Source: Nocardia vinacea
GTDB lineage: Bacteria; Actinomycetota; Actinomycetes; Mycobacteriales; Mycobacteriaceae
Direction: 5' to 3'
Length of the DNA: 64,000 nt
Assembly: GCF_035920345.1 (NCBI RefSeq)
Contig: NZ_CP109149.1
Location: 806,001 to 870,000, forward strand
The notes under the pieces were generated by a model. That model saw only the letters and a program-made list of their open reading frames with translations. It ran no database searches and was not told the DNA's origin. Position numbers and translations under genes: made by a program. How positions within the stretch are numbered: position 1 is the first letter of the stretch; each line of letters begins with the position of its first letter. Below are positions 1 to 64,000 of this stretch, piece by piece.

Positions 1-1617
1 CGCACCACCGCGCGCACTGGCGAGCCGGACATCGCCGCCGTGCGCGCGGGCGATCTGGCGGATCAGCGCGAGGCCGACCCCCCGCCCGCCCGGCACGCCG
101 TGATCGTCGCGAGTGGAGGTGCCCTCGGTGAATAGGGTGTCGATCATTTCGGGTGCGACACCGTCACCGCTGTCCACGACCGCGATGTGCAGCGTCGAAT
201 CCTCCTGCACCAGTTCGACTTCCACCTGTTTGGTGGGATCGGCGGCGATGCGCGCCGCCTCGATGGCGTTGTCGAGCAGATTGCCGAGCACGGTCGTGAC
301 ATCGACGGGTTCGGCGAGATTGCCGTCCACCCAGGTATTCGGACCGAGTACGAGTTCGACGCCGCTCTCGCGCGAATGCGCCGCCTTGGCTGCGAGGAAG
401 GCCTGCAGATACGCGTCGTGGATCGCGTCGATGCCGGGCGTCGCCGCACCGAGCGGGCCCGCACCGATCAGCTCATCGATGACATGTGACGCCTCGTCCG
501 TGCGCCCGCCGTGCAGCAGTCCGCTGAGCAGGTGCATCTTGTTGGAGAACTCGTGGCGCTGGGCGCGCAGCACGGTACTCATCGATTGCACCGCGTCGAG
601 TTGGCGGGTCAATGCCTCCACATCGGTGCGATCGCGCACGGTGAGCACGGCACCGAGGTTGCGCCCATCGCGGGTGACCGGTCGGGCCGCGACCACCACG
701 ATATGCGAGCCGATGGTGGCGGGCGTCGGCTGTTCGTCGAGCGCACGGAAGACCTCCAGCACCCGTGGCGTCAAACCGATCTCGTCGACCGGACTGCCGA
801 TCTCGGCGCTGATACCGAGCAGCCGTCGCGCCTCGTCATTGACAAACGTTGTGCGCCAAGCGGAATCGGCGGCGAGCACACCGCGGCCGATGCCGTGCAG
901 CACCGCCGCCTGACCTTGGACGAGTTCGGCAAGTTCGGCGGGTTCGAGTCCGAGCGTCAACCCGCGCCATCGCCACGCCAGCAATGCCGAACCCGCGACG
1001 CCGATCAGTAGCGCAGCGGCGATGAACAGCGCCGCGGTGCGCAGATCGGAGAGCAACTGCCCGCGAACCGCGGTGGTCGAGATACCAACGCTCACCGCAC
1101 CGACAATGCGATCCGAACCAGCTTCCACCACAGGAACTTTCGCGCGCACCGAAGGCCCGAGCGTACCGCGCTCCTTAACGATCACCTCTCGGCCCGCCAG
1201 TGCCTCCGACGGATCCGTGCTCACATGTTCGGTCAGTCGCGCCTCGTCCGGATGTGCCAACCGGATTCCGGCATCGTCGGTGATCACCACGAACAGCGCG
1301 CCCGTGCGCTGCGTTGTATCAATGGCTATCCGCTCCAGCGGTCCCGCGGTGAGCTCGGGCCGCAACTCGGGTGTCACCGTGCCGGGCGCGTATCGGGCGA
1401 CCTCTTCACGTACCACCGGTTCGGCCGCGATGCTGCGCGCGATGGCCAGCGCACGCTGCCCGTACTGGTCGTTGAGGCGTTGGCCGCTGACGTAGCCGAA
1501 TACCGCGAAGGCGGCGCCGAGGGTCACCGAGACGATCACGATCTGCAGCAGCAGCACCTGGGTGCGCAACCGGAAGTGTCCGGTCGTGCGCCGTCGTGCT
1601 CTGCCGTCCTTGGCCAT
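1..1617 (-). CDS. CitA/DcuS-type sensor histidine kinase (C-terminus cut by window edge)
   Basis: Membrane sensor kinase of the citrate/C4-dicarboxylate family, 539 residues visible. It begins at ATG 1617 with a basic N-terminus (MAKDGRARRR) and a membrane segment at about residues 20-42. An extracytoplasmic sensor region follows (about 45-190), then a second membrane segment (about 193-215), a PAS-like domain (about 235-330) and a kinase core. The phospho-acceptor is probably His355 in RHEFSNKMH, and an N-box GNLLDNAIEAAR lies downstream. The ATPase G-box GGRGVGLAL is present close to the window edge, so only the extreme C-terminus is missing. The gene is divergent from the ABC importer at 1764, which is the likely target of its response regulator; that regulator would lie off the left edge. 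The ligand cannot be read from the sequence. Confidence 0.93.
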   Translation of the reverse strand, partial: MAKDGRARRRTTGHFRLRTQVLLLQIVIVSVTLGAAFAVFGYVSGQRLNDQYGQRALAIARSIAAEPVVREEVARYAPGTVTPELRPELTAGPLERIAIDTTQRTGALFVVITDDAGIRLAHPDEARLTEHVSTDPSEALAGREVIVKERGTLGPSVRAKVPVVEAGSDRIVGAVSVGISTTAVRGQLLSDLRTAALFIAAALLIGVAGSALLAWRWRGLTLGLEPAELAELVQGQAAVLHGIGRGVLAADSAWRTTFVNDEARRLLGISAEIGSPVDEIGLTPRVLEVFRALDEQPTPATIGSHIVVVAARPVTRDGRNLGAVLTVRDRTDVEALTRQLDAVQSMSTVLRAQRHEFSNKMHLLSGLLHGGRTDEASHVIDELIGAGPLGAATPGIDAIHDAYLQAFLAAKAAHSRESGVELVLGPNTWVDGNLAEPVDVTTVLGNLLDNAIEAARIAADPTKQVEVELVQEDSTLHIAVVDSGDGVAPEMIDTLFTEGTSTRDDHGVPGGRGVGLALIRQIARAHGGDVRLASARGGA

Positions 1618-1655
1618 TTCCGCAGCATAAACCACGCAGACGGGCGTGAGCAGAA

Positions 1656-1698
1656 TGCGCACAACCTTCGAATCGGTCGTTTGCGCCGGTTGTGCGCA
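1656..1698. promoter_or_regulatory. 11-bp perfect inverted repeat between kinase and ABC operon
   Basis: TGCGCACAACC at 1656-1666 is repeated inverted as GGTTGTGCGCA at 1688-1698 with a 21-base spacer. It lies in the 146-base divergent gap. The arm centres are about 32 bp apart, roughly three helical turns, which suits a dimer or tetramer of a response regulator. This is a candidate operator for the adjacent two-component system; binding is inferred. Confidence 0.5.
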
Positions 1699-1763
1699 CA
1701 AGCCTCGAAGTGTGACCCGGCCCACGTAGGTTCGCTCTACCTGATCCGCTAGGAGCAAGAAAA

Positions 1764-2570
1764 ATGACCGAACCACTTATCGAGCTGCGGAGCGCGACGA
1801 AGCGCTTCCCCGGCACCGGCGGCGGAATCCATACCGCCGTTCGCAATCTCGATCTCGCGGTGCAACCCGGCGAATTCGTCGCCGTGGTCGGCCCGACGGG
1901 TTGCGGAAAGTCGACGACGCTGTCGTTGGTGTCCGGGCTGGAACCGGCCTCGGCCGGGCGGACGCTGGTGCGCGGCAAGGATGTCCACGGCATCCCGGAC
2001 GGCATCGGCTACATGTTCCAGCAGGACGCGGTGCTGCCGTGGAAGAGCGTGATCGATAACGTCGCCCTCGGCCCGCGCCTGCGTGGCAAGTCCAAGGCCG
2101 AAGCGCGCGAACAGGCCCGCGGCTGGGTGCGCAAGGTCGGTCTCGCCGGATTCGAGAGCTACTATCCGCATCAGCTCTCCGGCGGTATGCGCAAGCGCGT
2201 CGCGCTCGCGCAGACATTGGTCAACGATCCCGAGATCCTGTTGATGGACGAGCCGTTCAGCGCGCTGGACGTGCAGACCAGGCAGCTGATGCAGGACGAA
2301 CTGCTGCGCGTGTGGGCGGGTACCGGCGCGGCCGTCATCTTCGTGACCCACGATCTGGAAGAGGCCATCGTCCTCGCCGACCGGGTCGTCGTCATGACCG
2401 CCAGCCCGGCCACGGTCTGCGGCAACTTCCCGGTCTCGCTGGAACGTCCGCGCGATGTCGAAGAGGTCCGGCTCACCAACGAATTCCGGGACATCTACAG
2501 GGAAATTTGGGAAACGCTGCGCGATCAGGTCGAGGCAGCCCGAGGCAAGGGAGCCTCCCGTGTCGCATAA
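1764..2570 (+). CDS. ABC transporter ATP-binding protein (SsuB/TauB type)
   Basis: Cytoplasmic ATPase of a nitrate/sulfonate/taurine-type importer, 268 residues, normal length for the family. Walker A is GPTGCGKST (43-51). The Q-loop is MFQQDAVLPW, the signature LSGGMRKRVALAQ, Walker B ILLMDEPFSALD and the switch histidine is in FVTHDLEEA. It is the first gene of a three-gene operon and overlaps the permease by 11 bases (2560-2570). An SD-like AGGAG lies just before ATG 1764. The substrate is unknown: this ATPase class serves sulfonates, taurine, nitrate and pyrimidine precursors. Confidence 0.93.
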   Translation: MTEPLIELRSATKRFPGTGGGIHTAVRNLDLAVQPGEFVAVVGPTGCGKSTTLSLVSGLEPASAGRTLVRGKDVHGIPDGIGYMFQQDAVLPWKSVIDNVALGPRLRGKSKAEAREQARGWVRKVGLAGFESYYPHQLSGGMRKRVALAQTLVNDPEILLMDEPFSALDVQTRQLMQDELLRVWAGTGAAVIFVTHDLEEAIVLADRVVVMTASPATVCGNFPVSLERPRDVEEVRLTNEFRDIYREIWETLRDQVEAARGKGASRVA

Positions 2571-3447
2571 CGTGCTCGAAGATGTGGCGAAGTCCTCGCC
2601 CGAGGTCGAAATCGAAACCGAGGAGCAGATTCTCGCGCGCGTGCGGACCAACCTCCGGCGCAACCGACTGCGCACCTGGGGTCTGCGGATCGCACTGATC
2701 GCCGTGTGGCTGGGCGCCTGGGAGCTCACCGCCACGCTGTGGATCGACCCGTTCTTCTATTCCAAGCCCTCGCTGATCTGGGACCGCCTGGTCGAATGGT
2801 TCACCGAAGGAACGCAATTCGGCTCGATCTGGCTGCAGATGTACACCACCGTGCAGGAAGCGGTGCTCGGCTTCGTCATCGGCGCGGTGGCCGGTGTCGT
2901 ACTCGGCACGCTGCTCGGCCGCAGCCGGTACTGGGCCGAGGTGCTCGCGCCGTTCATCAAGGCGCTCAACGCCGTTCCACGTATCGTGCTGGCGTCGCTG
3001 TTCATCATCTGGTTCGGTCTCGGGCTCAGCTCGAAGGTCGCGACGGTCGTGGTGCTGGTGTTCTTCGCCGTATTCTTCAACGCCTTCACCGGTGCGCGTG
3101 AGGTCGACGGCAATGTCATCAATAACGCCCGCATCCTCGGTGCGAGCAAGCGTCAGGTACTGAGCTCGATCGTGTTGCCCAGCGCGACCACCTGGATCTT
3201 GTCCAGCCTGCACACCGCCTTCGGTTTCGCGCTGATCGGTGCGGTCGTCGGTGAATACGCCGGGGCCAGTAAGGGTTTGGGTCTGCTGATCAGCAACGCC
3301 CAGGGCACCTTCGATTCGGCCGGTATCTACGCGGGCATGATCATCATCACCGTCATCGCGTTGCTGGCCGAATGGGCGATCGGTGCGGCGGAGGGCCGAT
3401 TGCTGAAATGGCGTCCGTCGCAGGCGACTTCGAACCACGGGATCTGA
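2560..3447 (+). CDS. ABC transporter permease (SsuC/TauC type)
   Basis: Integral membrane permease, 295 residues from GTG 2560. That start is preferred because AAGGGAG lies 6-7 bases upstream and it overlaps the ATPase stop; the frame is open further upstream but only antisense-like sequence would be added. A hydrophilic N-terminus is followed by a first membrane helix (LIAVWLGAWEL) and five or so further helices. The EAA-type coupling loop is visible as NARILGASKRQVLSSIVLP. The preceding ATPase and following lipoprotein complete the importer. Confidence 0.93.
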   Translation: MSHNVLEDVAKSSPEVEIETEEQILARVRTNLRRNRLRTWGLRIALIAVWLGAWELTATLWIDPFFYSKPSLIWDRLVEWFTEGTQFGSIWLQMYTTVQEAVLGFVIGAVAGVVLGTLLGRSRYWAEVLAPFIKALNAVPRIVLASLFIIWFGLGLSSKVATVVVLVFFAVFFNAFTGAREVDGNVINNARILGASKRQVLSSIVLPSATTWILSSLHTAFGFALIGAVVGEYAGASKGLGLLISNAQGTFDSAGIYAGMIIITVIALLAEWAIGAAEGRLLKWRPSQATSNHGI

Positions 3448-3449
3448 TC

Positions 3450-4502
3450 ATGCGGTACGTCAAACATCTGACGATCATTGTCGGGGTCATCGCGGCGCTG
3501 CTGCTGGCGACCGGTTGCCGGGACTCCCGAACCATTCCGATGGCCAACGGCCGGCCCCAGATCACCATTATGGTCGGCGGTTTGGAAAAGGTGATCTACC
3601 TGCCCGCCATGCTCACCGAGAAGCTCGGCTTTTTCGAGAAGAACGATATCGACGTCAAACTGCTCGGCGAGCAGTCCGGCGCGAGTGCCGAAACCGCGCT
3701 GCTGACCGGCGATGTGCAGGCCGTGGTGGGCTTCTACGACCACACCATCGACCTGCAGGCCAAGGAACAGTGCCTGACCTCGGTGGTCCAATTCGCCGAT
3801 GTGCCGGGCGAAGTGGAGCTCGTCTCCAAGGCGGATGCGGCGGGAATCAATTCGCTGGCGGATCTGCGCGGCAAGAACCTCGGTGTGACCTCGCTCGGCT
3901 CCTCGACCGACTTCCTCACCCAGGCGCTCACCGGGCAGTCGGGTATGACCACCGCCGACTACACGCGCGTGAAAGTCGGTGCGGGACAGACCTTTATCGC
4001 GGGTATGAACCACAACGGCATCGATGCGGGCATGACCACCGACCCGACGGTCGCCACCATGGTGAACTCCGGTGATGCGAAGATCCTGGTGGATATGCGC
4101 ACCGAGGAAGGTACCCGCGCCGCATTGGGCGGGCTGTATCCGGCATCGTCGCTCTACATGCGCTGCGACACCGTCGACGCGCATCCGGATGTCGTGCAGA
4201 AGATCGCGACCGCCTTCGTGCAGACGCTGCAGTGGATCAAGACGCACACCGCCGAGGAGATCGCCGCCAAGATGCCCTCGCAATACGCGAGCGCGGGCCG
4301 GGATCTCTACGTCCAGTCCATCCGCGACTCGATCGGCATGTTCAACGGCACCGGCCTGATGAAATCCGAAGGCGCCGAAAATGTGCTGAACGTGCTCGGC
4401 AAATACTCGAAGAACGTTGCGCCCATGCGGGACCGCATCGATCTCTCGAAGACCTACACGACCCAGTTCGTGCAGGAGGCGCTGCGCGCGAATCAGCAGT
4501 AG
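3450..4502 (+). CDS. ABC transporter substrate-binding lipoprotein (NMT1/THI5-like)
   Basis: Solute-binding lipoprotein of the importer, 350 residues. The start at ATG 3450 sits 2 bases after the permease stop and gives a short basic N-terminus, a hydrophobic stretch and the lipobox LATGC, so Cys is expected to be lipidated on the outer face of the membrane. The body matches the NMT1/SsuA class: VGGLEKVIYLPAMLTEKLGFF is typical of the first lobe, and SLADLRGKNLGVTSLGSS of the hinge side. An upstream in-frame ATG at 3372 would put the lipobox too far inside. The ligand is not predictable; family members bind sulfonates, nitrate, thiamine precursors or aromatic acids. Confidence 0.92.
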   Translation: MRYVKHLTIIVGVIAALLLATGCRDSRTIPMANGRPQITIMVGGLEKVIYLPAMLTEKLGFFEKNDIDVKLLGEQSGASAETALLTGDVQAVVGFYDHTIDLQAKEQCLTSVVQFADVPGEVELVSKADAAGINSLADLRGKNLGVTSLGSSTDFLTQALTGQSGMTTADYTRVKVGAGQTFIAGMNHNGIDAGMTTDPTVATMVNSGDAKILVDMRTEEGTRAALGGLYPASSLYMRCDTVDAHPDVVQKIATAFVQTLQWIKTHTAEEIAAKMPSQYASAGRDLYVQSIRDSIGMFNGTGLMKSEGAENVLNVLGKYSKNVAPMRDRIDLSKTYTTQFVQEALRANQQ

Positions 4503-4510
4503 CGACACCA

Positions 4511-4557
4511 CGGAATCCCATGGCGACCGGCGAACATCCGGGCGCCATGGGATTCCG
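4511..4557. terminator. Bidirectional terminator hairpin (15-bp perfect stem)
   Basis: CGGAATCCCATGGCG (4511-4525) pairs perfectly with CGCCATGGGATTCCG (4543-4557) across a 17-base loop. It lies between the converging ABC operon (stop 4502) and siderophore-interacting gene (stop 4563), as expected of a shared terminator. There is no U-tract, which is common in actinobacteria. Confidence 0.85.
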
Positions 4558-4562
4558 GCCGT

Positions 4563-5327
4563 TCACCTGGTCGGCGCATCCTCGGTGTCCTGGGCCTTGA
4601 ATTCGGCCTTCCATTCGCGGAAGCCCTCCTCGGTGCGGCCGCGCCGCCAATAGCCGGAGATCGAGTTCGCCCATTCGGCGGAGACGCCACGTTCACGGCG
4701 GACGTAGCGGCGCAGGTCCTGCATGACGGCGCGGGCCTCGCCGTGGATGAACACCTGCACCTGGCCCTCGCGCCACGTCGCCGCGCGTACAGCTTCGGCC
4801 AGCGCATCGCCGGGCTCGCGTGAGCCGCGATACAGCCAGGTCAGCTCGATGCCGGTCGGCTTGTCCAGCTTCAGTTCGTCATCGGGTCCGGCGACCTCGA
4901 CGAAGGCCTGTCCGACCGCGTCGGCGGACATACCCTCCAGCGCGGCCGCGATCGCGGGCAGTGCTGCCTCGTCGCCCGCCAGCAGGTGCCAGTCGGCATC
5001 GGCACGCGGCGCATAGGCTCCGCCCGGTCCGAAGCAGTCGATGGTGTCGCCTGGCTGCACCGAAGCGGCCCACGGACCGGCAATGCCCTCGTCGCCGTGG
5101 TAGACGAAGTCCACGGCCAGCTCACGGGCCTCCGGATCGACCGAGCGCACAGTGTAGGTGCGCAACACATCGATACCGTCGTGCGGGTAAATGAACTTCA
5201 CATACGAGTCGGTGAACTCGCTCGGCCGAAACGCGGCGAATCCGGGTCCGCCGAAATACACCCGGATCAGATGCGGGGTCAGCCGCTCGGTGCGCTGCAC
5301 CGTCAGGGTGGTGCGGGGTCGTGCCAA
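4563..5327 (-). CDS. Siderophore-interacting protein (flavin ferric-siderophore reductase, ViuB/SIP family)
   Basis: Cytoplasmic FAD enzyme that reduces imported ferric siderophore. It has an N-terminal FAD-binding domain with the Arg-x-Tyr-x flavin motif (VLRTYTVRSVD) and a C-terminal SIP domain beginning near HLLAGDEAALPAIAAALE. About 254 residues, family length. The start is taken as TTG 5327 because GGAGG lies 5 bases upstream. A GTG at 5339 in the same frame adds four residues but has no SD. A candidate IdeR/DtxR box sits 23 bases upstream, consistent with iron repression. Divergent neighbour: nitroreductase. Confidence 0.9.
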   Translation of the reverse strand: MARPRTTLTVQRTERLTPHLIRVYFGGPGFAAFRPSEFTDSYVKFIYPHDGIDVLRTYTVRSVDPEARELAVDFVYHGDEGIAGPWAASVQPGDTIDCFGPGGAYAPRADADWHLLAGDEAALPAIAAALEGMSADAVGQAFVEVAGPDDELKLDKPTGIELTWLYRGSREPGDALAEAVRAATWREGQVQVFIHGEARAVMQDLRRYVRRERGVSAEWANSISGYWRRGRTEEGFREWKAEFKAQDTEDAPTR

Positions 5328-5349
5328 GGTAACCTCCACTAATTGCTAA

Positions 5350-5368
5350 TTAGGCTTGCCTTACCAAC
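5350..5368 (-). promoter_or_regulatory. Candidate IdeR/DtxR iron box
   Basis: TTAGGCTTGCCTTACCAAC resembles the 19-bp IdeR/DtxR consensus TTAGGTTAGGCTAACCTAA at about 13 positions, including the TTAGG and ACC ends. It is placed immediately upstream of the siderophore-interacting gene, whose family is classically iron repressed. Confidence 0.6.
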
Positions 5369-5438
5369 CGTACCCGGTTCGGTTCATGCTGAGGGTTACC
5401 GCAGACGGGCGCGCCGTAGATGTCACAGGATGATCGGC

Positions 5439-6266
5439 ATGACGCAGACCGTGCCGAGCCCCGCCCACGCCGTCCAGCAGCGCTATCGGGATCCCGATCC
5501 GACCGAGCCCGCCGAGTGGAATCCGGTGCTGCAGGTGCTGCATGAGCACCGTTCGGTGCGCCGCTACCTCGCCGATCCGGTCTCCGACGACACCCTGCGG
5601 TTGCTCATCTCGGCGGCCCAATCCGCGCCGACCTCCTCCAATCTGCAGGTGTGGAGCGTCATCGCGGTCCGCGATCCGGCGCGCAAGGCCCGCCTGGCCG
5701 CGCTGGCCGGCGGGCAGGCACATATCGAACAGGCGCCGGTGCTGCTGGTGTTCACCGCCGATTTCGCCCGGCTGCGCCAACTGGCCGAGGACCACGAAGC
5801 GCCACTGGCCGGTGCCGACTACCTCGAATCGAGCTATGTCGGTTTCATCGATGCCGCCCTGGCCGCGCAGAACGCGGTCGTCGCCGCGGAATCCCTCGGC
5901 CTCGGCACCGTCTACATCGGTGCGATCCGCAACAACCCGGAACAGGTTGCGGCGGAACTGAAACTGCCCGAACAGGTCTTCGCGGTCTTCGGACTCGTTG
6001 TCGGACATCCGGATCCGAGCGAGGACGCCCGCGTCAAACCGCGCCTCCCGCAACCGGCGGTCCTCCACCACGAAACCTACGACCTGCCCACCCAACGCAC
6101 CCACGTCGCGGCCTACGAAGACCGCATCGCCGAGTTCTACGCCGAACAGCGACTCTCGCACTCCTGGACCGAGCGCGTCCTGGCCCGCCTCGCCTCCGCC
6201 GCCAGCCTCAACGGCCGCCACCGGCTCCGCGAGTCCCTGGCGAATCACGGCTTCCGCCTGCACTGA
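5439..6266 (+). CDS. Nitroreductase-family NADPH-dependent flavin oxidoreductase (NfsA/FRP-like)
   Basis: FMN oxidoreductase of 275 residues; homologues reduce nitroaromatics, quinones or flavin. The N-terminal FMN-binding signature HRSVRRYLADPV is followed by AAQSAPTSSNLQVWS. Mid-domain AAESLGLGTVYIGAIRNNPE and a C-terminal VVGHPD block are typical of the NfsA/FRP subgroup. ATG 5439 is preferred since AGGA ends 8 bases before it; ATG 5430 (adding MIG) is possible. It is divergent from the siderophore-interacting gene and shares its upstream region, so iron-linked co-regulation and supply of reduced flavin are conceivable but inferred. Confidence 0.88.
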   Translation: MTQTVPSPAHAVQQRYRDPDPTEPAEWNPVLQVLHEHRSVRRYLADPVSDDTLRLLISAAQSAPTSSNLQVWSVIAVRDPARKARLAALAGGQAHIEQAPVLLVFTADFARLRQLAEDHEAPLAGADYLESSYVGFIDAALAAQNAVVAAESLGLGTVYIGAIRNNPEQVAAELKLPEQVFAVFGLVVGHPDPSEDARVKPRLPQPAVLHHETYDLPTQRTHVAAYEDRIAEFYAEQRLSHSWTERVLARLASAASLNGRHRLRESLANHGFRLH

Positions 6267-6363
6267 TCGCGGTGTGGTTCGGGTCGCCCGGCGCTCCGGT
6301 GGTGCGGCCGGTAGCGTGACGGGCTGATCGATCTCGAGCTCCAGGGGAAGGACCGCACGATCC

Positions 6364-7794
6364 ATGACAGCCTCTGACCGTCAGCTACAAGCTGATTCGG
6401 CGCCCACTGACCCGGCCGTATCCGGTGAAGAGGGGTACTCCCGGGGGCTGAGCCCGCGGACCATTCAGATGATCGCGATCGGTGGTGCGATCGGCACGGG
6501 TCTTTTCTATGGTGCGGGCGGTGCGATCGAGCAGGCGGGGCCGGGGCTGATCCTGGCCTATCTCGCGGCGGGTCTGGCGATCTTCGTGATCATGCGGGCG
6601 CTGGGGGAGTTACTGACCTACCGGCCGATCTCGGGCAGCTTCGCCGAGTACGCGCACGAATTCCTCGGGCGCTTCGCGGGATTCGTCACCGGGTGGTCGT
6701 ACTGGGCGGTGTGGGTGGCCACTTGTATGGCCGAGATCACTGTCGCCGGGAAGTATGTGCAGTACTGGTTCGATATCGCGCCGTGGCTGACCGCGCTGGT
6801 GGTGTTGGCGGTCATGTTCTGCGCCAACCTGATCTCGGTGCGGCTGTTCGGTGAGGGCGAATTCTGGTTCTCCGCCATCAAGGTCACCGCGATCGTCGCG
6901 ATGATCCTCATCGGCATCGGAGTGCTGACGATCGGCTTCGGCCATGCCGCCAACCCGACGGTCACCAATCTGTGGGCCGATGGCGGTATGTTCCCGAACG
7001 GTTTCGGACAGTCGCTGCTGGTGCTGCAGATCGTGCTGTTCGCCTACGTCGGCGTCGAACTGGTCGGTGTGACCGCGGGCGAGGCGCGGGATCCGCGCAC
7101 GACGCTGCGCAAGGCGATCAACACCCTGCCGTTCCGCATCGGCCTGTTCTATGTGGGCGCGCTCGTGGTGATCATGTCGGTGGCCAGCTGGCGTAACTTC
7201 CACGCGGGTAACAGCCCGTTTGTCGAGGTGTTCCAGCAGATCGGCATTCCAGGTGCCGCGGGAATCATCAATTTCGTGCTGCTCACCGCGGCGCTGTCGT
7301 CGTGCAATTCGGGCATCTACTCCACCGGCCGCATGCTGCGCACCCTGTCGCTGCACGGGGAAGCGCCCGCGGGGCTGAACAAGCTCAGTTCGCGCGCGGT
7401 GCCGTATGTCGGCATCATCGCTTCGGCGGCCGCGATGGTCATCGGGGTGATCGTCAATGTGATCTCGCCGGACAAGGCGTTCAACTACATCACCTCGGTC
7501 AGCACCATCGGCATCATCTTCGTCTGGGGCGTAATCTTGGTGTGTCACTTGATCTATCGCGCCAAGGTCGGCCGTGGTGAACTGCCCGCCAGCGATTACC
7601 GCCTGCCCGGCGCGCCGATTACCACCTGGCTGGCGCTGGCCTTCCTCGGTTTGGTTGTCGTCCTGCTGTTCTGGACCGACAGCGGGCGCACCGCGATTAT
7701 CGTCGGAGCGGTCTGGGGTGTGCTGGTCTGCGGCGGCTATCTGGCGATGACCAAGCTCGGCAAGGGCGGCGCGGTAACCGAACCGGTGGCATAG
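6364..7794 (+). CDS. Amino acid permease (APC superfamily, GABA/aromatic permease-like)
   Basis: Twelve-helix cytoplasmic-membrane amino acid transporter, 476 residues, standard length. The N-terminal hallmark LSPRTIQMIAIGGAIGTGL, with a GAIGTGLFYG substrate-binding break in helix 1, is characteristic of the AAT family (GABA, proline, lysine and aromatic permeases). An FAYVGVELVGVTAGEARDP block and the later SSCNSGIYSTGRML block are also typical. Substrate within the family is not determinable. The next gene begins 23 bases downstream behind GGAGG, so they may be co-transcribed. Confidence 0.92.
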   Translation: MTASDRQLQADSAPTDPAVSGEEGYSRGLSPRTIQMIAIGGAIGTGLFYGAGGAIEQAGPGLILAYLAAGLAIFVIMRALGELLTYRPISGSFAEYAHEFLGRFAGFVTGWSYWAVWVATCMAEITVAGKYVQYWFDIAPWLTALVVLAVMFCANLISVRLFGEGEFWFSAIKVTAIVAMILIGIGVLTIGFGHAANPTVTNLWADGGMFPNGFGQSLLVLQIVLFAYVGVELVGVTAGEARDPRTTLRKAINTLPFRIGLFYVGALVVIMSVASWRNFHAGNSPFVEVFQQIGIPGAAGIINFVLLTAALSSCNSGIYSTGRMLRTLSLHGEAPAGLNKLSSRAVPYVGIIASAAAMVIGVIVNVISPDKAFNYITSVSTIGIIFVWGVILVCHLIYRAKVGRGELPASDYRLPGAPITTWLALAFLGLVVVLLFWTDSGRTAIIVGAVWGVLVCGGYLAMTKLGKGGAVTEPVA

Positions 7795-7817
7795 GGGACG
7801 GCGGCCTGAGGAGGCAC

Positions 7818-8840
7818 ATGGTCACGATCATCGGCGGTGGTATCGCGGGCACTGTGCTCGCCGGCGCCCTTGCGCGCGAGGGACTTCCGGCCATCGTGTA
7901 CGAACGGCGGCCCAGCGTCGACGCCGGTGCGTTTCTCACCCTCGACAGCCGGGCGCATGCGGCGCTGGGCGAACTCGGGATCGGCCGCGACGACCTATCC
8001 GCCGCCTCGTGTGAGGTGCGCGCGCTCGGCTTGCATGACCTCACCGGGTATCGCGCTCAGCCCTGTGACGGTCGGCGGCTCTACCTCCGCCCGGATCTGC
8101 TACGAGTGCTCACCGACTTCGCCCACGCCACGGCTGCGGAGTTCCACTACGACCGTCCGGTGACCGATCTGGAAATCGAGAGCGGAACCCTAAGTCTCGC
8201 AAGCGAATCAGTGACACCGGACGGGCCGGTGATCGCCGCGGACGGTATCGACTCGCTCGTGCGCGCCCGCCTGGAACCCGACCGGCCCGCTGTTTATGCC
8301 GGTCAGGTCGTCGTCTATGGGGTCACCACGACCCCGATCACCCTGCCCACCGAAGAATCGGTACTGCACTTCCATCGCACCGGCAATGCCCGGCCGACCG
8401 ACACCTTCGGGCACCTGTGGAACGACGAGACGGCGGTGTGGTTCGCCAGAATCCGCCGCCCGCCGATCCCGGTGGCGGACAACGGTTTCCAGCCCGTCGA
8501 GGCCTGGGCGGAGCAGATCCATGCCGCGCTGCCGGCCATCCCGGGACTGATCGACTCGCTACTCTCGATCACCGAGACGGTGCACGTCAGCAATGCTCGC
8601 AATGTGCCGTTGACCAATCCCCGCCCGCCCCGAGACGATGTAATCCTTTGTGGCGACGCCGATCATGCCATCAGTCCCGCCGCGGGCGTCGGCGCTCGCG
8701 ATGCGATCGAAGACGCCGCCGCCCTCTACCGTGCCGTCCTCGCGAAGACCTCGATAGCCGAGACCATGGCGAACCGCCGCCGCCAGATCCTCATCGAGCG
8801 AGCGGAGGTCGCCGAAGCCTTCCGGCGGGGGCGCTTCTGA
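7818..8840 (+). CDS. FAD-dependent monooxygenase (PHBH family)
   Basis: Aromatic-hydroxylase-type flavoprotein, 340 residues. The Rossmann FAD motif is TIIGGGIAGTVLAGALAREG at the extreme N-terminus, followed by an ERR dinucleotide contact. The second FAD motif is VILCGDADHAISPAAGVGA, a GD-x-x-H-x variant usual for the class. The C-terminus ends soon after, as in short monooxygenases. GAGGAGG lies 8 bases before ATG 7818. The gene is in line with the permease and the methyltransferase, but a common pathway is not evident. Confidence 0.85.
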   Translation: MVTIIGGGIAGTVLAGALAREGLPAIVYERRPSVDAGAFLTLDSRAHAALGELGIGRDDLSAASCEVRALGLHDLTGYRAQPCDGRRLYLRPDLLRVLTDFAHATAAEFHYDRPVTDLEIESGTLSLASESVTPDGPVIAADGIDSLVRARLEPDRPAVYAGQVVVYGVTTTPITLPTEESVLHFHRTGNARPTDTFGHLWNDETAVWFARIRRPPIPVADNGFQPVEAWAEQIHAALPAIPGLIDSLLSITETVHVSNARNVPLTNPRPPRDDVILCGDADHAISPAAGVGARDAIEDAAALYRAVLAKTSIAETMANRRRQILIERAEVAEAFRRGRF

Positions 8841-8865
8841 TATCTGCCCGTGCGAGACTGGCTGG

Positions 8866-9525
8866 ATGGCCTTGAATCGAGATGCCGATGCCAGCAGGTT
8901 GGCCGCGGAGTCGCTCGCGCAGGATGATCCGACCGGGTGGTTCGAGCAACTGTATGCGGAGGCCGCCGCCGGGGACGCGATTGTGCCGTGGGATCGCGAT
9001 GAGCCCAATCCGATGGTGGTCGAGTGGGCCGAGCGGCGCGCGGGGGACGGGGCCGGGCGTCGGGCATTGGTGATCGGCTGCGGGTACGGGCAGGACGCGG
9101 AGTACATCGCGCGGATCGGCTTCGCGACCACCGCTTTCGATATTTCGCCGACCGCGATAGCTGAAGTGCGCCAACGGTTTCCGGAGTCGGCGGTGGAGTA
9201 TGTAGTGGCCGATCTGCTGGATCCGCCCGCCGCGTGGCGGGATGCGTTCGATCTCGTCGTCGAGTCGATCACGGTGCAGTCGATGCCGGTGTCGGTGCGC
9301 GACATCGCGATCGCCAATATCCGTCGGGCCGTGGCGCCCGGTGGTCAGTTGATCGTGATCGCCGGAATCGCGGCGGAAGGGGAGGAGGTCAACGGACCGC
9401 CGTGGCCACTCACGAGGTCGGAAATCAATTCTTTTGCGGCCGAGGGAATTCGGACAGTGGATATCGAAACGAATCACGAGACGCAACGGTGGCGGGCCGA
9501 ATTCACCCGATCGGCTGCGGGATAA
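8866..9525 (+). CDS. Class I SAM-dependent methyltransferase (thiopurine methyltransferase-like)
   Basis: Soluble methyltransferase of 219 residues. The N-terminal region WFEQLYAEAAAGDAIVPWD resembles the TPMT-like small-molecule methyltransferases. SAM-binding motif I is ALVIGCGYGQDAEYIA, followed by FDISPTAIAEVRQRF (motif post-I) and VVADLLDPP. Substrate unknown. It starts 25 bases after the monooxygenase stop and is on the same strand, so they are a plausible operon. Confidence 0.85.
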   Translation: MALNRDADASRLAAESLAQDDPTGWFEQLYAEAAAGDAIVPWDRDEPNPMVVEWAERRAGDGAGRRALVIGCGYGQDAEYIARIGFATTAFDISPTAIAEVRQRFPESAVEYVVADLLDPPAAWRDAFDLVVESITVQSMPVSVRDIAIANIRRAVAPGGQLIVIAGIAAEGEEVNGPPWPLTRSEINSFAAEGIRTVDIETNHETQRWRAEFTRSAAG

Positions 9526-9539
9526 GCCGCACCCGAGGG

Positions 9540-10925
9540 TCAGATGACCGCTGTGGGCTTCCGGTCCCCAGCAACCAACGCGGCGATCTCGGCGGCGGCA
9601 CGTTCACCCGAGCGGATCGCCCCGTCCATGTAACCCATCCATACGGTCGCGGTTTCGGCTCCGGCCCAATGGATTCGGCCGATCGGTGCGCGTAGGGCCG
9701 GGCCGTATTCGGTCCAGGTGTTGGGTGGCATGAAGGCCCCGTAGCAGCCGCGGGTCCATTCGTCGGCGGACCAGTCCTTCTCGATGTAGTCGATGGGCGT
9801 GGCCGCTGCCGAGCCGAAAAACCTGGTGAGGCTGGAGATCACGATATCGCGCCGTTCCTCGACCGGGTATCGGCCCAGTCGCCGGGCATCGCCGCCTTCC
9901 AGGAAGGCGAGCAGCACACCGGGGTTCCCGTCCGGTGGGGAGTTGTCGAAGGTGACCTTCACAGGTCCGGTGGCCGCGGTGACCTGTCCGGACAGCCCAT
10001 CGGCACGCCAGAAGGGTGTGTCGTATACAGCCATGGTCTTGATGACCGAGCCGTTCGGCATGCGCTGAGTGAGCTGGTCACGATCGGCGGGCAGCGCAGG
10101 GGAGTACACCAGCCGACCTGCCAGTGCCGGGCTCATCGCCACGATCACGCGGCGGGCCAGAATCCGGGTGTCATCGCCGTGTACGACGACGGAACCCTGG
10201 GTCTGCTCGATCTTGCGCACCGGCGTATTCAGCAGCACGTGCTCGCCCAACCGCTCCGCCAGCGCGATCGAGATTCGTTGCGAACCGCCCACGATGCGGG
10301 TTTGCTGTGCGCCACCGTCGGTCTCGATCATCGAATCCACACCGCCACCGGCATTGAGATAGGCCAGCAGATGCAGCAGTGACACGTCGGCCGGATCGGC
10401 GGCCCACACCGCCTTGCAGACCATCGTGATGGCCCGGCGCGCGATCTCCGAATGCAGATTGCGTCGCATCCACGACTCGACGGTCTCGGCGTCCCATTGC
10501 CTCGCCCGCGCCGCCGACCAAGGGGCGTCCGCTGGTACCAGGCGGGACATCCGATCCAACCGCTGCAGACCGATATAGGCATCCAGCAGGGCGGCGGAGG
10601 CGATCAACGGAATCCGACCGCGATAGCGCCGCAGCTTCCCGCGGTATTCGAACAGATGCCGACCGGTGGTGTAAGTGGGAAACGTCTCCAGCCCCAATTC
10701 GTCGATCAGAGCCAGCACCCGGTCCTGACCGGGACCTACCCACTGCCCACCGACCTCGACGATCTTGCCGCTCCCGATCGGGTGGTTCAGTGTGCGACCA
10801 CCTACCCGGTCCCGCGCCTCGACGACAAGCGCATCGAATCCGTCGCGCCGCAACTGACGGGCCGCCGTCAATCCGGCCAGTCCGCCGCCGATCACCGCGA
10901 TATCCACCGTGCGCTCGACACCCAT
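9540..10925 (-). CDS. Flavin monoamine oxidase / NAD(P)-FAD amine oxidoreductase
   Basis: FAD-containing amine oxidase, 461 residues. After a short lead the dinucleotide motif is IAVIGGGLAGLTAARQL, then VVEARDRVGGRTLNH (the GG doublet of the amine-oxidase fold). The C-terminal FAD signature reads GRIHWAGAETATVWMGYMDGAIRSGERAA, a classical monoamine-oxidase ending. ATG 10925 is chosen because it places the Rossmann motif about 10 residues in; an in-frame extension to 11051 would add unconserved sequence over the divergent promoter. It ends 14 bases from the methyltransferase stop (convergent). Substrate amine unknown. Confidence 0.9.
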   Translation of the reverse strand: MGVERTVDIAVIGGGLAGLTAARQLRRDGFDALVVEARDRVGGRTLNHPIGSGKIVEVGGQWVGPGQDRVLALIDELGLETFPTYTTGRHLFEYRGKLRRYRGRIPLIASAALLDAYIGLQRLDRMSRLVPADAPWSAARARQWDAETVESWMRRNLHSEIARRAITMVCKAVWAADPADVSLLHLLAYLNAGGGVDSMIETDGGAQQTRIVGGSQRISIALAERLGEHVLLNTPVRKIEQTQGSVVVHGDDTRILARRVIVAMSPALAGRLVYSPALPADRDQLTQRMPNGSVIKTMAVYDTPFWRADGLSGQVTAATGPVKVTFDNSPPDGNPGVLLAFLEGGDARRLGRYPVEERRDIVISSLTRFFGSAAATPIDYIEKDWSADEWTRGCYGAFMPPNTWTEYGPALRAPIGRIHWAGAETATVWMGYMDGAIRSGERAAAEIAALVAGDRKPTAVI

Positions 10926-11087
10926 GGCGACCACCGATCCACCCGTGACCGATCGGACGACTCGGTCGTATGCTCCGACGTTAGGGCACACGACCCCGTC
11001 ATTGACCCCGAACAGCACCGTTTCCTTGCATCCAGCCGCAAATCGCCCCACGTGATCATGAACCCGACGCGCCCGACGGAGGCAACC

Positions 11088-11297
11088 ATGACAGAGCAGA
11101 CGCTGGCCGAACTTATAACCGATGACCTACCCCCGGGCATTGCCGCGCTGAGCCCGGAGCGGCAAGCCGAACTCGCGCAGGCGATCGTCGATGCCCGATG
11201 GCGGGAGGCGAACGAGTTGAAGGCCGCGGCCTTCGGCATGCTCGACTTTCTGCCGCGCTTCCTGCGTGGCCCGGTCAAGAAGGCGGCCGGACTATGA
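11088..11297 (+). CDS. Small conserved-looking protein, first of a coupled pair
   Basis: A 69-residue protein of unrecognised family. ATG 11088 has GGAGG 5 bases upstream. The N-terminal half is acidic (ELITDDLPPG) and is followed by a predicted amphipathic helix (SPERQAELAQAIVDARWREAN) and a basic C-terminal tail (FLRGPVKKAAGL). Its stop overlaps the next start as ATGA (11294-11297), so the two proteins are translationally coupled and probably work together. No signal peptide or membrane segment. Function unknown. Confidence 0.7.
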   Translation: MTEQTLAELITDDLPPGIAALSPERQAELAQAIVDARWREANELKAAAFGMLDFLPRFLRGPVKKAAGL

Positions 11298-12037
11298 CCG
11301 CGCAATTGCTGAAACTCGCACGGACACTAGGGGTTCCGGTCGAGCAGCTCGCTTACCTCGCCGACGTACCCGATGCGGATCTGCGGGAATTCCGCCGTCA
11401 GGTCACGGATCTGTTCGTGGCCGGACAGGAGGCCGGACTGCGGCGGGTCGCCCAGGCGTCCAAAGTGATTCCGACGTCTATCACCGCGAAAATGGTGGCG
11501 CGCAGCCGCGGTGCACTGCTCGCGGCCCGGATGTCGGGCGTGCTCGATCCGTCGCATGCGGTGGATGTCGCCAAACGCCTGCCGGTCGACTTCCTCGCCG
11601 AAATCGCCGCACGACTCGATCCACGCCATTCCGCGGCAATTATCGGTGGTTTGCCCGAGGCGACCATTGTCGCCGTGGGCAAAGAGCTTGCGGCACGCGA
11701 AGATTGGATCACGCTCGGCGAGCTGGTCGCGTCGATCCCCGATACCGCGGCCCGCGCCACCGAATCCGCACTCGATGGCATCGCACTCGTCCGCTCCGCC
11801 CACCTCGTCGACGATGCCGCACAGCTGGAACGCTTCGTCAACCTCGCTCCTCGGGACAAGATCGTCGAAATGCTGTGGGCCACCGCCGAATACGATCTAT
11901 GGCCGGAGTATCGCGGCACGCTGGACGTGCTCTCCGAATCCGCGATAGACGTGGTCCGCGCCGCCGCCGAAGAGTTGCCTGTCGAGCAGCGTGATCGCGT
12001 GTTGACCGAAATCGCCGATCGGCGTTCTGCTTGGTAA
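11294..12037 (+). CDS. Unrecognised helical-repeat protein, coupled to the 69-residue protein
   Basis: 247 residues, cytoplasmic by appearance, all-helical in character. The middle contains repeated VDFLAEIAARLDPRHSAAII / LPEATIVAVGKELAAREDW type units that resemble the helical MgtE-N or HEAT-like superhelices, but family membership is not certain. ATG 11294 overlaps the preceding stop by four bases. An N-terminal LLKLARTLGVPVEQLAYLAD segment looks like a protein-interaction helix pair. No catalytic motif is visible; a scaffold or regulator is possible. Confidence 0.75.
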   Translation: MTAQLLKLARTLGVPVEQLAYLADVPDADLREFRRQVTDLFVAGQEAGLRRVAQASKVIPTSITAKMVARSRGALLAARMSGVLDPSHAVDVAKRLPVDFLAEIAARLDPRHSAAIIGGLPEATIVAVGKELAAREDWITLGELVASIPDTAARATESALDGIALVRSAHLVDDAAQLERFVNLAPRDKIVEMLWATAEYDLWPEYRGTLDVLSESAIDVVRAAAEELPVEQRDRVLTEIADRRSAW

Positions 12038-12053
12038 CGACGGATCTGACCGA

Positions 12054-12188
12054 TCACTCGGCGATCGTCGGGCGGGGCAGCCGCACCTCCACATCGCGCG
12101 GATCGAGTCCTGGCGGCAACGGCACAGACGACGACCGCGTGGGTGTCGTTCGCAGGGTATGTGGTGGAGGTGGGCGGGTTCGCTGCAC
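12054..12188 (-). CDS. Possible 44-residue proline-rich peptide downstream of the MFS gene
   Basis: A short frame that begins with GTG immediately after the MFS stop (TAG|GTG). It encodes a Pro/Thr/Arg-rich stretch ending in PLPPGLDPRDVEVRLPRPTIAE. The C-terminal half looks protein-like, but there is no SD apart from coupling and no recognised family. It may be only an open frame. Confidence 0.25.
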   Translation of the reverse strand: MQRTRPPPPHTLRTTPTRSSSVPLPPGLDPRDVEVRLPRPTIAE

Positions 12189-13601
12189 CTAGGCGGCGTT
12201 CGCGCCCCGGCGCGGCATCATCGCGGATGCGATCACCATGACCAAGGCCATCGCGGCGACCGCGAGGAAAACCAGATGCACCGCCGAGGACAACAATGCC
12301 GGAGCCGGATGGTCGGTGTCGCCGACGCGCGAGTTCACGATCGCGCCGAATATCGCGACACCGACCGCGCTGCCCAATGACCTGGCGAACATATTCGCCG
12401 AGGTGACCACGCCGCGCTCGGACCACTCCGCCGTCGTCTGCGCCGCGATCAGGGTGGGGGTGGCAACAAGGCCCATGCCGGTGCCGATCACGAAACACGA
12501 AGCGGCGACCTGGATCAGCGTGGAATTCTCATCGATCAGCAGGGTGGTGGCGGCACCGAGCGTGGCCAAGGTGCTACCGATCAGCGCGGTCGCGCGAAAA
12601 CCGATGCGCAGGTAAACCTTTCCGGCCTGGGAGGCGGCCAGCGGCCAGCCGAGGGTGAGCGCACCGACGGTGAGACCGGCGATCAACGCCCCGGTGCCGA
12701 GCACACCCTGGGTGAAAGTCGGTACATACGAGGTCATGCCGAGCAGGATCGCGCCGACCAGCACCGAGACCAGACTGCTGGCGATAATGACCCGTCGCGT
12801 GAAAACCCACAGTGGCAGAATCGGATTCGCGGCCCGACGCTCCACCAGGCCGAACAGCACCAGCACGAGTGCGCTGCCCACGAAGATGCCGATACCGGTG
12901 GGCGACGACCAGGCCCAGGCCTGTCCACCCTCGAGCAAGCCGAGAATCAGCGCACCCGCGCCGATGGTGAGCAGTGCCGCACCGAGATAGTCGACGCGCT
13001 GTTTGCGCCGCACCGTGCTCTCCTGGAAGCTGCGCACCAACATCCACGCGGCGAGTGCGGACAGCGGGATATTGATCAGGAAGATCCAGCGCCAGCTGAT
13101 GTATTCGGCGAACAGTCCGCCCAGCAGTGGCCCGACCACCGCCGAGATGGCCCACACACTGGCCAGATAGCCCTGTACCTTGGCGCGTTCGGTCAGGGTG
13201 TAGAGATCACCAGCGATTGTCATGGTCATCGGCATGATGGCGCCCGCACCGATACCCTGCACCGCGCGGAAAATGATCAGCCCCAACATGCTCGTCGCCA
13301 CACCGCAGAGCAGTGAGCCGAGCGCGAAAACCGCGATGCCGAACAGGATTACCGGCTTGCGTCCGACCGTATCGGCAACCTTGCCGTACACCGGAACCGT
13401 AACCGCTTGGGTCAGTAGGTAAATCGAGAACAACCACGGGAATTGCGAGAAGCCGCCGAGGCTGTCGGTGATGGTCAGCACCGCAGTGGCGATAATGGTG
13501 GAATCCAGCGCGACCAGCCCCGTCGCGAGCATCAGCGAAGCAAGGATCGCACCTCGATCGGATCGCAGACCGACGGACGATTCCATTGCCTCGGTTGCCA
13601 C
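12189..13601 (-). CDS. DHA2-family MFS drug-efflux transporter (EmrB/QacA type)
   Basis: Proton-coupled exporter with 14 predicted helices, about 470 residues. Helix 1 ends with LDSTIIATAVLTI (motif D1 region). Motif A is VYGKVADTVGRKPV, and the antiporter motif C appears as SAVVGPLLGGLFAE with WRWIFLINIP following, all diagnostic of DHA2. GTG 13601 is preferred because AAGGAGAGGGG lies about 7 bases upstream; a GTG at 13634 is in frame but lacks an SD. Drug specificity cannot be read. The opposite strand upstream contains the two secreted-protein genes. Confidence 0.92.
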   Translation of the reverse strand: MATEAMESSVGLRSDRGAILASLMLATGLVALDSTIIATAVLTITDSLGGFSQFPWLFSIYLLTQAVTVPVYGKVADTVGRKPVILFGIAVFALGSLLCGVATSMLGLIIFRAVQGIGAGAIMPMTMTIAGDLYTLTERAKVQGYLASVWAISAVVGPLLGGLFAEYISWRWIFLINIPLSALAAWMLVRSFQESTVRRKQRVDYLGAALLTIGAGALILGLLEGGQAWAWSSPTGIGIFVGSALVLVLFGLVERRAANPILPLWVFTRRVIIASSLVSVLVGAILLGMTSYVPTFTQGVLGTGALIAGLTVGALTLGWPLAASQAGKVYLRIGFRATALIGSTLATLGAATTLLIDENSTLIQVAASCFVIGTGMGLVATPTLIAAQTTAEWSERGVVTSANMFARSLGSAVGVAIFGAIVNSRVGDTDHPAPALLSSAVHLVFLAVAAMALVMVIASAMMPRRGANAA

Positions 13602-13919
13602 CGACCGGCCCCTCTCCTTCGCTTCACTAACCACCCCGAAGCAACGTAGCGCGGCCGCAGCTATTCCCGCACGGAATTATTCGGCACTGGTTGGTCGCGA
13701 TCTTCGCTGCCGTCACCTTGTGGCGGGCACCGCGTCTCTTGGCTGGGCACCCCATGCGCGGGATGCCTGTTCCTTGTATGCCGGATCGATGTCTACTAAT
13801 CAAGTACGTGACATCCATCGCAATCACACTGAAAATGCCTGCTAGATATGGTGATGAATTTTCTCAGGTTGCTCATCTACTGTTTATCTCAGTAGTTGGA
13901 GCACCGAGGCAAAGGGGCC
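13602..13919. other. AT-richer divergent intergenic region
   Basis: About 318 bases between the MFS gene and the secreted-protein pair, visibly lower in GC than its surroundings over 13790-13900. It holds a small dyad CTACTG-N7-CAGTAG (13877-13895) about 25 bases before the secreted-gene start, a possible operator. No convincing gene was seen. Confidence 0.5.
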
Positions 13920-14318
13920 ATGATGCATCGAACAACAACCACGACCAAGCGCGGTGGGGCACGAGGCAGGGCCCTCGCACTGTTCGTCGGCGCGATCACC
14001 CTGGGCACGGTGGTCGGCGCGGGCGAGGCGCTCGCGAATCCGGATGCGCGCTCGGACCATTCGAACAATCGCGGCAGTACCAGCGGTCGCGATACCACCG
14101 GCTGGCATCACATCGATCCGTTCGGCTACCACCACACCCCGCAGAATTCGTTGCGGCGCAACGAACAACAGAACAATCTGCGTGAATACCGCAGCCAGAA
14201 CGTGTCCGGCGCGGATTCCTCCGGCAACCGTACCGGTGGCACGACGACATGGACCCGGGTACCGCGTCCGGACGGCGACGGCTGGACCGTATGCCGCGCC
14301 GCGGCGAGGACGTGCTGA
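13920..14318 (+). CDS. Small secreted protein of unknown function
   Basis: 132 residues with a clear Sec signal: basic start (MMHRTTTTTKRGGARGR), hydrophobic core ALALFVGAITLGTVVGAG and a probable cleavage site ALA-NP. The mature part is hydrophilic, His/Asn/Arg-rich (WHHIDPFGYHHTPQN) and carries two Cys near the C-terminus. ATG 13920 follows AAAGGGG by about 2-5 bases; ATG 13923 is equivalent. The stop overlaps the following start (TGATG), so the two secreted proteins are coupled. Family not recognised. Confidence 0.7.
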   Translation: MMHRTTTTTKRGGARGRALALFVGAITLGTVVGAGEALANPDARSDHSNNRGSTSGRDTTGWHHIDPFGYHHTPQNSLRRNEQQNNLREYRSQNVSGADSSGNRTGGTTTWTRVPRPDGDGWTVCRAAARTC

Positions 14319-14836
14319 TGATCACGACTGTGCGAAAAGCCAAGGCATTCACCCTGCTGGCGGCCGCCGCTGTCACCGCTGGCGGCCTGGAATTCGGTGT
14401 CGGGACCGCATCGGCGAGTACCGGATCCGGTGGCACCTGTCTCTGGGCGGGCACTGCGCACGCTCAGGGCGCGACCGTTGTCGCGGGTGGCCGCGACTTC
14501 CGTTGCGAATCCGACAGCCGCGGCGCGGCGCACTGGTCGAAGGGCGGACCGACGAACCGGCCGAGTACCGTGCCGAACCCGGGTGCGTACGCGCACCCGC
14601 ACCGGCTGTTCAGCGCGGGTGCGCACCAGCCCGGCACCGAGTACACCGACTATTGCGTCGGCAACCAGCTCGTCGACGGTGCGGACGATGTGTACCGAGT
14701 GGTCGCGGACGGCAGCGGTGGGCTCTATTGGAAGGCCGCAGGGCCGATTTCGGATTGGACCTTCGATTCCGATTCCCCGCGCCCGGGACCGTCGTCGCGG
14801 ACCGCGAGTCTGTGTTACGAAGGAAACCTGACCTGA
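14318..14836 (+). CDS. Secreted protein, coupled to the upstream secreted protein
   Basis: 172 residues with a signal peptide (hydrophobic FTLLAAAAVTAGGLEFGVG, probable cleavage after ASAS). The mature domain of about 140 residues contains Cys residues in GGTCLW, FRCES, DYCVG and SLCYE, consistent with two disulfides, and several aromatic-Gly turns such as GLYWKAAGPISDW. The start is ATG 14318, overlapping the previous stop by one base, with GAGGA 8 bases upstream. Family not recognised; an extracellular role is inferred from the signal peptide only. Confidence 0.75.
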   Translation: MITTVRKAKAFTLLAAAAVTAGGLEFGVGTASASTGSGGTCLWAGTAHAQGATVVAGGRDFRCESDSRGAAHWSKGGPTNRPSTVPNPGAYAHPHRLFSAGAHQPGTEYTDYCVGNQLVDGADDVYRVVADGSGGLYWKAAGPISDWTFDSDSPRPGPSSRTASLCYEGNLT

Positions 14837-15014
14837 TCGGGCAATCCAGCGAAATGCGTTGGGGCGTAAAGCAAGCGCTCCACCGTTTCGCTGGCTGACC
14901 GAGTCTCGGGGACGCTGTAGCCACATACGGCCCACCCGGTCGCCAGGTCACCGACCCGTGACGATGCAGCGATGTGGATGCTGCCAGGTAGCGGACGGTT
15001 TAGAATTCAGGACC

Positions 15015-15896
15015 ATGACCGCCTTCAACGGCAAGGTCGTACTCATCACCGGCGGCGCGCGCGGCATCGGCGCAGAGGTCGCCCGGCGGCTGCGTGCGCG
15101 AGGCGCGCACCTTGTGCTCATCGATATCGACTCACCCCCGCTGCGAGAACTCGCGGCCGAACTCGGCGGCGACGAGCATGTGGTGGCGGCTTCTGCCGAC
15201 GTGCGCGACTTCACCGCGATGCAGGCCGCGGTCGCGCAGGGGATCGAGAGGTTCGGCGGCATCGACATCGTCGTCGCGAACGCGGGAATCGCCAGCTACG
15301 GGTCGGTCCTGACGGTGGACCCCGCGGCCTTCCGGCGGGTGATCGAGGTCAACCTTGTCGGTTGTTTCCACACCGTGCGCGCCGCTCTGCCATCGGTCAT
15401 CGAGCGGCGCGGGTACGTGCTGATCGTCTCCTCCCTCGCGGCCTATATGGCGATGCCGGGGATGACGGCCTACGACGCCTCCAAGGCCGGGGTCGAGCAC
15501 TTCGCGAACGCATTGCGGCTCGAGGTCGCGCACCGCGGCGTCGATGTCGGGTCCGCGCACATGTCGTGGATCGACACCCCGCTCGTGCGGGAAAGCTTCG
15601 CCGATCTGCCCGCGGTCGGGCGAGCGCTCGCCGCACTTCCGAGGCCGATCCGCAAGACGACCTCGGTGCAGAAATGCGCCGCCAGATTCGAGCGGGGAAT
15701 CGAGCGGCGCGCCAGACGGATCAACGTGCCCGTCTGGGTCGGCGCCCTGCGTTGGCTGAGGCCGCTGCTGCAGACGCCGGCCGCCGAGCGCGCGGGCAGC
15801 AAGACCACCTCGACGTGGCTGCCGGATATGGACGCCGAGGTGGCCGGGCTGGGTCGTTCGCTCAGCGCCCGGACGCAGGCGCTCGGCGAGGACTAG
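15015..15896 (+). CDS. Short-chain dehydrogenase/reductase (SDR)
   Basis: NAD(P)-dependent oxidoreductase, 293 residues. The cofactor motif is TGGARGIGAEVA, then NAGIA (NNAG-equivalent), the catalytic Ser in IVSSLAAYM and YDASKAG with the catalytic Tyr and Lys. It has a longer C-terminal tail than classical SDRs (about 50 extra residues), as often seen in mycolate-producing actinobacteria. ATG 15015 is the only start that places the Rossmann motif at about residue 14. Substrate unknown. It ends 13 bases before the convergent LGFP gene. Confidence 0.88.
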   Translation: MTAFNGKVVLITGGARGIGAEVARRLRARGAHLVLIDIDSPPLRELAAELGGDEHVVAASADVRDFTAMQAAVAQGIERFGGIDIVVANAGIASYGSVLTVDPAAFRRVIEVNLVGCFHTVRAALPSVIERRGYVLIVSSLAAYMAMPGMTAYDASKAGVEHFANALRLEVAHRGVDVGSAHMSWIDTPLVRESFADLPAVGRALAALPRPIRKTTSVQKCAARFERGIERRARRINVPVWVGALRWLRPLLQTPAAERAGSKTTSTWLPDMDAEVAGLGRSLSARTQALGED

Positions 15897-15908
15897 GGTC
15901 GGTTTTCA

Positions 15909-16658
15909 TCAGGGCTGCCAGGTGATCCGACCGCCCTGGAAGTCCTGCGCCTTCCCACCCTGGTAGTCGTATTCCTCGCCCGTCGGGAACCCATAGCGCC
16001 CGGATTCCGCGCCATTGGACACCCACAGATCGCGTATAGCACCCCAGACGACATGCGCACCGGTACGCGCGGACCAATAGATCGCGCCACCGGGGAACAG
16101 GTTGTAGCGTCCGTTGTCCGCGCGCGCGGACGCCTCATCGGTGAGCGGGAACCCGAGCGCACCGCTCTCCCAGCCGTAGGCCCCCCACTTGTCGCGGATC
16201 GGGCCGCCGATCTGGTGCGCGGCGGTACCGAGAGACCAGTAAATGGACCCGCCCTGGAAAACGTTGTAGGCGCCGGATCCCGACGGCGTCGAGAGCTGAC
16301 GGGTGACGGGGTAGCGCAGCACACCGGTTTCCCAGCCGAGATCACGCCACTTGTCGCGGATCGCGCCGCCGACCGCATTGGCGCCGGTATCGGGATGCCA
16401 ATAGATCGAGGCATTGCGCTCGAAGGTCTGATACCGGCCGCCGTTGGCGGCATCGGCTTCGGGTGCGGTCGGGTCGCCGAGCGCGCCGGGGCCGCCCACC
16501 TGGTCGTATTCGACCTCGATGGCTCCGCCGACGTCGAACGGACCGACAGGGCGCGCCGTTGCGGTGCCGAGGCCGACGCTCAGCAGCAGGGCCAGTGCGG
16601 CGGTGGTCGATGTGAGTGCTGCCCGCGCGGGGCGTGCGGTGCGAAATTGCGGTGCCAA
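15909..16658 (-). CDS. Secreted LGFP-repeat cell-wall protein
   Basis: 249 residues with a signal peptide (hydrophobic TSTTAALALLLSVGLGTATA) followed by four tandem LGFP-type repeats of about 50 residues. Recognisable units are GGAIRDKWRDLGWETGVLRYP, GGPIRDKWGAYGWESGALGFP and WGAIRDLWVSNGAESGRYGFP, each with a following aromatic NVFQGGSIYWS or NLFPGGAIYWS strand. LGFP domains occur in corynebacterial and nocardial envelope proteins, such as PS1-type mycolyltransferases, and are thought to anchor in the wall. No catalytic domain is attached here, so it is probably structural. Confidence 0.92.
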   Translation of the reverse strand: MAPQFRTARPARAALTSTTAALALLLSVGLGTATARPVGPFDVGGAIEVEYDQVGGPGALGDPTAPEADAANGGRYQTFERNASIYWHPDTGANAVGGAIRDKWRDLGWETGVLRYPVTRQLSTPSGSGAYNVFQGGSIYWSLGTAAHQIGGPIRDKWGAYGWESGALGFPLTDEASARADNGRYNLFPGGAIYWSARTGAHVVWGAIRDLWVSNGAESGRYGFPTGEEYDYQGGKAQDFQGGRITWQP

Positions 16659-16816
16659 TTGAACTCCTGAGCAGGTCGTAGTCGAATACGAACTTCAGTG
16701 AAGCCGCGAACTGTCGTCAGAGGAGTCGACAGCCTTCTATCGGTGGCAGCGCGATATCCGTTAGCCAACCTAGCTATTCCGTGCTTCGCTGAGTGGCCAG
16801 CGATAGGCTAGAGCAT

Positions 16817-17833
16817 ATGGTCGAGTCGACGAGGATTGTGCTGGTATCCCGGCCGGAGGGCGCACCGACCCCGGCGAATTTCCGCATCGAGACCGCGGCA
16901 CTTCCCGAGCCCGGCGAGGGCGAGGTGCTGCTGCGCACCCTGTACTTATCCCTCGATCCGTATATGCGCGGGCGGATGAGTGCCGCCAAGTCGTATGCGG
17001 CGCCGGTAGAGGTCGGCGATGTGATGGTCGGCGGCACCGTCGCCGAGGTGCTCGAATCCGGGGATCCGTCGATCGCGAAAGGTGATGTGGTGCAGGCCTA
17101 TTCGGGCTGGCAGACGCATCAGGTCGCGCCCGCGTCGGGGCTGCGCAAGTTGGATCTGGACAAAGCGCCGATATCGACCGCGCTGGGTGTGCTCGGCATG
17201 CCGGGGTTCACGGCGTATTCCGGGCTATTGAAGATCGGGCAGCCGAAGGCGGGGGAGACCCTGGTGGTCGCCGCGGCCAGTGGCCCGGTCGGTTCCGCCG
17301 TCGGCCAGATCGCCCGTATCAAGGGTGTGCGGGCGATCGGCATTGCGGGTGGCCCGGAGAAATGCGCTTATGTGCGTGAAGAATTGGGCTTCGAAGCCGC
17401 AATCGACCATCGCGCAACAGATTTCGCCGATCAACTGCGCGCCGCAGTGCCCGACGGCATCGATATCTATTTCGAAAATGTTGGTGGCGCGGTGGCGGAC
17501 GCGGTGTATCCGCTGCTGAATACCTATGCGCGCGTGCCTGTTTGCGGACTCATCGCGAATTACAACGCGACTGGCGCACCCGAGGGGTCGGATCGCTTGC
17601 CCGGTTTCTACGGTCGCATTCTGACCAAGAGTCTCACGGTGCGGGGATTCATCCAGACCGAATTCGTCCGGGAGATGTACAAGGACTTCCTGCACGAGAT
17701 GTCCGGCTGGATCGCCGAGGACCTGGTCCGCTACCGCGAGGACATTGTCGAAGGCCTCGAGCATGCACCGGAGGCGTTTATCGGCATGCTCGAGGGCCGT
17801 AACTTCGGCAAACTCGTGGTACGGGTCGGGTAG
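16817..17833 (+). CDS. NADP-dependent MDR oxidoreductase (CurA / prostaglandin-reductase-like)
   Basis: Zinc-independent medium-chain reductase of 338 residues that typically reduces activated C=C bonds. The N-terminal signature YLSLDPYMRGRMS is characteristic of this subgroup. The nucleotide-binding region reads VVAAASGPVGSAVGQIA, then GIAGGPEKCAYV, and the C-terminal block ends with LEGRNFGKLVVRVG. ATG 16817 is chosen as the family start; GTG 16793 would add eight residues. Substrate not predictable. Confidence 0.88.
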   Translation: MVESTRIVLVSRPEGAPTPANFRIETAALPEPGEGEVLLRTLYLSLDPYMRGRMSAAKSYAAPVEVGDVMVGGTVAEVLESGDPSIAKGDVVQAYSGWQTHQVAPASGLRKLDLDKAPISTALGVLGMPGFTAYSGLLKIGQPKAGETLVVAAASGPVGSAVGQIARIKGVRAIGIAGGPEKCAYVREELGFEAAIDHRATDFADQLRAAVPDGIDIYFENVGGAVADAVYPLLNTYARVPVCGLIANYNATGAPEGSDRLPGFYGRILTKSLTVRGFIQTEFVREMYKDFLHEMSGWIAEDLVRYREDIVEGLEHAPEAFIGMLEGRNFGKLVVRVG

Positions 17834-17848
17834 CGGACCAGGATCGGA

Positions 17849-18835
17849 TTACACCGGCTGCGGCGACAGCGCGATCTTGGCCGACCGTCCCGGTGTTTCG
17901 CTCGCGGCCGCGGCATCGGCGGCGGACTCCAGCGGATACACGGCCTCGACATCGAGGCGCAGTGCACCCGTCGCCGCCATCCCAACGAGTTCACCGATCA
18001 GGCGCCGCATATCCTCGCCGCTGGTCTGCTCAGCCCGCTTGGAGCCCCAAAAGCCCTTGACCACAGCCTGTTTGAAGATCAGCGGACCGGGATTGATGGA
18101 CAGCGGCTGACCGGACAGTGCACCGAACGAGATCAGCTCACCGTCCTGGCCGAGCAGCGAAAGCAGCGCATCGGCCGCCCGGCCACCGACCTGGTCAACG
18201 GCGCGCACGATCGGCGCACCCGCCGTCGCCGCGACCGCCTGGTCGAGCCAGCCCTCGGATTCGGTATCGAAGACCCGTTCGAAACCCAACTCCTGCAACG
18301 CTTTAACGGAAGCTGGGCCGCGAACCAGGTTGAGCACATTGAGACCGCGTTGCCGCGCAAGCACATTCACCAGGCGACCGACCGCGCCATTGGCGGCATT
18401 GATCGCAATCCAGTCGCCCGGCGAAACCTGCAGATCCTCCAGCAGCATCAGGGAGCTGAGCGGCATCGCGAGCAACTGCGCCGCCGTCTCATCGGAAATG
18501 CTGTCCGGCAGCGGAACCACCTGCGTCGCCTTGGCCACGAAATACTCTGCCCACACATTGTGGATGCCGGAAACGCTCACGCGCTGACCGACTTCCAGGC
18601 CGGTCACATCCGATCCCAGTGCATCGATCCGACCCACGGCCTCGGTTCCCGGAATCGCGGGCAGCGACGGCTTGTAGCCGTAAACCCCGCGAATGGTCGC
18701 CAGATCGTGGTTGTGAATGGGCGCGAGGATCAGCTCGATCCGCACCTGTCCGGGCCCGGGTTCGGGCGTCGGCTGCTGTGCTGTGGTGAGCACATCCTTC
18801 GGCTCGCCGAAACTTTCGATGACTACGGCACGCAT
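17849..18835 (-). CDS. Zinc-free alcohol dehydrogenase-like / quinone reductase MDR protein
   Basis: 328-residue MDR-family oxidoreductase. The N-terminal GroES-like domain has IPGTEAVGRIDALGSDV, and the cofactor domain AANGAVGRLVNVLARQRG. The catalytic-zinc ligands of true alcohol dehydrogenases are absent, so a quinone/enoyl reductase role is more likely. It lies 15 bases downstream of ohr on the same strand, so it probably belongs to the ohrR-ohr operon and could handle quinone or aldehyde products of peroxide stress (inference). Confidence 0.85.
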   Translation of the reverse strand: MRAVVIESFGEPKDVLTTAQQPTPEPGPGQVRIELILAPIHNHDLATIRGVYGYKPSLPAIPGTEAVGRIDALGSDVTGLEVGQRVSVSGIHNVWAEYFVAKATQVVPLPDSISDETAAQLLAMPLSSLMLLEDLQVSPGDWIAINAANGAVGRLVNVLARQRGLNVLNLVRGPASVKALQELGFERVFDTESEGWLDQAVAATAGAPIVRAVDQVGGRAADALLSLLGQDGELISFGALSGQPLSINPGPLIFKQAVVKGFWGSKRAEQTSGEDMRRLIGELVGMAATGALRLDVEAVYPLESAADAAAASETPGRSAKIALSPQPV

Positions 18836-18850
18836 GGTGGATTCCTTTCG

Positions 18851-19273
18851 TCAGTCGTCGGCGAGGGTGACCTGGACGTCGATATTGCCGCGGGTCGCGT
18901 TCGAGTACGGGCACACCTGGTGCGCCTTGTCGGCGATGGTCTGCGCCTCGGCGGGGGACAGGTGCGGCAGCGAGATCTCGAGGGTGACGGTCAGCTCGAA
19001 GCCGCCCCCGTCGTTCGGGCCGATGCCGACCTTCGCGCCGACCGCGGAATCGTCGACATTCGCGCCTTCGCGCTTGCCGACCAGGCGTAGCGCACTGTGG
19101 AAGCAGGCCGCGTAGCCCGCCGCGAAGAGTTGCTCCGGGTTGGTGCCCACGCCGCTGCCACCCATTTCCTTGGGGATGTCCAGCGCGAGGTCGATCTTGC
19201 CGTCGGAGGTGCGGGCGTGGCCGTTGCGTCCGTCGCCGGTCGCGAGGGCTTCGGCGGTATACAGGGCGGTCAT
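18851..19273 (-). CDS. ohr: Organic hydroperoxide resistance protein Ohr
   Basis: Thiol peroxidase that reduces organic and fatty-acid hydroperoxides, 140 residues, exact family length. The peroxidatic Cys is Cys57 in AAGYAACFHSAL and the resolving Cys is Cys121 in VCPYSNATRGN; both are conserved, as is the GTNPEQLFAAGYAAC block. ATG 19273 overlaps the ohrR stop by four bases. The OhrR gene and its palindromic operator lie upstream, so peroxide-inducible derepression is expected. Confidence 0.96.
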   Translation of the reverse strand: MTALYTAEALATGDGRNGHARTSDGKIDLALDIPKEMGGSGVGTNPEQLFAAGYAACFHSALRLVGKREGANVDDSAVGAKVGIGPNDGGGFELTVTLEISLPHLSPAEAQTIADKAHQVCPYSNATRGNIDVQVTLADD

Positions 19274-19725
19274 GTCTGGCTCTCTTTCGATGGGGGTTGG
19301 GATACCAGCGAATCGGCAAGTCGCCGAAGGGTTTCGCGTAGTGCGACGAATTCATCAGGGGTCAGGCCGCTGACCTCGCCCATTTCCGTTGGTAGACAAC
19401 GGGCTTCGGACCGCAATTCGCGGCCGCGTTCGGTGAGTTGGATATCGACGCGACGTTCGTCGGCCGCTGCCCGGCGCCGTTCGACCAGGCCTGCCGCCTC
19501 CAACCGCTTGAGCAGCGGCGACAGCGTTCCGGAGTCGAGTAGCAGTGCTTCGCAGAGGTCGCCGACGCTGCGACCGTCGCGTTCCCACAGTGCCAACATC
19601 ACCAGGTACTGCGGATAGGTGAGCCCTAAGCGTTCGAGCTTCGGGCGATAGACCGCCGTCATCGCCCGCGACGCGGCATACAGCCGGAAGCACAACTGCT
19701 CGTCGAGGGTGAGGTGATCGGTCAT
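19270..19725 (-). CDS. ohrR: MarR-family peroxide sensor OhrR
   Basis: 151-residue winged-helix repressor. The redox-sensing Cys is present near the N-terminus (Cys12 in DEQLCFRLYAASRAM), exactly the OhrR signature, followed by YPQYLVMLALWE and the wing DERRVDIQLT. The first gene of the ohrR-ohr-MDR operon. ATG 19725 is chosen to fit the family; ATG 19731 adds two residues. No convincing SD is visible, so the transcript may be leaderless. Probably autoregulated through the palindromes at 19744-19761. Confidence 0.93.
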   Translation of the reverse strand: MTDHLTLDEQLCFRLYAASRAMTAVYRPKLERLGLTYPQYLVMLALWERDGRSVGDLCEALLLDSGTLSPLLKRLEAAGLVERRRAAADERRVDIQLTERGRELRSEARCLPTEMGEVSGLTPDEFVALRETLRRLADSLVSQPPSKESQT

Positions 19726-19743
19726 GCCCATGACGGTAGTGGG

Positions 19744-19761
19744 CAATTAAATTGTGCACAA
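19744..19761. promoter_or_regulatory. Candidate OhrR operator
   Basis: CAATTAAATTG (19744-19754) is symmetric around one central base, matching the AATT-rich character of known OhrR boxes. It is fused to the perfect palindrome TTGTGCACAA (19752-19761). It sits 19 bases upstream of the ohrR start. Confidence 0.65.
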
Positions 19762-19805
19762 CCAAATTGGCTATGCTTCACGTCACACCCGATAGGCGCC
19801 TGCGC

Positions 19806-20165
19806 TCAGCCGGCGACGCTGCCGCCGCCGATGCCCAGGTAGACGATCATCATGGTGAACAGGAACCAGCCCGCGCCCTGCCAGATCGGCCAACTCCGGC
19901 CGCGCCGCCACACGCGATAGGTCTGCACGAATGCGCAGATACCGCCGAGCATCAGCACCACGGTCGGTCCGGTCAGGATCGCGGTCTTCGCGGCGGTGTC
20001 ACAGAGCATCGTCTCCGCGGCCGCGCAGGCCCTCCGGTCGGCCGCCCATATCGCGGTGATCACGAAGACGAACGCGGCCACCACGAGCACCGCCGCCACA
20101 TAGATCGCCACCCGGCGAAACGTCCGCTCGTCCGCCGTCCACCGCTTCTCCAGATCGTTGACCAT
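19806..20165 (-). CDS. Small integral membrane protein of unknown function
   Basis: 119 residues with three predicted membrane helices (IYVAAVLVVAAFVFVITAIW, AILTGPTVVLMLGGICAFVQ, GAGWFLFTMMIVYLGIG). A cytoplasmic N-terminus begins MVNDLEKRWTADERTFRR. Two Cys lie in the loop RRACAAAETMLCD, possibly a disulfide outside the membrane. It is on the same strand as the downstream ohrR but 80 bases away. Family not recognised. Confidence 0.75.
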   Translation of the reverse strand: MVNDLEKRWTADERTFRRVAIYVAAVLVVAAFVFVITAIWAADRRACAAAETMLCDTAAKTAILTGPTVVLMLGGICAFVQTYRVWRRGRSWPIWQGAGWFLFTMMIVYLGIGGGSVAG

Positions 20166-20213
20166 GATCGCTCACCTCATGGGTGGAGTTGCCGACCGTC
20201 GCGGACCCAAACG

Positions 20214-21062
20214 TCAGGACTTGCGGCCCACGCCCGCCCAGTACCAAGCGGACTCCGGGTCTGCCGGAATGGCTTGCATTCGACCCGATAGGTCGCCGAT
20301 CAACTCCGGATGCCAGGTGACGACGGGGACGACGCCCGGTTCGACGATTTCGGTTCCGGCGAACAGAGTTTCGGTTTCGGTGCGGCTGCGCGGATTGAAG
20401 GTGATGCCGGCGGATTCGGCCGAGGCCACCACCCTGGCCATGGCGCGGGCGTCGAAATCGGCCGTGGGATGGGTGATCACGATAAAGCTGCCGGAGGGAA
20501 CCGATTCCAGCAGGTTCTCGATGATGGCGTGCGGATCGTCGCTGTCGCGGAAATACATCATGATCGCGACCAGTATGATGGCGACCGGACGGTTCAGGTC
20601 CAGAGTCGCGGTCAGGGACGGATCACGCAATATCGAGGCCGGATCGTGCAGATCCGCATGAATAAAGGCCGTTTTGCCCGCACGGGTGCTGGACATGAGT
20701 GCCCGCGCGTGCGCGAGAACGATGGGGTCGTTGTCCACATAGACCACGCGCGCGTCCGAAGCGATGCCCTGGGCGATTTCGTGGGTATTGCCCGCGGTGG
20801 GGATTCCGGTGCCGATATCGAGGAACTGGGTGACGCCCGCATCGACGACGTAGCGCACCGCGCGGCCGAGGAAGGCCCGGTTGGCGCGGGCCATACTGCG
20901 GATTGCCGGAATATGGGTGGCTATCGCATCGCCGAGTGCCCGGTCGGCCGGGTAATTATCCTTTCCGCCGAGCCAATAATCGTAAACACGAGCTTCATGA
21001 GCCACAGTCGCGTCGATTGTGGTCGGCAATCCAGTGGCGGTTTCGGCCCAGCTATCCGGCAT
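20214..21062 (-). CDS. SAM-dependent methyltransferase, DUF574 family
   Basis: 282-residue methyltransferase of the DUF574 (PF04672) family, expanded in actinobacteria. ATG 21062 has AGGAGG 8 bases upstream; a longer in-frame start at 21134 is less likely. The N-terminal signature ARVYDYWLGGKDNYPADR and SAM motif FLDIGTGIPTAGNTHE are diagnostic. VVYVDNDPIVLAHARALM is the acidic post-I loop. Substrates of this family are mostly unknown, some being O-methyltransferases in secondary metabolism. Confidence 0.92.
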   Translation of the reverse strand: MPDSWAETATGLPTTIDATVAHEARVYDYWLGGKDNYPADRALGDAIATHIPAIRSMARANRAFLGRAVRYVVDAGVTQFLDIGTGIPTAGNTHEIAQGIASDARVVYVDNDPIVLAHARALMSSTRAGKTAFIHADLHDPASILRDPSLTATLDLNRPVAIILVAIMMYFRDSDDPHAIIENLLESVPSGSFIVITHPTADFDARAMARVVASAESAGITFNPRSRTETETLFAGTEIVEPGVVPVVTWHPELIGDLSGRMQAIPADPESAWYWAGVGRKS

Positions 21063-21336
21063 GACGATTCCCTCCTGTGGCGGGGCGGGCCGTCGGGTGC
21101 CCACAACCGCCGAGCCGCCCACTGTCGGCGGCATACTCCGTCGAATTTTCCTCGCTCAGGATAGGGGTGGCGAACGGCGGGCATGCCGGGATTCGGACTG
21201 CATTAGGGGATCGATTTCGGTGTGTCGGCTGCATCACGTGATCTTGATGAGGTTGAATCATGAGGTCAATGCGTTGCAGCGGTCCATTGCGAAGTCTGTT
21301 CTTCTCCCAGCACCGGCATGCGACAAGGAGCTTGAA

Positions 21337-21618
21337 GTGAGCATGATTCTCGCCGCGTTACACGACACTGTGCTAGCCGAGGTCAGTAATCCGGAACCGG
21401 AGGCGCCGCCGATGGCGGACAAACTGATGCAAATGGGCCGGTATTTCACCTGGCTGATTCAGTTGTCCGGGGTCACCGCCATTACCTACGGCGGCGGTCG
21501 GTTCGCCTGGGAGAAATGGTCCGGAGGCGGGCTGCAGTCGCCGAAGATGATTGCCAGTGCGATGGCTGGTGGCGCGGTCGCCACCAGTGCGGGCACGATC
21601 ATGAATACCGTGCTCTAG
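21337..21618 (+). CDS. Small hydrophobic membrane protein
   Basis: 93 residues from GTG 21337, with AAGGAG 6 bases upstream (ATG 21343 is an alternative). The C-terminal half contains two moderately hydrophobic helices (WLIQLSGVTAITYGGGRFAW and IASAMAGGAVATSAGTIM) rich in Gly/Ala. The N-terminal part is acidic (VLAEVSNPEPEAPP). The layout resembles small pore or accessory subunits near conjugation genes, but no such genes are near. Function unknown. Confidence 0.65.
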   Translation: MSMILAALHDTVLAEVSNPEPEAPPMADKLMQMGRYFTWLIQLSGVTAITYGGGRFAWEKWSGGGLQSPKMIASAMAGGAVATSAGTIMNTVL

Positions 21619-21701
21619 CGACCGCATAGCATCCGTTCGAATCGAGCGCCCGCACGAATAGTCGTGCGGGCATTCATCGACGCTGAGCGAGGGGATTCGA
21701 T

Positions 21702-22697
21702 ATGTCGCCGACCTCGGAACTGGAGCATCGGCTCGCGCTCGACGAAAACCCTTATGGCCCTTTACCATCCGTGCGTGCCGCGCTGCGTGGCGCACGGATG
21801 GCGGCGAACCGGTATCCGGAGTACCTGCCGCGCAGGCTGCCCGGGGTGATCGCCGAACGGCTCGGCGTGCCGCCCGACCAGGTGGTGGTCGGAGCGGGTG
21901 CCACCGGGGTCATCACGTATATCCTGCGGGAGTTCGTCGCGCCCGGCGACGGCGTCGTTATGGCGACGCCGACGTTCGACGGGTTTCCGTTGCTGACCGA
22001 GACCATCGGCGGTCGGGCGGTGCAGATTCCGCTCACCGCGGACGGTCATCAGGATCTCGACGCCATGGTTGATGCCGTCGATACGCGCACGCCGGTGGTT
22101 GTGCTGTGCAGTCCGCACAATCCGACCGGCACCTGTATAGCGAAGGCCGAAATCGAAGAGTTCCTCGATCGGATCGATCCGTCGGTCACGGTCGTGCTCG
22201 ACGAGGCGTACATCGACTTCGTCGCCGTGGCGGATCGGGTGGACACGGCCGCCCTGTTGGCGCGGTATCCGAATCTGGTTGTGACACGGACCTTCTCCAA
22301 GGCGCACGGGTTGGCGGCGCCGCGGGTCGGATATGCGATCGGGGCGGTCCCGATGATCGCGCGAATTCGACGGTGGCAGTTGCCGTTCGGGGTGACCGCG
22401 CTGGCCGAGACCGGTGTGCTGGCATGTTATGACGCCGAGACGGAATTGGCGGTGCGCACCGCCGCGATCACCCGCGAATGCGGTCGGCTCACCGAGGGGT
22501 TGCGCGCGCTCGGCTTCGCGGTGCCGACAAGTGCGGCGAATTTCGTATACCTGGGTCGCTGCCGTGCCGCCGAAATCGACCGGCTCCGTACGGCTTTCGC
22601 GCGAGATCGCATAGCGGTCAAGCATTACGGCACGGGTATCAGGATTACGGTCGGCGATACAGCGGCGACCGATGCGGTGCTTGCCGCGTCACGCTGA
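21702..22697 (+). CDS. HisC-like PLP aminotransferase (histidinol-phosphate / aromatic type)
   Basis: 331-residue class I/II PLP aminotransferase. The substrate-side motif LDENPYGPLPSV is typical of HisC and the actinobacterial phenylalanine aminotransferase Pat. GAGATGVITYIL is the PLP phosphate cup, CSPHNPTGT the conserved Asn-Pro, LDEAYIDF the Asp-Tyr pair, and TFSKAHGLAAPRVGYAIG carries the Schiff-base Lys. Slightly shorter than HisC (about 350-370). The gene is isolated from other his genes, which favours Pat or a secondary role. ATG 21702 has a GAGGGG sequence 7 bases upstream. Confidence 0.88.
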   Translation: MSPTSELEHRLALDENPYGPLPSVRAALRGARMAANRYPEYLPRRLPGVIAERLGVPPDQVVVGAGATGVITYILREFVAPGDGVVMATPTFDGFPLLTETIGGRAVQIPLTADGHQDLDAMVDAVDTRTPVVVLCSPHNPTGTCIAKAEIEEFLDRIDPSVTVVLDEAYIDFVAVADRVDTAALLARYPNLVVTRTFSKAHGLAAPRVGYAIGAVPMIARIRRWQLPFGVTALAETGVLACYDAETELAVRTAAITRECGRLTEGLRALGFAVPTSAANFVYLGRCRAAEIDRLRTAFARDRIAVKHYGTGIRITVGDTAATDAVLAASR

Positions 22698-23501
22698 GAC
22701 CGGTGGCTTGGGAGTGTGGTCCGAGGTCACCTGATCTGGGGGCTTTCGCCCCACGACGGCCATCCGGTTCCGGACCATAGTGGCACTCGTAAAGTTCGAT
22801 TCCACCGGGTAAGGGAGGCAGCTGCGGCGGCCCGCCGCCATTCGGATCCGTGCCTCCGATACAGCTTCGACGCCTCGACCCCGATCCGCGGAGTGCGTAC
22901 TGCGGGAGGCGATTCGATAACTGCCGACCGCTGACCGGCACGACGGGCCGACCGCGCCCCTCAGCGCACTTGGAGGGACGTTGGGCCTCAGCGCGATCAC
23001 TTCGCGTGGGAGTTGGGCCCGTTCGTCGACGAGCCGCCGACCCTGCGTGCGGCATGGCGTGCGACACGCCCGGCAGGACGGTTGATTGCGCCTTGCGCGA
23101 GGTTGAGCTGGTTGGGAGTCGGTCAGTGACGAGATTATTCGCTCGATAACCCATCGACGGTGGCCTCGTCGCATGCTGGGCTCGATGCCCTCGCGGACGG
23201 CCTTGCGCCAGCATGTGCCGAAGCTCATGCTTCATATAGGAACACCGCGCACGTTGAGGGCGATCATTCGCCGAATTAACTCCGGCGGACGGTGCTAGCG
23301 GCTGGTGCCAGCGTGCTCTACCGCGGGCGCTAATACCCCGAGGAGGACCTCGCTCAGATTGTTCTCACCTCCTGGATTGAACCAGTGCCGTCGATGCCGA
23401 CGGGAGCAACACGGGCCCGCGAGCCGCCCAGGTCTCGACTGCTGCGGACGCGCCGCCCGAGCCGCGATCCTGACCCGTCACCCCTGAGCAAAGGAGCAAC
23501 G
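22698..23501. other. Gene-poor stretch with IS relics
   Basis: About 800 bases between the aminotransferase and SRPBCC gene. Several overlapping open frames exist on both strands, but their composition is Arg/Pro/Ser shadow-like. The only recognisable element is a transposase relic at 23100-23228. The segment is probably decayed mobile DNA. Confidence 0.55.
23100..23228 (-). pseudogene. IS5-like transposase C-terminal relic
   Basis: A stretch reading GIEPSMRRGHRRWVIERIISSL is close to the conserved C-terminal block of IS5/IS4-type DDE transposases (RRGIE..R.GRHRWVIERT..WL), which contains the last acidic catalytic residue. Both sides lose the frame, and the rest of the transposase is missing. 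Fragment, inactive. Confidence 0.6.
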
Positions 23502-23969
23502 ATGTCCACCATCCACTTCAAGGAGACCACGAGCTCGACACCGGAGCAGTTCGTGGCGGCGCTGACCGATTTCGGGCCGGGCCGCTCGCAGGTGTTCGGC
23601 AACAGCGCCGACAAATATCTCGAGGTGCACGACCGGGGCCGACGTGATGCCGACGTCACGGAGGGCTCGCACGGCATCTGGGAACGCCTGCACTACGACT
23701 GGTCGAACCCCGACCGCGTCGTCATGACGACCACCGACTCGAACGTATGGGGCGGCCACTCGGGTCACACCTATAGCTTCACGCGCCGGACTGACGGGAA
23801 GACCGACGTGGATGTTGTCCTGGTGCGCGAGGGCAAGAACCTCAAGGGACGGGTCCTCGGAGTCGTGGTCGGGACCGTCGGCAAACGCGTCCTGAAACAG
23901 GCCCTCGACAAGACCGTCAAGGCTATCGAAACCCGAGACAACGAAGGGGGCGCGGCAGCACCCTCGTGA
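23502..23969 (+). CDS. SRPBCC-family (START-like) protein
   Basis: 155-residue single-domain protein of the SRPBCC / polyketide-cyclase fold, a hydrophobic-ligand binding cavity. ATG 23502 is preceded by AAGGAG 6 bases upstream. The N-terminal HFKETTSSTPEQFVAALTDFGPG and mid EGSHGIWERLHYDWSNPDRVVMTTTDS strands are typical. A C-terminal helix (VGTVGKRVLKQALDKTVKAIE) closes the cavity. Ligand unknown. It follows the IS relic region, so its promoter context may have been rearranged. Confidence 0.82.
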   Translation: MSTIHFKETTSSTPEQFVAALTDFGPGRSQVFGNSADKYLEVHDRGRRDADVTEGSHGIWERLHYDWSNPDRVVMTTTDSNVWGGHSGHTYSFTRRTDGKTDVDVVLVREGKNLKGRVLGVVVGTVGKRVLKQALDKTVKAIETRDNEGGAAAPS

Positions 23970-24166
23970 CGCGACAGCTCCACCTGACACCGCGGCAGGT
24001 GCCAGGACGCTCGCCACCGGCCGCGAACGGCTCGAACTGGTGACCGCCGAGACCGCGGAACAGATCCGCACCTGGGCGGACGAGACAGCGGGGATTCAGA
24101 GGGTTGAGCGGGACTGCCCAGGACACGATCGAGACGTCGGGTCGACGACGCGGGACGCTGTGGTCG

Positions 24167-24757
24167 TCAGCGGGTGCGGTCGTAGACCAGGGCGATCTCG
24201 CCGAGTTCGCCGGTTTCCTGGTGTGCGAGTGTCCATTTCGAAGGTGGCAGGCCGTCGTCGAACAGTCGTTGGCCGCCGCCGGCGATCTCGGGGCAGATGA
24301 TGAGATAGAGCCGGTCGAGCAGGTCTGCTGCGAGGAGCGGTTTGATGATGCTTGCGCTGCTGTTGACGAGGATGTCGCCGTCGCCGGTGGTCTTCAGTTC
24401 GGTGACGATGTCGGCGGCGGGGGCGTTCACGATGCGGGTATGTTCCCACGGCGCTTCGGTCAGGGTGGTCGACAAGACCACCTTTTCGGTATCGACCAGC
24501 CATTTCGCGTATCCGCGGTCACGTGGATCGGCATTCTCGTCCTGGGCGACCGTCGGCCAGAACCCAAGGAAGCCTTCGGCATTGAGTCGGCCGAGCAAGG
24601 CCGTTGTGGCGTGTTCCCAGATGCGGTTCATGTGGTTTCGCGCGACTTCGGTTGTCGCGTAGGGGATTATCGCGCCCATGTCGGCGGGCCCGCCGGGGCC
24701 GCTGTAGCGCCCGTCGAGGGTGAGGCTGATGTTCGCGGTCACCTTGCGTCTGGTCAT
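24167..24757 (-). CDS. Dihydrofolate reductase-fold protein (RibD C-terminal family)
   Basis: 196-residue NADPH-dependent reductase of the RibD-C/DHFR-like superfamily. MTRRKVTANISLTLDGRYSGP starts the fold, ALLGRLNAEGFLGFWPTV corresponds to the active-site strand, GDGDILVNSSASIIKPLLAADLLDRLYLIICPEIAGGGQRLFDDG is the diagnostic C-terminal region. It is not a true folate enzyme by signature. ATG 24757 has AGGAAG upstream; an in-frame ATG 24802 is unsupported. Convergent with SRPBCC, tandem to the AraC gene upstream (102 bases). Confidence 0.86.
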   Translation of the reverse strand: MTRRKVTANISLTLDGRYSGPGGPADMGAIIPYATTEVARNHMNRIWEHATTALLGRLNAEGFLGFWPTVAQDENADPRDRGYAKWLVDTEKVVLSTTLTEAPWEHTRIVNAPAADIVTELKTTGDGDILVNSSASIIKPLLAADLLDRLYLIICPEIAGGGQRLFDDGLPPSKWTLAHQETGELGEIALVYDRTR

Positions 24758-24859
24758 GGTGGTGCTTCCTGCTCGATTCGATGGATACGGTCTGGAGATC
24801 ATCTCGTCATAGGTAGTCGCCGCACATGTCGGGAACGCATGCCGCTACAAGGTATTCGG

Positions 24860-25888
24860 TCAATGGCGGGCTCGGGCGAAGCGGCCCGGGGTGGTTCCGG
24901 TCCAGCGGGTGAAGGCGTGGGTGAAGCTGGAGGCGTCGGCATAGCCGAGGCGCTGGGCGACGTCTTCGACGGTGGTACCGATGGTGAGCAGTTCCTCGGC
25001 CAGCAGCTGGCGGGTCTCGGTGGCGAGTTCGCGGAAAGAGGTGTCCTCGGCGTCGAGGCGGCGACGCAGGGTGCGCACGCTCAGGCGCAACTGGGCGGCG
25101 ATCTCGTCCTGGCTCGCAGTGACACCGTGGGTGAGCAGGGCCGCGCGGACCCGGGCGGCGATGCCCTGCCGATCGCGGCGGCGCTGCATGATCTCGCCGG
25201 CCTGCTGCTCGGCCAGGACGGCGGCATGTGGATTCGCCTGGGGCATAGGCAGATCCAGGATCTCGCGGGTCATGACGATGCGGGTCACCGGCGCGTCGAA
25301 AACCGGCTCGATACCGATCAGCTCGGTGAACATATCAGCGTATTGCGGTGCGGGACAGGACAGTTCGACGATATGCGGCGATACCGGCGCCCCGAACACC
25401 TCGCGGTCCACGGTGATCAACTCGGCGATATCGCGTTCGAGCAGGAACATTCGCACATCGTCGGGGACACCGGAGTAGTCGATGATCGCCGCCGCGTCGT
25501 CACCGTTGTGCTCATCGAAACGCCACCGGCCGAATGAGTAGGCGATGTCCATGTATTCCACCCCCGCCCGCCAGGCGTGCCGCACGGTCGGGCTGCTGAC
25601 CACGGCGAAAGCCCAAATTCCGTGGGAGGATAGGTGATAACGCTGGCCTGCCTGCAATCCGAGACCTGGCACCGAGTGCAACGCGGTGACCAGGTTGCGC
25701 ACTACCTGCAACTCCTGGCGGGCGCGGATTTCGGCGCGCGGGTCCTCGAGTTCGGTAGGGGTGATCCCGGAGCCGCGCAGGCACTGCGCGAGCGTCATGC
25801 CGTGCTCGATGCCGAGTTCGACCAGGATCGCCGCGCTCGTTGTCGAGCGCGGCAGGTTCATCCGATCGGTCATCTGTCGATCGTCCAT
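24860..25888 (-). CDS. AraC-family regulator, VirS-like
   Basis: 342-residue activator with an N-terminal arabinose-binding-type domain (PF12625: GITPTELEDPRAEIRARQELQVVRNL) and a C-terminal double HTH (DEIAAQLRLSVRTLRRRLDAEDTSF and VEDVAQRLGYADASSFTHAFTRWTG). The length and architecture match Mycobacterium VirS (Rv3082c, 340 residues). In M. tuberculosis VirS is divergent from the mymA operon (FMO, hydrolase, SDR, acyl-CoA synthetase), and here too an SDR-FadD-FMO operon is divergent. Start at ATG 25888; ATG 25873 and 25861 are alternatives without a clear SD. Likely activates the 25986 operon. Confidence 0.9.
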   Translation of the reverse strand: MDDRQMTDRMNLPRSTTSAAILVELGIEHGMTLAQCLRGSGITPTELEDPRAEIRARQELQVVRNLVTALHSVPGLGLQAGQRYHLSSHGIWAFAVVSSPTVRHAWRAGVEYMDIAYSFGRWRFDEHNGDDAAAIIDYSGVPDDVRMFLLERDIAELITVDREVFGAPVSPHIVELSCPAPQYADMFTELIGIEPVFDAPVTRIVMTREILDLPMPQANPHAAVLAEQQAGEIMQRRRDRQGIAARVRAALLTHGVTASQDEIAAQLRLSVRTLRRRLDAEDTSFRELATETRQLLAEELLTIGTTVEDVAQRLGYADASSFTHAFTRWTGTTPGRFARARH

Positions 25889-25985
25889 CGAAGTGGCCGG
25901 AATAATCAAGTTTTGGCCCTGATGCACATGGTTCCACTCGTGTCGGCTTCCTAGCCTGGTGACACACGACACAGGCAAGGACTCG

Positions 25986-26846
25986 ATGATGAGTAGCAAT
26001 CTCCATGGCACGCGGGTCGCGATCACCGGCGGCGCGCGAGGTATCGGCCGGGCGACCGCGGCGGCCTTTCTGGCGGCAGGCGCGAGGGTCGCGATCGGCG
26101 ACGTCGACACCGAAGAAGTAGCGAAAACCGCTGCGGCGCTGGCGGAATCGACCGGTGGTCGGGTCTTCGGACTGACGCTGGACGTGACCGATGCACAGTC
26201 GTTCGACACATTCCTCGACCTTGCCGAAGCACAGCTGGGTGGTCTCGACGCGTTGGTCAACAATGCGGGGATCATGCCGACCGGGCGATTCCTGGACGAG
26301 CCGATCGAACTGGCCGACCGGACGATCGATATCAACCTGCGCGGGATGCTGATCGGCACGAAACTGGCCGGACGCCGGTTCGCCGCGCGGCGGCGCGGCC
26401 ACATCGTCAATGTCGCCTCGGTGCTCGGGTTGGTCGGCACACCCGGCGTAGCGACCTACTGCGCATCGAAATTCGCTGTGGTCGGACTCGGCGCGGCGCT
26501 GCACCAGGAGCTGGCCACGGATGGGGTGGCCGTGTCCACCATCTGCCCGGCCTTCGTGAATACCCAACTGATCGAGGGCCTGACGCCGAACTGGTTGGCG
26601 CGGCGCATCGGATTCGTCGAGCCCGCCGATGTGGCCCGCGCGGCGGTGGCCGCGGTGGCGAGCGGTCGCGGCGGACGACGGGTGGTTCCCGCACTGACCG
26701 GTGTGACGGCGCGGGTGCTGAGCCCGCTGCCGGAGAACCTGGCCAACCGCATCGGCCGACTGCTCGGCACCCACGACACGATCGGCAAGGCCGACACCGC
26801 CAAGCGGGCGGCGTATCTGGATCGTGTGACAGGGCCGCGGGCCTGA
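25986..26846 (+). CDS. Short-chain dehydrogenase/reductase (SadH-like)
   Basis: 286-residue SDR, first gene of the operon divergent from the VirS-like regulator. Cofactor site TGGARGIGRATA, NNAGIM, catalytic Ser in NVASVLGLVG and YCASKFA with Tyr and Lys. An extra C-terminal tail of about 40 residues resembles M. tuberculosis SadH-type proteins. ATG 25986 has AAGGA about 6 bases upstream; ATG 25989 is equivalent. The next gene starts 32 bases downstream behind GAGGAGAG. Presumed substrate: alcohol or ketone of a lipid/terpenoid-like molecule (inference). Confidence 0.9.
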   Translation: MMSSNLHGTRVAITGGARGIGRATAAAFLAAGARVAIGDVDTEEVAKTAAALAESTGGRVFGLTLDVTDAQSFDTFLDLAEAQLGGLDALVNNAGIMPTGRFLDEPIELADRTIDINLRGMLIGTKLAGRRFAARRRGHIVNVASVLGLVGTPGVATYCASKFAVVGLGAALHQELATDGVAVSTICPAFVNTQLIEGLTPNWLARRIGFVEPADVARAAVAAVASGRGGRRVVPALTGVTARVLSPLPENLANRIGRLLGTHDTIGKADTAKRAAYLDRVTGPRA

Positions 26847-26878
26847 ATGTCATCGACCTATCGAGGAGAGAACCGACA

Positions 26879-28528
26879 ATGACCTTGTCTGCCGTCGCGA
26901 TCCTGAATCGCCTCGAAATCGCGGCCGAGGATGTGCGGGCCGTCGTCCGGCTGCACCGCAGCGGCGTCATCGATCTGACCCGGCCCGACCGGGTGCTGCG
27001 GACCACCAGGAACAACAAGACCTACGGGCCGCAGGCCACACTGATCATGAAGGCCGCGCTCGAACATCCCGATGCTCCGGCGGTGGCCGACGAACGCGGC
27101 GTACTCACCTACCGCGAGCTCGACGAACAGTCCAACGCCCTGGCGAATGCGCTACTGGTACAGGGGCTGCGACCCGGCTCGGTGGTGGCGGTGCTGGCCC
27201 GTGATCACCGTGGGCTGATCCTCGCCATCAGTGCTGCGGGCCGCGCCGGATTCCGGCTGGCCATGATGAACACCGGCTTCGCCAAACCGCAGTTCGCCGA
27301 GGTGTGCAAGCGCGAGAACGTGCGAGCGGTATTGCACGACAGCGAATTCAACGACCTGCTCGACGCCCTGCCACCCGAACTGCCGCGCGTGCTGACCTGG
27401 CTGGACGATGGCCACGGCGTCCCGGCGGGGGCCCGCACGCTCGACGAGCTGATCGTCGGCGGCGATAGCAGTCTGCCCCCGTCACCCGCGCGGCCCGGCG
27501 GGTTCATCATTCTCACCTCCGGCACCACCGGTCTGCCCAAGGGCGCGCCGCGTACCAAGCTGACGCCGCTGGTGAGCGCGCTGTTCGTCGACCGCATCCC
27601 CTTCCCGCGCCGCAGTGCGGTGGTGGTCGTTTCCCCGCTGTTCCATGCCACCGGATTCGGAATGTGGAGCGTCGCAACGGCTTTGGTCAACAAGACGGTG
27701 ACGCAGCGCCGCTTCGACGCCGAGTCCACGCTGCGGCTGCTGGCCGAGCACCGCGCCGGGATGCTGGTCGCGGTACCGACCATGCTGCATCGCATGGTAT
27801 CGCTGCCGCCGGAAGTCCTTGCCCGCTACAACCTTTCGGCGCTGCGAGTAATAGTTGTCGCCGGTTCGGCGCTGTCGCCGGAACTGGCCGCCCGGGTGCA
27901 GGACACCTTCGGCGAGGTGCTCTACAACCTGTACGGCTCGACCGAAGTCGCTATCGCCTCGGTGGCCCAGCCGGACGAATTGCGCAAGGCCCCCGGCACT
28001 GTCGGTCGGCCGCCGGTCACCACCCGCATCGCACTGTTCGACGATGATGATCGCCGAATCGAGGGGGTGAACGTCAAAGGACGGGTGTTCGTACGCTCGG
28101 GTGCGCCGTTCGAGGGATACACCGACGGCCGCCACAAGCAGATCATCGACGGCTACATGTCCACCGGTGATATGGGCCACTTCGATCCCGACGGACTGCT
28201 TTTCATCGATGGCCGCGACGACGACATGATCGTCTCCGGCGGCGAGAACGTTTACCCGCTGGAAGTTGAGAATCTGCTCGCCGAACTGCCCGGCGTGGAC
28301 GATGTCGCGGTGATCGGCGTCGATGATTCGGAATTCGGAAAACGGCTGCGCGCCGTCATCGTTCCTGCGGTCGGGGCCGAACTGGATGCGCAAGCGGTCA
28401 AAGACCACGTCAAGTCGAACCTGGCCCGCTACAAGGTGCCGCGCGATGTGGTCTTCATCGACGAACTACCGCGCAACGCCACCGGCAAGGTGCTGCGCCG
28501 TAAACTGGAGGAACTGGACTTCGCATGA
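26879..28528 (+). CDS. Acyl-CoA synthetase (FadD-type, AMP-binding)
   Basis: 549-residue adenylate-forming ligase. The P-loop is ILTSGTTGLPKGAP, A5 motif LYNLYGSTEVA, A7 MSTGDMGHFDPDG, A8 GRDDDMIVSGGENVYPLEVE, and the catalytic Lys lies in RNATGKVLRRKLEEL at the C-terminus. The length and position in an SDR-FadD-FMO operon are like the mymA-locus FadD13. It activates a carboxylic acid to its CoA thioester through an acyl-AMP. Its stop overlaps the BVMO start as ATGA (28525-28528). Confidence 0.93.
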   Translation: MTLSAVAILNRLEIAAEDVRAVVRLHRSGVIDLTRPDRVLRTTRNNKTYGPQATLIMKAALEHPDAPAVADERGVLTYRELDEQSNALANALLVQGLRPGSVVAVLARDHRGLILAISAAGRAGFRLAMMNTGFAKPQFAEVCKRENVRAVLHDSEFNDLLDALPPELPRVLTWLDDGHGVPAGARTLDELIVGGDSSLPPSPARPGGFIILTSGTTGLPKGAPRTKLTPLVSALFVDRIPFPRRSAVVVVSPLFHATGFGMWSVATALVNKTVTQRRFDAESTLRLLAEHRAGMLVAVPTMLHRMVSLPPEVLARYNLSALRVIVVAGSALSPELAARVQDTFGEVLYNLYGSTEVAIASVAQPDELRKAPGTVGRPPVTTRIALFDDDDRRIEGVNVKGRVFVRSGAPFEGYTDGRHKQIIDGYMSTGDMGHFDPDGLLFIDGRDDDMIVSGGENVYPLEVENLLAELPGVDDVAVIGVDDSEFGKRLRAVIVPAVGAELDAQAVKDHVKSNLARYKVPRDVVFIDELPRNATGKVLRRKLEELDFA

Positions 28529-30003
28529 GCAGCAACGAGAACCCGCCTGTATCCGTCGCGATCATCGGCGCGGGATTCGGCGGCTTGGCCGCCGCCATCG
28601 AACTGGAGCGCAACAATATTCGCGACTACACCGTCTTCGAGAAAGGTGACGGCGTCGGCGGCGTGTGGCGGGCCAACCACTACCCGGGCGCGGCTTGCGA
28701 CGTGCCTTCGCCGACCTACTCCTACTCGTTCGAACTGGAGACCGAGTGGTCCCAGCGCTTCGGCACCCAGGCCGAGATCCGCGCCTACTTGGAACGTACC
28801 GCGGTCAAATATGGCGTGGCGCCGAAGGTTCGGACCAATGCCGAGGTGGTCGCCGCGACCTTCGACGAAGATAGTGGGCGCTGGCAGGTGGAGCTGGCCG
28901 ATGGCGAGAAACAGTGGTTCGACGCGCTGATCTGCGCCACCGGACAGCTGTCGCGGCCGAAGATCCCGGTTCTGGCGGGGTTGGACACCTTCGGGGGCAA
29001 GCACTTCCACTCCGCCGAATGGGACGAGTCGGTGGATATCACCGGCAAACGAGTCGCGGTCGTGGGCAGCGGCGCAAGCGCGGTGCAGATTGTTCCCGCC
29101 ATTGCCGAGCAGGTGCGCGAACTGCATGTGATCCAGCGCTCCCCGAACTGGGTCGGCAACAAGTGGAACCACAAGACCAACCCGCGGAGCCGTCGACTTC
29201 TGGGCACGGTCCCCGGCTTAGCGCGTGCCCAGCACAATCTGGAATGGCTGTGGTACGAGTCGCGGGTTCCCATTATCTTCAATGGATTCGATCCGCTGCG
29301 GGTGGGTATACACGCCTGGCTGCGCTGGAAGATCCGGCGCGAGATCGGTGATCCGGACCTGCGTCGCAAGGTCACCCCGGATTACAAGGTCGGCTGTAAT
29401 CGATTGCTGCTGTCCAACGACTGGTATCCCGCACTGGACCGTGAGCATGTCGCTGTGCACACCGAAGGCGTTGCGCGCGTGCAGGAGTCGGGCCTGGTGT
29501 TGACTGACGGCACCGAGGTCGACGCGGATGTGATCGTGTGGTGCACCGGCTTCACCGCCACCGAATACCTCGCCCCGATCGACATCACCGGCCGCGATGG
29601 ACGCAAACTGCACACCGAGTGGAAAACCGGACCCGAAGCCTATCTCGGCGTCACGGTCTCGGGTTACCCGAATCTGTTCATGATCTACGGCCCCAATACC
29701 GGTTCGCTCACCAACACCATCATCTTCCTGCTCGAGAAGCAGGCTCGCTACGCCCGCCTCGCCCTCGAACACAGCGGCCGCACCCGTGGCTGGCTCGATG
29801 TCCGCCGCGAGGTCCAGGACGCCTACAATCGCGACCTGCAAAACCGCCTCACCGGAACGGTTTTCACCAGCGGTTGCCCCGGCTGGTACCACACCGAAAC
29901 AGGCAAGGTCGTCGCCGTATGGCCCGGCTCCCATATCGCCTACGCTCGTGCCACGGCCCGCGTCGACCTTACGGCCTACGAAACCGGTACCCGCACAGAG
30001 TGA
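28525..30003 (+). CDS. Flavin-containing monooxygenase, Baeyer-Villiger type
   Basis: 492-residue NADPH-dependent FAD monooxygenase. The FAD motif is IIGAGFGGLAAAIELE, the BVMO fingerprint F-x-G-x3-H-x3-W is present as FGGKHFHSAEW, and the NADPH motif is VAVVGSGASAVQIVP. Predicted to insert oxygen next to a ketone, or act as an FMO as MymA does. Coupled to FadD by a 4-base overlap. The following minus-strand gene is a truncated SRPBCC fragment; the stop at 30001-30003 lies within a few bases of the breakpoint. Confidence 0.92.
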   Translation: MSSNENPPVSVAIIGAGFGGLAAAIELERNNIRDYTVFEKGDGVGGVWRANHYPGAACDVPSPTYSYSFELETEWSQRFGTQAEIRAYLERTAVKYGVAPKVRTNAEVVAATFDEDSGRWQVELADGEKQWFDALICATGQLSRPKIPVLAGLDTFGGKHFHSAEWDESVDITGKRVAVVGSGASAVQIVPAIAEQVRELHVIQRSPNWVGNKWNHKTNPRSRRLLGTVPGLARAQHNLEWLWYESRVPIIFNGFDPLRVGIHAWLRWKIRREIGDPDLRRKVTPDYKVGCNRLLLSNDWYPALDREHVAVHTEGVARVQESGLVLTDGTEVDADVIVWCTGFTATEYLAPIDITGRDGRKLHTEWKTGPEAYLGVTVSGYPNLFMIYGPNTGSLTNTIIFLLEKQARYARLALEHSGRTRGWLDVRREVQDAYNRDLQNRLTGTVFTSGCPGWYHTETGKVVAVWPGSHIAYARATARVDLTAYETGTRTE

Positions 30004-30009
30004 TCGGAC

Positions 30010-30231
30010 TCCGACGGTGACCTCGCGACGGGTGCCGATACCGAAGGGGCGCGGGGTGATCCAGTCGACGCCGGTAATGCCGCGAGCCCAAGAGACCAGG
30101 GCGTCGTCGGCGGTGAGGAGTTGCCAGACCCGTTCGGGTTCGGCGGGCACGATCACGCTGTGGCGGAAGCGGATCGGGCCGTTCTGAATGAGAGTGTCGT
30201 CGCTGTCGGCGAGAGGGAACCAGCGGGTCAT
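30010..30231 (-). pseudogene. SRPBCC-family gene fragment (N-terminal half only)
   Basis: Starts MTRWFPLADSDDTLIQNG and continues through IVPAEPERVWQLLTADDALVSW to GVDWITPRPFGIGTRREVTV, a normal SRPBCC N-terminus of about 70 residues. The homologous sequence then stops and the frame runs into the antisense of the BVMO gene. A full SRPBCC protein would be about 150 residues, so the 3' half has been lost at about position 30010. Its start overlaps the long FadD stop (30228-30231) by four bases, so it was once the last gene of the minus-strand operon. Confidence 0.75.
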
Positions 30232-32048
30232 CGGGAGACGGTCTCCTTCGTGGCCGGGGTGTACACGCCGGCGGGCTGCGGGTCGGCATAGAGCAGGTCG
30301 ATGTCGGCGGCGTACACCTCGCCGATGGGCTTGCGCCGCAGCTTCATGGTGAGGGTGAGTTCGACGCCGCCGGGTTCCCAGAAGGTCGGCAGCAGCCGGA
30401 ACCGTTTGATCTGCTCGACGCGGGACAGGACCTCGTTGGCGGAATCGATAGCGGCGCAGACCCGTTCGATGATGTCCGGATGTTCGACGAGTGCGGTGGC
30501 GGTGACCGGTAGTCCGCGCTCGGCGGCGAAACTCGCAGCGGTGTCCGGATCCAGCGTCACCAGGGCGGTGACATAGGGGCGGCCGTCGCCGACGGCGACG
30601 ACGGTGCCGATCAGACCGGAGGCCGCGCGTACCGCGTTCTCGATATTGGCGGGAGACATATTCTTTCCCGACGCATTGATGATGAGTTCTTTCTTGCGGT
30701 CGACGATGCGCAAACAGCCATTACCGTCGCGGGTCATCACATCGCCGGTCGCGAGCCAGCCGTTGGTGTCGATGGCTTCGGCCGTCTTCTCCGGTTCGCC
30801 GCGATAGCCCTTCATGACCAGCGGGCCGCGCACGAACAGCTCACCGTCGTCCGCCAGCCGCATCTCCATACCTGGTACGAGACGCCCAACGGTGCCGAGT
30901 TCGGTTGGCTCGTAACGCGATACGCTGGCGATGCAAGTGAGTTCGGACATGCCCCAGATTTCGGAGATGGGTAGTCCGAGTGCGGCGAAGAATGCGAGGG
31001 TGTCTGCGGGGATCGGCGCCGCGCCGGAGACCGCCCATTTCAGCTCGTCGAAGCCGAGTTTCGCGCGCAGCGCCGACAGGACTGCGTCATCGGCCTTCTC
31101 GAATTCGGCGGCCAGGTCGGCGGGAACGGACGCTCCGGCGCGCAATAGGTCCATGCGCTTGCGTGCGGTGTCGAGGGCCCAGCGCAGCGCCCTGGCACGC
31201 GCCGCATCGGATTCGTTGGCGACGCCGAGTTCTATTGCGGCCTTCAGCTTCTCCCACACCCGCGGTACCGCTCCCCAGATGGTCGGGCGGCAATCCGGCA
31301 GCGCGGCCGCGATGAGCGCGGGTTCGGCCACCACCGTCACCTGTGTGCCGAACACTATCTGCAGGTAGAGCGCGGTCAACCGGTCGGCGATATGGGCCGA
31401 GGGCATGAACGAGGTGATCCGGTCGCCGAATTCGATCGGCAGCACCTGGGCCAGCGCATAGGCCTCGAACAGCAGATTGGCGTGCGTGGTTTCGACGCCC
31501 TTGGGGTTGCCGGTGGTACCGGAGGTATAGATGAGGGTGGCGACATCGTCGGGCCGCGTCTCTTTCCAGGACTTCTCGAAATCGAAGTCGCTGGTACCGA
31601 GCGTTTGCAGCTCCTGAAGGGTCATTGTGCCCTCGACCGGGTCGCCGTCCAGTACGACGATGTGCGCGGGGGCCGCTCCGGAGCTTCGGATGCGGTCGAG
31701 ATATTGCGCCTCACACACCACCACCGACGCGCCCGCGTTGCTCAGCACATGGGCGATCCCCTCCGGCGGCAGTGTGTTGTAGACCGAGAAGGACGTGGCT
31801 CCGGCGTGCAGCGCGCCGACGTCGATCGGGTAGAACTCCACCCGGTTGCCCATCATCAGCGCCACGGTGTCACCGCGACCGATTCCGAGCGCAGCGAAGC
31901 CAGCGGCGATGCGGCGCACCTGGGCGGCGTATTCACCCCAGGTGAGTTGCTGGGAGCCGCCCACGGTGCGCACCGCGACAGCGTCGGGATCGATGGCCGC
32001 GTTGTGCTCGAAGGCGGCGCAGAGGGTATCGAAACGAGTAGCGCTCAT
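30228..32048 (-). CDS. Long-chain fatty-acid-CoA ligase (FadD15-type)
   Basis: 606-residue AMP-forming ligase of the long-chain class. P-loop LIYTSGTTGNPKGVETTHAN, the FadD15-type insertion SFMPSAHIADRLTALYLQI, A5 EIWGMSELT, A7 WLATGDVMTRDGNG, A8 RKKELIINASGKNMSPANIENAV, and the C-terminal LTLTMKLRRKPI segment. ATG 32048 is preferred for the family N-terminus TRFDTLCAAFEHNA; the frame remains open to 32264 but reads shadow sequence. Cytoplasmic. Follows the hydrolase by 13 bases in the same operon. Confidence 0.92.
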   Translation of the reverse strand: MSATRFDTLCAAFEHNAAIDPDAVAVRTVGGSQQLTWGEYAAQVRRIAAGFAALGIGRGDTVALMMGNRVEFYPIDVGALHAGATSFSVYNTLPPEGIAHVLSNAGASVVVCEAQYLDRIRSSGAAPAHIVVLDGDPVEGTMTLQELQTLGTSDFDFEKSWKETRPDDVATLIYTSGTTGNPKGVETTHANLLFEAYALAQVLPIEFGDRITSFMPSAHIADRLTALYLQIVFGTQVTVVAEPALIAAALPDCRPTIWGAVPRVWEKLKAAIELGVANESDAARARALRWALDTARKRMDLLRAGASVPADLAAEFEKADDAVLSALRAKLGFDELKWAVSGAAPIPADTLAFFAALGLPISEIWGMSELTCIASVSRYEPTELGTVGRLVPGMEMRLADDGELFVRGPLVMKGYRGEPEKTAEAIDTNGWLATGDVMTRDGNGCLRIVDRKKELIINASGKNMSPANIENAVRAASGLIGTVVAVGDGRPYVTALVTLDPDTAASFAAERGLPVTATALVEHPDIIERVCAAIDSANEVLSRVEQIKRFRLLPTFWEPGGVELTLTMKLRRKPIGEVYAADIDLLYADPQPAGVYTPATKETVSR

Positions 32049-32061
32049 GACTTTACTTTCT

Positions 32062-33036
32062 TCAGATCGCCTGTGCGGCAGGGGATTCGAGGGCATCGAT
32101 AACAAACCGGCCGCCCGCGCGGTATGCCGTTCGCGATTCGGGCACCAGCGCCGCCAGGGTGTGGAACACGTGCATCTGTTGGGGCCACAATCGCAAGTCG
32201 CAGCCTGCGCCGGCGGCGTTGAGCCGGTCGGCGAGCGTGATCGCGTCGGCGGCGAAGAGCTCATCCTGGCTGGCTTGAATCATGGTGGGCGGCAATGGTG
32301 TTCCCGCGCGTGGACGCAGTTGCCGCGGCGCGTCGGCGAAGTTGGCGACGGCGGCGCGCGCGGTGGCCAGGCTGAGCAGGGCATCATGGCCGTCGCCGCC
32401 GCGCGCGAGGTCCAACGCGAGGTCGGCCATAGGCGAGAACAAGAGCAGGGCCGCGGCGCAGCGACGACCATGATCGGCGCTGCGTATCACGAAATCGGTG
32501 GCGAGGTAGCCGCCCGCGGAGTCGCCCGCGATGACGATCCGGTCCGGGGCAAATCCCCGTTTGCGCAGTTGGTGGTAGGCGGCGGCAACATCGGATGCCG
32601 CTGCGGTATACGGGTTTTCGGGAGCGAGCCGGTAGTCCGCGGCCAAGACCGGCAGCCGGGTCGCGGTCGAAAGCCGTGAGGTGACACCGCGATAAGAGCG
32701 TGCGGACCCGGTGATGAAACCGCCGCCGTGCACATAGAGGATGGCGGCGTCGTCGCGATTCGCACGGGGACCCCGGACCCACTCGGCGCGCACCGGACCG
32801 TCCTCGACGGCCTCGATGGCCGTGCCGTTCAGCACCGGCGCGACAACGCGCATGACTCGATCGATGATCACCCGAGCCGCCGGTAGCGTGTGCTCGTTGA
32901 CCGGGATGGCGGCCAGGACCGGACGCACGGTGTGGCTCGAGATCTGCCGCAGCGCCCGAGCCCGCAGGGACGCGGGTTCGGCGCGCGTAACTGCCCTGGC
33001 GCCCGGGCTCATCGGTCGTTCGCTGCGCTCGCTCAT
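32062..33036 (-). CDS. Alpha/beta hydrolase of the hormone-sensitive-lipase group (LipR-like)
   Basis: 324-residue esterase. The oxyanion-hole motif HGGGF, nucleophile GDSAGG, acid QASQDELF and histidine HVFH give the complete HSL-family triad. It corresponds to LipR of the mymA operon by position between SDR/FMO and FadD genes. The N-terminus is uncertain: ATG 33036 lies inside the short repeat at 33016-33040, which itself encodes MSERSER. ATG 33012 (MSPGARAV) is the alternative. Confidence 0.88.
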   Translation of the reverse strand: MSERSERPMSPGARAVTRAEPASLRARALRQISSHTVRPVLAAIPVNEHTLPAARVIIDRVMRVVAPVLNGTAIEAVEDGPVRAEWVRGPRANRDDAAILYVHGGGFITGSARSYRGVTSRLSTATRLPVLAADYRLAPENPYTAAASDVAAAYHQLRKRGFAPDRIVIAGDSAGGYLATDFVIRSADHGRRCAAALLLFSPMADLALDLARGGDGHDALLSLATARAAVANFADAPRQLRPRAGTPLPPTMIQASQDELFAADAITLADRLNAAGAGCDLRLWPQQMHVFHTLAALVPESRTAYRAGGRFVIDALESPAAQAI

Positions 33037-33040
33037 GACC
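33016..33040. repeat. 25-bp repeat copy A encoding MSERSER on the minus strand
   Basis: 25 bases are identical to copy B at 33099-33123. Read on the minus strand it contains ATG followed by codons for SERSER. Here it supplies the apparent start of the hydrolase gene. Confidence 0.75.
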
Positions 33041-33098
33041 ACACCTCGCCGGCGCTCGGCTCCGTCATGACCGAGCGATGCTCGGCCGCGCCTATTGT

Positions 33099-33123
33099 TC
33101 GTTCGCTGCGCTCGCTCATGACC
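33099..33123. repeat. 25-bp repeat copy B overlapping the SDR stop
   Basis: Identical to 33016-33040. It begins within the last codons of the SDR gene (stop 33116-33118) and fills the gap before the hydrolase. The two copies are 83 bases apart. Confidence 0.75.
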
Positions 33124-33973
33124 GCACCCGGGCTTCCACCGCGCGCACGAGGTCGTGCACGCGCGGGTCGCGCGCGAGGCGGGTGTCGAGCACCACGTTC
33201 ACCGCACCGCGCAGCAGTGCGTATGGCCCCCAACCGGTCGCGGGTGCGATGGTGCGCGGGGCGCGTTGTTCGATACCGTCGGCGACCGCCCGCGCGGCCT
33301 CTGCCGCGGTGATCCGTCGGCTCAGTGGCCACGGAAGCAACTCGTCGAGGGCGCGGCCGAGGTCGTCCCTGTCGAGGGTGTCATGGGTCATGGCGGTGTC
33401 GACAATGCCGAAATAGGCGACCCCGGCGGTCGCGCCGAATGGTGCGAGCTCGACGCGCAGTGCGCGGCCCAGCTGTTCCACGCCTGCCTTGCTGATCATG
33501 TACGGCGCACCCGCCATTCCCGGTGCGAAGGCTGCGCACGAGGACACCACAACGACATGGCCGCGGGCGGTGACAACGTGATCGAGCGCCGGGCGCACGG
33601 TGTTGAAAACGCCGGTCAGGTTGATATCGATGACGCGGTCGAAGTCCCGGCCGTCGAGGGTGCGCAGGGTGGCGGGGCGCGGCACCACACCGGCATTGGC
33701 CACCACCACGTTCAGACAGCCGAAGTGATCGACCGCGTCGGCGATCGCCTGGCGCATGGCTTCTCGATCCGCCACATCGGCAGCGACCGGCAAAGCGCGC
33801 GGGCCGAGGGCGGTCGCTGCCGCGGCGACGCCCGCACGGTCGATGTCGACCAGCGCGACCGATGCGCCGCGTGCGTGGAGAATATTCGCCAGTTCACGGC
33901 CGATGCCCTGTGCGGCTCCGGTGATCAACACGACCTTGCCGTCCACGTTGTAGCGGCGGCTCCCGATCGTCAT
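33116..33973 (-). CDS. Short-chain dehydrogenase/reductase
   Basis: 285-residue SDR. Cofactor site TGAAQGIGRELA, NAGVV, catalytic Ser in VVSSCAAFAPG, and the Tyr-x3-Lys pair in YMISKAG, with a C-terminal tail of about 50 residues. ATG 33973 overlaps the upstream BVMO stop as ATGA. A much longer open frame on this strand is not coding upstream of this start. The downstream end abuts repeat copy B. Predicted to oxidise or reduce an alcohol/ketone of the operon substrate. Confidence 0.9.
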   Translation of the reverse strand: MTIGSRRYNVDGKVVLITGAAQGIGRELANILHARGASVALVDIDRAGVAAAATALGPRALPVAADVADREAMRQAIADAVDHFGCLNVVVANAGVVPRPATLRTLDGRDFDRVIDINLTGVFNTVRPALDHVVTARGHVVVVSSCAAFAPGMAGAPYMISKAGVEQLGRALRVELAPFGATAGVAYFGIVDTAMTHDTLDRDDLGRALDELLPWPLSRRITAAEAARAVADGIEQRAPRTIAPATGWGPYALLRGAVNVVLDTRLARDPRVHDLVRAVEARVRS

Positions 33974-35427
33974 GGGGTCACCTCGTACGCGTCGGCGTCG
34001 AACGCGCGTGTGCGACGGCGGTATTCGAAACTCCAATTCGGATACAGCCCCGCATTGAGCCCATCGGGTGTGGTGTAGTAGCTCGTGCACCCGCCGGTCA
34101 GCCAGACGCTGGTGGAGCTGCGCCGCGCCATCTCGGCGAGGAAGTCCTCCTGGGCTTCCGGTCGTACCTCGACGCGGCGAGCGCCGCTGCGGCGCACGGA
34201 TTTCAGCGCATCGACGATGTAAGCGATCTGCGATTCGATCATGTAGATGGCCGACTGGTTGCCTGCCGCGCCGAAGGGGCCCAGCGTGCAGAAGAAGTTG
34301 GGGAATCCCGCGACCGCCGCACCGAGGTAGCTCTGCGGTTGTTTGTGGTAGAGCTCGGCCAGCGAGATCCCGTCTCGGCCGATGAGCCGTTCGTAGGCGG
34401 TCGGGATCGCGGTGAACCCGGTGCCGTGGATTATGGTGTCGACTTCGTGTTCGGTGCCGTCGCGCAGCACGATCGAATGCGGACGCACCTCGCCGATACC
34501 CTGCGTGACGACCTCGACATTGGGTTGGTCGAGCGCGGGTAGATATGCGTCGGAAAAGATCGCACGCTTGCAGCCGATCACATAGTCGGGCGTCAAGGTC
34601 TTGCGCAACAGCGGGTTTCGCACCTGCCGCAACAGTTGCAGCCGTGCCAGCCCCTCGTAGGGATGCCGGAAGCGTTGGTCCACCAGCGAGATCAGTCCGA
34701 ATGCCTCGATGGCCGAGTACCAGAGACTGCGAACGGCCTTCTGTGCCAGAGGAACACTGCGCAGCAGAAACCGCTCGGCGGAGAGTGTTCTGCGGTCCAT
34801 GCGCGGCACGATCCACGGCGCGGAACGTTGGAACAGCAGCAGTTTGCCGACCCGGGGCTGGATTTCGGGAACGAACTGCACAGCGGAGGCTCCGGTGCCG
34901 ATGACCGCGACGCGCTCGCCGGTGAGGTCGTGTTCGTGGTCCCAGTGCAGTGAGTGAAAGCTGTTGCCCGCGAAGGTGTCCAGACCAGGCAGGTCGGGAT
35001 ACTTCGCCTCGGCGAAGATCCCCGTCGCCGACACGAGAAAGTCCGCGGTGCGCGAACCCTGCGCGGTCTCGATGCGCCACAGCGATGCGGTCTCGTCCCA
35101 GCGGGCGTCGAGGACCTCCGCGTCGAAGCGAACGGAGCGGACCACATCGTGGTCGACGGCCACCGAACGGAGGTATTCGAGGATCTCGGTCTGCTTCCCG
35201 TAGGTGCGCGACCAGTCGGGATTGGGCGCGAACGAGTAGCTGTACAACTGCGAGGGTACGTCGCAGGCGCAACCCGGATAGGTATTGGCGCGCCAGGTTC
35301 CGCCCAGATCGTCGGCGCGTTCCAGGATGACGAAATCCTCGAATCCGGCCTCGCGCAGTTTCACCGCGAGCCCGATGCCGCCGAATCCCGCGCCGACGAC
35401 GGCGATATGGGTGTGTTCCACGTTCAT
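33970..35427 (-). CDS. Flavin-containing monooxygenase, Baeyer-Villiger type (second copy)
   Basis: 485-residue FAD/NADPH monooxygenase. FAD motif VVGAGFGGIGLAVKLRE, BVMO fingerprint FAGNSFHSLHW, NADPH motif VAVIGTGASAVQFVP. It shares the architecture of the 28525 gene but is clearly diverged, so this is an independent family member and not a recent duplicate. ATG 35427 is directly adjacent to the aldehyde dehydrogenase stop, indicating translational coupling, and its own stop overlaps the SDR start. Confidence 0.92.
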   Translation of the reverse strand: MNVEHTHIAVVGAGFGGIGLAVKLREAGFEDFVILERADDLGGTWRANTYPGCACDVPSQLYSYSFAPNPDWSRTYGKQTEILEYLRSVAVDHDVVRSVRFDAEVLDARWDETASLWRIETAQGSRTADFLVSATGIFAEAKYPDLPGLDTFAGNSFHSLHWDHEHDLTGERVAVIGTGASAVQFVPEIQPRVGKLLLFQRSAPWIVPRMDRRTLSAERFLLRSVPLAQKAVRSLWYSAIEAFGLISLVDQRFRHPYEGLARLQLLRQVRNPLLRKTLTPDYVIGCKRAIFSDAYLPALDQPNVEVVTQGIGEVRPHSIVLRDGTEHEVDTIIHGTGFTAIPTAYERLIGRDGISLAELYHKQPQSYLGAAVAGFPNFFCTLGPFGAAGNQSAIYMIESQIAYIVDALKSVRRSGARRVEVRPEAQEDFLAEMARRSSTSVWLTGGCTSYYTTPDGLNAGLYPNWSFEYRRRTRAFDADAYEVTP

Positions 35428-36921
35428 CTATCGGCTCCTTGCGTGCAGCAGCGCGACCAGCCGGTCTGCCACCGCGTCTATTCGGGTGGTGCGCCGGAAG
35501 GTGGTCAAGGGCAGCGGCGATGGAAACAGCTGCCTGGTGGTCGCTTTGGCGTAGGCGAATTCCGCGAGTCCATCGGGTCCGTGTACCCGGCCGAATCCGG
35601 AGTCGCCGACCCCGCCGAGCGGCAGCGTCGGGATCGTGGCGTGGGTGACGAACGAGTTGATCGAAACGCCGCCGGCGCGAATGCGATCCGCGATGGCGCG
35701 GCCGCTGTGCCGCGAGAACACTGTGCCGCCCAAGCCGAACGCGCCCGCGTTCACCTTCTCGATCGCTTCGTCCATATCGCGCACGCGGGTGACCGTCAGG
35801 GTCGGGCCGAAGGTCTCCTCGGTAATGGCCGTGGCGTCGTCGGGCACCTCGGCCAGGATTGTGGGCTGCACGAATTGCCCCGGCACAGTGTCGATTCCGC
35901 CGAGCAGGACGCGAGCGCCCCGGGTGATCGCGTCCTCGAGATGGCGTCGGATGACGTCGAGCTGCTTGGGCATAGTGATCGGTCCGATCTTGGATTCGGG
36001 CCGACCGGCGTCGATGGTGCTCGCGAGCGCCACCAGTTTCGTGACGAAGGCGTCGTATACCTCGGTGTGCACGTAGACGCGTTCGACGCCGAGGCACGTC
36101 TGGCCCGCATTGGACAACCCGCCCCACACCGCGGCTTCGGCGGCAGCGTCGAGATCGGCGTCGGCATCGACAATGAGCGCGTCTTTGCCACCGCACTCCA
36201 TCAGCACCGGGGTCAGATTCTCGGCGCAGGCCGCCATGACCTTCTTGCCCGTTGCGGTGGAGCCGGTGAACCCGATCTTGCCGACCTTGCTGCGGCACAG
36301 CGCGTTTCCGGTCTCACCGAGACCGGTGACCACCTGCAGCACCGGTCGCCCCGGAGTAGTGCGGGCGAAGGCATCGGCGAGCCACACACCCACGCCGGGC
36401 GTGTATTCGCTCGGCTTGAACACCACGGCGTTCCCGGCGGCCAGCGCGAACGACACCGAGCCGAGCGGCGTGAAAACCGGATAGTTCCACGGGCCGATCA
36501 CCCCGACGACGCCGAAAGGCCGGTACTCGACCTCGGCGGCATGGTTGACAGTGAGCAGGCTCGACCGCACCCTGCGGCGGCCGAGTACGCGTTCGGCGTT
36601 GTGCGCGGCCCAACGCAGATGTTCGAGCGCCATGGCGATCTCGAGTTTCGCGTCCGAGACCGGCTTACCCATCTCCGCATGGATGATCCGGGCCAATTCG
36701 TCACGGCCCTGCGCGATTTCGGCGCGCCAGGCGTCGAGCCGCTGTCTGCGCTCGGTGAATCCGAGTGCTGCCCACCAGTTTCCCGCTTCGTGCGCGATTG
36801 CGACAGCGTCGTCGACCTCGGCCTGCCGGTGGATCGGATAGCGGCCCACCATTGCGCCGGTGGCTGGATTGCGCACCTCGAAGGTCGCCACTGCTCCAAG
36901 GGTTTTCATCGATGTAGCCAT
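35428..36921 (-). CDS. NAD(P)-dependent aldehyde dehydrogenase
   Basis: 497-residue enzyme of the ALDH superfamily. The Rossmann-side motif is GFTGSTATGKKVM, the general base Glu is in MECGGKDALIVD, and the nucleophile Cys in SNAGQTCLGVERV; EETFGPTLTV is the C-terminal hallmark. The end of the protein is Arg-rich rather than hydrophobic. It oxidises an aldehyde, possibly released by BVMO/esterase action on the operon substrate. Gap to the upstream reductase gene is 18 bases. Confidence 0.93.
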   Translation of the reverse strand: MATSMKTLGAVATFEVRNPATGAMVGRYPIHRQAEVDDAVAIAHEAGNWWAALGFTERRQRLDAWRAEIAQGRDELARIIHAEMGKPVSDAKLEIAMALEHLRWAAHNAERVLGRRRVRSSLLTVNHAAEVEYRPFGVVGVIGPWNYPVFTPLGSVSFALAAGNAVVFKPSEYTPGVGVWLADAFARTTPGRPVLQVVTGLGETGNALCRSKVGKIGFTGSTATGKKVMAACAENLTPVLMECGGKDALIVDADADLDAAAEAAVWGGLSNAGQTCLGVERVYVHTEVYDAFVTKLVALASTIDAGRPESKIGPITMPKQLDVIRRHLEDAITRGARVLLGGIDTVPGQFVQPTILAEVPDDATAITEETFGPTLTVTRVRDMDEAIEKVNAGAFGLGGTVFSRHSGRAIADRIRAGGVSINSFVTHATIPTLPLGGVGDSGFGRVHGPDGLAEFAYAKATTRQLFPSPLPLTTFRRTTRIDAVADRLVALLHARSR

Positions 36922-36939
36922 CAGTTGGTCTCCGGCCGT

Positions 36940-37980
36940 TCAGAGGTCGAGTACGAGCGCGTCGCCAGCGGCGCGCGATACGCAGGCCAGCATGTGATCG
37001 GCTCGTTCGGATTCGGTGAGCAGCCGGTCGCGGTGTTCGACCGATCCGGCGACGACGCCGACCTTGCAGGTGCCGCAGAAGCCCTGCTGGCAGGAATAGG
37101 CGATATCCGGAATCCGACGGCGCAGCGCGGTCAGTGCGGTCTCGTCCGCGGCGACGCGAACGGTGCCGCCGGTGTGCGCGAGGGAGATATCGAATGCGCG
37201 GCCATCGGTGACCGGTAGCGCCGAGAATCGCTCGGTGTGCAGCGACCCGGTCGGATTCGATTCGAACATGCAGCGTTGCGCCGCCGCCAGCATCGGCGGC
37301 GGTCCGCAGACGTACACGGCCGCACCGGGTTCGGCACGAGCAATGAGTGCGGCGATGTCGGTGACACCGAATTCGTCGTCGGGACGGATATCCGCGCCGG
37401 GCAGCTCGTGCAGGAACGGCATGGTGTCGCGCGAGCGGCCGAGGTACACCAGCCGACCACGGGATCCCGCTGACTTGACCATCGGCAGGATCGGTGTGAT
37501 GCCGATGCCACCGGCCAGGAAGAGATACGACGGGGCGTCGACGAAGGTGAACGCGTTGCGGGGGCCGCGAATTCGCAGCCGGTCATCGGTGCGCAGCGTC
37601 TCGTGTACCTCCCGGGAGCCGCCGCCGCCGTCCGGGATGAGGCGCACCGCGATCCGGTAGCGGAAGCGATCCGACGGGTCCCCGCACAGCGAATACTGCC
37701 GCTGCCGTCCGGAGGGCAGAATTACATCCACGTGAGAACCTGGCCGCCATGTCGGCAGCGGGCCACCCGCCGCCGCACGCAGCGTCAGACTCACCACATC
37801 GTCTGTCTGGCGTTCGATGCTCTCGACGCGCATATCCAGCTCGAATCCCGTGCGCCGCACTGGCTTCGGTCGCGACAGCAGCGGCGCGGCGCCGCCTTTC
37901 ACGAAGACGCTTTTGTAGGCGTCCATGACCCCGCCGAGTATCCGCAGACTCATCGGCGTGGCGTCGGTCGGCTTGCCCAT
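36940..37980 (-). CDS. Ferredoxin-NADP reductase-type oxidoreductase with C-terminal 2Fe-2S domain
   Basis: 346-residue electron-transfer protein. An FAD domain contains RQYSLCGDPSD, and a NADPH domain GGIGITPILPMV and VYVCGPPPML. The C-terminal plant-type ferredoxin has Cys ligands in SCQQGFCGTCKVG and LACVS (C-x4-C-x2-C-xn-C). It is typical of reductases for oxygenases. ATG 37980 overlaps the preceding stop by one base; the frame extends upstream to 38109 in the neighbour, which is not credible. It presumably feeds electrons to the PF10118 protein or another oxygenase. Confidence 0.92.
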   Translation of the reverse strand: MGKPTDATPMSLRILGGVMDAYKSVFVKGGAAPLLSRPKPVRRTGFELDMRVESIERQTDDVVSLTLRAAAGGPLPTWRPGSHVDVILPSGRQRQYSLCGDPSDRFRYRIAVRLIPDGGGGSREVHETLRTDDRLRIRGPRNAFTFVDAPSYLFLAGGIGITPILPMVKSAGSRGRLVYLGRSRDTMPFLHELPGADIRPDDEFGVTDIAALIARAEPGAAVYVCGPPPMLAAAQRCMFESNPTGSLHTERFSALPVTDGRAFDISLAHTGGTVRVAADETALTALRRRIPDIAYSCQQGFCGTCKVGVVAGSVEHRDRLLTESERADHMLACVSRAAGDALVLDL

Positions 37981-38873
37981 CAGTGACCCGCCGCCCGTGC
38001 GGCGGGCGAGTGCCCGAGATACCGCAGCGCTTTGTCCATCGGACCCAGCTGTGCGGGATGGAAACCCGGCCGCAGGTAACGTGGGATTTCGGTCAGGAAC
38101 ACCGTCCAACTGGGGATCACGCCGCGGCGGGTGGCACTGGCGAACTGCCGCAACCAGAATTTGCCTCTATCGGCCTCCGGATCTTTGCGGTACATGTACG
38201 CCGTCGACACGATGAACAGCGGCAGCAGGGTCAGGCTCGCCAGGATCGCGGTCCGTGCTCGGCGTGCGTAACTACCGTCGACGTACATGAACGCGTCGTA
38301 GACCACGCTGCGGTGCTCGACCTCCTCCGCACCGTGCCAGCGCACCAGATCCAGCATGGCCGGATGCATGCCCTTCTCCTCGAGAATGTCCGCGTTGAGC
38401 AGCCATTCGCCGAGCACGGCGGTGTAGTGCTCCATCCCGGCGAACAGGCCGAGGCGTTCCTTGAGCCACTGGTCCTTCGCCCGTCCGGTCAGGCCGTGAT
38501 CACCGAGAATGCGGTCGACCAGCCAAGCCACCTTGCGGACATAGGAGTCCACGTCCAGGCCGATGGACTGCAGATGTATGCGCGCGGCCTCATGGCTGTT
38601 GGCGTGCATGGTCTCCTGCCCGACGAACCCGATCACCTCCTCCCGCAGCCGCTCGTCGTGGATATGCGGTAATGCCTCGGACAGGGCTTGCGCCATGGCC
38701 CGCTCACCCTCGGGCAGCACCAGATGCATGACGTTGACGATGTGGGTGGCCAGCACCTCGCCGGGGATGTAGTGCATCGGCACGGAATCGAACTCGAAAT
38801 GGACATCGCGCGCCTTGATCGCATGCGCGTCGTCGCCGTAGGTGCGCTTCGTCGCGCCAGCCGTGTCAGCCAT
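37980..38873 (-). CDS. PF10118 metal-dependent hydrolase-like (ferritin-fold) protein
   Basis: 297 residues. Helical protein with pairs of carboxylate and histidine ligands expected for a di-metal site: GQETMHANSHEAAR and HGAEEVEHRSVVYD. A hydrophobic segment (TAILASLTLLPLFIVSTAYMY) suggests membrane association. The Pfam name is hydrolase, but its pairing with a 2Fe-2S reductase by a one-base overlap suggests an O2-dependent di-iron enzyme. First gene of the long minus-strand operon. ATG 38873 is preferred to an open extension reaching 39293, which covers the promoter and the TetR gene. Confidence 0.85.
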   Translation of the reverse strand: MADTAGATKRTYGDDAHAIKARDVHFEFDSVPMHYIPGEVLATHIVNVMHLVLPEGERAMAQALSEALPHIHDERLREEVIGFVGQETMHANSHEAARIHLQSIGLDVDSYVRKVAWLVDRILGDHGLTGRAKDQWLKERLGLFAGMEHYTAVLGEWLLNADILEEKGMHPAMLDLVRWHGAEEVEHRSVVYDAFMYVDGSYARRARTAILASLTLLPLFIVSTAYMYRKDPEADRGKFWLRQFASATRRGVIPSWTVFLTEIPRYLRPGFHPAQLGPMDKALRYLGHSPAARAAGH

Positions 38874-38900
38874 GCCCCGACCGTACAGCGCCACAAATTT

Positions 38901-38910
38901 CATTGCAATG
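38901..38910. promoter_or_regulatory. Palindrome CATTGCAATG in the divergent promoter region
   Basis: Perfect 10-bp palindrome in the 99-base gap between the PF10118 operon and the TetR gene. Related GCAA/TTGC half-sites occur at 38911-38915 and 38956-38961. Candidate binding site of the adjacent TetR regulator. Confidence 0.4.
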
Positions 38911-38972
38911 TTGCGGGCTACATTTTCGCATGGATTGTTGCACGGCGTGTGTTGTCTGCTAGCGTCGAACAG

Positions 38973-39593
38973 GTGAAGACGGCGTCGAAAGCACCCCTGA
39001 GCCGCGACGATGCGGACGATCTCGAGACACGGATCCTCGACGCCGCCCTCGTGCAGTTCGCGAAGGTCGGCGTCAAGAAGACGACGATCGAGGACGTCGC
39101 CCGGCAGGCCGGGGTGGATCGTGTCACGGTCTACCGGCGGGTGGGCTCGCGCGATGATCTCGTACAGGCCGTGATCAGCCGCGAGGTCGCGACGCTGCTG
39201 ACGGAACTCGCCGCAATGCCCGAGCGGCACGACAGCATCGACGATCTCATCGCCGACATATTCGTCACGGTCGTCACGCGCTGGCGCACTCATCCCATGG
39301 TCGAACGAATGCTGGCGATCGAACCCGAGCGAGTGATCATGAAACTCACGGTCGACGGTGCCACCACCTTCGCCATGTGTGTCACCGCAACCGCCACCAC
39401 ACTCGAACGCGCGGTACAGCGCGGACTACTCGCAGACTCCGGCGACCTGATGATCCGCGCTGAAATCGTCTGCCGCGTAGTCCATTCCCTGATCCTCGCT
39501 CCGCACGGCACAACACCGCTACGGTCCGACGACGAGCTCGCCGAGTTCGCACGCAGGTACCTGGTGCCAGTCGTCACCAATGCCCGCGGCTGA
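38973..39593 (+). CDS. TetR-family transcriptional regulator
   Basis: 206 residues from GTG 38973. The HTH is visible as TIEDVARQAGVDRVTVYRRVGSRDDL in the N-terminal 60 residues and the ligand domain follows. It is divergent from the PF10118-to-FadD operon and probably represses it. There is no clear SD; a leaderless or GTG-led transcript is plausible. Effector unknown. Confidence 0.9.
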   Translation: MKTASKAPLSRDDADDLETRILDAALVQFAKVGVKKTTIEDVARQAGVDRVTVYRRVGSRDDLVQAVISREVATLLTELAAMPERHDSIDDLIADIFVTVVTRWRTHPMVERMLAIEPERVIMKLTVDGATTFAMCVTATATTLERAVQRGLLADSGDLMIRAEIVCRVVHSLILAPHGTTPLRSDDELAEFARRYLVPVVTNARG

Positions 39594-39646
39594 GGCTCTC
39601 CTTCGAGTACTTGTGCTGATACACCGTGGCGGGGCCACCGTCATGA

Positions 39647-40231
39647 CTAGGCGCTGATGCCCGCGGTGAGGATGGCGGCCAACTCGCGGTAGGCATCGGC
39701 ATCGTCGAGTCCGGTGTGCTCGCGCACCCCGCCCTGCTGGATGCGGACCATCATGGTCGCGGCCATATCGGCGGCGAAGGCGGCGTGGACGTCACGGAAT
39801 TCGCCCGCCGCGACACCTTCATCGATGAGTTCGCGGACCCGTCGGGCGGCGATCCTGGTGTTCTTCTCGTAGATCTCCCGCGCGGGCGCGAAACCGCTCA
39901 AGTCGGCCATGAATCGGTCGGAGGCCGCGGCCAAGGCGGTACCGACCGCGGACAGGTAGGCGGTGATGCGCTCACGGGCATCGGTGATCGGCGCGATGCC
40001 GGTTTCCACGTCGTCGGTGGCGCGGCGGAAAAAGTGCACTGTCGCGGCCCGGACCAGCTGTTCCTTACTGCCTGCGAGGGTGTAAAGGGTCGATTTGGAG
40101 CAGCGCAGTCTGGCGGCGATCTCGTCGAGAGTCAGGTGTGCGAATCCCTCGGTCAGAAACAGGTCGACCAGTGCGTCGAAGAGTTCGGTACGCCGCCGGG
40201 TGGCGAATCCTGCGTGCGTGAGCTGCTCCAT
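39647..40231 (-). CDS. TetR-family transcriptional regulator next to acyl-CoA dehydrogenase
   Basis: 194 residues. The HTH is LTLDEIAARLRCSKSTLYTLAGSKEQLV and the C-terminal domain is of TetR type with MVRIQQGGV. The gene is divergent from the acyl-CoA dehydrogenase at 40328, with a 96-base gap that contains four AGTACT sites, which are its likely operators. Convergent with the preceding TetR gene (54 bases). Confidence 0.9.
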   Translation of the reverse strand: MEQLTHAGFATRRRTELFDALVDLFLTEGFAHLTLDEIAARLRCSKSTLYTLAGSKEQLVRAATVHFFRRATDDVETGIAPITDARERITAYLSAVGTALAAASDRFMADLSGFAPAREIYEKNTRIAARRVRELIDEGVAAGEFRDVHAAFAADMAATMMVRIQQGGVREHTGLDDADAYRELAAILTAGISA

Positions 40232-40238
40232 ATCAGCG

Positions 40239-40307
40239 AATAGTACTGGTGAGGTTCTTGCAGTACTGGATTGTGCACAGTACTGTGATCAGTAATTCAG
40301 TACTATT
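40239..40307. promoter_or_regulatory. Cluster of four AGTACT palindromes
   Basis: AGTACT occurs at 40242-40247, 40262-40267, 40279-40284 and 40299-40304, all in the gap between the TetR gene and acyl-CoA dehydrogenase. The third is within the 12-bp perfect palindrome CACAGTACTGTG (40276-40287). The outer two form AATAGTACTG (40239-40248) and CAGTACTATT (40298-40307), inverted copies of each other. Confidence 0.65.
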
Positions 40308-40327
40308 ATTCGTAGGCGAGGAGTCCT

Positions 40328-41467
40328 GTGGCCGTCGAACGTCTGCTGCCCACCACCGAAGCCCGGGAATTGATCCAGCTCACCCGAGACATCGCCGATA
40401 AAGTCCTCACGCCGATCGTCGATGAACACGAACGGGCCGAGACCTATCCCGACGGTGTGTTCGCCACGTTGGGGGAGGCCGGGTTGTTGAGCCTGCCGTA
40501 CCCGGTCGAATGGGGCGGCGGTGGCCAGCCGTACGAGGTGTATCTGCAGGTCCTCGAGGAGATCGCCGCGCGGTGGGCGGCGATCGCGGTGGCGGTGAGC
40601 GTGCACAGCCTGGCCTGCCATCCGCTGCTCGCCTTCGGTACCGAGGAGCAGCGGCGACGCTGGCTGCCGGAGATGTTGGGCGGCAATACGATCGGCGCGT
40701 ACAGCCTGTCCGAGCCGCAGGCCGGATCAGATGCCGCCGCGGTGGCATGCAAGGCCGGTCCCGTCGACGGCGGATATCTCGTCAACGGCACCAAGGCATG
40801 GATCACCCATGGCGGCATCGCCGACTTCTACAACCTTTTCGCGCGCACGGGCGAGGGGTCGCGCGGCATCTCCTGCTTCCTGGTACCGCGTGAGACCACC
40901 GGCCTGACGTTCGGCAAGCCCGAGCAGAAAATGGGGCTGCACGCGGTGCCTACCACGACCGCGCACTACGACGACGGGTTCCTGCCCGTCGAGCGACGGA
41001 TCGGTACGGAGGGACAAGGTCTCCAGATCGCCTTGAGCGCACTGGATTCCGGCCGACTCGGCATCGCAGCGGTCGCGACCGGACTGGCCCAGGCCGCGCT
41101 CGACGAAGCCGTCGCCTACGCCAAAGAGCGCACGGCATTCGGCAAGCCGATCATCGACCATCAGGGTCTCGGGTTCCTACTGGCCGATATGGCTGCCGCG
41201 GTCGATTCGGCCCGCGCCACCTACCTCGATGCCGCGCGGCGACGCGATGCGGGGCTGGCGTATTCACGGCAGGCGAGTGTGGCCAAACTGATCGCCACCG
41301 ACGCGGCCATGAAGGTCACCACCGACGCGGTCCAGGTATTCGGTGGCTACGGCTACACCCGCGACTTCCGGGTCGAGCGGTATATGCGCGAAGCCAAGAT
41401 CACCCAGATCTTCGAGGGCACCAACCAGATTCAGCGCCTGGTCATCGCACGCAGCCTCGCACAATGA
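40328..41467 (+). CDS. Acyl-CoA dehydrogenase
   Basis: 379-residue FAD dehydrogenase that introduces an alpha-beta double bond into an acyl-CoA. Middle-domain motif YSLSEPQAGSDAAAVAC, the substrate-binding region RTAFGKPIIDHQGLGF, and the C-terminal signature FGGYGYTRDFRVERYMREAKITQIFEGTNQIQR with the catalytic Glu in EGT. GTG 40328 follows GAGGAG by about 6 bases. It is under the apparent control of the divergent TetR protein, so substrate-responsive derepression is likely. Confidence 0.94.
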   Translation: MAVERLLPTTEARELIQLTRDIADKVLTPIVDEHERAETYPDGVFATLGEAGLLSLPYPVEWGGGGQPYEVYLQVLEEIAARWAAIAVAVSVHSLACHPLLAFGTEEQRRRWLPEMLGGNTIGAYSLSEPQAGSDAAAVACKAGPVDGGYLVNGTKAWITHGGIADFYNLFARTGEGSRGISCFLVPRETTGLTFGKPEQKMGLHAVPTTTAHYDDGFLPVERRIGTEGQGLQIALSALDSGRLGIAAVATGLAQAALDEAVAYAKERTAFGKPIIDHQGLGFLLADMAAAVDSARATYLDAARRRDAGLAYSRQASVAKLIATDAAMKVTTDAVQVFGGYGYTRDFRVERYMREAKITQIFEGTNQIQRLVIARSLAQ

Positions 41468-41642
41468 CCAGTCGGATCCGCACCCCAGCCCACGAGCTTG
41501 CCGTGAAAGTCTGGGGCACAGGTGAATTCGATGACGATGTCGACGCTCAGTTCCCGGCGCGGCCCAAGCCCGCGCCTCGCGCCAGGACGATCGCGTTGGC
41601 GCGGTCGGTCCGTGCCGTCAAGATACGCCGACCGCCCGACTC

Positions 41643-41696
41643 GGCAGAGCCCCGGGACTTGGGCGGGCGGTTAGCCAGGACAAGTCGGGCTCTGCC
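41643..41696. terminator. Strong bidirectional terminator hairpin
   Basis: GGCAGAGCCC (41643-41652) pairs with GGGCTCTGCC (41687-41696). Inside it GACTTG (41656-41661) pairs with CAAGTC (41681-41686), leaving a 3-base bulge and a 19-base loop. Located between the acyl-CoA dehydrogenase stop and the converging secreted-peptide gene. Confidence 0.8.
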
Positions 41697-41711
41697 CGTG
41701 CGAACACCGGA

Positions 41712-42005
41712 TCAGCGATATCCGCCGTAGTTCTGTCGATTCTGGTCGTAGTCGTACGGTTTGTAGCCGGAGTCGTTCGGACCGGCGCACCCGGGCTGGT
41801 AGGTGTCGCACGCACCGTAGGGTGCATAGCAGCCGTACCGGTTCGAACCGCACGGATCGTATGGCCCTGAAACACATACGATTTCGCTGCCGGTGTCGGG
41901 CGGGACCGGCGTCGCCTCTGCCACTCGAAACGATATCGAGAACGCTGACGTGATCAAGACCAAGGCAGCTGCGGCACGACCCAGGTGAACACCTCGGTGA
42001 GACAT
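41712..42005 (-). CDS. Small secreted Cys/Tyr-rich protein
   Basis: 97 residues. A signal peptide (hydrophobic AAAALVLITSAFSISF) with cleavage probably after AEA. The mature part of about 65 residues has five Cys in a regular pattern (VCVSG, DPCGS, YGCYA, GACDT, PGCAG) and is rich in Tyr, Gly, Asn and Pro, ending YDQNRQNYGGYR. An odd number of Cys suggests that one is free or forms an intermolecular disulfide. A strong SD (AAGGAGGAG) precedes ATG 42005. Family not recognised. Confidence 0.8.
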   Translation of the reverse strand: MSHRGVHLGRAAAALVLITSAFSISFRVAEATPVPPDTGSEIVCVSGPYDPCGSNRYGCYAPYGACDTYQPGCAGPNDSGYKPYDYDQNRQNYGGYR

Positions 42006-42213
42006 TCGGCTCCTCCTTATCTTCGGATGACTGTTGTGATTCCGGTTGTGCGCCTGACGGTTTCGATCGAACGGCCATGCGTGCGATCAAGTGCCCGTCA
42101 TGCGCGCAGCAGCGTATCGGCGGTAGCGCCGGACCGGTCCCGGCGCTGTGCTGAGCGCGACGATGTTTGCGCCCGGTGTCGGATGAGCCTCGCGATCGTT
42201 AGGCTGCGGCCTT

Positions 42214-43548
42214 GTGCGCAGGCTGTCGTCGGTGTCGAGGTTGTGGTTGGTGTGGGTGGTTACGCGGATGCTGATGGTGGCGTTGACCGGGGTGACGGTG
42301 CTGCCACACAGCGTCTGGGATGCCTCGGCCGCGGACTTGACGCTGTATCGCGGATGGGCCGAGCAGATCGTGTACCAGAACATTTTCCCGCTGGCGGACG
42401 AGCGCTGGCAGTATCCGCCCGGGGCAGGCGCACTGCTCGTGGTGCCCCGACTGCTCGGCGGTGGGCTCGGTTACAACTGGTTGTTCTTCGCGCTGGTCGC
42501 CGCCGCGGATGCGGGCGTACTCGGCTTGTTGATCCGGGCCGCGCGGCGCGACGGCTGGGAGACAGCTCAGACAGGGCCGTGGGTGTGGGCGGTGGGCGTC
42601 GCGCTGTTGGGCAGAGTCTGCTATGGCCGATTCGATTTGATCGTGGCCGCGACCGCGGTTGCGGCACTGCTGTGGGCGACGCGCCGCCCGGCGGCGGCGG
42701 GTGCGGCCGCCGCTGCGGGCGTGCTGTTGAAAGTCTGGCCGGTACTGGTTGTGCTGGGTTTGCGCTGGCGAACGCTGCGGCGGATGAGTGCGGGCGCGGC
42801 CGGTGTCGGTATCGCCGCGATCGTGGGATTGACGGCGTTGGGTCCGGGGGCGTGGTCGTTCCTGGAGTTCCAGTCGAAGCGTGGATTACAGATCGAATCC
42901 GTGGCTGCCACACCGCTGCTGATCGCTCGACTGCTGAACAGCCGCTGGACCATCGTGCATCGTTATGGGGCCGACGAGTTATCCGGGCCGTCGGTGTCCG
43001 CCGTAGCTTCAGGGTGCGTGGCGGCCACGCTCGTGGGCGGCACGGTGTTGCTGATCATCTGGTGGCGAGCGCGGCCGCCGGCGACGGATCTGGTATTGGC
43101 CGCAGTGCTGCTCGCCTTGGTGACCAGCCGGGTACTCAGCCCGCAGTACCTCGTGTGGGCGGTGGCGGTCGCGTCGGTCTGCGCGCTCGACTCGCGCAGC
43201 ACACAGCGGCCTGTGCTGCTGCTGGTGCTGGCTACCGCGTTGACGAGCCAAGTGGAATTCCCCTTCCTCTACGACCGGGTAGCCACCGGGAGCTGGCCGG
43301 GAGTGGTGGTGCTGACAGTCCGCAACGGCATGCTGCTCTGCGCGACGATGTGGTCGATCGTTCGGCTGTGCCGCAACGGTCTCGATCATCCGGGGCGCCC
43401 CTCAGCCAGCTCGTTGCTGGATATCGGTTCGGTAACGCCAGGCGGGCTGCGCGCGCTCTCAGCTAGGCCCGAATTCAGCCATCGAGACAGCTATTTTCCG
43501 AGTTCAGTGCCATATCTGGATGCTAGGTCACGGTTCGGTCTCGGGTGA
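42214..43548 (+). CDS. GT87/DUF2029-like polyprenyl-phosphate-dependent glycosyltransferase
   Basis: 444-residue polytopic membrane protein. About nine or more hydrophobic helices, a first-loop acidic/aromatic motif (TLYRGWAEQIVYQNIFPLADERWQYPP) typical of GT-C mannosyltransferases, and a LVTSRVLSPQYLVW block. In actinomycetes such enzymes add mannose or arabinose to phosphatidyl-inositol mannosides and lipoarabinomannan. A long polar C-terminal tail (about 60 residues) is unusual. GTG 42214 has no strong SD. Donor and acceptor are not determinable. Confidence 0.78.
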   Translation: MRRLSSVSRLWLVWVVTRMLMVALTGVTVLPHSVWDASAADLTLYRGWAEQIVYQNIFPLADERWQYPPGAGALLVVPRLLGGGLGYNWLFFALVAAADAGVLGLLIRAARRDGWETAQTGPWVWAVGVALLGRVCYGRFDLIVAATAVAALLWATRRPAAAGAAAAAGVLLKVWPVLVVLGLRWRTLRRMSAGAAGVGIAAIVGLTALGPGAWSFLEFQSKRGLQIESVAATPLLIARLLNSRWTIVHRYGADELSGPSVSAVASGCVAATLVGGTVLLIIWWRARPPATDLVLAAVLLALVTSRVLSPQYLVWAVAVASVCALDSRSTQRPVLLLVLATALTSQVEFPFLYDRVATGSWPGVVVLTVRNGMLLCATMWSIVRLCRNGLDHPGRPSASSLLDIGSVTPGGLRALSARPEFSHRDSYFPSSVPYLDARSRFGLG

Positions 43549-43763
43549 ACGCGTGGAGTCATGTGAGCAGTGGGTCTTTTTTCGAAGTTCAATTACTGAC
43601 ACGCTATCGCTAGCTAATAGTTAGCCTTCATAAACGTCGGGGAGCGGCAATCGCGCCGCATGACAGGGCGGATCGGTCGTCGGTGACGGCGATTATCCGT
43701 GTTGCGCCATTTCCATATCGAATCGCTACCTTGGTCGACCGGAGTGTCGGCCCGGAGAACGCT

Positions 43764-44099
43764 ATGGCTAATCCAGCGTCCATACCCACCCCCTTCGAGA
43801 CACGCGGTACCGGTCGTCGTCCCGCTGCCTCCCGACCGAGCTCGAGGGCCACCGCAGATTCGGCGCGGTCCGCCCGTGTCCTCCGCGATGAGCAACTCGC
43901 GCCACTGAGGATCCCGGCACGGGTGCTGGGTGCATTGCTGATCTGCCTCGGCGTGGCGGCGCTACTGCCAATGCGGGGATGGCTGCACGACTACGGCGGC
44001 GAGCTTGTCATCGCCGCTTACCTGCAATACATGGCGATCGCGACCACCCTCGAGGTATGGGGTCTGCGCATGACCCGGAAAGGTCCACGCCGCAGGTGA
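43764..44099 (+). CDS. Small membrane protein
   Basis: 111 residues from ATG 43764, with GGAG about 7 bases upstream; an earlier in-frame start at 43683 is not supported. An N-terminal Ser/Arg-rich cytoplasmic tail is followed by two predicted helices (IPARVLGALLICLGVAALLP and GELVIAAYLQYMAIATTLEVWG). The C-terminus is basic (MTRKGPRRR). Family not recognised. Confidence 0.6.
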   Translation: MANPASIPTPFETRGTGRRPAASRPSSRATADSARSARVLRDEQLAPLRIPARVLGALLICLGVAALLPMRGWLHDYGGELVIAAYLQYMAIATTLEVWGLRMTRKGPRRR

Positions 44100-44454
44100 T
44101 ACGCGCACGATGAGGCGCTTGGGCTCTTCACGTCAGAATTCGTCGATAGTCTCCCGAAAATGACCGATTGCAGAATTGGGTCAAGGCCGAGGGGCGCACG
44201 CTGGTTACTCCGAGATCGTCACCCCGGCCGACCAACTCTTCGTGGGGGGCGCCTGCGATGTCATCGGCTCCTGACCCACAACGACCTTCGTCCGCCCAGC
44301 CGTCGGGCCGCCGAATTCCCATGCACGGCAACCGTATCCAGAGTGCATGAGCACTTGAAGCCGTGACGCGGCACCCCCGCTTCCTTCTGTGGCCCGATAC
44401 TCTGAGAGACGAGACTGACGTGGCATTCGACCAGGGAACGTTTAGCATTCCGGT
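44100..44454. other. Gene-free stretch
   Basis: About 355 bases between a small membrane protein and a lipoprotein gene. Short overlapping frames exist on both strands but have no SD, no consistent codon bias and no family resemblance. No gene, repeat or RNA was recognised. Confidence 0.5.
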
Positions 44455-45108
44455 ATGCGCCGTCGGAGGTGGCTACGGGCCGCACTGTGTTTGGTCGTAC
44501 TGAGCGCAGGCGGCTGTTTCGGGGCGGTCGAGCGCGGCGACTTCGAACAGGGTTTGCGAGCGCGGGGCGGGGGACTGGTGAACGGGTTGACGGATTCAGC
44601 GGTCACCGCGGTGCGAGAGTACTTGGGAACCGCTGATTTTCAGGCGAATGTCATTCTGCTGACCGCTCCGAATTCCATGTGGTTCCGCTTGGTGTTGTCC
44701 GATCAGCCGGACCAGGTGACTCGATTCTTCTCCGCGTGGCCGGATCCCACCACACGGCAGGCGGCCGTGCGATTGCGGGTGCGCGATCCGGACGGTTCCC
44801 GTCGGCTCGACGACTACTCGTTCACGCTCGGTGCGCTGAGCGCGCCACAGCCGGTGCGGGTTTCGGCGTTCGACGACATCGACAGCGAGGGCTTCATGGT
44901 CAGTGAGGTGCCGGGACTCGCGTATATCGAGGACATCGTCGATGCCGCCCTGGTTCGCAGCGAACTCGCCGACGGCCAGGTCACCGTGATCGTCGTGAGC
45001 CGCTTCGGCCGCGAGATCCGGATAATCGCGAACGTGAGCTCGCCGCGGACGGATATGGTCGCCGAGTTCGACCGCACCGGCGCGTTCCTTCGAATCCAGC
45101 AGGTGTGA
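44455..45108 (+). CDS. Lipoprotein of unknown function
   Basis: 217 residues with a basic N-terminus (MRRRRWLR), hydrophobic core and lipobox LSAGGC, so anchored to the outer leaflet of the plasma membrane. The mature part is about 190 residues with a mix of helices and strands, including MWFRLVLSDQPDQVTRFFSAWPD. Not recognised as a known family. The next gene starts 4 bases downstream, so the lipoprotein and the membrane protein form an operon. Confidence 0.8.
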   Translation: MRRRRWLRAALCLVVLSAGGCFGAVERGDFEQGLRARGGGLVNGLTDSAVTAVREYLGTADFQANVILLTAPNSMWFRLVLSDQPDQVTRFFSAWPDPTTRQAAVRLRVRDPDGSRRLDDYSFTLGALSAPQPVRVSAFDDIDSEGFMVSEVPGLAYIEDIVDAALVRSELADGQVTVIVVSRFGREIRIIANVSSPRTDMVAEFDRTGAFLRIQQV

Positions 45109-45112
45109 GGCC

Positions 45113-45514
45113 ATGGCGAGACTGCTCACCACCGCATTGTCGACCGGTGTCGGCGTCGGCATGTTCAGCACCGTGGTGCCGGGATCGATCTGGCCGGGTG
45201 AAGCGAAACTCACCGCGCCACTGTTCTGTTCGGCCCCCTACCGCGAACCCGTGGTGGTATCCGACACCTTCCACGACTCCGAGGGCACCTCGGTCAACTT
45301 CACCCTCTACTGTGTGACCGACCGTGGCGCGGTCACCGACGAGGGATTCATCCTCCCCTTCCTCGTCTTGATGGCGGTGCACATCGCGATCATCACCGCC
45401 GTTGCGTTCCTTGTCGGACTGTGGATCCGTCGCAGCACCTCGCCCCCGCCCGATCCCCAGACCACAGCATTCGAACCACTCACCTACGGACCACACGAGC
45501 CCGACCCCATCTGA
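45113..45514 (+). CDS. Membrane protein with extracytoplasmic Cys-containing domain
   Basis: 133 residues. An N-terminal hydrophobic segment, an extracytoplasmic domain with two Cys (LFCSAP and TLYCVTD) likely disulfide bonded, and one C-terminal helix (FLVLMAVHIAIITAVAFLVGLWI) followed by a Pro-rich cytoplasmic tail. Immediately downstream of the lipoprotein, probably a partner. Family not recognised. Confidence 0.7.
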   Translation: MARLLTTALSTGVGVGMFSTVVPGSIWPGEAKLTAPLFCSAPYREPVVVSDTFHDSEGTSVNFTLYCVTDRGAVTDEGFILPFLVLMAVHIAIITAVAFLVGLWIRRSTSPPPDPQTTAFEPLTYGPHEPDPI

Positions 45515-45557
45515 TAGCTCCGGCACTCCGGCTTGACACACCTCGGCAAGGCTGGCC

Positions 45558-45641
45558 ATGACTGCCGAGCAGATCCGCCAAGCCCGCGCGATCCTCACCC
45601 GGCCGGAGGAAACGGTGGTCTCCGTCGCCCGGATTCTCGAG
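45558..45641 (+). pseudogene. Serine-resolvase C-terminal HTH remnant
   Basis: A short frame reading MTAEQIRQARAILTRPEETVVSVARIL matches the C-terminal DNA-binding HTH of Tn3-type resolvases and invertases (LTAEQIRxARxLL..PE.TV.SVARLLGVSR). The recombinase catalytic domain is missing and the homology stops after about 28 residues. Relic of a transposon. Confidence 0.65.
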
Positions 45642-45698
45642 TCTCGGGCGCAACCGCGGTCTGCGGGGGGCGGTGATCGTCCGGTGGCTTTTGGCCTG

Positions 45699-46067
45699 TC
45701 AGGCGCGGTCGTGGAGAGTGACCTGGTAGCCGTCGGGGTCGGCGAAGGTGAATGTCCGACCGAAGGGGCCGTCGATCGGTGCGGAGACGATGGTGTGACC
45801 GTCGGCGACGAGAGCATCGTGAATGGCCTGGACGTCTGTGGCGTGGAGCCAGATCGCGGCACCGATGCCGGGCTGAGCAACGGATGCGAGATCGGTGCCG
45901 GGAACGACGTCGCGGAGTGCGAACGCGATCGGCTTCGTCTCGAAGACGACGGCGTGCGGAGGTCCGGTCTGCGAGCGGACGAGGCCGAGGTACTGCTCGT
46001 AGAACGCCTGCGAAGCGTCGAGGTCGCGCGCTTGGAGCGAGATGAAGTCGGGGCCGGTGGCGGGCAT
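45699..46067 (-). CDS. Glyoxalase/VOC-superfamily protein
   Basis: 122 residues, single VOC domain. FISLQARDLDASQAFYEQYLGL is the first beta-alpha-beta unit, and GRTFTFADPDGYQVTLHD the closing strand with the usual metal-ligand-like position. These proteins are glyoxalases, bleomycin-type binding proteins or dioxygenases. ATG 46067 has AAGGAG 7 bases upstream. It is divergent from a MarR gene that carries two palindromic operators in the shared gap. Confidence 0.88.
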   Translation of the reverse strand: MPATGPDFISLQARDLDASQAFYEQYLGLVRSQTGPPHAVVFETKPIAFALRDVVPGTDLASVAQPGIGAAIWLHATDVQAIHDALVADGHTIVSAPIDGPFGRTFTFADPDGYQVTLHDRA

Positions 46068-46087
46068 GATGATGCTCCTTCTTTTCG

Positions 46088-46103
46088 TGTCAGTTTTCTG
46101 ACA
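46088..46103. promoter_or_regulatory. MarR-type operator, copy 1
   Basis: TGTCAGTTTTCTGACA is a 16-bp near-palindrome differing at two central bases from the perfect copy at 46116-46131. It is located 20 bases upstream of the VOC start. Confidence 0.7.
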
Positions 46104-46115
46104 CGGGTCAATCTA

Positions 46116-46131
46116 TGTCAGAATTCTGACA
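46116..46131. promoter_or_regulatory. MarR-type operator, copy 2 (perfect 16-bp palindrome)
   Basis: TGTCAGAATTCTGACA is perfectly palindromic. Its last base is the A of the MarR start codon, so binding would block transcription or initiation of the regulator directly (negative autoregulation). Confidence 0.75.
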
Positions 46132-46589
46132 TGAGTCAAGACGGTGTCGGCGTCGACCTGGAGACGTCATTGGGCTACCTGCTGAAAGAGGCGTCGAGCG
46201 CCCTCCGTGCAGCCATGGATGAGGTGCTGCGGCCGCTCGGGATGAGCGTGACGCACTACTCCTGCCTCGAGCTGCTGGCTCAACGACCGGGCTTGTCGAA
46301 CTCCGAGCTGGCGCGGGGCGCGTTCGTGACCCGGCAGACGATGAACGTGCTGCTCCAGGCCCTGGAACGAGACGGCTACGTGACCAGGCCCGCGGAGGCA
46401 CCCGTCGGGAAGGTCCTTCCCACGCGGCTCACGCCTCGCGGCCGACGGAGCCTCGAGAAGGCGACCGTAGCGGTCCGGTCCGTCGAGGTCAGAATGCTGG
46501 CCGGCATGACCGAGGCCGAGCAGTCAGACGCGTTCCGGATCCTGCGGAGCATGATCCATTCCCTGCGTGATGGCAACGACGGTGCATAG
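46131..46589 (+). CDS. MarR-family transcriptional regulator
   Basis: 152 residues. Winged-helix region LSNSELARGAFVTRQTMNVLLQALERDGYVTRPAEA, wing KVLPTRLTPRGRRSLE, and a C-terminal dimer helix. ATG 46131 has no SD and coincides with the end of the palindrome, implying a leaderless mRNA. Expected to repress itself and the divergent VOC gene. Effector unknown. Confidence 0.9.
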   Translation: MSQDGVGVDLETSLGYLLKEASSALRAAMDEVLRPLGMSVTHYSCLELLAQRPGLSNSELARGAFVTRQTMNVLLQALERDGYVTRPAEAPVGKVLPTRLTPRGRRSLEKATVAVRSVEVRMLAGMTEAEQSDAFRILRSMIHSLRDGNDGA

Positions 46590-46686
46590 CTCGTTCCCCG
46601 GCGCACGTCTCGCCGCGCCCGGATAGGAGTGCAGCCGAGCATGAAAATCCGTGCAGGCAACGGGGGTTGAGGGACAGTCGCCCGAG

Positions 46687-46771
46687 ATCCGGAGCTAAGG
46701 AGTTCCGGCACCCCGTCGAACCGACAGAACCCGAGTGAGAACATTCGCGCGGAATCCGGCGCTAAGGAGTT
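46687..46771. repeat. Pair of 18-bp direct repeats before the amidase fragment
   Basis: ATCCGGAGCTAAGGAGTT (46687-46704) and ATCCGGCGCTAAGGAGTT (46754-46771) differ at one base. The amidase homology begins within a few bases after the second copy, so the repeat may mark a recombination breakpoint. Confidence 0.55.
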
Positions 46772-47160
46772 ATCAAGGAGTCCTACAACACCGCCGGGCT
46801 GCCCACGACCTGGGGCATGCCAGCGCAGCGGGACTATGTGCCGGCTGAGGACGCGCTACAGGTGTCGCGGTTGAAGGCCGCGGGCGCGGTGCTGCTCGGT
46901 AAGACCAATGTGCCGTTGATGTTGCGAGATATCCAGAGCTTCAACGAGATCTACGGCACCACCAACAATCCGTGGGATCACGGCCGCACCTCGGGTGGGT
47001 CCTCCGGCGGTTCGGCGGCGGCCCTGGCGGCCGGATTCGGTGCGCTGTCCATCGGCTCCGACCTCGCCGGTTCGCTGCGCACCCCCGCGCATTTCTGCGG
47101 CGTCTACGCACACAAGCCGACACTCGGGCTGGCGCCGACCCGCGGAACACCGCGATGCCC
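46772..47160 (+). pseudogene. Amidase-signature gene fragment
   Basis: Internal piece of an amidase-signature enzyme of about 130 residues: [18 protein letters not shown] contains the catalytic Lys, [17 protein letters not shown] the Gly/Ser-rich signature with the cis-Ser, and [16 protein letters not shown] the nucleophile Ser region. The N-terminal domain and everything after APTRGTP are missing or out of frame, so it is non-functional. It starts at the second 18-bp direct repeat and ends in front of the convergent mce gene. Confidence 0.85.
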
Positions 47161-47277
47161 AGCGGGGTCTCCGACCATGCGGGCAGGCTCCTGGGATGGG
47201 CGAATTCCGGATCCGGCGCCGGCTGTGGCCCGTGGATTCTGCTGTGTGGGCGAGAGGCACCTGTGATGGCTGTGGTG

Positions 47278-48375
47278 TCATGGTCGGCAGACTGCCGATT
47301 GGGCGTTGCCGCCGATCTGGGGGATCAGTCCGCGCGGGAGCAGGACGTCGTAGAGGGAGATGTCGAGCCTGCACAGGTAGGCGTTGCCGTAGGCGCCGTC
47401 TTGGGAGACCATTCCGAGGCGACTCACGAGATCCGGGAAGTCGATGGCGGCTTCGTCGAGGCGGGCGCCGTTGCCCAGGAGCATTGTCAGTGCGTTGGTG
47501 GTGGCTGGTTGCGCGGTCACGATCTTGGGTTGGATGTGGTCGAGCATCCTTACCATCGACTCGGTTGCGCCCGCGATCTGCTCGGTGGACTGTTGCAGCG
47601 CCTGGCCTTGGTCATGGAGTCCACCGATGAGGCTTCGTGTTTGGGTGACAAGGGTTTCCAGTTCGTCGCCGCGTTTGGCCAGCGCGCTCATGGTGGCGCT
47701 GAGGTTGGTGATGATGTCGGACAGGATCGCGTCGCGGCGCTGAAAGTCGGTGGCAAGTGCCGCGGCTTGGGTGATGAACGAGCTCATCGATATGCCGTCG
47801 CCCTGTAGTGCCTGGATGAAGGTTTCGGAGAGGCGGTTGACTTGTTCGGGTGCGAGGATCTGGAACAACGGCTGGAATCCGTTGAGCAGTCCAGAAATAT
47901 CGAAAGATGGTTCGGTGTGTTCGACCGGAATCGAGTCTCTGTTGTTCAATCGTCGCGGGCTGTGGCCTTTGTCAGGGGTCAGTGCCACATACCGTTGTCC
48001 GATCAGGTTCTGGTAGCGCACAAGTGCTTTGGTGTCGTCGTATCGCGGCTGGTTGCGTTGCACGATGAAGGTCACGTAGGCGTGGTTGTGCTTGTCCAAG
48101 CCGATGGTGTCGACCTTCCCGACCCGTACTCCGGCCATCCGGACGTCGTCGCCGGGTCGTAGGCCCAGCACGTCGGAAAATGTGGCGGAATAGGTGTAGG
48201 TGTCACCCGGTACGGTTCGGGCCAACGTATTCCACACCAATGCGGTCGTCACGATCGAGGCCAGGGCGAACAGGCTGAATCCCAAGAATGGTCTGCCTTG
48301 TCGGCGCAACGAGTCGGTGACCGCGGTGCCGTAGTGAATAAAGCCTCTGTTGTCGGCTTCGGCGGGAACTGTCAT
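47278..48375 (-). CDS. Orphan Mce-family (MlaD-like) protein, MceB type
   Basis: 365 residues. A single N-terminal helix (FLGFSLFALASIVTTALVW) precedes a MlaD/MCE domain (YTYSATFSDVLGLRPGDDVRMAGVRVGKV) and a long helical Mce-specific domain, ending in DISLYDVLLPRGLIPQIG...CRP, a MceB-like C-terminus. Mce proteins form the shuttle tube of lipid importers. No YrbE, other mceA-F or ATPase genes are adjacent, so it is an orphan. It starts 9 bases after the acetoacetyl-CoA synthetase stop and is probably co-transcribed with it. Confidence 0.9.
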   Translation of the reverse strand: MTVPAEADNRGFIHYGTAVTDSLRRQGRPFLGFSLFALASIVTTALVWNTLARTVPGDTYTYSATFSDVLGLRPGDDVRMAGVRVGKVDTIGLDKHNHAYVTFIVQRNQPRYDDTKALVRYQNLIGQRYVALTPDKGHSPRRLNNRDSIPVEHTEPSFDISGLLNGFQPLFQILAPEQVNRLSETFIQALQGDGISMSSFITQAAALATDFQRRDAILSDIITNLSATMSALAKRGDELETLVTQTRSLIGGLHDQGQALQQSTEQIAGATESMVRMLDHIQPKIVTAQPATTNALTMLLGNGARLDEAAIDFPDLVSRLGMVSQDGAYGNAYLCRLDISLYDVLLPRGLIPQIGGNAQSAVCRP

Positions 48376-48384
48376 GTCAGCGCC

Positions 48385-50343
48385 TCACCGAGTCAACAGA
48401 GATGGGCGGTAGAAGGTGAGGCTGTCCGGGTTGGCCAGGGTGCCGGGGCTGGTGATGGCGGCCGGGTTCGCGCCTTGGAGTAGCCGTTTGACCGGTACCT
48501 CGAGTTTCTTTCCGGTTCGGGTATAGGGGATTTCGGGGGCGATGATGACGCGATCGGGCACCTGTCGCGGTGACAGGCCGGCGCGCAGGGTGTCGGTGGC
48601 CAACTTATGAACGTGGTCAGTGGGTTGGTCGGGCTCGGCGGGCACGACGAACAAAATGAGTTGGCCGTGGCCGCTATTCGGATCGTCGAGGTGGACGACG
48701 AGGCTGTCGCTGATTTCGGGCAGCGCGCCGAGCACCGCGTAGAATTCAGCGGTGCCCAGCCGGACCCCGTCGCGATTGAGGGTGGCGTCGGAGCGTCCGC
48801 TGATCACCGCTGACCCGCGCGCGGTGATGGTGACCCAGTCGCCTTGGCGCCAGATGCCGGGATAGGTGTCGAACCACGTCGAGCGATACCGTGATCCATC
48901 GGTGTCGTTGTACAGCGCCACCGGCATCGCGGGGACAGGGCCGGTGATCACAAGTTCGCCGTCGACGTCCACGACCGGATTTCCCTGTGCGTCAAACGAA
49001 TCGACCGGTATGCCGAGAGCGCGACAGGACATCTCGCCCGTCCATACGGGAGTCATCGGGGAGCAGCCGGTCAGGATCGAGCAGACGTCGGTACCGCCGC
49101 TGACCGAGCCGAGCAGCACGCGCGGGTCGAGGTGGTCGTAGACCCAGGCGTATCCATCGGGAGGCAGGGGTGATCCGGTCGAGCCGATGAACCGCAACGC
49201 ACTCAGATCACCGAGTTCGCCGGGGTCGAGCCCGGCGGCGCGGCAGCCCATGAGGAACGCCGCATTCACACCGAAATGCGTGATCGCGTCGTCAGCGGCC
49301 AGCCGCCACAACGTGGTGCGGTCCGGATGGGTGGGGTTGCCGTCGAACAGAACGATGGTGGCGCCGCGCAGCAGTCCGGACACGACGGTGTTCCACATCA
49401 TCCAGCCGGTAGTGGTGTACCAGAACAGTCGGTCGCCAGCTGTGACGTCCAGGTGCAGGGCACCGTCTTTGAGGTGGGTCAACAGCATGCCGCCGTGGCC
49501 GTGCACGATCGGCTTGGGCAGCCCGGTGGTGCCCGAGGAGTACAGCACGTACAAGGGGTGATCGAAGGGGACGCGATCGAACTCCAGCGGCGCTGGCTGG
49601 TGGAGTAGTGCGTCCCAGGACAGCATGTCGACCGGCGTGGTGTCCTCGAAGATCGAGGACACCAGCACGGTCGTGGTCACCGACGGCAGGCCTGCGCGCA
49701 GCACGGCGTGTTCGGAGCGCAGGTCGATGGTTTTGTCGCCGAAGGTGTAGCCGTCGATGACGAGCAGCACGGTCGGCTCGATCTGGCCGAAACGGTCGGT
49801 GACGGCGCGGGTGCCGAACTCCGGCGGGCAGGAGGACCAGACGGCGCCGAGGCTGGCGGTGGCCAGGAACGCGATGACGGTCTCGGGGATGTTGGGCAGG
49901 TACGCGGCGACTCGGTCGCCGCGGCGCACCCCGAGGCCGAGCAGTCCGGCGCGGGCGCGAGCGACTTGGTCGCGCAGCTGCCCGTAGGTGAATTGCTCTG
50001 GTGCAGTGTCGTGTTGGTTGTGCGCGATCACCGCGAGCGCGTTATCGGGCCGGTCGTGGGTCAGGGCGTGTTCGGCGTAGTTGAGCAGCGTGTTGGGAAA
50101 CCAGGTGGCGCCCGGCATGGACCGATCTGCGAGCACGAGGTGTCGGTCGCCGTCGGCTCGGATGTCGAAGAACCGCCAGATCGAGGACCAGAACCGGTCG
50201 GGGTCCGCGACAGACCAGTCCCACAGCTGCTGATAATCGACGGGCCCGTCGAGCTGGCCGTCGGCGCCGAGCCAGGCAACATAGCGGCCGATCTCGGTAG
50301 TGTCGATGTCGTGGGGCTCCCACAGCACGGACGGGGCGCTCAT
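48385..50343 (-). CDS. Acetoacetate-CoA ligase (acetoacetyl-CoA synthetase)
   Basis: 652-residue adenylate-forming enzyme, exactly the family length. N-terminal YQQLWDWSVADPDRFWSSIWRFFDI is diagnostic of acetoacetyl-CoA synthetases, and the P-loop is LYSSGTTGLPKPIVHGHGG. The C-terminal catalytic Lys lies in EIPYTRTGKKLEVPVKRLLQG. Converts acetoacetate (or a related 3-oxoacid) to its CoA ester. ATG 50343 overlaps the cyclase stop by four bases. It may activate an acid released by the upstream hydrolases. Confidence 0.94.
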   Translation of the reverse strand: MSAPSVLWEPHDIDTTEIGRYVAWLGADGQLDGPVDYQQLWDWSVADPDRFWSSIWRFFDIRADGDRHLVLADRSMPGATWFPNTLLNYAEHALTHDRPDNALAVIAHNQHDTAPEQFTYGQLRDQVARARAGLLGLGVRRGDRVAAYLPNIPETVIAFLATASLGAVWSSCPPEFGTRAVTDRFGQIEPTVLLVIDGYTFGDKTIDLRSEHAVLRAGLPSVTTTVLVSSIFEDTTPVDMLSWDALLHQPAPLEFDRVPFDHPLYVLYSSGTTGLPKPIVHGHGGMLLTHLKDGALHLDVTAGDRLFWYTTTGWMMWNTVVSGLLRGATIVLFDGNPTHPDRTTLWRLAADDAITHFGVNAAFLMGCRAAGLDPGELGDLSALRFIGSTGSPLPPDGYAWVYDHLDPRVLLGSVSGGTDVCSILTGCSPMTPVWTGEMSCRALGIPVDSFDAQGNPVVDVDGELVITGPVPAMPVALYNDTDGSRYRSTWFDTYPGIWRQGDWVTITARGSAVISGRSDATLNRDGVRLGTAEFYAVLGALPEISDSLVVHLDDPNSGHGQLILFVVPAEPDQPTDHVHKLATDTLRAGLSPRQVPDRVIIAPEIPYTRTGKKLEVPVKRLLQGANPAAITSPGTLANPDSLTFYRPSLLTR

Positions 50344-51293
50344 CGGATCGCCACCGCCGATACCGGGGAGCCGACCGCGCCGGTGATGGGCAGCGGTGAG
50401 GCCGCGAGCATGAACTCATAGCGGCCGTCGGCCGCACAGGCCGCCGACAATGCGTCCAGATCGAACATCTCGCCCATCGCGATGCCCATGTGCACGAGTG
50501 CGACCTGATGTAAGGGTTGGAAGGCGTCGATCTCGTTGGGTCGTACTTCAACCCCCCAGGTGTCGGTTGCCACCGCGGAGATGTCGTGTTCGTAGAGCCA
50601 GGGGGCGGTATGCAGGGACAAACCCGGTGCCGCCCCGCCCGCGTAGTCGCCCCAGTCCCCGCGGCGCACGCTCAGCTGGCCGGTCCGTACGATCAGCGCG
50701 TCACCGGGTCGCACGGTGCAGTGTTGTGCGGTGAGGGCGTCCTCGAGGTCATCGACGGTGATCGCATAACCGGGGTCGAGGCTGGCGACCCGCCGTCGCA
50801 CCGGCAGGTCGACCAGGACGGCGCGCATCACCATCCGGTCGCTCCAGTGCTGGATCCCGTTGCGTGCGGCACCGTTCGAGGTGTGTTCGGCCGCGCTGTA
50901 GCCGTTCCACATTTTGCCTTTGCGGAAGATGTGGGACAGGGCATCCCATTGGGTGCCACACTGGGTGCCCATGACGATCATGTCGTCGGAGAAGCCGAAA
51001 CCACCGATAGGACCGAACGGGGCCAGGATCTTGTCCTGAGCTCCGGCCAGGTGGTCAGTGCCGGTCGCGGTGGTGACCAGTTGCGGGTTGGAGCGCAGCC
51101 CACCTGGCTGTGGCCCGGCCTGATCGTAGGGCAGGGTCAGCGAGATGACCTCGCCGTCGCGGATCAGCGCCGCGGCGGCGCGTACCTGCTCGGGACCGAC
51201 GAGGTTCATCGCCCCGAGTTGGTCGTCGGCACCCCATCGGCCCCACCGGCTGAAGCGGGCGATGTAGTCGTCGAGAATCTCGGTGCCGGTCAC
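50340..51293 (-). CDS. Cyclase-family (kynurenine formamidase-like) protein
   Basis: 317-residue PF04199 protein. The metal-binding motif appears as CGTQWDALSH, corresponding to the H-G-T-H-x-D-x-x-x-H motif with the first His replaced, as in one large actinobacterial subgroup. Further conserved blocks are ALIVRTGQL and APGLSLHTAPWLYEHDISAVATDTWGVE. It probably hydrolyses an amide or cyclic ester. GTG 51293 overlaps the upstream hydrolase stop as GTGA. Substrate unknown. Confidence 0.88.
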   Translation of the reverse strand: MTGTEILDDYIARFSRWGRWGADDQLGAMNLVGPEQVRAAAALIRDGEVISLTLPYDQAGPQPGGLRSNPQLVTTATGTDHLAGAQDKILAPFGPIGGFGFSDDMIVMGTQCGTQWDALSHIFRKGKMWNGYSAAEHTSNGAARNGIQHWSDRMVMRAVLVDLPVRRRVASLDPGYAITVDDLEDALTAQHCTVRPGDALIVRTGQLSVRRGDWGDYAGGAAPGLSLHTAPWLYEHDISAVATDTWGVEVRPNEIDAFQPLHQVALVHMGIAMGEMFDLDALSAACAADGRYEFMLAASPLPITGAVGSPVSAVAIR

Positions 51294-52366
51294 TGATGCG
51301 CCCCCGCCGAGAGGGCGCTGAGGGTGCGGCCGAGCCAGTCGCTCATTACCTGAAGCGCCTCGGGCATTTTGGATACCGCGCAGTGTCCGGTATCGGGGAT
51401 GAGGTGGCTGCGGGTGTCGCGGCGCCCCTGGAACACCTGCGTGTCGTGGCGTGGTACGTGCACATCGTCGGCACCGTTGAGGACCAGCATCGGCGAGTTG
51501 ATGTCCTGGTCGAGCAGCGAGCGCAGCGAGAAGGCGCCGAATCGTGTGGCCTGCTCATCAGCGGTGGGCTCTCGGTCGAAGCCCAGGGCGTTGCCGACGA
51601 TGCCACCCATACCGAAAGCACCTGCCCCGCGCTTGTCGAACGCTTCTTCGACTGGCCCGCCCAGCACGATGGCCGCGTCGACCTCCCCAGCCAACCCGGA
51701 CCGCGCCGAGTAGTACCCGCCCATCGAGACACCGATATGCGCGACGACACCATTGCCGAGGGTTCGAGCGTGTCCGATGAGGCCGCGAACGATTTCCGCG
51801 CCGCCGTCCGGGGTCATCGGCACGACGGACTCGCCGGTCCCGGCAATATCGAAGGACAGCACCCGAACACGCATGGTCGCGGCGAAGAACACCAGCAGCG
51901 TGTGCACATCCATCTTCCAGCCATCCACACCACCACTGGCGATCACCACCGGCGCATTCGTCGTATCCAAGCCGGGCGGGGTCAGGATGTGCACCGGCAC
52001 GGGCGTGGTCTCGCCCTGGTACGCCACGTCGAGGATCTGTCGCTGGAAGTCGACTCCGAAACCCGGCGCCGCAAGCAGGTACTGCTCGAGCTGCCGGGTC
52101 AGCGCGGTGCGTTTGGCGTCATCGGCGAGAGTGGGGAACTTGGCCCATCCGTATGCCAGCGAGGCGAGCTGATGCGAGCCCGCCTTCGCATACCGGGAAG
52201 CGAGCTCGGACCACTCGTACACCCAGCCGCCGGGCGCGTCGACCCACATATCGGTGATCGCGGCCCGCACCGCGTCCACGTCGGACTCGGGCAGCCCAAG
52301 GCTGACCATCTGCGGATAACGCTCGCCGAACAACGCCTGCGCGTCCAACGACCATTGATACGACAT
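51290..52366 (-). CDS. Alpha/beta hydrolase (FrsA / DUF1100-like)
   Basis: 358-residue hydrolase with a helical N-terminal domain followed by an alpha/beta core. Nucleophile HIGVSMGGYYSA, acid VLNGADDVHVP, histidine IPDTGHCAVS. This architecture occurs in C-C-bond hydrolases such as 2,6-dihydroxypseudooxynicotine hydrolase and in esterases. ATG 52366 has AAAGGAG 5 bases upstream. First gene of the operon hydrolase-cyclase-ligase-Mce, divergent from TetR. Two operators occupy the shared gap. Confidence 0.88.
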   Translation of the reverse strand: MSYQWSLDAQALFGERYPQMVSLGLPESDVDAVRAAITDMWVDAPGGWVYEWSELASRYAKAGSHQLASLAYGWAKFPTLADDAKRTALTRQLEQYLLAAPGFGVDFQRQILDVAYQGETTPVPVHILTPPGLDTTNAPVVIASGGVDGWKMDVHTLLVFFAATMRVRVLSFDIAGTGESVVPMTPDGGAEIVRGLIGHARTLGNGVVAHIGVSMGGYYSARSGLAGEVDAAIVLGGPVEEAFDKRGAGAFGMGGIVGNALGFDREPTADEQATRFGAFSLRSLLDQDINSPMLVLNGADDVHVPRHDTQVFQGRRDTRSHLIPDTGHCAVSKMPEALQVMSDWLGRTLSALSAGAHQ

Positions 52367-52394
52367 CGCGACTCCTTTGACACCCGTCAGCATT

Positions 52395-52413
52395 AACGCA
52401 AGTACCCTGCGTT
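52395..52413. promoter_or_regulatory. TetR operator 1 (AACGCA-N7-TGCGTT)
   Basis: Perfect 6-bp inverted arms around 7 bases, in the gap between the 52366 hydrolase start and the TetR start. Located 29 bases upstream of the hydrolase ATG, suited to blocking its promoter. Confidence 0.7.
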
Positions 52414-52442
52414 TGCAGAACGGTACGACACTCGCCACGGTT

Positions 52443-52461
52443 AACGCAAGGCTGCTGCATT
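52443..52461. promoter_or_regulatory. TetR operator 2 (AACGCA-N7-TGCATT)
   Basis: Same geometry as operator 1 with one arm mismatch. The flanks extend the symmetry to GTTAACGCA / TGCATTAAC (8 of 9). It ends 3 bases before the TetR ATG 52465, implying autorepression. Confidence 0.7.
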
Positions 52462-52464
52462 AAC

Positions 52465-53091
52465 ATGGATGGAGTGAGCGAAGGACAAGTACGGCGCCGC
52501 ACCGGCGGCCGGTCCGCCCGAGTCCGCCAAGCCGTGCTGGACGCCACCCTGCAGGCGATGGCAGAGCACGGCCCCGACGCGGTCAGCGTCGCCGAGGTCG
52601 CTCGGCAGGCGGGGGTGCACGAGACGTCGATCTATCGCCGGTGGGGCACCCGTGAGCAGCTGATTCTCGACGCCCTGCTGAGCTACAGTCAGCAACAACT
52701 CCCCGTTCCCGACACCGGAACGCTGCGCGAGGACCTGGTGACCTTCGCGCACTCGGTGGCGCACTATCTGGCCGGCTCCCTCGGCAAGGCGCTGACCCGG
52801 TCGATGGCCGTCTCCGGCGATGACCCGGTACTTGCCGCCAATCGTGCCCAGTTCTGGCAGTCGCGACTCGACCTGGCTCGCGTCATGATCGACCGCGCCG
52901 TCGCCCGCGGCGAACTGCCCGAGGACACCGACGCGGCGGCGGCCCTCGAACTGCTGATCGCGCCATTGCACTTCCGGGCACTGCTCACCCGGCAATCCAT
53001 CGACGATCGCCATGTCCGGCAGCTGGTCGACGCGTTGCTTCATGGATTGCTCGGCAGTCGGCAAGTTGCGCAACAGCTCGGCAGCACTTAA
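52465..53091 (+). CDS. TetR-family regulator of the hydrolase/acetoacetyl-CoA ligase operon
   Basis: 208 residues. HTH SVAEVARQAGVHETSIYRRWGTREQLIL after an N-terminal basic tail; the ligand domain is of the TetR C-terminal type. ATG 52465 lies right after operator 2 with no SD, suggesting a leaderless transcript; GTG 52474 is an alternative. Three matching operators (two in its divergent gap, one upstream of the next hydrolase) suggest that it controls both flanking transcription units. Confidence 0.9.
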   Translation: MDGVSEGQVRRRTGGRSARVRQAVLDATLQAMAEHGPDAVSVAEVARQAGVHETSIYRRWGTREQLILDALLSYSQQQLPVPDTGTLREDLVTFAHSVAHYLAGSLGKALTRSMAVSGDDPVLAANRAQFWQSRLDLARVMIDRAVARGELPEDTDAAAALELLIAPLHFRALLTRQSIDDRHVRQLVDALLHGLLGSRQVAQQLGST

Positions 53092-53112
53092 AGCAAGCAA
53101 CTTGCCTTAAGC
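53087..53112 (+). terminator. Hairpin terminator of the TetR gene
   Basis: CTTAAAGCAAG (53087-53097) pairs with CTTGCCTTAAG (53102-53112), 10 of 11 bp with a 4-base loop. It begins within the TetR stop codon region and is followed by CTTTTCGG. Confidence 0.65.
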
Positions 53113-53135
53113 TTTTCGGCAGGCTACGGTCGACA

Positions 53136-53154
53136 ACGCAATTCTCCTGCGTTT
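53136..53154. promoter_or_regulatory. TetR operator 3 (AACGCA-N7-TGCGTT)
   Basis: A third copy with perfect arms, 68 bases before ATG 53222 and 109 before 53263, and after the TetR terminator. It suggests a separate regulated promoter for the downstream hydrolase. Confidence 0.65.
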
Positions 53155-53262
53155 ACGCTGCCGCGCCCCTTCCGGGAACACTCAGCGACCAAAGCGCACG
53201 AAACCGGAATCGAGGCATGCCATGACTGGACGCAGTTTCGCACGCAAGCTGTTCACCAGCAC

Positions 53263-54555
53263 ATGCGCGCTCACCCACGCCACCGAACCTGCCGCGAAAA
53301 GGCTGGGTTCGGCGTTCTTTCTGCCCGCGTTGCCTTCGTAGACCGATTCACCCATCTGGGCGGGATCGACACACAGTTGTTCACCGAACAACTGGACCGT
53401 TGCCGTTCGTTCCGTGACGAGCGATGGGCAGGCCACTGGCAACAGATCGCCGCGGACCACGCGAACGTCGCTGACGCGGCGTTGGCTCAGCTCGGAGGTC
53501 CGAGCGTCAAAGAACTGCTCACCGGTGGCGTCGATATCGTGGCGCTGGGCGAGTTGCTGGCGCCTGCGGTGTCCATCCTGTCCGAGCGCGGAGCAGTGGC
53601 CACACCTGATGCTGTGGCCGAATTCTGCCGAACCAACAACGGCGTCGGAGAACAAGCGGCGATAGCGGTGGATGCCCTGATCAAGGTCATCACCTACAAG
53701 TTCGCCGCCGCCTGGCCGGGCTGGACACCACATCGCCTCGAAGCCCACAGCGAGTCGCGGCGACTCTGCGAGGTGCTCACCGAAGCGCTGGCCTCGGCGA
53801 TGGACGTGCGGATCGAACATATCGACATCCCGGTACCCGGCGGCGACGTCGTCCACGGCACCGCGGTGTTCCCCCTCGACGCCGAGAACTCGCCAATGGC
53901 GTTGTTGTCCAACGGTCTCGAGGGCACGGTGGCCGAATTGCTGCTACCTGCGTTGTCCTATCGTCCGGCCGGGATGGGCTTGTTCATCATGGAGATGCCC
54001 GGCACCTACACCTACCGGCAGCCCCTCGCCGCGGATGCCGATCAGGTGTATCTCGCGGTCGTCGACCGGCTCGCCGCGGACCGCCGCGTCGACGCCGATC
54101 GCATCGGCATGCTCGGACTCAGCTTCGGCGCGTACTGGTCCACCCGCATGGCCGCCACCGACCCGCGCCTGCGCGCCGTCGTCTCCAACGGCGCACCGAC
54201 ACACCGCACGTTCCAACCCGCCGGCAACCTCGGTGTACCCGAGATCATCATCTGGACGCTGGCGCATGCGACGCAGGCCCGCAACACCGTGGACTTGACC
54301 AGGAAGCTGAATGCCCTGTCGCTGAAGGACCGCTACCACACGATCACCACCCCGCTGCTGGTGATCAACGGCGAAACCGACACCCTCGTCAGTACCCAAG
54401 ACTCGATCGACATCGCCACCCACGCGCCCAACGCCCTGCTGAAGCTCTACCCGGGCGACGACCACTGCGCGATGGCACACGCACCGGAATGGTTCGAACT
54501 GTCCATGCGCTTCCTGGCCGACCACCTGACCCACGACACCACCACCAACAGCTGA
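53263..54555 (+). CDS. Alpha/beta hydrolase (FrsA-like), possibly with a frame problem at its 5' end
   Basis: 430-residue frame whose hydrolase core is intact: GMLGLSFGAYWST has the nucleophile, VINGETDTLVS the acid and YPGDDHCAMAHA the histidine. The N-terminal helical part (FTHLGGIDTQLFTEQLDRCRSFRDERW) is like the 51290 hydrolase group in architecture. The start is doubtful: the best SD (GAGG) precedes ATG 53222 in another frame (MTGRSFARKLFTST...), which stops at 53341 where the hydrolase-like sequence begins. Either a frameshift or a short leader ORF is present. Single gene behind operator 3. Confidence 0.8.
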   Translation: MRAHPRHRTCREKAGFGVLSARVAFVDRFTHLGGIDTQLFTEQLDRCRSFRDERWAGHWQQIAADHANVADAALAQLGGPSVKELLTGGVDIVALGELLAPAVSILSERGAVATPDAVAEFCRTNNGVGEQAAIAVDALIKVITYKFAAAWPGWTPHRLEAHSESRRLCEVLTEALASAMDVRIEHIDIPVPGGDVVHGTAVFPLDAENSPMALLSNGLEGTVAELLLPALSYRPAGMGLFIMEMPGTYTYRQPLAADADQVYLAVVDRLAADRRVDADRIGMLGLSFGAYWSTRMAATDPRLRAVVSNGAPTHRTFQPAGNLGVPEIIIWTLAHATQARNTVDLTRKLNALSLKDRYHTITTPLLVINGETDTLVSTQDSIDIATHAPNALLKLYPGDDHCAMAHAPEWFELSMRFLADHLTHDTTTNS

Positions 54556-54680
54556 CCGAGTGGGCAACTGGCCAGTGACGGTGCCGGACCAGCTCCGGTG
54601 ACCGACTGAGCCACCGCCATCATGCACAGGTCCACACGCACGCTCAACGGCATCAACGAGCAGTCCGCTAGATCAACTGG

Positions 54681-55406
54681 TCACGTCGTGGTGGCAAGAG
54701 CGGTTCGACGGGCTGTCAGCGTGCGGCTGACGACTTCCGGAAATGTAGGTGCCGCGAGGAAGATGGTCGTGGCGCGGCGGACTCGGTCATCGAGCTGAGC
54801 CAGCTTGTCGTTCGCTGCGGCAAGGCTGACTCGCAGTCCCTTGGCCTCGCCGAGCCATCCTTCCTGCTCAGCCTCGGCGACGCGCAGAGTGAGATTGTCT
54901 CGGATCTGTTCCAGCCGGCCGCGCTGCACTGGGTCGACCCGCAGGACGGGGCAACGGATGCAGCTGTGCTCATGCTGGCAGGTCGTTCCGTATGCGCGGC
55001 CGCATTCGCCGAGTGCGACCTTGCGGCGTTCGAAATGGCCTAGGAATTCGTCCCATTCGGCGTCGGTCGGCACGCGGTATTCTTCGCTGGGCCGCAGTGC
55101 GCGGCGACGTGCGATGAAGGCACGATGGCCGTTGATGGCTTCTTCGGGATAGACGGCCTTGTAGCCCATGGTTGTGGTTATTTCCCTGTGCCCCAACAAC
55201 GTTTGAGCGATGTGCGGTGGCATGCCGTTGAGGATGGCTTCGGTGGTGAAGATGCGTCGCAGGTCGTGGGGCTGCCTGGTGGCGTGGGCCGGGTCGGTGG
55301 CCGCACGCGTGGGCAATGGATCGGTGACCGCCTGTGCATGAGAAGCCGCTGTCGCAGTCGAGAGCAACTCGCGTGCATAACTATCAGCTGCATGGTGTTG
55401 GGCCAA
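54681..55406 (-). pseudogene. Tyrosine recombinase C-terminal fragment
   Basis: The C-terminal part of a phage/XerC-type integrase. Box II HxLR-like PHDLRRIFTTEAIL, the LLGH box (AQTLLGHREITTTM) and the active-site Tyr region GYKAVYPEEAI are present, followed by a zinc-ribbon-like CQHEHSCIRCP tail typical of one actinobacterial integrase subgroup. The N-terminal domain and the box I Arg are missing. The break lies around 55350-55406 near the IS3 relic. Inactive. Confidence 0.8.
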
Positions 55407-55604
55407 GCTCGGGAAAACTCGAAAGGTTCAGCCTGCGAATGAAGTTGACAAGGCTCACTCATGCCGGTGGTCGGTGGTGGGTACGGAACCTATTGAGAGG
55501 GTGGCTGACTACTACGCTGTTGCCGCGGCCCGCGAACAGGAGTGTCGGATCCAGGCTCACGCTGGGGCGTTGGAGGTATCCAGGGACCCCTTGGGCGTTC
55601 TTGG

Positions 55605-55802
55605 TCCAAAACCGAGCTGATCAAGCCCCGCGGTCCGTGGCGCAGCGTCGACCACGTCGAACTGGCCACCGCCGAGTGGGTCGACTGGTTCAACCATCGG
55701 CGCCTCTATCGGTACTGCGGCGACATGCCGCCGATCGAGATGGAGGCCGCCCACTACGCTCAACAACCAGACAGGCAACCCGCCGGGCTGTCACACCAAT
55801 AA
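55605..55802 (+). pseudogene. IS3-family transposase (OrfB) C-terminal relic
   Basis: KTELIKPRGPWRSVDHVELA followed by TAEWVDWFNHRRLYRYCGDMPP matches the C-terminal integrase-core end of IS3-family transposases, including the final acidic region and the typical WFNHRRL. It ends with a stop at 55800-55802. The upstream catalytic part is missing. Confidence 0.85.
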
Positions 55803-56206
55803 GTCTCCGGACTCGCCGGGACGGCTCAGCCTGGTTGCGTGGGCATTGGCACATCGAGAACCGAGTGCACTGCGTCCGCGATGTCACCTGTCGACGAGGA
55901 TCGGTGCCGGGTCCGCACCGGCGCCCGAGCGCAAGTGATGGCCACCTTGCGAAACACAACGATCGGTCTGTTACGCATAAGCGGCCATCACAAACATCGC
56001 CCACGGTCTTCGCCGCTACCGCTCCTACCTGCACCAACGACCCTTAGAACTGCTCAAGAGGTGCTAAAGGGACTTTGCCGGGCCCCTGCCGCTTATCGCA
56101 GTTCTCCCGGGCCTGATGGTCCAGGGAGACGCTCGTTCGCACGTGCCAATACGTCGACGGCAATATCTCACCGTCAAGTAATTGCTTAGCACAAGTAACA
56201 TATGTA

Positions 56207-56229
56207 TAGTTGTGTAGTACAAGCAACTA
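56207..56229. promoter_or_regulatory. Dyad upstream of the MarR-MFS-YceI operon
   Basis: TAGTTG (56207-56212) and CAACTA (56224-56229) are perfect inverted arms around 11 bases, with TGTAGTACA nearly symmetric in the centre. It lies 21 bases upstream of the MarR start and is a likely autoregulatory site. Outer TTGCTT/AAGCAA and an ACATATGT palindrome are nearby. Confidence 0.5.
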
Positions 56230-56249
56230 ATCTCGTGCTGGGAGTGGGC

Positions 56250-56747
56250 ATGGCAGTGTCACCCGATGCGGCTCAGGGCCTGATAAAGGAGCTCTATTTC
56301 ATGGGCCGGGCGATCCGCGCTGCCCTTTCGCACCCGGAAGAAGGGCAGCTGCTTCCGGGCGGTGTCGGCGTGCTGGGCTCCCTCGAGGCCAGGGGGCCGT
56401 GCCGGCAGGTGGATCTGGCCGTGGACTTGTGCATCAGCCCATCGACACTGAGCAGGCAGGTCGCCGAGCTGGTGAGCTCCGGCGACATTGCCCGCCATGC
56501 CGATCCCAGCGACGGCCGGGCCACCCTCATCCAAATCACCGACCAAGGACGCGATCTGCTGCGGCGCATCCGGGTGTCGCGGGCGCGGGGATTGCAGGCT
56601 GCGCTCGCCGATTGGAGCGAGGACGAAGCCGCGCAGGCCGCGATGGTTGTTCAGAAGCTCAGGAATTCACTGGCCGCGGTTGCCCACCACACGACGGTGG
56701 GTGAGTGCGAGCCGGTTTCGACGGAGAGTCAGGAAGTGGATGTCTAA
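56250..56747 (+). CDS. MarR-family regulator of the MFS/YceI operon
   Basis: 165 residues. Winged helix CRQVDLAVDLCISPSTLSRQVAELVSSGDIARHADPSD, wing GRATLIQITDQGRDLL, C-terminal dimer helix. ATG 56250 has GGAG 6 bases upstream. It overlaps the MFS start by 8 bases (56740-56747), so the regulator and exporter are translationally coupled, the standard layout of drug-responsive MarR-exporter operons. Likely autoregulated through the upstream dyad. Confidence 0.9.
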   Translation: MAVSPDAAQGLIKELYFMGRAIRAALSHPEEGQLLPGGVGVLGSLEARGPCRQVDLAVDLCISPSTLSRQVAELVSSGDIARHADPSDGRATLIQITDQGRDLLRRIRVSRARGLQAALADWSEDEAAQAAMVVQKLRNSLAAVAHHTTVGECEPVSTESQEVDV

Positions 56748-59328
56748 TTCAGTCGATGCGGGGCCGCGGCGCGATCCGGACGCGATGACCCATCGTCAGG
56801 TCCTGGAAGCCCTGACCGGGTTGCTGGCGGCGCTGTTCACGGCGCTGCTCAGCACCACGATCGTCTCGACCGCGCTGCCGACGATCATCGGTGATCTGCA
56901 GGGGTCGCAGACCGCATACGCCTGGGTCATCACCACGGCGCTGCTGGCCAATGCGGCATCCACCCCGATCTGGGGCAAGTTCGCCGACCTGTTCAATAAG
57001 AAGCTGCTGGTCCAATCGGCCATCGTCATCTTCGTCGCCGGCTCGATCATCGCCGGAGTCGCGCACAACGTGCCGGTGCTGTTGGTCGCTCGCGTCGTCC
57101 AAGGTATCGGCATGGGCGGGTTGACCGCCCTGGTCGTGGCGATCATCGGTTCGATCGTCGCGCCTCGCGAACGCGGTCGGTACTCGGGCTATATGGGCGC
57201 GGTAATGGCGGTATCGATGTCGGGCGGCCCCATCCTCGGCGGCGTCATCGTCGACAGCCCGCTCGGCTGGCGCTGGTGCTTCTTCGTGTGCGTGCCCATC
57301 GCGGTGATCGCGCTGGTGCTGCTGCAGCGGACGCTGCGGCTGCCCACCGAGCGCAAGGCGGGTGTGTCGATCGACTGGCTAGGTGCGGCGCTGCTGACCG
57401 CCGGTGTTTCGGTGCTGCTGATCTGGGTGTCGTTCGCCGGAAAGGCGAACTACTACGCCTGGATCTCCACGCAGTCGGCGCTCTACGTCGGTGCCGGTGT
57501 ACTGCTGCTGATCGCGACCGTGTGGGTCGAGTCCCGCGCCAAGTCGCCGATCATCCCGTTGTCCATCGTCACCGAACGCACTACGGGTCTGGCGATCATC
57601 GCCTCGATCGCCGTCGGTGTCGGCATGTTCGGTGCGACCACCTTCCTCGGACAGTACTTCCAGACCGCGCGCGGCTACTCGCCGACCGTGGCGGGTGTTC
57701 TGACCATCCCGCTGGTGGCTGGCATGCTGACCGCATCGGTCGGCTCCGGCCAGCTGATCACCCGGTTCGGCAAGTGGAAGAGCTTCGTCGTCAGCGGCGG
57801 TGCGCTGCTGGTGGTCGGTTTCGGGCTGCTGTCCACGATCGACCACGCGACCAACCTGTGGCTGGTCGGCATCTACATCGCTGTCGTCGGGCTCGGCGTC
57901 GGCATGATGATGCAGAACCTGGTGCTGGCCGTGCAGAACACCGTGAGCGTGCACAATATCGGCGCGGCATCCAGCAGCGTCGCCTTCTTCCGCACCTTCG
58001 GCGGCGCGATCGGGGTATCGGTCCTTGGGTCGGTGCTGGCAACCCAGGTCAGCGATCTGTCCAAGGAAGGGTTTGCCAAACTCGGCATTCAGACGACCTC
58101 TTCCGGCGGCGGCAACCTCGATCTCGACGCCCTCCCCGGACCCATCGCCACCATCGTGCGCGCATCCTACGGCGACGCGACCGGCCGGATCTTCCTGATC
58201 GCCGCGGCCGCAACGGTCGTCGCCCTCATCGCGACCGCCTTCCTGCCGAACCGCCCGCTGCGCCGCACGATCGACATCGATCCGGGCCTCGACCCGACCA
58301 CGAAAGAGTCTGCGTCGCAGGACAATCCGACCGCAGCGGACGACATGGCGGCACTGGATGCCGAACTGGCCGCATTCGCGGAGTCGAGCTGGGACGAAAA
58401 CCAACTCTGGGAGGGCGCCGAGCGGGTGTTGTCCGAGCCTGAACCGGTGCCGGCAGCGTCGGTCAATGGGCATGGGGCGGTGGAACAGAACGGTCGTGTG
58501 TACCGAGTCGTCGCGTCGTCGCAGACCGGTCTGTCGACGGACGGGTTGTCCGGGTCGGACTCCGGTGGTGCGGCGTTGGGTGGTCGTGTCCATCGTGAGG
58601 ACGGTCGTCCGGTGCCGGGTGCGGTGTTGACGTTGATCGACCAGGGTGGCCGTCAGCTCGCGCGTGCGAGCAGTGCCGCTGATGGTGGTTATGCGATCAC
58701 CGCGCCCCAGACGGGTGGCTATGTGTTGATCGTGTCGGCGATGGGGCATCAGCCGACTGCGGTCACTGTGTCGATCGGTCAGCGGCCCCAGCACCTGGAT
58801 CTGACCTTGGTGGGTTCGGGTGAGTTGTCGGGTGTGGTCCGTACCGCCGGCCACGGTGTGCCGTTGTCGGGTGCGACCGTCACATTGACCGACGTGCATG
58901 GTGAAGTGGTCGGAGCGGCTGTCACCGGCGACGACGGCACCTACGTGTGCCACGGTGTGGTGTCGGGTGTCTATACCTTGGTCGCGGTCGCTGAGCAAAT
59001 GCGTCCCAGTGCCACCACATTGACGGTGCCCGACAGTGGTGTGTTGCGTCATGACATCGAGTTGGCTGCGATGGCGGTACTTGCCGGGTCCGCGTGCGCC
59101 GACGGCCGGGCGGTGCCCGATGTGCTGGTCAGTGTGCTCGACGCAGCCTGTGAGGTGACCGCGACGGCACGCACCGACGAGAACGGCCGCTATGTCGTGA
59201 CCGATCTGCGCGAGGGGCAGTACACCGTGGTTGCCCGTGGTTATCCGCCGGTGACCGGGCAGGTCACTGTGTCGGGTGGCGAGGTCGCCTATGACGTGCG
59301 ACTCGGTTACGAGCCTGGAGGTCGTTGA
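56740..59328 (+). CDS. DHA2-type MFS exporter fused to three carboxypeptidase-regulatory-like repeats
   Basis: 862 residues, about 350 longer than ordinary DHA2 exporters. Residues 1-505 are the 14-helix MFS domain: motif A IWGKFADLFNKKLL, motif C GPILGGVIVDSPLGWRWCFF. A polar linker (505-610) contains acidic and Gly/Ser-rich stretches. Three CarboxypepD_reg/Cna-B-like repeats follow (about 612-692, 695-775, 778-860), each with V-P-G/S-A-x-V-T-L and D-G-x-Y turns, for example GRPVPGAVLTLID and NGRYVVTDLREGQYTVVARG. The repeats recur at the N-terminus of the YceI protein encoded next, whose start overlaps by one base (TGATG). The C-terminus is expected in the cytoplasm. Confidence 0.93.
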   Translation: MSNSVDAGPRRDPDAMTHRQVLEALTGLLAALFTALLSTTIVSTALPTIIGDLQGSQTAYAWVITTALLANAASTPIWGKFADLFNKKLLVQSAIVIFVAGSIIAGVAHNVPVLLVARVVQGIGMGGLTALVVAIIGSIVAPRERGRYSGYMGAVMAVSMSGGPILGGVIVDSPLGWRWCFFVCVPIAVIALVLLQRTLRLPTERKAGVSIDWLGAALLTAGVSVLLIWVSFAGKANYYAWISTQSALYVGAGVLLLIATVWVESRAKSPIIPLSIVTERTTGLAIIASIAVGVGMFGATTFLGQYFQTARGYSPTVAGVLTIPLVAGMLTASVGSGQLITRFGKWKSFVVSGGALLVVGFGLLSTIDHATNLWLVGIYIAVVGLGVGMMMQNLVLAVQNTVSVHNIGAASSSVAFFRTFGGAIGVSVLGSVLATQVSDLSKEGFAKLGIQTTSSGGGNLDLDALPGPIATIVRASYGDATGRIFLIAAAATVVALIATAFLPNRPLRRTIDIDPGLDPTTKESASQDNPTAADDMAALDAELAAFAESSWDENQLWEGAERVLSEPEPVPAASVNGHGAVEQNGRVYRVVASSQTGLSTDGLSGSDSGGAALGGRVHREDGRPVPGAVLTLIDQGGRQLARASSAADGGYAITAPQTGGYVLIVSAMGHQPTAVTVSIGQRPQHLDLTLVGSGELSGVVRTAGHGVPLSGATVTLTDVHGEVVGAAVTGDDGTYVCHGVVSGVYTLVAVAEQMRPSATTLTVPDSGVLRHDIELAAMAVLAGSACADGRAVPDVLVSVLDAACEVTATARTDENGRYVVTDLREGQYTVVARGYPPVTGQVTVSGGEVAYDVRLGYEPGGR

Positions 59329-60149
59329 TGAGTGGGGTGACCGGTCGTGTTTGCACCGTTCAGGGGTGGCCGGTGCCGGATGCGGTGTTGACGGTGACGG
59401 ACATGCGGGGCCGCCAGATCGCCCGTGCGGTTGCCGACGAGACGGGGGAGGTGGGCACCGAGCTGTTGCCTGCCGGTGTTCATACCGCGGTGCTCACTGC
59501 TGTCGGGTTCGAACCGGTGGCGCGGAGCGTGCAGATCTCTTCGGTGGGGACGGGTGTGCTCGGTGAGGTGGTGTTGGTGCCGGTCGAGGGGGCGGTGGCG
59601 TCGCCGCCGCCGGGGCCGTGGACGATCGATCCGGTGCATTCGACGGTGATCGCAACTGTGCGTCATCTGGGTATCGCGAGTATCAAGGCCCGCTTCGCGG
59701 AGGTGAGTGGGCGGCTCGATATTGCCGAGCCGTTCGAACGGTCCACCGGGCACGCGGAGATCAAGGCCGCGGGTATCGATACCGGTAACTCGATGCGTGA
59801 CAATCACCTGCGCTCACCCGAGTTCCTGGATGTCGACACTTATCCGACGATCATTTTCACCGGAAGCGGGTTGCGTCGTACCAGTGGTGACACGTGGGTG
59901 ATGCCGGGTGAGCTGACCCTGCACGGGCAGTGTCGCGCGGTCGATCTCGACGTGACCTATGGCGGGTTCGGACCGGACCCGTGGGGTGGTGTGCGTGCCG
60001 CGTTCCACGCCGAAACACTACTGCACCGCAACGATTTCGCGATCGATTACAACGCGGTCGTGCGCGCGGGAGTAGCCGCGGTCGGCACCAGCGTCAAACT
60101 CGACCTCGACATCGAAGTCGTACAAGGCGACCAGCTACCCGCAATCTAG
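59328..60149 (+). CDS. YceI-family (lipocalin-like) protein with N-terminal regulatory-like repeat
   Basis: 273 residues. Residues 1-85 form a fourth carboxypeptidase-regulatory-like repeat (TGRVCTVQGWPVPDAVLTVTDMRG), closely matching those on the exporter. Residues about 95-270 are a YceI domain: WTIDPVHSTVIATVRHLGIASIKARF and GNSMRDNHLRSPEFLDVDTYPTIIF. The closing LDLDIEVV strand is present. YceI proteins bind isoprenoid or other hydrophobic chains. No signal peptide is visible, so it is probably cytoplasmic. Coupled to the exporter by TGATG; likely delivers a hydrophobic substrate to it (inference). Confidence 0.92.
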   Translation: MSGVTGRVCTVQGWPVPDAVLTVTDMRGRQIARAVADETGEVGTELLPAGVHTAVLTAVGFEPVARSVQISSVGTGVLGEVVLVPVEGAVASPPPGPWTIDPVHSTVIATVRHLGIASIKARFAEVSGRLDIAEPFERSTGHAEIKAAGIDTGNSMRDNHLRSPEFLDVDTYPTIIFTGSGLRRTSGDTWVMPGELTLHGQCRAVDLDVTYGGFGPDPWGGVRAAFHAETLLHRNDFAIDYNAVVRAGVAAVGTSVKLDLDIEVVQGDQLPAI

Positions 60150-60689
60150 CTAACTGCCGCCGAAATACCTTGTACTGGAATAACATTGGGTGATCCGTGC
60201 GTCCGCGACGAAGGATGGAGTGGGGATGATGCGGTCAGTCGTTGTCGATGCGCGTCGGCTGGCGGGGCGAAGGCGTGGTTTGTGCACCGTGGCGACCGGA
60301 TTGTCGGCGGGACGAATGAGGTTGTCGTCGACCGCGTGCCGGTACAGGCAGCGCAGGGCACTGACAGCGGAATGGACGGTGGCGTACCCGCCGCGATCCT
60401 GGGCGCGTACCTGCCGCTGGGACTGGATCATTGCGAGCAACTGCTTGAATTCCGACGCCGAAGGTTCATCGATGCGCCGATCCGGCCACAGGGCGATCAT
60501 GCGCTGCCAATACCCCAGATAGCAGTCCCGCGTGGAGGTCGCGGGCATGGCCGCATACACCACCGGCACATACTCGGCGAAAGTCGGCACCGTCGATCCC
60601 GGCCCGGCACTGTCTCGCAGGTCGTCGAGGCTGACACCGAGGCGTTCGAGCAGCAACGCGGCGGTGTGTATATCGGCGCTCGAGGTCAT
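60150..60689 (-). pseudogene. Tyrosine recombinase N-terminal fragment
   Basis: 179-residue frame. The first 145 residues are a SAM-like core-binding domain of an actinobacterial tyrosine recombinase (TFAEYVPVVYAAMPATSTRDCYLGYWQRMI and AVSALRCLYRHAVDDNLIRPADNPV). The catalytic domain is absent; the reading frame ends in unrelated sequence (DRIIPTPSF...). ATG 60689 overlaps the AbrB gene stop by four bases. Different subgroup from the C-terminal fragment at 54681, so these are two separate relics. Confidence 0.75.
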
Positions 60690-61150
60690 CGCGCGCTCAC
60701 TTCCGCGACCACAGCGCCGCAGGCGCGATGCAGCATCTGCTCGACCAGAGCCGGAGCCAGGACGAGCAGGATCCCCGCTTGCGGGTGCGCAGCGATCAAT
60801 ACGTTATCGCCAGCGCGCACGTCGATACGCCGACGCGCCCGCGCGGGCACTCGCAGGGCGCCACCCGCGCCGATCCGCAACCCCGCCCCGGCGCCGGGGC
60901 CGACCACCAGCATGTCCGAACAGATGCTCCAGGCGAGCGCGGTGTGCGGCGTCCACCCCACATGCGACAACACATCCTGCACCAAGACCCGACCGTTGAC
61001 GTCGACCCGGCGGATGCCGCACCGCCACTGCAGCTTCGGCACCGAGGCCGCGCGGAACAGTTCGGTGACCGGACGGTGCTGGCCGTCACCATGCGGCGCG
61101 CTCCTCTCAGCCTTGCCCGGTAGAACAGGTGTCAGAAAATCGGGTGTCAT
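60686..61150 (-). CDS. AbrB/SpoVT-like DNA-binding protein paired with integrase
   Basis: 154 residues. The C-terminal half has a swapped-hairpin AbrB-type fold signature (GGALRVPARARRRIDVRAGDNVLIAAHPQAGILLVLAP). The N-terminal half is of unknown fold. AbrB-domain proteins directly upstream of a tyrosine recombinase are a recurrent actinobacterial module. Here the recombinase has lost its catalytic domain, so the gene may be a survivor without function. ATG 61150; no strong SD seen. Confidence 0.7.
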   Translation of the reverse strand: MTPDFLTPVLPGKAERSAPHGDGQHRPVTELFRAASVPKLQWRCGIRRVDVNGRVLVQDVLSHVGWTPHTALAWSICSDMLVVGPGAGAGLRIGAGGALRVPARARRRIDVRAGDNVLIAAHPQAGILLVLAPALVEQMLHRACGAVVAEVSAR

Positions 61151-61200
61151 CGCTACCGTTCGCTTCCCGTGCCGTCACTCCGTAACAGCACAACTTATGG

Positions 61201-61212
61201 AGCGAATTCGCT
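61201..61212. promoter_or_regulatory. Perfect 12-bp palindrome AGCGAATTCGCT
   Basis: Lies 16 bases before the MarR start 61229 and 50 after the AbrB start, in the divergent gap. Its AATT core is shared with OhrR-type sites. Candidate operator of the OhrR-like protein. Confidence 0.55.
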
Positions 61213-61228
61213 GGGATACAGTGTTCTG

Positions 61229-61768
61229 ATGCCCGAAGAAGCGCATTCCACACCAGTGGTGCGTGGCGGAGCGGCCGCGGGGTCCGATGGTGTTACCGCA
61301 ACCGTCGGGGGAACCGATGCCGACCTGCTCTCGCTCGCATCACAGCTGTGTTTTGCTCTGTACTCCACATCCCGATCGATGACGGCGGCATACCGGCCGT
61401 TTCTCGAGGGGATGGGTATTACCTATCCGCAGTATCTGGCCCTGCTGGCGTTGTGGGGGCGGCCCGCGATGACCATGAAGGAACTCGGCGAACAGTTGCA
61501 GCTGGACTATGGCACGGTCTCACCGCTCATCCAGCGACTCCAGGCACATGGTCTGGTCGAGAGCGTCCGGAGTGCCAACGACCGCCGCGCCGTCGAACTG
61601 CGCGCCACCGAAGCCGGACGCGCCCTGCAACCGCAGGCCCGGCAGATGATCGAGGCGGTCATGGCCGAGGTCGGCTATCCGATCGAGCATCTCATCCGGC
61701 TGCGCGACCAGGTCAACGCGCTCGGCGCCCGCCTCGACGCGGCCGTTGCCGAGCGATCCGGCCGGTAA
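61229..61768 (+). CDS. OhrR-like MarR-family redox regulator
   Basis: 179 residues, second OhrR-like protein in the window. After a 30-residue disordered N-terminus, the sensing Cys is at position 41 in SQLCFALYSTSRSM, followed by YPQYLALLALWG and the winged helix MTMKELGEQLQLDYGTVSPLIQRL with wing DRRAVELRAT. No ohr gene is adjacent; the divergent neighbour is the AbrB protein. It may regulate the nearby YceI/MFS operon or a distant target. ATG 61229 without strong SD. Confidence 0.88.
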   Translation: MPEEAHSTPVVRGGAAAGSDGVTATVGGTDADLLSLASQLCFALYSTSRSMTAAYRPFLEGMGITYPQYLALLALWGRPAMTMKELGEQLQLDYGTVSPLIQRLQAHGLVESVRSANDRRAVELRATEAGRALQPQARQMIEAVMAEVGYPIEHLIRLRDQVNALGARLDAAVAERSGR

Positions 61769-62309
61769 TCACCGTCCGCCCTGACTCGTGCGCCGAGTTC
61801 GGGAGTCGAGTAACTCGGGCCTGCCGATCGACCACCGGCGGTTCGGAGTCGTTGTCGGTCAGCCACCAATGTCGGCCAGGGCTTGGAAGGCTCGTTTCGG
61901 GCAGCTTGCCGCCGAAGCGCTTTCGAACCTTGGCCGCTGTGTCGGCCAGCGCGGCGTTGATGCGGGTGTTGGCGTCGGCGAGGCCGGCCATGCCGCCGGA
62001 TCGCCACTGCTGAATGTTTCGATCCTGGCGTAGGTATCGGCTCCAGGGAGGAAACCGGTGGCGAACAGACTCAGTTCGCATCGGCATCGACATCATCCGA
62101 TCCGCAGAACACTGGCGTGCCACGGTCGGCGTGCACTTAAGCTGACACATCCGGTGCTTGGTCGTAGTCCGCTGCACGGGAAGTGCCGATTGGGATGCGC
62201 TGCTGCCGCAGCCGATCCGGCAGCGAGATTGCCGTTCCGACGAATGTGAATTGCCGAGTTCCCCATCGGTCGAGCGTGCCGTCCTGACCGAGCACCAGGA
62301 AGCCCGCCT

Positions 62310-62645
62310 CTACGGCCGAGCGCGTGAGTTCCCCTCGCGCAACGCGCGGTAACGCACGTACGACCAGAGGAAGACATCGAGGTTGTCGAAGCGGGTGCCG
62401 CCTTCGAGTACCTCCTCTCCGTAAAACCGCACGGCCACTTGGCCGTTGGTGAGCACGACGTACAGATTGCCGACGCTGTCGGCACCAATCGAGCAGACAT
62501 CGGCGTCGATGATCTCGATCGTGTAGTCCGAATCGCTTATGCCGCAGTCGTTTACAGCGGAGCCGAAACCGTAGGACCAGGAATAGACATCCGGTGCGGC
62601 AGGCGGCCCGAGCGCCCCCGTCGGTCGAATGCGGTCCGCGGCAGC
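62310..62645 (-). pseudogene. SMI1/KNR4 (SUKH)-like or immunity-protein fragment
   Basis: An open frame of 111 codons with no acceptable start codon. It encodes a well-formed globular stretch: DADVCSIGADSVGNLYVVLT and RFYGEEVLEGGTRFDNLDVFLW, which resembles SUKH-type immunity proteins. The N-terminus is missing and the frame ends abruptly. Probably the tail of a lost immunity gene; family assignment is tentative. Confidence 0.4.
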
Positions 62646-62759
62646 CTATCGGAAGCGGACGCATCTCAGTGTCCGGGAAATCGGTGTGCGGTGCTCGGTT
62701 CCTGCTCAAACTTGCCAGCCAGCAGGGTATTCCGACTCGAAGGAGTGCTCGCATGGCTG

Positions 62760-62968
62760 GCGAACGACCGTAGCGCCGCAGGGGTATCACGGTCGATGAT
62801 CTCCCCTTGTGGCCACTGACGTGGACTCGGCGGCGAAGTCGGTGAGAAATCGGCTCCCTCGAGCACGTCCCGCAGATCAATGGTGCCCCATCGGCGCCCG
62901 ACCTCGGCTTTGATCGTGTCCAGGTTCGCCGGTTCGGGCAGCTTCTCCAGTTTCGGCACCGGGTCCAC
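62760..62968 (-). pseudogene. Tn3-family transposase fragment
   Basis: About 70 residues: VPKLEKLPEPANLDTIKAEV followed by RRWGTIDLRDVLEGADF matches a conserved internal block of Tn3-family transposases. The sequence then degrades (IDRDTPAALRSF). It is truncated at both ends and directly adjoins the IS110 fragment. Confidence 0.7.
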
Positions 62969-62996
62969 GGCTCCGGTTTGAACCGCCCTGTTGGTG

Positions 62997-63177
62997 CCTG
63001 CCGGGCCGCACCGGCTTGTGTCGGTGCATCTTTGGGCATGCAGGCCAGGGCAATTCGATGCAGTGCATTGTTCGCTCCACGATGACCACTACGCGAAAGT
63101 CGGTGCCGCGTGGTCTTTCCGGAGGAAGCCGGGACTGGAGCGGCGCCGCACAACGCCGCAAAAGGGGCGATGCGTTC
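62997..63177 (-). pseudogene. IS110-family transposase C-terminal fragment
   Basis: About 60 residues: FAALCGAAPVPASSGKTTRH and RLSRSGHRGANNALHRIALA match the transposase_20 (IS116/IS110/IS902) C-terminal domain. The RuvC-like N-terminal domain and the downstream end are missing. Relic. Confidence 0.85.
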
Positions 63178-63550
63178 GGCGAGTGTCATTGCGGAAGTGG
63201 GTATTCCGGCGATCATCGGCTCGGCGTGTGCCCCGTGGACGGAGGCGCGCAAGCGCAGCGATCAGCACCTTGGTGGCGTGTTCGCGGACAACTCCCCACC
63301 TCGGCCGGTGCCATCCCGCTCAGCGGAATCCCGCACTCGGTCCGACACCGTCGGCCACACACTCGACGCACAATCCGATCCCCTATGACCGGTCGCTCCG
63401 CTGCCGATCGGATCGGGCCGCGTCTTTGCTGGCCGCACGCGACCTCGCCGGTGCCGCACCAACCGATTAGGAGTGGACATGACTCGAGTAGCCACACCCA
63501 CCGACGGATTCGACCCGCGCGCCGGATACTGAGAAGGCCAGGGAATTCAG

Positions 63551-64000
63551 ATGTTCGGCGAAAGTGGACGATTGCTGTGCGCTGCTGCGATAGCGCTCGC
63601 GGTCTCGATGGCGGGAGCGGGGGGTGCGGGGGCGGATTCCGCCCCCGAGGGGAAAGCGCTTGTGGTGCTGGGTGATTCGTTCTCCGCGAACGCGTGGGAC
63701 TTTTTCGACCCCGACAACAGTTGCCTACGCCACGGAGAGACGGCCTGGCCCGCGCAACTGGGCAGATTGATGGGCGTGTACGGCACCGATGAGATGGTCG
63801 ACTCGTCGTGTCCTGGCGCGTCGATCGACAGCGGGCCGGGGTGGACAGTGAGCATGCAGGCCGCGAAGGCCGACAAGGCGGGCGCGTTCGGACCGCGGAC
63901 CGAATTGGTGACCTTGCAGTTCGGGCTCAATGATCACTGGGGCCGATCCCAACAAACCCTGTGGAAATCGCTGCAGAACTGCGTGTTCAACCTCGTCGAC
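63551..64000 (+). CDS. Secreted SGNH/GDSL hydrolase (3' end cut by window edge)
   Basis: 150 residues visible. A signal peptide (LLCAAAIALAVSMAGAGGAGA, cleavage about residue 28) is followed by SGNH block I LVVLGDSFSAN with the catalytic Ser43, and block III FGLND. Cys in NSCLRH, DSSCPG and LQNCVF suggest disulfides. It is similar to actinobacterial secreted lipases/acyl esterases. ATG 63551 has a weak AGGGAATTC SD. The Asp-His pair would lie off the right edge. Confidence 0.85.
   Translation, partial: MFGESGRLLCAAAIALAVSMAGAGGAGADSAPEGKALVVLGDSFSANAWDFFDPDNSCLRHGETAWPAQLGRLMGVYGTDEMVDSSCPGASIDSGPGWTVSMQAAKADKAGAFGPRTELVTLQFGLNDHWGRSQQTLWKSLQNCVFNLVD

What the first reader, a model, noticed from the sequence alone, without database searches (positions are those of the whole stretch)
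56207..60149. MarR-controlled exporter whose cytoplasmic tail shares repeats with a co-encoded YceI carrier
Seen: a DHA2 MFS exporter carries three C-terminal carboxypeptidase-regulatory-like repeats, and the coupled next gene has a fourth repeat fused to a YceI lipocalin-like domain. Known: YceI binds isoprenoid chains, 14-helix DHA2 proteins have cytoplasmic C-termini, and such repeats are usually extracellular. Inferred: YceI picks up a hydrophobic compound in the cytoplasm and docks on the exporter through repeat-repeat contacts. This would be a two-protein lipid or quinone efflux system with an unusual docking tail.
Basis: partly seen in the sequence, partly recalled or inferred. Interest (0 to 1): 0.85.

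Follow-up and report, generated by a model that had tools for sequence, protein, structure and literature searches.

The report
Drug-type exporter with matching cytosolic lipocalin
A Nocardia gene trio encodes a regulator, a drug-type exporter with an unusual tail inside the cell, and a lipid-pocket protein carrying the same kind of domain; comparison with related operons shows that tail and pocket protein were inherited together while the membrane part was exchanged, which suggests, without proving it, that the pocket protein feeds or controls the exporter.

Summary
Observation confirmed. Window 56250-60149 holds an overlapping operon: MarR; a 14-helix DHA2-like MFS exporter (862 aa) with three CarboxypepD_reg repeats after its last helix; and YceI (273 aa) with one N-terminal repeat and no evident signal peptide. 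Sequence topology puts the tail in the cytoplasm.

The pairing is real. All 11 strong repeat-YceI hits in 396 actinobacterial genomes, 29 of 33 in 69 Nocardia genomes (51, 52) and 42 of 44 named loci of this type (39) lie directly behind an exporter tail. In Nocardia the same YceI follows either of two exporter types whose cores are 37% identical. Pairwise identities of tail and YceI correlate at 0.84, core and YceI at 0.14-0.18 (90); the breakpoint lies just after helix 14 (62).

This favours docking over chance adjacency. Against it: 101 of 130 Nocardia tail hits have no YceI beside them; the YceI repeat is not a recent tail copy (47); four genomes keep YceI apart; no complex could be modelled.

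Most likely a cytosolic lipocalin tethered to the exporter by the tail, delivering or sensing a hydrophobic compound. Ligand, contact and direction are not shown. New variant of a known kind.

The parts
56181..56199 (+). probable MarR operator 1 (TTGCTT-N5-AAGTAA dyad)
   Evidence: present with small changes in 8 aligned upstream regions (window and L156-L162) while the DNA further upstream is not alike; the shared DNA block starts at 56179 or 56182 in 5 of the 8 loci that align over the whole operon
56208..56228 (+). probable MarR operator 2 (GTTG..T-N5-AAGCAAC dyad)
   Evidence: same alignment, with more changes in L160
56250..56747 (+). MarR-family regulator, first gene of the operon
   Evidence: PF01047 37.6 bits; start chosen by comparison with relatives
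56740..59328 (+). DHA2-like MFS exporter with C-terminal repeat tail, 862 aa
56791..58239 (+). membrane core, 14 transmembrane helices (residues 18-500), type A core
   Evidence: hydropathy and loop charges; 14 long helices in the AlphaFold2 model
58240..58572 (+). linker, residues 501-611, mostly predicted disordered; contains the SSWDE..WEGA..VLSEPEPV stretch; the history breakpoint lies here
   Evidence: pLDDT under 50 at 512-609; identity profile
58573..58815 (+). tail repeat R1
   Evidence: PF13620, beta strands in the model
58816..59067 (+). tail repeat R2
   Evidence: PF13620
59068..59313 (+). tail repeat R3
   Evidence: PF13620
59328..60149 (+). repeat-YceI protein, 273 aa, no evident signal peptide
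   Evidence: PF04264 131.6 bits; AlphaFold2 mean pLDDT 89.3
59328..59579 (+). N-terminal CarboxypepD_reg repeat of YceI
   Evidence: PF13620 33.2 bits, cut-off 32.3; Foldseek match to the transthyretin-like domain of carboxypeptidase D, E 1.2e-3
59619..60125 (+). YceI lipocalin-like domain
   Evidence: best PDB match 1wub, polyisoprenoid-binding TT1927b, TM 0.85 by target length, E 1.8e-27 by sequence

Best explanation
A movable operon, probably autoregulated by MarR, for a two-protein export unit. The 14-helix exporter carries, on a flexible linker of about 100 residues, a cytoplasmic array of three transthyretin-like repeats. The co-translated cytosolic YceI lipocalin is held at that array through its own N-terminal repeat and hands a hydrophobic molecule (an isoprenoid or quinone-like lipid, or a hydrophobic drug) to the exporter's inward-open cavity. 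When ligand accumulates, MarR releases its operators and the unit is made. Shown: gene order, overlap, domains, inside location by sequence, conservation of the pair, co-inheritance of tail and YceI against exchange of the core, conserved operator-like dyads. Inferred: contact, ligand, transfer, induction.
For: Adjacency: 11 of 11 hits above 340 bits, 29 of 33, 42 of 44. All 33 YceI-bearing Nocardia genomes have a tailed exporter hit, against 27 of the 36 others (Fisher p 0.0023; kinship of the genomes not corrected for). Core exchanged with tail and YceI kept, with a probable second case in Pseudonocardia. MFS-YceI overlap of 1 or 4 nt in 20 of 24 measured Nocardia loci. The operon is a discrete DNA block with unlike flanks in 8 of 10 loci compared. 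Tail inside, YceI begins at its repeat. The YceI fold is that of isoprenoid-binding YceI proteins. The top PDB matches of the core are lipid and drug exporters: Rv1410 homologue MHAS2168, EfpA, EmrB, QacA. YceI-family BcnA binds tocopherol and menaquinone more tightly than antibiotics (PMC5350466, passages).
Against: 101 of 130 tail hits in Nocardia are not next to this YceI, so the tail has some use without it, or YceI acts in trans. The YceI repeat groups with repeats of YceI proteins that have no tailed exporter beside them (group B). Four of 33 genomes keep YceI away from any tailed exporter hit. Tail-YceI co-inheritance can also follow from one crossover upstream of both. Within Nocardia the tails still separate by core type (one change, support 73), so there was no repeated tail exchange there. 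No complex model, ligand or expression data.
Confidence: 0.45

Rival explanations
1. YceI is a ligand-sensing regulatory subunit: when filled it binds the tail and gates the exporter, but does not carry cargo.
For: Same adjacency, overlap and co-inheritance data; a 100-residue disordered linker suits a regulatory tether.
Against: MarR could already supply sensing; YceI proteins are known to me as binders, not regulators (recalled; BcnA passages).
Confidence: 0.15
2. The repeats are generic self-association domains. Tails cluster tailed exporters, and YceI joins the same cluster or simply keeps an inherited domain; it protects membrane quinones or lipids on its own.
For: Tails occur on many exporters without YceI, up to 9 tail hits per Nocardia genome; repeat-YceI also exists without a tailed exporter in the held flanks, 34 of 80 loci.
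Against: Does not explain why this YceI type is nearly always coupled to a tailed exporter, or why it stayed with the tail through a core exchange.
Confidence: 0.2
3. Operon neighbours without contact: co-regulated detoxification genes moved together as a cassette, and the shared domain is incidental.
For: The operon behaves as a block; co-inheritance of adjacent segments follows from one crossover; repeats are only about 30% identical.
Against: 7 of 9 PF13620 hits of the genome are in these proteins; pairing held in 11 of 11, 29 of 33 and 42 of 44; translational overlap kept with both core types.
Confidence: 0.18
4. The tail is outside the cell and acts as a wall or surface adhesion module.
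For: Tail repeats also match SpaA and SdrD_B models and the TIE protein and a pilin in the PDB.
Against: 14 helices; K+R 17 in loops predicted inside against 7 in loops predicted outside; partner YceI has no evident signal peptide.
Confidence: 0.02

Closest known systems
Rv1410 (P55)-LprG of mycobacteria, triacylglyceride export
   Same: MFS transporter of similar fold (homologue MHAS2168 is the top PDB match) in an operon with a protein that has a hydrophobic pocket (PMC10576003, 12 of 53 passages seen)
   Different: LprG is a lipid-anchored partner on the outer side and receives lipid; YceI here lacks an evident signal peptide, is of the YceI fold, and carries a repeat that the exporter tail also has. 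The paper argues from shuffled operons that Rv1410 and LprG do not bind strongly and specifically
BcnA/LcoA, YceI lipocalin with cytochrome b561 (Burkholderia)
   Same: YceI family, hydrophobic tunnel, binds tocopherol, menaquinone and antibiotics (PMC5350466 and PMC9113575, passages)
   Different: BcnA is secreted and its neighbour is a cytochrome, not an exporter; the solved BcnA chain is 161 residues, without room for the repeat
OtrB/Tcr3 tetracycline-type exporters
   Same: the type B core (P0164) scores 408 and 400 bits on these models, the window core 199 and 192
   Different: the models are 563 and 512 positions long, too short for this tail; all scores are far below the curated cut-offs of 999 and 1000
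SCO4121, MarR-regulated MFS pump of S. coelicolor (Nag and Mehra 2021)
   Same: MarR-controlled actinobacterial MFS pump linked to multidrug and oxidative stress tolerance (title and citing passage only)
   Different: paper not held; whether it has the tail or a YceI neighbour was not tested

Membership tests
YceI lipocalin family (PF04264) | profile match over the curated cut-off | tested here: met
   131.6 bits against 23.7
YceI lipocalin family (PF04264) | YceI beta-barrel fold | tested here: met
   1wub TM 0.85, 7bwl 0.89, 1y0g 0.88 by target length
YceI lipocalin family (PF04264) | isoprenoid or quinone in the tunnel | not testable with these tools
   needs purification and mass spectrometry
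MFS (PF07690) | profile match over the curated cut-off | tested here: met
   160.7 bits against 33.4
DHA2 / EmrB subfamily (TIGR00711) | score over the curated cut-off | tested here: not met
   206.1 against 230.2; the own-genome paralogue P0164 meets it with 242.5
DHA2 / EmrB subfamily (TIGR00711) | 14 transmembrane helices, termini inside | tested here: met
   by sequence and model only
MarR family | PF01047 over the curated cut-off | tested here: met
   37.6 against 24.6
MarR family | binds a dyad in its own promoter | tested here: inconclusive
   two dyads conserved before the gene in 8 aligned loci; binding not tested
Rv1410-LprG system | secreted, lipid-anchored partner | tested here: not met
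   all 18 rows of A1, window included, begin within a few residues of the repeat; judged by eye
BcnA/LcoA system | cytochrome b561 neighbour and secreted YceI | tested here: not met
   neighbours are MarR and MFS; no evident signal peptide
EmrAB/TolC tripartite pump | membrane-fusion adaptor gene in the operon | tested here: not met
   the operon holds MarR, MFS and YceI only; seven flanking frames from 51.3 to 61.8 kb gave no adaptor

The most novel reading that the evidence does not exclude
An interchangeable export platform: one cytosolic lipocalin loader serves several tailed exporters of the cell through a common repeat tail, so that membrane cores and their MarR sensors can be exchanged while the tail-loader interface is kept. 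This would be a cytoplasmic counterpart of the LprG-type lipid partners, with a plug-in design.
Probability: 0.22. Interest if true: 0.85.

Novelty: new variant of a known kind. Interest (0 to 1): 0.62.

Why it matters
How MFS exporters obtain very hydrophobic cargo is poorly understood, and the carrier partners known to me act on the outer side. A widespread actinobacterial exporter with a conserved cytosolic lipocalin and a shared domain would make loading from inside directly testable. It would also offer a role for MFS proteins with CarboxypepD_reg tails: 668 proteins matched the window tail (capped candidate list), and those of the 120 listed that bear a name are nearly all called only MFS transporter or a drug-resistance transporter. 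The core-exchange history is a natural experiment: same tail lineage and YceI, two different membrane cores.

Tried and rejected
Rejected: an extracellular tail; one search also flagged three weak hydrophobic peaks inside the tail (residues 662-751), which the model shows as beta strands and loops. Rejected: recent copying of a tail repeat into YceI; R1, R2, R3 and the YceI repeats are separate lineages. Rejected: continuing exchange of tails inside Nocardia; on the Nocardia tail tree core types A and B need one change (support 73), so one old event suffices. Rejected: a defence system; PADLOC gave nothing for MFS or YceI and one weak hit for MarR.

Led nowhere: neighbours of group B YceI loci (many spurious frames; not taken further). 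An F420-type PPOX oxidoreductase gene lies near 24 of 42 group A loci and 0 of 34 group B loci (two examples over the TIGR03618 cut-off); none was noted in the window's operon. SCO4121 could not be compared. Literature searches for the combination: (0, 1, 1, 2, 10 and 0 papers); going by titles and abstract starts none describes it; only open-licence PMC papers are held.

Results against, limits and dropped rows. The Nocardia A MarR is no nearer to the Streptomyces A MarR (29%) than to the Nocardia B MarR (27%), so MarR follows the core only among Nocardia and Amycolatopsis. Actinomadura cores (L096, L099) fit neither type: 42% to A, 40-42% to B. The Mantel test is passed by core as well as tail (p 0.002 each, 500 permutations), though at 0.18 against 0.84. 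The AU test that puts Nocardia A and B cores together is rejected only narrowly (p 0.0485). For Pseudonocardia the tail tree does not itself show the pair as a clade (not rejected, p 0.37), while the core rejects it (p 0.0011) and YceI shows it (95). The MFS profiles were built from 26 of 120 proteins because the cutting motif missed 94. In some searches at most 5 or 6 candidates per genome were scored and the match list was cut, so misses are possible; up to 32 were scored. Some group B loci have short flanks. I fetched 28 of the 100 solo tail hits of the other Nocardia genomes; all 28 have an MFS core. One Nocardia core (L164) was cut by a contig end and left untyped. The 35 operons were chosen by me, 8 of 10 type A and 9 of 18 type B Nocardia among them. 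In one search spacing was measured in 24 of 28 fetched adjacent loci, one of them (L184) a mis-called start; six further upstream regions were not aligned because no start was found. In one search two of the 42 tails (L097 at a contig edge, L111) showed no core in the same frame.
Full report
WHAT IS THERE. The window lies in a 10.36-Mb single-contig genome; the closest YceI outside it is from Nocardia sp. CA-084685 at 97% identity. Three genes on the + strand overlap: MarR 56250-56747, MFS 56740-59328, YceI 59328-60149. Pfam finds MarR, MFS_1 with three CarboxypepD_reg stretches, and one CarboxypepD_reg plus YceI. YceI starts directly with its repeat; all 18 rows of alignment A1, window included, do so, so I see no signal peptide (no predictor was run).

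TOPOLOGY AND FOLD. Hydropathy gives 14 membrane helices up to residue 502, plus three weak peaks in the tail; loops predicted inside hold 17 K+R and loops predicted outside 7. The AlphaFold2 model (44 sequences, mean pLDDT 74.3, pTM 0.55) has 14 long helices, a low-confidence stretch at 512-609, and beta-strand repeats at about 612-850. Foldseek ranks the Rv1410 homologue MHAS2168, EfpA, EmrB and QacA highest; sequence search gives the same families. The YceI model (55 sequences, mean pLDDT 89.3) matches TT1927b, PA0423, E. coli YceI, BcnB and BcnA, and its repeat matches the transthyretin-like domain of carboxypeptidase D.

IS THE PAIRING REAL. In 396 Actinomycetota genomes, all 11 YceI hits above 340 bits have a tailed-exporter hit upstream within 400 bp on the same strand; 7 weaker listed repeat-YceI hits (203-252 bits) do not (at most 5 or 6 candidates scored per genome). 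Among 80 named loci, 44 are of this YceI type (group A: Nocardia, Amycolatopsis, Streptomyces, Actinomadura, Nocardioides, Actinopolyspora, Pseudonocardia and others); 42 have the tail directly upstream, 40 of these with the membrane core in the same frame, and 36 of the 40 with a MarR hit before it. The exceptions are L076 (N. sienata) and L123 (Saccharomonospora). Thirty-four others (group B, 33 of them Streptomyces) have repeat-YceI without a tailed exporter in the held flanks, and 2 lack the repeat. In 69 Nocardia genomes YceI of this type occurs in 33 and tail hits in 60; 29 of 33 YceI genes are adjacent to a tail, four are not (G423, G424, G444, G409), and in those four the type A exporter with its MarR stands elsewhere (L209, L210, L211, L215). 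None of the 69 has this YceI without a tail hit (33 of 33 against 27 of 36, Fisher p 0.0023; kinship not corrected for). In 20 of 24 measured Nocardia loci MFS and YceI overlap by 1 or 4 nt.

WHAT SPEAKS AGAINST A SIMPLE ONE-TO-ONE DOCK. 101 of the 130 tail hits in those 69 genomes are not next to this YceI, with up to 9 tail hits in one genome. The own genome has one such paralogue at C1:602 kb (P0164), 46% identical overall. In a tree of 245 repeats the YceI repeats of groups A and B form one group (0.97) apart from R2 and R3, with R1 nearest (0.88).

THE CORE EXCHANGE. Exporters behind this YceI come in two main core types. The window, Nocardia neocaledoniensis and Streptomyces have type A; N. 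veterana, Nocardia sp. alder85J, Amycolatopsis, Qaidamihabitans and Planosporangium have type B; Pseudonocardia has both; the two Actinomadura cores fit neither. Among the 29 adjacent Nocardia loci, 10 are type A, 18 type B and 1 untyped. In the 35 operons I chose for trees, Nocardia A and B cores are 37% identical, their tails 65%, their YceI domains 79%; Nocardia A and Streptomyces A cores are 53% identical but their tails only 41%. The A cores form one clade (support 100), while for tail and for YceI the Nocardia A and B rows form one clade (97.9 and 96.6) and a clade of all A operons is rejected (AU p 2e-7 and 1.6e-4). Pairwise identities of tail and YceI correlate at 0.84, core and YceI at 0.14 to 0.18. 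MarR goes with the core inside Nocardia and Amycolatopsis: Nocardia A against B 27%, Nocardia B against Amycolatopsis B 64%; but the Nocardia A MarR is as far from the Streptomyces one (29%), so its origin is open. The similarity profile changes sides between residues 500 and 610, just after helix 14. Pseudonocardia shows a probable second case: core rejects the pair, YceI shows it, tail is undecided. The most economical reading is that a MarR plus membrane core replaced another one upstream of a resident tail and YceI. This is what one expects if tail and YceI work together, but one crossover upstream of both would also do it; that is why I do not call contact shown.

A MOVABLE UNIT. DNA shared between window 52000-62000 and 8 of 10 related loci begins at 56179-56240, near the operator-like dyads, and ends at 60130-60162, at the YceI stop, with no match at E 1e-10 in the flanks held; the other two loci align only over the core. 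Two dyads close to TTGCTT-N5-AAGYAA recur in 8 aligned upstream regions. The three genes therefore look like a self-contained, probably autoregulated unit.

MECHANISM. Best reading (0.45): YceI picks up a hydrophobic molecule in the cytosol or from the inner leaflet, is held at the tail through its repeat, and delivers to the exporter. Candidate ligands are isoprenoid quinones or lipids, since YceI proteins carry isoprenoids and BcnA binds tocopherol and menaquinone more tightly than antibiotics (passages), or aromatic drugs, since the type B core is nearest to OtrB/Tcr3 among the NCBIfam models. Rivals are a gating subunit, a generic clustering domain, and neighbours without contact. No data here decide the ligand or the direction.

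NOVELTY. Searches for the combination in the open-licence library found no description (listings only). It is filed as a new variant of a known kind (MFS exporter with a hydrophobic-pocket partner), new in the cytosolic side, the shared repeat and the exchangeable core.

Noticed in passing
window 54681-55406 (-) and 60150-60689 (-), with 55542-55802 (+): The operon is flanked by a C-terminal piece of a phage-type integrase (PF00589) on the left and an N-terminal SAM-like integrase piece (PF13495, below cut-off) on the right, both on the - strand, plus a transposase core fragment (rve_3, just below cut-off). The cassette may sit inside a former recombinase gene.
   Followed up: partly
69 Nocardia genomes: Tailed MFS exporters look like a large Nocardia family: 130 tail hits in 60 of 69 genomes, up to 9 per genome, 101 without a YceI neighbour.
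   Followed up: partly
L082-L095, L098, L101-L103, L106, L108, L109 downstream; L080, L081, L116 upstream: A TIGR03618-like F420-dependent PPOX oxidoreductase gene lies near the operon in 24 of 42 group A loci and 0 of 34 group B loci (two examples checked).
   Followed up: partly
L012 (G000:C1:597000-609000), ORF 5035-7587: No MarR or YceI was noted beside the own-genome tailed paralogue; the next gene, on the other strand, looks by eye like a DM13-type lipoprotein.
   Followed up: no
L123, Saccharomonospora sp. CUA-673: A MarR hit directly followed by repeat-YceI without an exporter; the YceI frame appears broken.
   Followed up: no
L118-L121, L124-L141, L143-L148, L150-L155: A second repeat-YceI type (34 loci, 33 Streptomyces) without a tailed exporter in the held flanks; its partner, if any, is unknown.
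   Followed up: partly
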